A stretch of DNA of 20,904 nt. Origin: Oscillospiraceae bacterium. Its GTDB lineage: Bacteria > Bacillota > Clostridia > Oscillospirales > Acutalibacteraceae. Of this stretch, positions 1 to 20,904 are shown one piece after another. Both the position numbers and the translations under genes were made by a program. Under the pieces are notes generated by a model. That model had not been told where the DNA came from. It worked only from the letters and a program-made list of their open reading frames with translations, and searched no databases. Every line of letters starts with the position of its first letter. Positions within the stretch are counted from its first letter, which is position 1. The DNA is taken from NCBI GenBank assembly GCA_902796295.1, contig CADBOL010000072.1:1-20904 (forward strand), given 5' to 3'.

Positions 1-34
1 AAAACAGGGCTGTCACTGCGGCAGCCCTGTTTTT
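1..34. terminator. Perfect hairpin with T-run, probable bidirectional terminator
   Basis: A 12-base perfect inverted repeat (arms 1-12 and 22-33, core CAGGGCTG / CAGCCCTG) encloses a 9-base loop. The right arm ends in a run of five T on the plus strand, the form of a Rho-independent terminator. It most likely ends a plus-strand gene lying left of the window. The A-rich left arm would let it work on the minus strand too, but the sequence past base 1 is not visible. Confidence 0.75.
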
Positions 35-203
35 GTTGTGTTTGGTTTTCGATTAATGCACGGCCGGGCGACGGCAGTTAAGATGAAAACGGCTTATTTT
101 CGAGCGAAGACAGTACACCGGTACGGCGAGCGAGAAAAGAAGACGAAAACAGACAATATAAACAAAAACCTTATTAACCACTTTCAAACATATAAAAGAA
201 ACA

Positions 204-235
204 GGCTTGCAGGAGGTGTAAACAACCTGCAAGCC
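204..235 (-). terminator. Hairpin downstream of fucI, probable operon terminator
   Basis: Ten-base perfect arms at 204-213 and 226-235 (GGCTTGCAGG / CCTGCAAGCC) enclose a 12-base loop. Read on the minus strand, the hairpin is followed by TGTTTCTTTT, which is U-rich enough for an intrinsic terminator. It lies about 55 bases past the fucI stop, where the leftward gene train should end. The rest of 35-290 holds no convincing gene: the short reading frames there lack ribosome binding sites and recognisable protein features. Confidence 0.6.
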
Positions 236-290
236 TTAAAACTAAATCTTGTCTGTTTGTTTTTCGCTTAAATGCCTAGCCCGGGATGTT

Positions 291-2087
291 TTATCTGTAC
301 ATCGGGCCGTAATTCTCACATGCTCTGAAATCCGCGCCCTCGAGATCCTTAGTTCCGAATGCGCCCCAGCAGGCGGGTCTGAATATCTTTTCATCGGGAA
401 CATTGTGAAGGGCAACGGGGATTCTGAGCATTGAGGCGAGCGTCATGATGTCCGCGCCGATGTGGCCGTAGCTTATCGCGCCGTGGTTTGCGCCCCAGTT
501 ATTCATAAGGTCGTAAGCGGAAGCGAATGCGCCCTCGCCCGTAACTCTCGGGGTGAACCAGGTGCAGGGCCAGGTGTAGTCGGTTCTCTTCCAGAGTATG
601 TCGCTGACTTCATCGGGCAGTGCGACGGTCCAACCCTCGGCAATCTGAAGCACGGGGCCGAGACCTCTTACCCAGTTGATTCTTATCATTGTGGCGGGCA
701 TTTCCGCTCTGGTGAGGAAGCGGGCCGAATATCCGCCGCCGCGGAAGTAGCCGTTATCCGCCGCGCACCACTCGGTTACCTTCAGCATCTTGTCAACATC
801 AGCTTCGGTGACTTTATACCATTCTTTCATTACGCCGTTGCCGTTTTCATCCTTGACCTCGCCGCATGCGTCAAGGCAGCATGCGCCGGAATTGATAAGG
901 TGAATAAGACCGTTTGCGTCTTTCGCGTGGCCTTCTATATCATAGCCCGTAACTCTCTTGATGCTCTCTCCGCTCCAGTGTGTGCGCACATCCGCGAACA
1001 TCTGCGCCTTATTGGTAAGAAGGCTCATAAGCAGCATGCTTGCCGCGTTGAGAGTATCGTTTTCGGTTGCGAATACATAGGGAGCTCTGATGCCGTTCCA
1101 GTCAAAGGATGTGTTGAGAATCGCCTCAACAAAGTCGGCGTTGGGCCAGTGGTCAGTCCACTGTCTCTGACCCTGGAATCCGCCGGCTATCGCGTTATGG
1201 CCTACGGCCTCCTCGCCGAATTCGGCGGCAAGCTTGTCATTGCCGTTCATAAGGTCTTTGACTATGCAGGCCATCTTGACCGTGAATTCCCAGTCCTTTG
1301 CCTTCTGCTCGTCGCTCTTGCGCACGAAATCGGGGTTTTTATCAAAGCCCTCGGGGCAGTTTGCTTTGACCCAGGTAAGCGCCTTCTGATACTCTGCCTC
1401 ATCGTAGATGTTTTCATCCATTCTGCGCAGAATCTCAACCTCGTCAACGCTCTCGACTCTCATGCCGAGATATGCCTCAAAGAAGTCGGGAGTAATCTGT
1501 GAGCCGGCAATACCCATGCACATGGAGCCTATCTGAAGATAGGATTTGCCTCTCATTGTGGTCGCGGCAATACCCGCTCTTGCGAATCTGAGAAGCTTTT
1601 CTTCAACATCGGCGGGGATTTCCTTATCATCAGCCTCCTGAACCTCTCTGCCGTAGATCCCGAATGCGGGCAGGCCCTTCTGAGCGTGGCAGGCGAGCAC
1701 GCAGGCGAGATAAACGGCGCCGGGTCTCTCGGTGGCGTTGAAGCCCCAGATTCCTTTGATTGTGGTCGGATCCATATCCATTGTCTCCGAGCCGTAGCAC
1801 CAGCAGGGGGTGACGGAAAGAGTTACCGCTACGCCCTCTTTTTTGAACTGCGCCTCACAGGCCGCCGCCTCGGCGACTCTGCCGATTGAGGTATCCGAAA
1901 TAACTACTCTGACGGGTGTGCCGTCGGAATAGCAGAGGTTTTCTTCATAGAGTTTCTTGACGGACTGAGCCATCATCATGGTCTGATCTTCAAGACTTTC
2001 TCTGACCTTCAGAGGTCCGCGTCTGCCGTCGATGATACGGCGGATGCCTATTGCGGGATATTCACCGATAAGTCTGCTTTTTGACAT
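291..2087 (-). CDS. fucI: L-fucose isomerase
   Basis: Cytoplasmic Mn-dependent aldose-ketose isomerase that converts L-fucose to L-fuculose, the first committed step of fucose breakdown; the family also acts on D-arabinose. The 598 residues match the usual family length. The metal-site residues expected from E. coli FucI are visible: Glu342 in ATEND, Asp366 in FADVR and His542 in YGHIGAD. The signature [17 protein letters not shown] lies just before them. The ATG at 2087 has AGGAG 8 bases upstream (2096-2100). It is the last gene of the leftward train, 67 bases after the kinase and in the same operon as the mutarotase. I see no fuculose-1-phosphate aldolase, transporter or fucosidase in the window, so the rest of the pathway must be encoded elsewhere. 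The family call is firm. Confidence 0.97.
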
Positions 2088-2124
2088 TGTAAACGCTCCT
2101 TTATCAGAATAATTTTATACTTGC

Positions 2125-2163
2125 AATGAGCGGACCGCGCTCTGCGGCGCGCGTTCACTCATT
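2125..2163 (-). other. Imperfect hairpin between kinase gene and fucI
   Basis: AATGAG at 2125-2130 pairs with CTCATT at 2158-2163, and GC-rich inner arms extend this to an imperfect stem of about 16 bases. It overlaps the kinase stop codon (2155-2157). No T-run follows on the minus strand, so it is more likely an RNA processing or stability element between two operon genes than a terminator. Confidence 0.35.
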
Positions 2164-3624
2164 AATCTTTAAAAATCTGCCGTATGCCTCGCTCCACGCT
2201 TCTGTGTTTTCGGGAGTATAGACTTTTATGGCCTCGCTCTGCGCGATAACCTTTCTTGCTTCGGTCACATCTCTGATGCAGCCCTGAGAAATGAGCTGAA
2301 CGGCGATGTTGCCGAGCACGGTCGCCTCGGTAGGTCCGGCGAGCACGGGTACGCCGCAGGCGTTCGCTGTCATCTGGCAGAGCAGACCGTCTTTGACTCC
2401 TCCGCCTATAACGTGAATCTCGGAATAATCTCTGCCCGTGCAGGCTTTGATTTTTTCAAATGTCATGCGGTATTTCATAGCAAGGCTCTCATAGATACAG
2501 CGCACAACCGTGCCGGTATCCGACGGTTCTCTGCCGGTTTTTGCTTTGCAGTAGTCCCTGATTCTCTGAGGTATATTGCCCATCCTGCCGAATTCGCCGT
2601 AATCGGGGTCAATGAAATGAGCAAAAGGTTCCGCTTCAAGAGCGAGTTTTTCAAGGTCGGCGTAGGAGTATTCCCTGCCGTGTCTTAGCCAGTGACGGCG
2701 GCTCTCCTGTATGAGCCAGAGCCCGGTGATGTTTTTAAGGAACCCTGTTTTCCCCTCGCAGCCGCCCTCGTTTGTCACATTCATTTCAAGTGAGGTGGCG
2801 TTGACAACAGGCTCGTCGAGCTCCGTGCCGAAGAGCGACCATGTGCCGCTTGAGAGGAAAATGAAATCTTTTTTATCCGAGGGCACGGCGGTGATTGCGC
2901 TTTGAGTATCGTGACCGCATACGCTGATAACTTTCTTCGCGCCGTCAAGCCCGCATTCGCTCACTATATCCGGGCTGAGATCCCTTACCGTTTCTCCCGG
3001 CAGTGATATTTCTCCCATAAGTCGGAGAGGAATGCCGAGTTTGTCAAATATCTCGCCGCACCAGGTCTTTGTGTTTATATCCACAAGCTGTGAGGTTGTG
3101 GCGATTGAGTATTCTGTCGCCGGTTTGCCGGTAAGCATATATGCAAGCAGATCGGGCATAAAGAGGAGTTTATCCGCCCGCTCAAGCAGTTCAGGCCTTT
3201 GAAGCGCGAGAGAATAAAGCTGAAACACGGTGTTGAGCTCCATAAACTGTATGCCCGTGAGCTCATAAAAATGCTCTTTCGGGATTGTCTCAAACGCTTT
3301 GTCAACAAGCCCGGATGTGCGTTTGTCGCGGTAGTGAACCGGGTTTTCGAGCAGCCGGCCCTCTTTGTCGAGCAGTCCGAAATCAACGCCCCAGGTGTCA
3401 ATGCCGATGCTGTCAAATCCGCCCGCAGCACCCGCTTTTGTCAGGCTCTGCTTAATTTCGTGAAAGAGGCGGAGCACATCCCAGTAAACTGTACCGTTAA
3501 CGGTTACGGGATCATTTGAGAAGCGGTGCACCTCTTCGAGTGAAATCTTTTCTCCGTCAAAGGTGCCGATAATTGCCCTGCCGCTTGAAGCCCCGAAGTC
3601 TATCGCAAGGACTTTTTTATTCAT
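2155..3624 (-). CDS. FGGY-family sugar kinase, rhamnulokinase type, probable L-fuculokinase
   Basis: Cytoplasmic ATP-dependent ketose kinase of 489 residues. The N-terminal ATP-binding half begins with IDFGASSGR (residues 8-16). The sugar-site segment IDTWGVDFG (75-83) holds the likely catalytic Asp81. FLSSGTWSLFG, VCGHDTQSA and the C-terminal GGGVKDGLL belong to the RhaB-like branch of the FGGY family. By sequence alone it would be called rhamnulokinase. The neighbours fucU and fucI, with no rhamnose gene present, argue that the substrate is L-fuculose; RhaB-like kinases are known to serve fucose pathways in other gut bacteria. Its ATG overlaps the fucU stop (ATGA, 3621-3624), and an AAGGTG site lies just upstream, so the two are probably translationally coupled. 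Family certain, substrate inferred. Confidence 0.9.
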   Translation of the reverse strand: MNKKVLAIDFGASSGRAIIGTFDGEKISLEEVHRFSNDPVTVNGTVYWDVLRLFHEIKQSLTKAGAAGGFDSIGIDTWGVDFGLLDKEGRLLENPVHYRDKRTSGLVDKAFETIPKEHFYELTGIQFMELNTVFQLYSLALQRPELLERADKLLFMPDLLAYMLTGKPATEYSIATTSQLVDINTKTWCGEIFDKLGIPLRLMGEISLPGETVRDLSPDIVSECGLDGAKKVISVCGHDTQSAITAVPSDKKDFIFLSSGTWSLFGTELDEPVVNATSLEMNVTNEGGCEGKTGFLKNITGLWLIQESRRHWLRHGREYSYADLEKLALEAEPFAHFIDPDYGEFGRMGNIPQRIRDYCKAKTGREPSDTGTVVRCIYESLAMKYRMTFEKIKACTGRDYSEIHVIGGGVKDGLLCQMTANACGVPVLAGPTEATVLGNIAVQLISQGCIRDVTEARKVIAQSEAIKVYTPENTEAWSEAYGRFLKINE

Positions 3625-4043
3625 TTGACCACACCTTTTTTGAGTATGATATTGGCGTAAATCGCCGTCTCGCCGGTAGCGACAACGGCATATGCCTTCT
3701 TTGCTCTCTCATAAAAGGCAAATCTCTCAATCAGTTCAAACTTTTTATCACCTTCGTTGGCTTTAACTGTCTTTTCATAGTCTGTCCAGATGGGCGGTCT
3801 CTCTCCGTCACCGCCGTTATCCATAAGCCCGACGGGAGCATCAACATAAGTGTCAAGCGGCATAAGCTTAAGGATCGCGTCGAGAATCTCATTGACTCCG
3901 TGTCCGTCAAGGCGCACAAGCCGCTGAGCGATCGAAGCGGCCGGAAAATTGCCGTCTCCTATGACTATCTCGTCTCCGTGCCCCATTTCCATGAGGATTT
4001 TGAGAAGCTCGGGTGAAAGAATGGGTGAAATGTTTTTAAGCAT
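3621..4043 (-). CDS. fucU: L-fucose mutarotase, RbsD/FucU family
   Basis: Small cytoplasmic enzyme of 140 residues that interconverts the alpha and beta anomers of L-fucose, supplying the form used by the isomerase. MGHGDEIVIGDGNFPA (residues 20-35) is the family signature, with the catalytic-type His22 and nearby Asp. The C-terminal ERFAFYERAKKAYAVVATGE segment is also typical. The frame is open to 4130, but that longer start would overlap asnS. The ATG at 4043 has a consensus AGGAGG 10 bases upstream (4054-4059) and gives normal family length. It begins 25 bases after the asnS stop and overlaps the kinase gene by four bases. Confidence 0.95.
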   Translation of the reverse strand: MLKNISPILSPELLKILMEMGHGDEIVIGDGNFPAASIAQRLVRLDGHGVNEILDAILKLMPLDTYVDAPVGLMDNGGDGERPPIWTDYEKTVKANEGDKKFELIERFAFYERAKKAYAVVATGETAIYANIILKKGVVK

Positions 4044-4068
4044 ATCTGAAAAACCTCCTGTAAGGGTT

Positions 4069-5472
4069 TTAGAATTCCGCCGAACCGGTAGTTCTCGGGA
4101 AGGGGATTGCGTCGCGGATATTTGAAACACCTGTCAGATACATGACCAGTCTCTCAAAACCGAGACCGAATCCGCTGTGCTTGACTCCGCCGTATCTGCG
4201 AAGGTCGAGATACCAGCTGTAATCCTCCTCTTTAAGGCCGAGCTCCGCAATTCTGTCAAGAAGCACATCGAGGCGCTCCTCTCTCTGGCTGCCGCCGATT
4301 ATTTCGCCTATGCCCATAACTAGGCAGTCGCAGGCGGCGACGGTCTTGCCGTCATCATTAAGGCGCATATAGAATGCCTTGATTTCTTTGGGATAGTCCG
4401 TTACAAACACGGGTTTTTTGAATATCTGCTCCGTGAGGTAGCGCTCGTGCTCGGTCTGAAGATCTATTCCCCAGCTGACTTTATATTCAAACTCGTCATT
4501 ATGCTTTTCGAGGAGCGAGACTGCCTCTGTATATGAAACTCTGCCGAAATCGGAATTTGCAACTGCGCTCAGGCGCTCAAGCAGGCCTTTATCAACGAAT
4601 TTGTTGAGGAAATCCATCTCCTGCGGGCAGTTTTCGATGACATAGTTTATTACGAATTTAATCATCGCTTCCGCGATATCCATGTTTTCGGAGAGCTCCG
4701 CAAACGCAATCTCGGGCTCAATCATCCAGAATTCTGCGGCGTGGCGCTGAGTGTATGATTTTTCTGCTCTGAAAGTGGGGCCGAATGTGTAGATTTTGCC
4801 GAATGCCAGGGCCATTATTTCGCCCTGAAGCTGACCCGAAACCGTGAGATAGGCAGGCTTCTTGAAGAAATCCTGTGAGAAATCAACGCTGCCGTCTTCG
4901 GCCTTCGGAACATCGGCAAGATCAAAGTCGGTTACTCTGAAACGCTCGCCCGCTCCCTCTGCGTCCGAGCAGGAGATAAGGGGGGTGTGAGCATAGACAA
5001 AGCCCTGATCGATAAAGAATTTATGTATCGCGTAAGCCGCGACGGAGCGCACTCTGAACACGGCGTTGAAAAGATTTGTCCTCGGTCTGAGATGCGCAAT
5101 TTCACGCAGATATTCAACGGAATGTCTCTTTTTCTGAAGCGGATAGTCGGGAGTTGACGCCGCCTCGAGAGAAATCTCATCCGCGTTTATTTCAAACGGC
5201 TGATTTGCATCCGGCGTGAGCAGAAGCTTTCCGGTGATTTTAAGAGCGGCGCCGACATTCTGCCTTGCCACATCCTTATAGTTGGCGAGTTTGGTTTCTT
5301 CAAATACAACCTGGATTCCCTTGAATGAGCTGCCGTCATTGAGCTCTATGAAACCTATTGCTTTTGAATCTCTCAGAGTGCGGACCCACCCGTAAACGGT
5401 GACGGTTTTATCCGCGAAAAATCCGGGATTCTCATAAATCTTTTTGATTTCGGTTCTGTCTGCGTAAGGCAA
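4069..5472 (-). CDS. asnS: Asparaginyl-tRNA synthetase
   Basis: Class IIb aminoacyl-tRNA synthetase that charges tRNA-Asn with asparagine. An N-terminal OB-fold anticodon-binding domain (about 15-110, with [20 protein letters not shown]) is followed by the class II core. Motif 2 is visible as [10 protein letters not shown]...EFWMIEPE, and motif 3 as [15 protein letters not shown] near the C-terminus, followed by RDAIPFPRT. These are AsnRS rather than AspRS signatures. An ATG at 5481 gives 470 residues, but AGGAG (5482-5486) abuts it with no spacing. The in-frame TTG at 5472 lies 9 bases from that AGGAG and is preferred, giving 467 residues. There is no T-box leader, as expected for an internal operon gene. 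It sits between a ComEA-like gene and fucU, an unusual placing. Confidence 0.95.
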
Positions 5473-5484
5473 GTAAATCATCTC

Positions 5485-5949
5485 CTAATCTATCGTAATT
5501 CTGCCGAGATTTTTTTCTATTGTGTTATAGCTTATTCCGTCAACAAGCGCAAGCTCCTCAATGCTCCTGAAACTGCCGTTTTCCTCACGGTAATCTATTA
5601 TCGCCTGAGCTTTGACCTCGCCTATACCGGTCAGTGAGGTAAGCTCCTGAAGGGAAGCGGTGTTGATATTGATTTTGCGGGCGTTTCCGTTTACCGGTAC
5701 GGCGGATGTCTGCGCAGATGATGGCATCTCCGTTTCATCCGGAACGGGCATATTACGCTCTGCCGCGATTTTTTCGGGCAGACTGCGGACCGCGTCGTCC
5801 GTTTCTGCCGCCGGCGCGGAATGTGTGATCTTTACACTCTGCGGTTCAAGGTTTTCGGATGCCGAAATATCAATGGCCTTGAACGCCATGAGCAGCGCCG
5901 CCGTAATAAGCGCCGCGGCAAGGAGCAGAAGGGTTGATTTGTTTTTCAT
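5485..5949 (-). CDS. ComEA-like membrane-anchored helix-hairpin-helix protein
   Basis: Protein of 154 residues with an N-terminal signal anchor (about 6-24), a variable acidic and proline-containing outside linker (25-90), and a C-terminal ComEA-type helix-hairpin-helix domain (about 91-153). [20 protein letters not shown] and the [13 protein letters not shown] repeat are visible in that domain. ComEA proteins bind double-stranded DNA outside the membrane during natural transformation. The ATG at 5949 is chosen because the membrane segment follows at once; the frame extends to 6021 but would overlap the upstream gene. The stop of that gene lies one base before this ATG (TGATATG), and no clear ribosome site is seen, so coupling is likely. 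The partner channel gene comEC is not in the window. A general DNA-binding or envelope role is also possible. Confidence 0.85.
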
Positions 5950-5950
5950 A

Positions 5951-6295
5951 TCAGAAGTTTCTGCCGTTCCAGCCCCAGTGCCCGGCCTCTTCATATTTGA
6001 CATATGTTTTTCCGGGTGCAATGCCGAGTTCCTCGCTTATAATCTCCGTAAGGGCGGCGGTCATTCTGTCATAAGCCTGATCGCTTGCGGAGCCGAAAAG
6101 ACTCACCTCGAGAAAAGCGCAGTCTTCACCGGCGTCTCCGCTCATTGACATGGGAACGTTGTCATTGAAGGTCAGCATAAGCCAGGTTTCGCTTTTGCCC
6201 GGGAATAGCGCTATTGCCTCTCCGAATTTTCTGATAAGATTATTCCTGGTGTTTTCGCTGATTTCTTTACTGACGGTTGTTTTGATGCAAGGCAT
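5951..6295 (-). CDS. MIF-like tautomerase superfamily protein
   Basis: A 114-residue homologue of macrophage migration inhibitory factor and D-dopachrome tautomerase. The start MPCIK leaves Pro2 as the N-terminal catalytic base after Met removal. A Lys in FPGKSE sits where MIF has its active-site Lys32. The C-terminal [17 protein letters not shown] matches the MIF ending (INYYD...VGWNNSTF). Length equals that of MIF (115). Members form trimers and can tautomerise phenylpyruvate-type substrates; the natural bacterial substrate is unknown. A good ribosome site (AGGAGAGGTG, 6301-6310) precedes the ATG. It lies 14 bases after the lipoprotein gene and one base before the ComEA-like gene. Confidence 0.88.
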
Positions 6296-6309
6296 AAAAT
6301 CACCTCTCC

Positions 6310-8523
6310 TTAATTAACTCTCAGGAAATCTCCCGATTCCACTACAATTCCCTTGACGGAAACGTCCTTATCGGTGTAGTTGACATATATCATTGCGCCG
6401 GTGTCGAATTCGGTGCAGTAGACGCCGTCGGAGACTTTATAATGGTCGGTCATCCTGGCCTTCATAATGTCGCTGAGCGCAAGGTTTGCCCTGATGTAGA
6501 ATTCAACAGCGCTGTTGATGGTGTTATCGTAATAATATATGTCGTTTTCGCCGACTCCGCTGATGGGAGTGTAATTCCATTTATAGTGCGGGCATGCTCC
6601 GTATTCTATACATCTGAGCATTTCCTCATTGATGTTTTCCGCCTCGTTTACCGGTGTGCCCGAATAGTCCGAGATTCCGTGAAGGATAAGCTGCAGGAAC
6701 GGAACGGGAGTGTATGCTCCGCTTTTTGCAATGTTTGTGCCGAGAGGCAGGTTGATTATCGAATCCGCGTTTTTGAGTTTATAGAAGTTTCCTCCGTCTA
6801 TCATAACCTTGTTGCTTGTAGAGAGCGGAGAAATGGTGTCTGCGATGATATCCGACGCCTGCTCGCGGAGAATTCCGCCCTGTGAAAAGTCGGAATAGAG
6901 CATTCCGTCCGAATTGCTCAGACATATGCCCGTGCGGTTGCCCGATGAATCGGAAAGAATTGAAATGACCGCATTCTTTATCTCCGAAACCTTGCGCAGG
7001 CAGCGCGGCTTCACGGATGAACCCATTGACTGAATAATGGAATCATGCACATTGAAAGAGAGCTTTTCGCCGTATATGTCGGCGGCGGCGTTTCTCTTTA
7101 AATCCTTTGAGGATGAAAGGAGATCCGTATCGACAAACAGCCCCATATTCTGGCTGCTGATATATTCATAGAGAGAGGCGAAGCCCCTTGAGCCGCCGAG
7201 CTTTGACAGATAGCGCGAGTTTCTGACATCGACAGCGTCAATGCCGCCTGTCTTTGCCGCGCGGTATCTGACATTGATATTGTTTATGCCCTTGTTTTTC
7301 ATTCGCACGAGCATATCCTGTGCCTCGTCAAAGTCGGTCAGCACGCTCATGTATTCAAGCGAGGCGACGCTCTTTTTGCCCATACCCGTGAGAGTTACGA
7401 AAAACGGGATATCGTCCGTCGCTTTTCCCTTCTGCGATGAGAGAACTCCGTTTCTGATAAGCTGCTCTCTCACGGCGGAAGCCATGCCGGAATATGATGC
7501 GTTGACTCCGGAGAGGAATCTGTAACACAGCCCGACTTCGCCGGCGGTCTGATTCTTCGAGATATATAATGTGTTATTTTTATAGCTTACGGGTGTTATC
7601 GTAAAAGACGGCCAGACTCTGTTGCAGGTGGTGACTCCGGTTGCCTTGTCGGCATTGATCACGCTGACCGCATCGCCCTTTTCAATCAGGGTAGCAAAGG
7701 CGGCGTTGCCTCTTTTTATGCCGAATGAAGGAATCGCGGCGGATCCGGAATATTCCGCGCCCGTTGCAGGGTCGTTTCCGTAAACCGCGAATGAGAGCGC
7801 TTCAAAGGATTCGTCAAAAACCGCGGTGTTGATGACCGCTCCGCAGCCGTCGGGAACAAAGAGGAAATTGTTTTTTTCGGAGTTGATATAAGCACCGAAA
7901 TAGTTGAGCAGATCAATGCTCTCAATGAAGGCATCGCTGTTGCCGGTAAGATTTTCCCATTTGCAGCCGACTCGCACGCTGCCGTCTGTGAGAGTGACGC
8001 TGACATCCGCGCGGAAACCTATGTCATCCGGTGAATAAGTCTTTTTTGAGGCAATTTCGGGAGAGGTAAACATGTCATAGCTGAGCACACAGCCGTTATC
8101 GGTTTTTTTCATCGCGGCAGTGCCGTAAGCAACGGAATTATCCTGACTGTTGAGGATGTAGGTATCAGTACCGCCGCTCACCTTCAGGGTGATGATGCTT
8201 GAATCGGAGGCATTGACCGATCCCATCTCGGTTTTGAGAGGCAGAGCGGTCCAGAGTGTCTCCGCGGAGCTATCGAATATTCCGAAAGAATTCGTTTTTT
8301 CATCAAGTCTGAGCTCAATGAATCCGGATGAAACGCCGGAATTCACGAACGACTCCCTGTTTTCAGGAAAATGGCAGGATCTGTCTTCGCCGGCCGAGGT
8401 GATGGTGTTGCGCGCCGCCACATTATTCTTTATGATAATGCCGGCGCTCTCCCTTCCGCAGGAAGAGAGGAGCAGGAGTATTATCAAAATGACGGCAGGC
8501 AGTGTGGTTTTAATCAGTTTCAT
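6310..8523 (-). CDS. Large lipoprotein, DUF5696-like
   Basis: Predicted surface lipoprotein of 737 residues. From the ATG at 8523 the N-terminus is a signal peptide (residues 1-21) ending in the lipobox LSSC, with Cys22 lipidated. The frame is open to 8574, but that start would place a non-signal stretch ahead of the signal peptide. The mature part opens with a segment of the type FIELRLDEKTNSFGIFDSSAETLW, common in Firmicutes proteins carrying DUF5696. The second half, with VPFLQLILHGISDYSGTPVN and IEYGACPHYKWNY, resembles the same family and has the look of a glycosidase-like barrel. No catalytic residues can be assigned. The gene overlaps the end of the histidine kinase gene by 14 bases, so its product may be a partner or output of that kinase. 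Family assignment is from memory of motifs and is moderate. Confidence 0.75.
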   Translation of the reverse strand: MKLIKTTLPAVILIILLLLSSCGRESAGIIIKNNVAARNTITSAGEDRSCHFPENRESFVNSGVSSGFIELRLDEKTNSFGIFDSSAETLWTALPLKTEMGSVNASDSSIITLKVSGGTDTYILNSQDNSVAYGTAAMKKTDNGCVLSYDMFTSPEIASKKTYSPDDIGFRADVSVTLTDGSVRVGCKWENLTGNSDAFIESIDLLNYFGAYINSEKNNFLFVPDGCGAVINTAVFDESFEALSFAVYGNDPATGAEYSGSAAIPSFGIKRGNAAFATLIEKGDAVSVINADKATGVTTCNRVWPSFTITPVSYKNNTLYISKNQTAGEVGLCYRFLSGVNASYSGMASAVREQLIRNGVLSSQKGKATDDIPFFVTLTGMGKKSVASLEYMSVLTDFDEAQDMLVRMKNKGINNINVRYRAAKTGGIDAVDVRNSRYLSKLGGSRGFASLYEYISSQNMGLFVDTDLLSSSKDLKRNAAADIYGEKLSFNVHDSIIQSMGSSVKPRCLRKVSEIKNAVISILSDSSGNRTGICLSNSDGMLYSDFSQGGILREQASDIIADTISPLSTSNKVMIDGGNFYKLKNADSIINLPLGTNIAKSGAYTPVPFLQLILHGISDYSGTPVNEAENINEEMLRCIEYGACPHYKWNYTPISGVGENDIYYYDNTINSAVEFYIRANLALSDIMKARMTDHYKVSDGVYCTEFDTGAMIYVNYTDKDVSVKGIVVESGDFLRVN

Positions 8524-10030
8524 AGTAGTCGGGTCCCATCGGTACGTCAAAATAAAATCTGACTCCGTTTTCAACGTTTTCCGCTCCGCAGGCGCATTTG
8601 TGATTTGTCATTATGCTCTTGACTATCGACAGGCCGAGCCCGAAGCGGTTTGAATTTCTGTTATGGGCTTTATCCGCCCTGTAAAAGCTGTCCCAGATCT
8701 CGGGCAGATCCTCATCGGATATGTGCTCGCCGGTATTGAATACCGAGATTCTTACGCAGCCGTTTCCGGCATCCGCGCAGGATAGCACGATTTCTTTTCT
8801 GCCCTCGCAGTGCGAGATAGCGTTTGTTATGTAATTGCCGAGCACGGTTTCAATCTTATCCTCCTCGGCAAAGCATTCGAGTGAGAGGGGAATGTTATTT
8901 GTAACGGTGATTCCGTTTTCTTTGATTCTCAGGGAAAGATGATCTATAAGGCGCGAAATGCTCTCGCCGATATCATAGTAATCCGGCCTGAAATCCTGCG
9001 TTTTGCTGTCAAGCTTGGAGAGCTCAAGAAGCTCTAAAACGAGCTCGTTCATCTTGCTGCTCTCATCCATGATAATGCCGCAGTATTCCTTTATTGTTTC
9101 AGGGTCGTCGCTCAGGCCTTCCTTGAGGCCTTCCGCATAGCCCGAGATGATGGCGAGCGGAGTTTTCAGCTCGTGAGAGACGTTGCTTATGAATGACTTG
9201 CGGGCGTTGTCGAGAGCGAGGCGCAGCTCGATATCTTTTTCGAGCTGCCTGTTTTTGTCGTTAAGGTCGAGAAGCGTGTCGTCGAGCTTGTCGGAGAGAG
9301 TGTTGATACTTCTGCCGAGCTCCCCGATTTCGTCCGCCCCGTAGTTTTTGCATTTGCGGTCAAAGTTGAGAGCCGCCATGTTTCTTGTAATGTCGTTCAT
9401 TTCAACTATCGGTTTTGTCAGCTTTGAAACCAGCAGGAAGAAGATGACACCGAGCAGAGCAACAATAAGAATTGAAAAGACGGAATAGACCGTGTCCGCC
9501 ACGCTTACGATATTCTCGACATCGGCGACAGGATAAAACACATACGCCGTGTCACCGGTGGAAATATCTATATGGTATATGAAATAATCGGCGTTTGTGG
9601 CTATTTTTTTCTTTATCTCAAAATTGGGATAATTGAATTTGTTTTCGGGATACTTTGTTGAGGCAACCATCTCGGAGTATTCCGTTTTTACCGAGCCGGA
9701 AGAGGCGAAATGGTCTATGCCCGTCGCGGAGCCCGTGCCACTGCTCCTGTAAAGCAGGTATCCGTCGGAATTCACTATCTCGAAATTGATGCCGTAATTC
9801 TGGGCGAGGGCATAGAGGTCATAGTAATATGTGCTCGTATCGGGAACGAGGCGGTCGATTTCGCCCGCAATATCCGAAAGAGTGGCGTAGGTGTTCCTTG
9901 TGAAAACGTAAAACAGAAGAGGCTCGGACATTGAGGCGATCAGGATGAAAAACACGGTGAGCACGGCAATAAGCGCAGCAAAAATCTTGACACGCAGCCT
10001 GCCGCTGAGAAATGACATTATTTTTTTCAC
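8510..10030 (-). CDS. HAMP sensor histidine kinase
   Basis: Membrane sensor kinase of a two-component system, about 506 residues. TM1 (about 15-35) is followed by an outside sensing region of roughly 145 residues, TM2 (about 181-202), and a HAMP linker (KLTKPIVEMNDITRNMAALN). Then come a coiled coil, the H-box SNVSHELKTPLA with phospho-acceptor His286, the N-box NYITNAISHC, and G-boxes VFNTGEHI and NRFGLGLSIV. The frame opens with a GTG at 10039, but AGGGGG (10039-10044) overlaps it. The GTG at 10030 lies 8 bases from that site and is preferred; an ATG at 10018 is a less likely alternative. The gene starts 43 bases after the response regulator and overlaps the lipoprotein gene. The signal is unknown; the lipoprotein neighbour and the envelope genes across the promoter hint at cell-surface stress. 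Confidence 0.95.
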   Translation of the reverse strand: MKKIMSFLSGRLRVKIFAALIAVLTVFFILIASMSEPLLFYVFTRNTYATLSDIAGEIDRLVPDTSTYYYDLYALAQNYGINFEIVNSDGYLLYRSSGTGSATGIDHFASSGSVKTEYSEMVASTKYPENKFNYPNFEIKKKIATNADYFIYHIDISTGDTAYVFYPVADVENIVSVADTVYSVFSILIVALLGVIFFLLVSKLTKPIVEMNDITRNMAALNFDRKCKNYGADEIGELGRSINTLSDKLDDTLLDLNDKNRQLEKDIELRLALDNARKSFISNVSHELKTPLAIISGYAEGLKEGLSDDPETIKEYCGIIMDESSKMNELVLELLELSKLDSKTQDFRPDYYDIGESISRLIDHLSLRIKENGITVTNNIPLSLECFAEEDKIETVLGNYITNAISHCEGRKEIVLSCADAGNGCVRISVFNTGEHISDEDLPEIWDSFYRADKAHNRNSNRFGLGLSIVKSIMTNHKCACGAENVENGVRFYFDVPMGPDYYETD

Positions 10031-10073
10031 CCGGTTCACCCCCTGTGGTTAAGATACGGTCTGTATATCCGGC

Positions 10074-10760
10074 TTATTCCTGATTGATTTCCACTTTATA
10101 TCCCACACCGAAGACGGTCTTGATGTGTTTGTCTCCCCATACGCCGAGCTTGGTCCTCAGGCGGGCAAGGTGAGAGTCAACGGTCCTGCTGTCTCCGGTA
10201 AAATCAACTCCCCAGATATCATCGAGGAGCATATCTCTTGAAAAAATCCTGCCCGGATTTGTGATAAGTTTTTCAAGTAGATTGAATTCCTTGATTTTCA
10301 GATCAAGCTCCCTGCCTCCGAGAGTGAACTCGTGAGCGGGGATATTGAGACGGAGTCCGTCTATTTCGATAATGTCGGAGGGGTTTTCGGTTGACGCGCC
10401 CGAGCGCTTCAGGAGCGCCTCAACTCTCTTCATGAAAACCGGCATGCTGAACGGCTTTGTGATGAAGTCATCGGCGCCGCTCTCAAAAGAAACCAGCTCG
10501 TCAAATTCCTGTGTCCTTGCGGTGAGCACTATGATGGGGATATTGCTTGTTTTCCTGATGGTTTTGCAGACTTCCCAGCCGTCAACCTCGGGCATCATAA
10601 CATCGCAGATAACAAGATTGATATCGCTGTTTGCCTTGAATACGGCAATAGCCTGCCTTCCGTCGGCAGCCTCAAGTGTTTCATAGCCGGCTTTTTTGAG
10701 GTAGTCGCAGACAAGTCTTCTCATTCTCTGCTCATCTTCGGCAATGAGGATTTTTTTCAT
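10074..10760 (-). CDS. OmpR/PhoB-family response regulator
   Basis: DNA-binding response regulator of 228 residues, partner of the adjacent kinase. The receiver domain (1-120) has the acidic pair Glu8-Asp9, phospho-acceptor Asp53 in VICDVMMP, switch Thr80 in VLTAR and Lys101 in ITKPF. The C-terminal winged helix (about 130-226) has the typical LKIKEFNLLEKLITNPGRIF and SRTVDSHLARLRTKLG segments and ends in GVGYKVE. The ATG at 10760 is preceded by GGAGG 10 bases upstream (10771-10775). It is the first gene of the leftward train, so it probably regulates its own promoter and possibly the divergent rightward one. Its target sites cannot be picked out by eye. Confidence 0.97.
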   Translation of the reverse strand: MKKILIAEDEQRMRRLVCDYLKKAGYETLEAADGRQAIAVFKANSDINLVICDVMMPEVDGWEVCKTIRKTSNIPIIVLTARTQEFDELVSFESGADDFITKPFSMPVFMKRVEALLKRSGASTENPSDIIEIDGLRLNIPAHEFTLGGRELDLKIKEFNLLEKLITNPGRIFSRDMLLDDIWGVDFTGDSRTVDSHLARLRTKLGVWGDKHIKTVFGVGYKVEINQE

Positions 10761-10787
10761 GAAGAATTCACCTCCGCTTTAAAGAGT

Positions 10788-10817
10788 ATTCTATCACAAA
10801 CATCGAATGTAAATCAA
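10788..10817 (-). promoter_or_regulatory. Sigma-A-type promoter of the leftward gene train
   Basis: Read on the minus strand: TTGATT (10812-10817), an 18-base spacer, then TAGAAT (10788-10793) with a TG one base upstream, an extended -10. Transcription would begin near 10781, about 20 bases before the response regulator ATG and leaving room for the GGAGG site. This is a consensus match read by eye; no other good candidate lies in 10761-10880. Confidence 0.6.
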
Positions 10818-10897
10818 GCTTTTAATGAAATATATCAAATATAAAAAAGATATCTTATATTAAAATATATTGAATTTTACCTGTTAAAATAAAATAC

Positions 10898-10926
10898 TTG
10901 AATTTTCGGGCTTTTTGTAGTATAAT
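10898..10926 (+). promoter_or_regulatory. Sigma-A-type promoter of the rightward gene train
   Basis: TTGAAT (10898-10903), a 17-base spacer and a perfect TATAAT (10921-10926) sit in AT-rich DNA upstream of the cysteine desulfurase gene. Transcription would begin near 10933, giving a leader of about 64 bases. The stretch 10818-10897 between the two promoters is very AT-rich, with A- and T-runs that suggest bent DNA, and has no gene. Confidence 0.75.
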
Positions 10927-10964
10927 ACACCGGAATATATGCACATTTTGGAATTTTGCGCGGG

Positions 10965-11000
10965 ATGTTTTTTACGGCCCGGCATACGAAAGGTCGGTGA
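10965..11000 (+). CDS. Possible 11-codon leader peptide
   Basis: ATG at 10965 opens a short frame encoding MFFTARHTKGR, ending in TGA at 10998-11000. That stop overlaps the proposed GTG start of the next gene (10997-10999) as GTGA, an arrangement typical of translational coupling. Its own ribosome site is weak (GCGGG close by), so it could be a chance frame. It would explain how a start codon with a poorly spaced ribosome site is used. Confidence 0.25.
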   Translation: MFFTARHTKGR

Positions 11001-12139
11001 GGGTCACGACGGCTTATCTTGATAACAGCGCTACAACAAAGCCCTGCAGGCAGGCAGTGGATGCCGTCGTTTCCGCTTTGGAAAACGAATGGGGAAACCC
11101 GTCCTCTCTCCACTTTTCGGGCCTGGAAGCTTCGGCCCTTCTCGAGAAATCAAGGAGCGCGGTTGCCTCTTCTCTCATGTGCGGCAGTGATGAGATTTAT
11201 TTCACATCAGGCGGCACGGAGAGCAACAATCTCGCCCTTTACGGAGCGGCTGCGAAGATGCGCCGTTACGGAAACAGGATAGTTTCCACAGCTGTTGAGC
11301 ACCCGAGTGTTTACGAGACGCTATCCGCTCTCGGGAAGGAAGGTTTTGAGATTGTCCGCCTTCCGGTTGACGGATACGGCAGAGTTAATGAAAATGATTT
11401 ATTTGATGCCGTCAATTCCGAAACGATTCTCGTAACCATGATGTATGTCAACAATGAAGTCGGCACAATTCTTCCGGTAAAAGCGCTCAGAAGAGCCGTC
11501 ACAAGAGCAAAAGCTCCCGCTCTTATTCACTGCGATGCAGTTCAGGCTTACGGAAAACTTGAGGTAAGGCCCAAATCCCTGGGCGTTGACCTGATGACCG
11601 TCAGCTCGCATAAGATTCACGGGCCCAAAGGCGCCGGAGCTCTTTATGTCAGCAGAGATGCGGCTTTAATGCCGCGGGTTTTCGGCGGAGAACAGGAGAA
11701 GAAGCTCCGCCCGGGCACACAGGCGATGCCCGCGATTGCCGGATTCGGCGCGGCTGCCGGAGAGCTCAAAGATATAAAAACCAATCTCGAGAGAGTCACT
11801 AACCTGCGCGATTATATGCTCGCGGAGCTTGAAAGAGCCGGAGATATCGCCGTGAATTCACCGCCCGATGCTCTCCCTTATGTTACGAATATTTCCGTTT
11901 TGGGAGTCAAATCCGAGCCGATGCTCAATTATCTCTCATCAAAGGGCATATGCGTCTCGAGCGGTTCCGCCTGCTCAAAGGGCAAAAAGAGCAGGGTGCT
12001 CACGGAGATGGGCCTCAGCCGCGAGAGAGCGGAAACGCCTCTGCGCATAAGCTTCTCGCGCTTCACATCAAAAGAAGAAATCGATTATCTGATTGAGATG
12101 ATTTCTCAGGGCAAAAAAGAAATAAGGAATATCAGATGA
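10997..12139 (+). CDS. Cysteine desulfurase, NifS/IscS family
   Basis: Pyridoxal-phosphate enzyme that takes sulfur from L-cysteine as an enzyme-bound persulfide. YLDNSATTKP opens the fold. The PLP-binding Lys206 lies in SSHKIHGPKG, and the active-site Cys326 in SSGSACSKG, with HCDAVQAYG before them. The 380 residues match the family. Homology begins almost at once, so the start must be near 11000. The frame is open back to a TTG at 10898, but that is the -35 box of the promoter and cannot be translated from it. The GTG at 10997 is the only standard start in the transcribed part, though its GAAAGG site is only 3 bases away. The four-base overlap with thiI implies that it delivers sulfur to ThiI for tRNA thiolation, as in Bacillus NifZ/ThiI pairs. 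Confidence 0.93.
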   Translation: MRVTTAYLDNSATTKPCRQAVDAVVSALENEWGNPSSLHFSGLEASALLEKSRSAVASSLMCGSDEIYFTSGGTESNNLALYGAAAKMRRYGNRIVSTAVEHPSVYETLSALGKEGFEIVRLPVDGYGRVNENDLFDAVNSETILVTMMYVNNEVGTILPVKALRRAVTRAKAPALIHCDAVQAYGKLEVRPKSLGVDLMTVSSHKIHGPKGAGALYVSRDAALMPRVFGGEQEKKLRPGTQAMPAIAGFGAAAGELKDIKTNLERVTNLRDYMLAELERAGDIAVNSPPDALPYVTNISVLGVKSEPMLNYLSSKGICVSSGSACSKGKKSRVLTEMGLSRERAETPLRISFSRFTSKEEIDYLIEMISQGKKEIRNIR

Positions 12140-13308
12140 AAGAAGTATTACTTATAAAAAACGGAGAGCTTGCTCTCAAAGGTCTCAACAGAAGGACTTT
12201 TGAGGATATGCTCATAAAAAACATGAAGCACCGTCTCTCCTCACTGGGAAAATTCAATTTTAACGTTCAGCAGTCCACAATCATAGCCGAGCCCGAGGAT
12301 GAGGAGACCGACCTTGATGCCGCCGTCGAAAAGGTCGGGAAGATATTCGGCATAGCGGCGTTTTCAAGGGCTGTTGCCTGTGAAAAGAATTTTGAGACAA
12401 TCCTCAGGAAGGCGGCCGGTTATCTCGAAGAGGATCTCGAATGTGCCTCCACATTCAAGGTTGAGGCAAAGAGATCGGATAAAAAGTTTCCCCTTACATC
12501 CCCCGAAATATGCAATCAGGCGGGCGGATTCCTGCTTGAGAGATTCCCCCACCTTTCCGTTGACGTTCACAACCCCGATATAGTTGTGAACATTGAAATA
12601 AGAGACACTCACGCATATATCCACGGCAGGCAGATCAAAGGCGCAGGCGGTATGCCGACCGGCTCCGCGGGCAGGGCGCTTCTGCTGATTTCGGGCGGCA
12701 TTGACAGCCCGGTAGCCGGGTATATGATGGCAAAAAGAGGCCTCTCTCTCAGCGCCGTTCATTTTGCCTCTCCTCCGTATACAGGAGAAAAAGCGGAGCA
12801 GAAGGTGCATCAGCTGCTCTCAAAAGTAGCCGCTTATTCGGGCAGAATAGGTCTCTGGGTGGTTCATTTCACCGAGATTCAGGAAAGCATAAAAGACTTC
12901 TGCCCCGAGGATATATTCACCGTGATTATGCGCCGCATGATGATGAGAGTTGCTCAGATAATAGCCGCGAGAGAAAACGCCGGGGCACTCATTACGGGCG
13001 AGAGCGTGGGTCAGGTCGCAAGCCAGACCATGCCGGCAATCGCCTGCACAGACAAGGTATGCGAGATTCCCGTATTCAGACCGCTCATCGGTATGGATAA
13101 GGATGAAGTGATAGATATTTCGCGCAATAAGACAGATACATTTGACCTCTCAATCCTGCCTTATGAGGATTGCTGCACGGTCTTTACCCCGAAGCATCCG
13201 AGAACAAGGCCGACTCTTGACTATGTCGAGAGAGCGGAGGAAGCGTTTGACTGGAAACCGATGGTTGAGAAAGCGGCAGAGACCGCGCGTCTTGTCGTGA
13301 TAGACTGA
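12136..13308 (+). CDS. thiI: tRNA 4-thiouridine synthase ThiI
   Basis: Adenylates uridine-8 of tRNA and inserts sulfur to make 4-thiouridine, a near-UV sensor base; it may also support thiazole synthesis for thiamine. The 390 residues comprise an N-terminal ferredoxin-like part (KNGELALKGLNR, 8-19), a THUMP domain (about 60-165) and the PP-loop ATP-binding domain with SGGIDSP (186-192). There is no C-terminal rhodanese domain, as in Bacillus-type ThiI, so a dedicated cysteine desulfurase is needed; its gene overlaps immediately upstream (ATGA at 12136-12139). AAGGA about 8 bases before the ATG serves as the ribosome site. cinA follows after 10 bases. Confidence 0.97.
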   Translation: MKEVLLIKNGELALKGLNRRTFEDMLIKNMKHRLSSLGKFNFNVQQSTIIAEPEDEETDLDAAVEKVGKIFGIAAFSRAVACEKNFETILRKAAGYLEEDLECASTFKVEAKRSDKKFPLTSPEICNQAGGFLLERFPHLSVDVHNPDIVVNIEIRDTHAYIHGRQIKGAGGMPTGSAGRALLLISGGIDSPVAGYMMAKRGLSLSAVHFASPPYTGEKAEQKVHQLLSKVAAYSGRIGLWVVHFTEIQESIKDFCPEDIFTVIMRRMMMRVAQIIAARENAGALITGESVGQVASQTMPAIACTDKVCEIPVFRPLIGMDKDEVIDISRNKTDTFDLSILPYEDCCTVFTPKHPRTRPTLDYVERAEEAFDWKPMVEKAAETARLVVID

Positions 13309-13318
13309 AAAGAGATTT

Positions 13319-14566
13319 ATGGCGATTTGTGAAATATTATCTGTAGGGACCGAGCTCCTGCTCGGCGACATACTCAACACCAACACTCAGTACCTCTCCC
13401 GCAGGTTTGCGGATATGGGAATTTCCGTGTTTTACCACACGAGTGTGGGGGATAATCCCGAAAGGCTTGCGGGCGCGGTAAGGACCGCGCTCTCAAGGAG
13501 CGATATAGTGATTGCCACGGGAGGCCTCGGGCCCACTCCCGATGATATTACAGCTGAAATATGCTGCAGGGAATTCGGCTTTGAGCTTGAATTTGATAAA
13601 GCGACCGCGGATAAAATCACGGCGTTTTTCATAGCCAAAGGGGTCGAAATGCCTCGGAGCAATCTCAAGCAGGCCTATGTACCCAAAGGCGGCACCGTAC
13701 TTGAAAACACCCACGGCACAGCTCCCGGGATGGGAATGAAAAAAGACGGCAAATGTCTTGTTCTGCTGCCCGGACCGCCTTATGAAATGTCGGAAATATT
13801 TGAAAAGCACGTTGTTCCTTATCTGAGCGAATACCGCTCCGGCGCGATAGTTTCGCACGAAGTAAGAACCATGGGCATAAGCGAGAGCAGGCTCGCCGAG
13901 GAGTTTTCCGATCTGCTCAGCGGCGAAAACCCGACGGTTGCTCCCTACTGCAAAATAGGCGAGGCGCTTCTGAGAGTTACCGCCAGGGCTGATTCCGCCG
14001 AAGAGGCGGAGAGGATGACACAGCAGGTCATAGAAGTCATCCGCGGGAGAATCGGAGAATACATTTACGGGATTGACTGCAAAAACACAGAGGATGCCGC
14101 CGTTCCCATGCTCAGAAAGGCGGGGCTGACGGTTGCGACCGCCGAAAGCTGCACGGGTGGTTTAATAGCAAAGCGGATTACCGATATACCGGGCGCGAGC
14201 GCCGTATTCAAACACGGAGTAATCACCTACGCAAATGAGGTGAAGGTGAGAGAACTCGGAGTCAGTGAAAAAACCCTCTCGGATTACGGAGCCGTAAGCG
14301 AAGAAACGGCGGTTGAAATGGCAAAGGGAATCCGCAGAAAGAGCGGAGCGGATATCGGCCTGTCGGTCACCGGTTTTGCGGGGCCCGACGCAGACGAAGA
14401 CGGCAAATCACCCGGTCTGATATATGTTGCGATTGACGCGCAGGGCTTTACGGAATGCGAAAAAATCGAAACAGGCAGAAACGAGAGAGACTACAACAGA
14501 TATACAGCGGCTTCAAGGGCGCTTAATCTTATCGTAAAATACTTAAAAACGGAGTTAAAGATATGA
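13319..14566 (+). CDS. cinA: CinA, NMN deamidase / competence-damage inducible protein family
   Basis: Two-domain cytoplasmic protein of 415 residues. The N-terminal molybdopterin-binding-like (MoCF/COG1058) domain (1-170) has VGTELLLGDILNTN, TGGLGPTPDD and LLPGPPYEM; in related proteins it has ADP-ribose pyrophosphatase activity. The C-terminal PncC-type domain (about 250-413) has ATAESCTGG with Ser277-Cys278, then VSEETAVEMAKG and SVTGFAGPDA. This half removes the amide of nicotinamide mononucleotide in pyridine-nucleotide recycling. Both halves look intact. The start codon follows thiI by 10 bases with a weak AAGAGA site. The stop overlaps the first sortase (ATGA at 14563-14566). A degenerate relative of this protein appears to form the head of the protein at 17549-19870. 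Confidence 0.96.
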   Translation: MAICEILSVGTELLLGDILNTNTQYLSRRFADMGISVFYHTSVGDNPERLAGAVRTALSRSDIVIATGGLGPTPDDITAEICCREFGFELEFDKATADKITAFFIAKGVEMPRSNLKQAYVPKGGTVLENTHGTAPGMGMKKDGKCLVLLPGPPYEMSEIFEKHVVPYLSEYRSGAIVSHEVRTMGISESRLAEEFSDLLSGENPTVAPYCKIGEALLRVTARADSAEEAERMTQQVIEVIRGRIGEYIYGIDCKNTEDAAVPMLRKAGLTVATAESCTGGLIAKRITDIPGASAVFKHGVITYANEVKVRELGVSEKTLSDYGAVSEETAVEMAKGIRRKSGADIGLSVTGFAGPDADEDGKSPGLIYVAIDAQGFTECEKIETGRNERDYNRYTAASRALNLIVKYLKTELKI

Positions 14567-15552
14567 AGAAAAAGAAGAAGGGCGGCAAAGTTTTTGTAAT
14601 TTTAAGCTGTTTGTTTGCCGCGGCGGCGCTTGTATTTGCCGCGCTGACCGTGATCAACTTCCTGCCCAGGCAGATTACCGTTGTTGAGCACGAGGCGCAG
14701 TATAAACTTGCAGACGGAGCAAATACAAAGGCGCTAACCGATAAGCTTTCGGCAGTCGTATCAAACAACTATAAGTCGGCGAAATTCCCGGACGGGATTC
14801 TGCCGTCTCTCAAACAGGCTTACGCCGTCAACAAGAATCTCATCGGCTGGCTGACAATACCCGGCACAGAGGTTGACACGGCAGTGCTCTGGGCAGACAA
14901 TAATGACAGATATCTCTATTATGATTTTTATGAGACGAGGACCTGGGAAACAACAGGCAGACTCTACGGCTCCCTTTTCCTCGACTACCGCTGTGACAAT
15001 ACCGGCGGTCTGTCAAAGAACACCGTCATTCACGGCCATACGACCGGCAAGTCGGACAATGTGCCCAAACAGGCGTTCCGCTCGCTCTATGATTACAGGA
15101 ATCCGGATCACTACAAGAAGAATCCGTTAATAAAGTATTCGACACTCACAGGAGAATACACATTCAAAATCTGCGCAGTGTTTTATGTCGCGGTTAATCC
15201 GTCGGATGACGCGGGCTACTTCTTCAATTATATTTATCCCGATATGTCCGACAGCAATATGACCGGATATATAGACCAGGTCAAGCAGAGAGCTCTTTAT
15301 GAGACGGGCGTTTCGCTTGAGCCGACAGACAAAATCATCACTCTTTCCACCTGCATCTATGACCTCGGCAAGAGCGTTGACACAAGGCTTGTTGTTCTCG
15401 GACGCCTTCTTCACGAGGGAGAGAGCGAGAGCATAGACACCTCGCTTGTAAAGAACAACCCCGATTTCCGCAGGCCGCAGGTCTGGTACACAAGAAACGG
15501 AAAGACCAATCCTTACACCAACGCGGCAAAATGGGAACCGAGCGCGGAATAA
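14563..15552 (+). CDS. srtB: Class B sortase
   Basis: Membrane-anchored transpeptidase of 329 residues that joins secreted proteins carrying a C-terminal sorting signal to cell wall or pilus subunits. A lysine-rich N-terminus precedes a single signal-anchor helix (about 9-31). The catalytic domain has GWLTIPGTEVDTAV, the catalytic His159 in VIHGHT, Cys264 in TLSTC and Arg275 in TRLVV, the class B order and spacing. GGAG (14551-14554) lies 8 bases before the ATG, and the gene overlaps cinA by four bases. The C-terminus carries an extra tail with PQVWYTRNGKTNPY and a late Trp, which is also present in the next sortase. No protein in the window has an LPXTG- or NPXTG-type sorting signal, so the substrates lie elsewhere. 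Confidence 0.94.
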   Translation: MKKKKKGGKVFVILSCLFAAAALVFAALTVINFLPRQITVVEHEAQYKLADGANTKALTDKLSAVVSNNYKSAKFPDGILPSLKQAYAVNKNLIGWLTIPGTEVDTAVLWADNNDRYLYYDFYETRTWETTGRLYGSLFLDYRCDNTGGLSKNTVIHGHTTGKSDNVPKQAFRSLYDYRNPDHYKKNPLIKYSTLTGEYTFKICAVFYVAVNPSDDAGYFFNYIYPDMSDSNMTGYIDQVKQRALYETGVSLEPTDKIITLSTCIYDLGKSVDTRLVVLGRLLHEGESESIDTSLVKNNPDFRRPQVWYTRNGKTNPYTNAAKWEPSAE

Positions 15553-15631
15553 AGAGCTATACGGTTACGGCAGTAAAAAAATCACCGCGGTGTGAATCAA
15601 TCCATATGTGACACCTGACATCGGAGGTATT
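15553..15631 (+). other. Inter-sortase spacer with a 10-base palindrome
   Basis: The 79-base gap holds CACCGCGGTG (15583-15592), a perfect palindrome preceded by a run of seven A. No T-run follows and no promoter is evident, so a terminator is not supported. It could be an operator or chance. GGAGG at 15623-15627 is the ribosome site of the next gene. Confidence 0.3.
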
Positions 15632-17458
15632 ATGGCAGACGAATTAAACAAATCGTCGGGAGTTCCCGAAGGTATAAGCAGTCTCAGCGATGAGAAGGCT
15701 ATTACCGAGATAGATATAGGCAGCTTCCTGACCGAAAAGGATAACGGCAGTGCTCCGTACGACGGCTACCGTGAGGATATAAGAAAAACCGAGCAGAGCC
15801 TCGAGAATGAAATCCAGAATCTTATGGATGATATCATGAATTCGGGGCCGTCGGTCAATGTGCCCAGACCCGCCGGAGGAGAATCTCCCGCAGGCGATTT
15901 CTGGGCGAGCCCATCGGAGTATATTGATATTTCGCAGTCCAAAAAGAGCGATGCTCCCGCAGGCGCTCCGGCGCCCGAGGTCGGCAAGGACGAGATCCTT
16001 TCAATGATAGACAGCCTCAAGGCCGACACGGACAACAAAGCGGAATTTGACAGCATATTATCCGATATTGAAAAGAATCCGAAGATAAAGCCTGTTGTTC
16101 CTCAGGCACCCGCTCCGGAGAAGCCGAAAAAGAAACCCGCAGGCGGTGTGGACATACACGCCGAGGGGTTTGAGGCGGAGCTCGCCGCTCTTCTCGGCGA
16201 TGAGCCCGCGAAAGAGCCGGAACCTGCTCCCGCTCAGGTTTCACAGCAGGCTCCTCAGCAGATTCCCCGGCAGGTTCCTCAGAGCGAAGGAATTCCGATG
16301 AGGAAAAAGGAGCCTTTCACGGTCAATATTCCGCATGAGCCCTCCGGCGCGGTGGAGATTGCCGCCTCGAGCGTTTCATCCGAGCCACCGGTTCAGGTTT
16401 TCGATCTGCTCGCGGGCAGCGGCGGGAGAACCGTCGGCAATGTTCCGGTAGAGATTATCGAGGATGACGGAAAGCTGACAAAAGAAGAAAAGCGCAGAGC
16501 GAAGATAGACAGAAAGATAGCCGAGGGCAAAAACCCCAAGGTGGGCGAGATTATCAGAAAGATAGTTCTTGTTGCCTCGGTCATCACCATAATCGTCAGC
16601 TCCGCTTTCCTTGTAAAGACATATATCTATGAGCCGATGATGTTCAAAAGGCATCAGTCGGAGGTTCAGAAGATAGTTGTTCAGTCTCCGGAAAACAATA
16701 TCGGGCAGACCGTCGCGCAGGAGGAGTCAAAATATCCTCCCGGGATGCTCGCGAAGTATAAGAAGCTCTATGATATCAACAGCGATCTGCGCGGATGGAT
16801 ATCAATACCCGGCCTTGAAATCGACCTTCCGATCGCTCACGCCGACAATAACGATTTCTATCTGCACAGAAACATCTATAAAAAGAGAACGCAGTACGGT
16901 GTGCCGTTCTTTGATTACAGAATCAAAGATTTCAAAAATCTGCCGAGAAACACGGTGATTTACGGCCACAATATGCACTATGACGATCTGATTTTCGGTA
17001 AGCTTGAGGATTACAGATATCTCAGCGCATTCAAGAAATCCCCCGTCATCGAGTGCAACACCATATACGGAGACTACAGCTGGTTCGTATATGCGGCGTT
17101 TATAACAAATTCACTTCCTTCACAGGATAACGGATACATGTTTACATACAACTGGCTCGACATTTCGGAGAGCAAGTTTGTTGAATATATAAACGAGGTG
17201 AATAAGAGAAGATTTTATGACACCGGAGTCGATATAGCAACGACCGATAAAATCCTCACTCTTTCCACCTGCTGCTATGACTTTGACGGCGCGCGTCTGG
17301 TAATCATCGCAAGGCTCAAGAGAGACGGCGAAGGCGCGGTGCCCGACACATCGCAGGCGGCAAACAACGACAATCCGAAATATCCGCAGGCGTGGTATAA
17401 CGCCAACAAGAAGACCAATCCTTACGCGGATGATTCAAGATGGAGCCCAAACAAATGA
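15632..17458 (+). CDS. Class B sortase with a long cytoplasmic N-terminal extension
   Basis: Protein of 608 residues, more than twice the usual sortase length. Residues 1-310 come before the single membrane helix (about 311-331, LVASVITIIVSSAFLV) and should be cytoplasmic. They are acidic, rich in Pro, Ala and Gln (QVSQQAPQQIPRQVPQ near 200-220), largely disordered-looking, and end in a lysine/arginine-rich helix (KLTKEEKRRAKIDRKI). The outside part is a complete class B sortase with GWISIPGLEIDLPI, His446 in VIYGHN, Cys547 in TLSTCC and Arg555 in ARLVI. The C-terminal tail (PQAWYNANKKTNPY, W) matches that of the first sortase, so the two are probably tandem paralogues. The ATG at 15632 has GGAGG 4 bases upstream; the frame is open to a GTG at 15608 with no site. 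The head may recruit a cytoplasmic partner. I recognise no domain in it. Confidence 0.92.
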   Translation: MADELNKSSGVPEGISSLSDEKAITEIDIGSFLTEKDNGSAPYDGYREDIRKTEQSLENEIQNLMDDIMNSGPSVNVPRPAGGESPAGDFWASPSEYIDISQSKKSDAPAGAPAPEVGKDEILSMIDSLKADTDNKAEFDSILSDIEKNPKIKPVVPQAPAPEKPKKKPAGGVDIHAEGFEAELAALLGDEPAKEPEPAPAQVSQQAPQQIPRQVPQSEGIPMRKKEPFTVNIPHEPSGAVEIAASSVSSEPPVQVFDLLAGSGGRTVGNVPVEIIEDDGKLTKEEKRRAKIDRKIAEGKNPKVGEIIRKIVLVASVITIIVSSAFLVKTYIYEPMMFKRHQSEVQKIVVQSPENNIGQTVAQEESKYPPGMLAKYKKLYDINSDLRGWISIPGLEIDLPIAHADNNDFYLHRNIYKKRTQYGVPFFDYRIKDFKNLPRNTVIYGHNMHYDDLIFGKLEDYRYLSAFKKSPVIECNTIYGDYSWFVYAAFITNSLPSQDNGYMFTYNWLDISESKFVEYINEVNKRRFYDTGVDIATTDKILTLSTCCYDFDGARLVIIARLKRDGEGAVPDTSQAANNDNPKYPQAWYNANKKTNPYADDSRWSPNK

Positions 17459-17477
17459 CGGGGTCCGGAGAATCCGA

Positions 17478-17496
17478 AATGCCGGTTTCCGGCATT
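17478..17496 (+). other. Small perfect hairpin between sortase and SpoIID-like gene
   Basis: Eight-base arms AATGCCGG / CCGGCATT enclose a TTT loop in the 90-base gap. A second weak inverted repeat (GGGAA / TTCCC) follows near 17501-17520. There is no T-run, so this is more likely an RNA stability or processing element than a terminator. AGGGG at 17536-17540 then serves the next gene. Confidence 0.4.
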
Positions 17497-17548
17497 GAAC
17501 GGGGAATGACAGAGTTTCCCGAAGTTCCGCAAAACAGGGGTGATTTTT

Positions 17549-19870
17549 ATGAACGCAAAAGTAAACCTTTACCTTCCGGGAGAAGATGAATACGCGGTTC
17601 CCGCCAGTGTAATATATTCCGAAATAGCCGGAAGGTCTGAGATTGCAGGCGCATTCAAATTCGCATCTGCAGGCGAGGCAGTAAAGCTCGCATGGAAATC
17701 CGCGATGCGCGGTGAAAACACCATAGTGGTGGCCGACGCGGCGAGATTCAACAAGATAAAGCTCCTTATGCTCAAGGCGTTCCCGTCAAAGATTGAGCAT
17801 TCACAGATGATTTCCGGCAGAGTCGGAGATCTGCTTCCGGCAGACTCAAGGGAGCTTAAAACCGAGACAGCCGTTCCCGCGGGAGCTGCCGTCTATCCCT
17901 CGCAGGACGGGTTAAGGTCGGGCTTTTCATTCGATTTCAGAAAAGGCCGGGTTGCTCTTCTCCCTCTCGACATAGAAACTGTCAAGGGCGCTATTGAGAG
18001 AGGAGTCACCGATTTTGCCGCCGCCGAAAAAGGGGAGGCGGATATTCTCAGAGACTGCCTTATCAGAATTCAGCAGAGCGGCAAGACCGTCGGAGTATCC
18101 GATTTCGGTCTGTCAAAGGCTGTATTCAATGTTTCGCAGACCGTTGGTATTGACGGCTCGATATTCACACCCGTTGAGCAGGAAAGCTCACCGGACGGTG
18201 AAATGATAAGGTTTGCCGCGGACGCGGCAAAGGACGCGCGCGATATTTCCTCTTCCGATTACGGGATTGCGATATCGGGAGTGGAAGATGACGGCAGCAT
18301 CACTATCGCTCTTGCCGATGAAAACGCCGCGCGCATCGAGGTTATTCACGCGGCTGAAGGCGAAGAAAAATCACAGACCGCGAAAGCAGCCACCGTGAGA
18401 CTTATGGAGCTCCTTGCCGGAAGTGTTGACGGCGGAGTTGAAGTTCCCGATTTAAAGCCGGTCAGAAACAGTTCAAAGCCGCTGATAGCAATCATTGTCT
18501 GCCTTGCCGCCGCCGCGCTTATCTGCCTCGGAGTGGGCATCGCGGTATTCAGGAGCAGCGTAAGCAGAAGCAAGCCCGCTTCCGAGAGCACATCAGCCGA
18601 TGTTGTAACAACCGAAGTGTCTGTGACCGACGCCCCGGAAACGGAGCTCGGCGATGAATTCGGAGAGGTTGTGCCGGTTTTTGAAGCGACATATACCGAT
18701 TCGGCGGTGTTTGACGAAATAAACACCACATACAGCGGAGGAGGCGTGAGAACAAACGCCGCCAACGGTCAGTTCACGACCGATTCCTCCGGCATCATAG
18801 AGAATATGAGGTCGGGGTCCACAACCCTGAAGGTCGCTTCTACAATATCCGGAGCGATTTCTTCGCTGATTGCCGAAATAGACAGCACCACCGGCGTCAG
18901 TTCTCCGGAAGGTGAAAGCACCACTCTCGCCGACGGCTCAAGCACCAGCAGGGAGCGCTCAACCAGAGAGAGGACCACCCGAGAGAGAATTACAAGATCA
19001 ACAACGGCCGCAACAACACAGAGCACTTCCGCCGAAAAGACAGGCGGGGCCAAAGGTCAGGGCAAGTTTGTCTTTACATGTTACGGCTACGGTCACGGTG
19101 TCGGAATGAGCCAGCGCGGCGCGATTGCCTACGCCAATAAAGGGTGGAACTGCAATCAGATACTCACGCACTACTACCAGGGCACAACGCTTATGGTGGA
19201 TAAAAATACTCCCGCCGAGGTAACAAGACAGGGAGTCAAGATGACTCTTGTCGCCTTCCTCTGCAGGACCGTAAAGCCGGAAATAGGACACAACTCTCCC
19301 TACGAGGCGCTCAAAGCGCAGGCGATAGCCGCCTATACTTTCGGCATGTATAACAGCTTCAACTCAAACCAGGCGTTTGACCCCTATTTCAGCTATAAGG
19401 GCACTCAGGTTGAGAAGGCCGTTTTTGATGTGCTCCACATCAAATCGGAGGATGAACAGCCCCACGCCGTTTATGTAAGCTATAACGGCAAATACGCCAA
19501 CACGGTTTACTGCGCATCGGTCGCGGGCAAGACCGCTTCATCGAGATCGGTATGGGGAATGAGCCTGCCTTACCTCAACGGCGGCGTGACAAGCCCCGAG
19601 ACCGTTGAAATCAGCACGGCGGAGTTTACGGTTGAGCGCATGAGAACCCTTATCAGAGCTGTCTGCGGAGACAGGGCAGAGCTCAATAACGATCCGTCGA
19701 CCTGGCTCAAAATCCTCTATCACGACGGCGCATACAGCAATTCAATCGGCTATGTAGATCAGATTAATGTCTGCGGCGTTGCAATGAGCGGAAACAATTT
19801 CCGCGAGAAGCTGCTCGGCAGATCAATCAAATCCGAGTGTTTCACAATCAAGTATGTCCGTTTCCAGTAA
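17549..19870 (+). CDS. Membrane protein: degenerate CinA-like head plus permuted SpoIID/LytB domain
   Basis: Predicted 773-residue protein spanning the membrane once. Residues 1-309 (cytoplasmic) follow the CinA plan. An MoCF-like half has a VPAGAAV...GRVALLP pattern like CinA VPKGGTV...KCLVLLP. A PncC-like half (about 163-290) has SGKTVGVSDFGLS where CinA has AGLTVATAESCTGG, then DYGIAISGV and a strand-helix end. The catalytic motifs are lost, so it is probably a pseudoenzyme or binding domain. The membrane helix is about 311-335. A Ser/Thr-rich linker (336-505) includes an R-E-R repeat. The outside domain begins with YGYGHGVGMSQ (512-522), then Glu578 and EALKAQAIAA, and ends near FTI. In ordinary SpoIID/LytB lytic transglycosylases the GYGHGVGMSQ motif comes last, so the order is permuted. 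Seven Cys lie in this domain. ATG 17549 is preferred over GTG 17540, which overlaps the AGGGG site. Likely role: cutting or sensing glycan strands at the wall. Confidence 0.85.
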   Translation: MNAKVNLYLPGEDEYAVPASVIYSEIAGRSEIAGAFKFASAGEAVKLAWKSAMRGENTIVVADAARFNKIKLLMLKAFPSKIEHSQMISGRVGDLLPADSRELKTETAVPAGAAVYPSQDGLRSGFSFDFRKGRVALLPLDIETVKGAIERGVTDFAAAEKGEADILRDCLIRIQQSGKTVGVSDFGLSKAVFNVSQTVGIDGSIFTPVEQESSPDGEMIRFAADAAKDARDISSSDYGIAISGVEDDGSITIALADENAARIEVIHAAEGEEKSQTAKAATVRLMELLAGSVDGGVEVPDLKPVRNSSKPLIAIIVCLAAAALICLGVGIAVFRSSVSRSKPASESTSADVVTTEVSVTDAPETELGDEFGEVVPVFEATYTDSAVFDEINTTYSGGGVRTNAANGQFTTDSSGIIENMRSGSTTLKVASTISGAISSLIAEIDSTTGVSSPEGESTTLADGSSTSRERSTRERTTRERITRSTTAATTQSTSAEKTGGAKGQGKFVFTCYGYGHGVGMSQRGAIAYANKGWNCNQILTHYYQGTTLMVDKNTPAEVTRQGVKMTLVAFLCRTVKPEIGHNSPYEALKAQAIAAYTFGMYNSFNSNQAFDPYFSYKGTQVEKAVFDVLHIKSEDEQPHAVYVSYNGKYANTVYCASVAGKTASSRSVWGMSLPYLNGGVTSPETVEISTAEFTVERMRTLIRAVCGDRAELNNDPSTWLKILYHDGAYSNSIGYVDQINVCGVAMSGNNFREKLLGRSIKSECFTIKYVRFQ

Positions 19871-19912
19871 GCAGAGAGCTTAAGGCAAGCGGCAGAGAGG
19901 ACTCATCAGATT

Positions 19913-20904
19913 ATGTTCAGTGATTTTATTGAGTTCATAAACAGCCGGAAAGTGCTCATCCTCGGCTTCGGCAGGGAGGGCAGGTCGACCTATGACATCA
20001 TTAGGCGTCATTTGCCCGAGAAGGAAATAGGCATCAGCGATATCAAGCAGATTGAGATTGATGACAGCCGCGTCACCCTGCACACGGGCAAAAACTATAT
20101 AGACTGCCTCAAGGACTATGATGTCATAATAAAGACCCCGGGCATCTCCCTCGCGGAGTATATTCTGCCCAAGGATATAATCATTACCTGTCAGACGGAT
20201 TTATTCCTCAAATATTCCGACTGCATTTGTGTCGGCGTGACCGGCACCAAGGGAAAGACGACTGTCGCAACATTACTCTATGATATGGCAAAAAAAGCGG
20301 GCAAGAACGCGATTCTCATAGGCAATGTCCGCCTTCCGGCCCTTGATTCCCTTGAGGACAAGCAGCCGGATGTCGCCATAGTCGAGATGTCGTCAAGGCA
20401 GCTTGAATTCACCACGGCGTCACCGCATATTGCCGTGCTCACAAACATATATCACGAGCATATCGAGCATCATAACGGCTTTACCGGATATGTGACGGCG
20501 AAGCTGAATATAGTGCGCCATCAGACAGCGGACGATTATTTCATCTGCAACGCCTCGCAGAGCTATGACGGCTACTGCAATTTTTCGGAGATTCCCTCAA
20601 CCGTAATCAAAGTCGCATCCGATATCAACGGATATGAGAGCATTTACGAGGCGGTTGAGCAGAATGACTTCCTTCTCGGAAATCACAGCATAAAGAATGC
20701 TTTTCTCGCCGCGGCCGCCGCAAGGCGCCTCGGAATAAGCGAAAAGGATATCTGCTCGGCGATTATGGACTACAAGGGTATCGAGCACCGGCTTGAATTT
20801 GCCGGAGAGTATGAGGGAATAAAGTTTTACAATGACTCAATCGCGACGATTCCTCAGGCGACAATCTGCGCCGTTGAGGCAATCGACGACCTGGAAACCC
20901 TGAT
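19913..20904 (+). CDS. MurD-like peptidoglycan ligase, partial at right edge
   Basis: First 330 codons of a cytoplasmic Mur ligase; the frame runs off the window. The N-terminal Rossmann-like UDP-binding domain (VLILGFGREGRST, 14-26) identifies the MurD branch, which adds glutamate to UDP-MurNAc-L-Ala. The ATP-binding P-loop is GVTGTKGKTT (108-117), with Lys where most Mur ligases have Asn. An EHIEHH motif, the carbamylation-type Lys in TAKLNIV, GNHSIKN and EHR follow. NDSIATIPQAT (307-317) replaces the usual NDSKATN and recalls MurD2-type ligases, which use L-glutamate. It may therefore be a variant or second MurD. The ATG at 19913 follows an AGAGAGG site by about 12 bases and lies 42 bases after the SpoIID-like gene. 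Continuation of the envelope operon is likely. Confidence 0.85.
   Translation, partial: MFSDFIEFINSRKVLILGFGREGRSTYDIIRRHLPEKEIGISDIKQIEIDDSRVTLHTGKNYIDCLKDYDVIIKTPGISLAEYILPKDIIITCQTDLFLKYSDCICVGVTGTKGKTTVATLLYDMAKKAGKNAILIGNVRLPALDSLEDKQPDVAIVEMSSRQLEFTTASPHIAVLTNIYHEHIEHHNGFTGYVTAKLNIVRHQTADDYFICNASQSYDGYCNFSEIPSTVIKVASDINGYESIYEAVEQNDFLLGNHSIKNAFLAAAAARRLGISEKDICSAIMDYKGIEHRLEFAGEYEGIKFYNDSIATIPQATICAVEAIDDLETL

Follow-up and report, generated by a model that had tools for sequence, protein, structure and literature searches.

CinA is usually studied as an enzyme of pyridine-nucleotide (NAD) recycling, and the Thermus protein is dimeric. In the Thermus CinA study (PMC4246079) both folds of the enzyme bind nucleotides, the residues named are the general base Lys301 together with Thr340, Tyr296 and Arg377, and Glu187 of the KH domain closes the ADP-ribose site. 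The sporulation protein SpoIID of C. difficile needs Glu101, according to PMC6221140. The account of Glp (PMC10522489) describes a MoeA that was repurposed as a scaffold of the divisome and works with a membrane receptor, a precedent for the conversion of a MoeA-type enzyme into a scaffold.

Organization of the locus and the 773-residue protein

The window, which is the whole 20,904-nucleotide stretch of DNA analyzed, carries a gene whose product joins a CinA-like N-terminal part, here termed the head, through a predicted membrane helix to a SpoIID domain. A true cinA lies three genes upstream as originally reported, the order being cinA, srt1, srt2, head. The features are as follows.

10898..12139, + strand, iscS-like cysteine desulfurase gene, conserved operon position, named by reading of the sequence
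12136..13308, + strand, thiI-like gene, conserved operon position, named in the same way
13319..14566, + strand, cinA, intact MoCF-KH-PncC
14563..15552, + strand, srt1, sortase (PF04203, E 1.2e-8)
15608..17458, + strand, srt2, sortase directly upstream of the head (PF04203, E 5.3e-9), membrane helix at about residue 319
17549..19870, + strand, head/membrane helix/SpoIID gene, 773 amino acids, CinA-like head, start set at MNAK (mechanical open reading frame from 17540)
17549..18016, + strand, half of the head resembling MoCF (COG1058), residues 1-156
18029..18439, + strand, PncC-like half of the head, residues 161-297
18482..18556, + strand, predicted membrane helix, residues 312-336 (hydropathy and full model)
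18557..19048, + strand, Ser/Thr-rich linker, residues 337-500, predicted disordered (pLDDT below 50 at 337-501)
19049..19192, + strand, GYGHGVGMSQ segment of SpoIID, residues 501-548, ahead of the core (circular permutation)
19205..19867, + strand, SpoIID core, residues 553-773, with Glu578 at 19280-19282

The highest 19-residue hydropathy value of the protein is 2.92 at residue 313, compared with 0.92 in residues 1-305 and 1.2 in residues 345-773, and the full predicted model has a helix at 310-338. As a single predicted helix separates the two parts, we infer that the head is cytoplasmic and the SpoIID domain lies outside. The head extends from 17549 to about 18439, and the span of 17600-18420 first given for it is slightly tight. 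The nearest public protein to the 773-residue sequence is annotated "hypothetical protein" and comes from a Clostridia bacterium MAG.

The head is a CinA derivative

The original prediction traced both halves of CinA by eye, and this assignment holds across residues 1-297, where the MoCF and PncC parts follow each other in the CinA order with both profile and structure matches. All of the motifs that had been read fall within the one 773-residue frame, with VPAGAAV...RVALLP at 109-139, SGKTVGVSDFGLS at 177-189 and DYGIAISGV at 237-245, and the C-terminal helix corresponds to the last head helix of the AlphaFold2 model (274-295). Comparison with the window's own CinA by hhalign pairs these motifs with the matching places of the enzyme (VPAGAAV with VPKGGTV, ALLP with VLLP, SGKTV with AGLTV and DYGIAISG with DIGLSVTG).

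The relationship is seen at the level of profiles and structure. As a single sequence the head has no match in Pfam, NCBIfam or the PDB (phmmer), and BLASTP against the window's own CinA gives E 1.0 only. The lack of a single-sequence match is what a chance likeness of a generic alpha/beta domain has in its favor. When 5.8 billion proteins were searched with the 773-residue sequence, three came up, all close, a small number because scoring was limited to the 7995 candidates with the most words in common. The profile built from 44 aligned heads of 46 (L035 and L039, which have the PncC half only, were omitted) aligns with six CinAs in one colinear alignment of 263 columns that bypasses the KH domain (hhalign probability 97.6%, E 3.5e-12), and with a larger CinA set at 98.4% and a score of 111.7, whereas the controls stay at or below 27.6 (seven other families), 22.7 (100 column shuffles) and 18.3 (reversed profile). 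Its best match in the PDB is 6mr3 (E 0.014), and among 7999 scored public proteins it finds 10 family members and a single outside match at E<=1, a CinA at E 0.11. Run over whole genomes the head profile finds CinA genes blindly: it matches in 80 of 295 genomes of the order, where five strong matches are heads and all of the weak ones fetched as loci are CinA (25/25), and in 22 of 391 genomes of the class, one of which is the window's own head and the others, where fetched, are CinA (14/14). The structure search, chosen beforehand as the test on which the assignment could fail, matched CinA and gave no confident match to another fold; the AlphaFold2 model of the head has a pLDDT of 86.7, and all 18 PDB matches at E<=0.001 are CinA entries. 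The profile controls, the order of both halves, the PDB matches and the blind recovery of CinA genes contradict a chance likeness, the probability of which is close to nil, and the head is a CinA derivative that retains the MoCF and PncC folds and has lost the KH domain.

Active-site residues

The TGGLGPTPDD and AESCTGG motifs are absent from the head in the alignment to CinA, in agreement with the first reading. The numbering of the Thermus residues, taken from the study cited above, was transferred through alignment to the window's CinA. In the heads the GGLGPTxDD site of the COG1058 domain is replaced, the KH domain with its conserved Glu has no counterpart in the alignment, and a counterpart of Tyr296 is likewise absent. 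The Lys301 position is Lys in just 5 of 44 heads, in a loop whose alignment is uncertain, and the Arg377 region is not conserved, its place being extrapolated past the aligned end. The Thr340 position, which some CinAs fill with Ser, is retained: of the 44 heads, 41 have Ser there (Ser243 in the window's head) and three have Thr. With the active-site motifs of CinA gone, the head is predicted to be catalytically dead. Lys71 is invariant across the 44 head rows and aligns beside the lost Asp-Asp motif, a position at which it could contribute to altered ligand binding.

Selection and origin of the head

Of 148 related genomes, the window's own included, 46 carry the head. Its dN/dS lies between 0.09 and 0.25 in 12 of 12 orthologue pairs, values that are rough in nine of the 12 because dS exceeds 1. 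The description of the head as a "decayed" CinA therefore stands for the catalytic motifs and fails for decay as such, given purifying selection and the carriage of the domain by these genomes. The same data bear on the reading of the head as a decaying pseudo-CinA carried as a functionless passenger, for which the loss of the active-site motifs speaks; the low dN/dS in every pair, the confident predicted fold and the operon neighbor shared, where testable, by 50 distinct head rows make it very improbable.

A tree of 16 sampled heads and 37 CinAs, the latter comprising 31 stand-alone proteins (thinned from 74) and six fused to a sortase, places the heads in one clade with support of 100/100, apart from the CinAs and on long branches; the fusions L121, L159 and L165, each of which lacks a CinA half, were omitted. 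The degenerate fused CinA of L118 adjoins the heads in this tree, at a point where the program warns that long branches meet. Heads are present in several genera, which together with the single clade means that the head/CinA split is older than the genus, and in the samples of relatives, order and class the head-family matches are confined to the window's own family, f1. Scored with the head profile, 76 stand-alone CinAs reach a maximum of 64.9 (median 37.4) and 12 fused rows, in which some genes are counted twice under two loci, a maximum of 56.6, so these scores do not discriminate between free and fused CinA as the source of the head. The proposed duplication of cinA, taken as a recent local event, does not fit this tree with its long branches; an old cinA duplication is the simplest source of the head.

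The SpoIID domain is permuted

The C-terminal part of the protein scores above the curated cut-offs for the SpoIID/LytB domain (TIGR02669, 125.9 bits against 83.3; PF08486, 29.2 against 23) and does not reach the equivalog cut-off for SpoIID sensu stricto (TIGR02870, 90.1 bits against 234.75). Foldseek with the full model has no SpoIID chain among the 50 matches listed, and the SpoIID match was obtained by VIA-align and phmmer. In the latter, residues 59-185 of the searched fragment align to residues 80-222 of C. difficile SpoIID (PDB code 5txu) and residues 5-49 to its residues 305-349, so a C-terminal segment has moved to the front, and the outer domain reads as circularly permuted and departs from the canonical segment order. 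Glu578 aligns with the catalytic Glu101 of the C. difficile enzyme.

A motif scan of 71 family proteins gives 37 permuted rows, 10 canonical rows and 24 without one or both of the motif patterns. Judged by eye from the motif context, all 37 permuted rows have the catalytic Glu, and eight of the 10 canonical ones are without it. The permutation is natural and occurs within one family, whose members have similar heads and the same operon slot where mapped, the canonical proteins being P0015-P0023 and P0025. Proteins P0015-P0022 have the canonical order, no Glu at the catalytic position and a GSGVG-type sequence in place of GHGVG, and are possible pseudo-SpoIIDs.

In a difference from the known SpoIID systems, neither Spo0A_C nor SpoIIP is detected in 14 of the 31 genomes of G000-G036 that have a head, including that of the window; six of the 14 are more than 90% complete and the window's own is 79% complete. 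The remaining 17 have Spo0A_C and/or SpoIIP. A sporulation role in the window's clade is unlikely on this basis, and the protein there presumably acts in growing cells and not in engulfment.

A sortase is the constant neighbor of the head

Both srt1 and srt2 are assigned to Sortase by Pfam and, as read from their sequences, may be of class B. The srt2 protein has about 315 residues ahead of its membrane helix. The last of these include the sequence GEIIRKI, which is also present in the fusion L118 and, in a less exact form, in L119.

The head set comprises 50 distinct rows. A same-strand sortase frame ends within 400 nucleotides of the head's frame in all 47 loci with more than 400 nucleotides of upstream sequence, and all 34 loci with more than 4 kb have a cinA or pncC gene in the same orientation at a distance of 1.2 to 4.8 kb upstream. 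SpoIID is in the head's frame in 42 of the 50 rows (L028 and L083 being one gene in two records) and absent from it in eight, seven of which are complete and one of which, L131, is cut by the contig end. The constant neighbor of the head is thus a sortase and not SpoIID, a point overlooked in the original prediction. Three complete heads (L126, L129 and L132) have neither SpoIID nor, by hydropathy, a membrane helix and still lie behind a sortase, from which the head can probably be soluble at times; L126 has a separate SpoIID gene after its SpoIID-less head.

Two loci (L122:1605-3386 and L123:2062-3711) have heads cut down to the PncC-like half, with SpoIID kept and sortases still in front. 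The loci L125, L128, L130, L132, L134 and L135 keep the head and have an operon cinA reduced to PncC alone, 155-182 amino acids in length.

Adjacency to a sortase as an ordinary trait of CinA was considered and rejected, as none of 14 CinAs sampled from the class outside this order has a sortase next to it. Within the order, 22 of the 31 CinAs of other families with enough sequence have no sortase beside them, in a sample biased to fusions because long frames were fetched on purpose.

CinA-sortase fusions

Proteins composed of CinA or part of it, a hydrophobic helix and a sortase occur in at least nine fetched genomes (G243, G324, G256, G125, G103, G139, G134, G092 and G111) of six families (f1, f26, f15, f9, f4 and f23); two further long CinA frames (G116 and G154) are outside this count. 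The CinA-membrane helix-sortase fusions are located as follows.

L119:925-4044, L120:2435-5704, L160:52-2466, L161:2585-4819, L162:2337-4574, both CinA motifs intact
L118:2672-5347, L121:3063-5933, L159:5202-7925, L165:3616-5424

Pfam, applied to eight of the nine proteins, finds sortase in all eight and PncC in six. Fusion L118 has MoCF and KH by Pfam and is without PF02464, and in L121 Pfam recovers sortase and SpoIID, the CinA part scoring only with our profiles of CinA (43 bits) and of the head (18 bits). Besides the five of nine fusions that keep both CinA motifs, two keep AESCTGG alone (PncC only) and two keep neither in full. Mapped onto the tree, the fusion label of the six sampled proteins needs five changes, so joining or splitting occurred repeatedly. 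In L118 the CinA motifs are degenerate and the cysteine position of the sortase TLxTC motif reads LATP, so both of its enzymes may be dead.

Possible functions of the head

The reading we lean toward, and consider somewhat more probable than not, is that the head is a CinA-fold adaptor that keeps SpoIID within a complex of CinA and sortase. Its partner would be a second head, the operon's CinA or the cytoplasmic part of the sortase, and this pairing would bring SpoIID next to the sortase, with glycans trimmed and proteins anchored in the same place. Other families of the order would make the link by a direct fusion of CinA to the sortase, in one case with SpoIID as well. The invariable upstream sortase (47/47) and cinA or pncC (34/34), the fusions, the selection on the head and the Glu kept in 37/37 permuted SpoIIDs argue for such an adaptor, as do the heads of L126, L129 and L132, which follow a sortase even without SpoIID and a membrane helix. 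Against it, the operon neighborhood can reflect co-expression only, and the activity of CinA, beyond its fold, may matter to the sortase, because five of nine fusions keep both motifs and two more the PncC motif. The loss of the SpoIID Glu in one clade (8/10 canonical rows) also means that co-located cutting is not universal. The fusions, in addition, come from genomes picked for long frames, and most CinAs examined in the other families of the order (22/31) stand without a sortase.

A metabolite sensor, the function suggested in the original prediction, accounts equally well for the selection. In this reading a nucleotide such as NMN or ADP-ribose would bind to the head, which would signal through the membrane helix to SpoIID. 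The sensor draws on the nucleotide binding of both CinA folds (PMC4246079), on the Ser or Thr at the Thr340 position in 44/44 heads and the Lys71 invariant in the same 44 rows, and on the motif-intact CinAs fused to sortase elsewhere (L119, L120, L160, L161 and L162). However, the nucleotide-contacting residues of Thermus CinA are mostly gone from the heads, with Lys at the Lys301 position in only 5/44 and no conserved counterpart of Tyr296, the Arg of the Arg377 region, GGLGPT/DD or the KH domain, and the long disordered linker (337-501) makes a poor rod for a signal, which leaves the sensor a doubtful though serious candidate. It is unlikely that the head chiefly regulates or localizes the sortase, with SpoIID as an accessory, a later addition or at times dispensable: the sortase neighbors the head in every testable locus (47/47), eight of 50 rows have no SpoIID in frame (seven complete, three of these without a membrane helix) and the catalytic Glu is lost in 8/10 canonical rows, whereas SpoIID is fused to the head in 42 of 50 rows and its Glu is kept in the permuted ones.

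The operon and fusion pattern suggests that CinA and wall enzymes are linked in a way not described in the open-access text searched. More tentatively, CinA may be, in this clostridial order, a cytoplasmic hub that ties sortase and permuted SpoIID into one transmembrane complex by fusion, by operon or by way of dead heads, and through which the state of NAD recycling may govern anchoring and trimming at the wall. With a dead CinA carried by a wall enzyme, and with CinA joined to sortase repeatedly, the protein would have a second role, in the cell envelope, parallel to MoeA giving rise to the divisome scaffold Glp. Searches of open-access full text, with subscription papers mostly outside their scope, gave no link of CinA to srtB, SpoIID or pseudoenzymes and no circular permutation of SpoIID, and the papers that name both CinA and sortase do not, by title, deal with such a link.

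Comparison with known systems

The head shares both catalytic folds, in the same order, with the CinAs of Thermus thermophilus (PDB codes 4ct8 and 4uux) and Streptococcus mutans (6mr3), and differs from the COG1058/MoCF-KH-PncC arrangement in the absence of the KH domain and active-site motifs and in the membrane helix and SpoIID that follow. The SpoIID domain has the core fold and the catalytic Glu position of the lytic transglycosylase SpoIID of C. difficile (5i1t and 5txu) and B. anthracis (4rwr), the differences being the GHGVGMSQ segment placed before the core and the CinA-like head. Glp/GlpR of Corynebacterium, as described in PMC10522489, is similar in that a molybdenum-cofactor-type enzyme is recruited to a membrane-associated wall or division machine; the enzyme there is MoeA rather than CinA, and the membrane receptor of Glp is a separate protein. 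The CinA-sortase fusions of the same order share the succession of CinA or part of it, a membrane helix and a wall enzyme, and iscS and thiI genes adjoin most of them as in the head operon, whereas a sortase takes the place of SpoIID (L121 having both) and the CinA motifs are intact in several.
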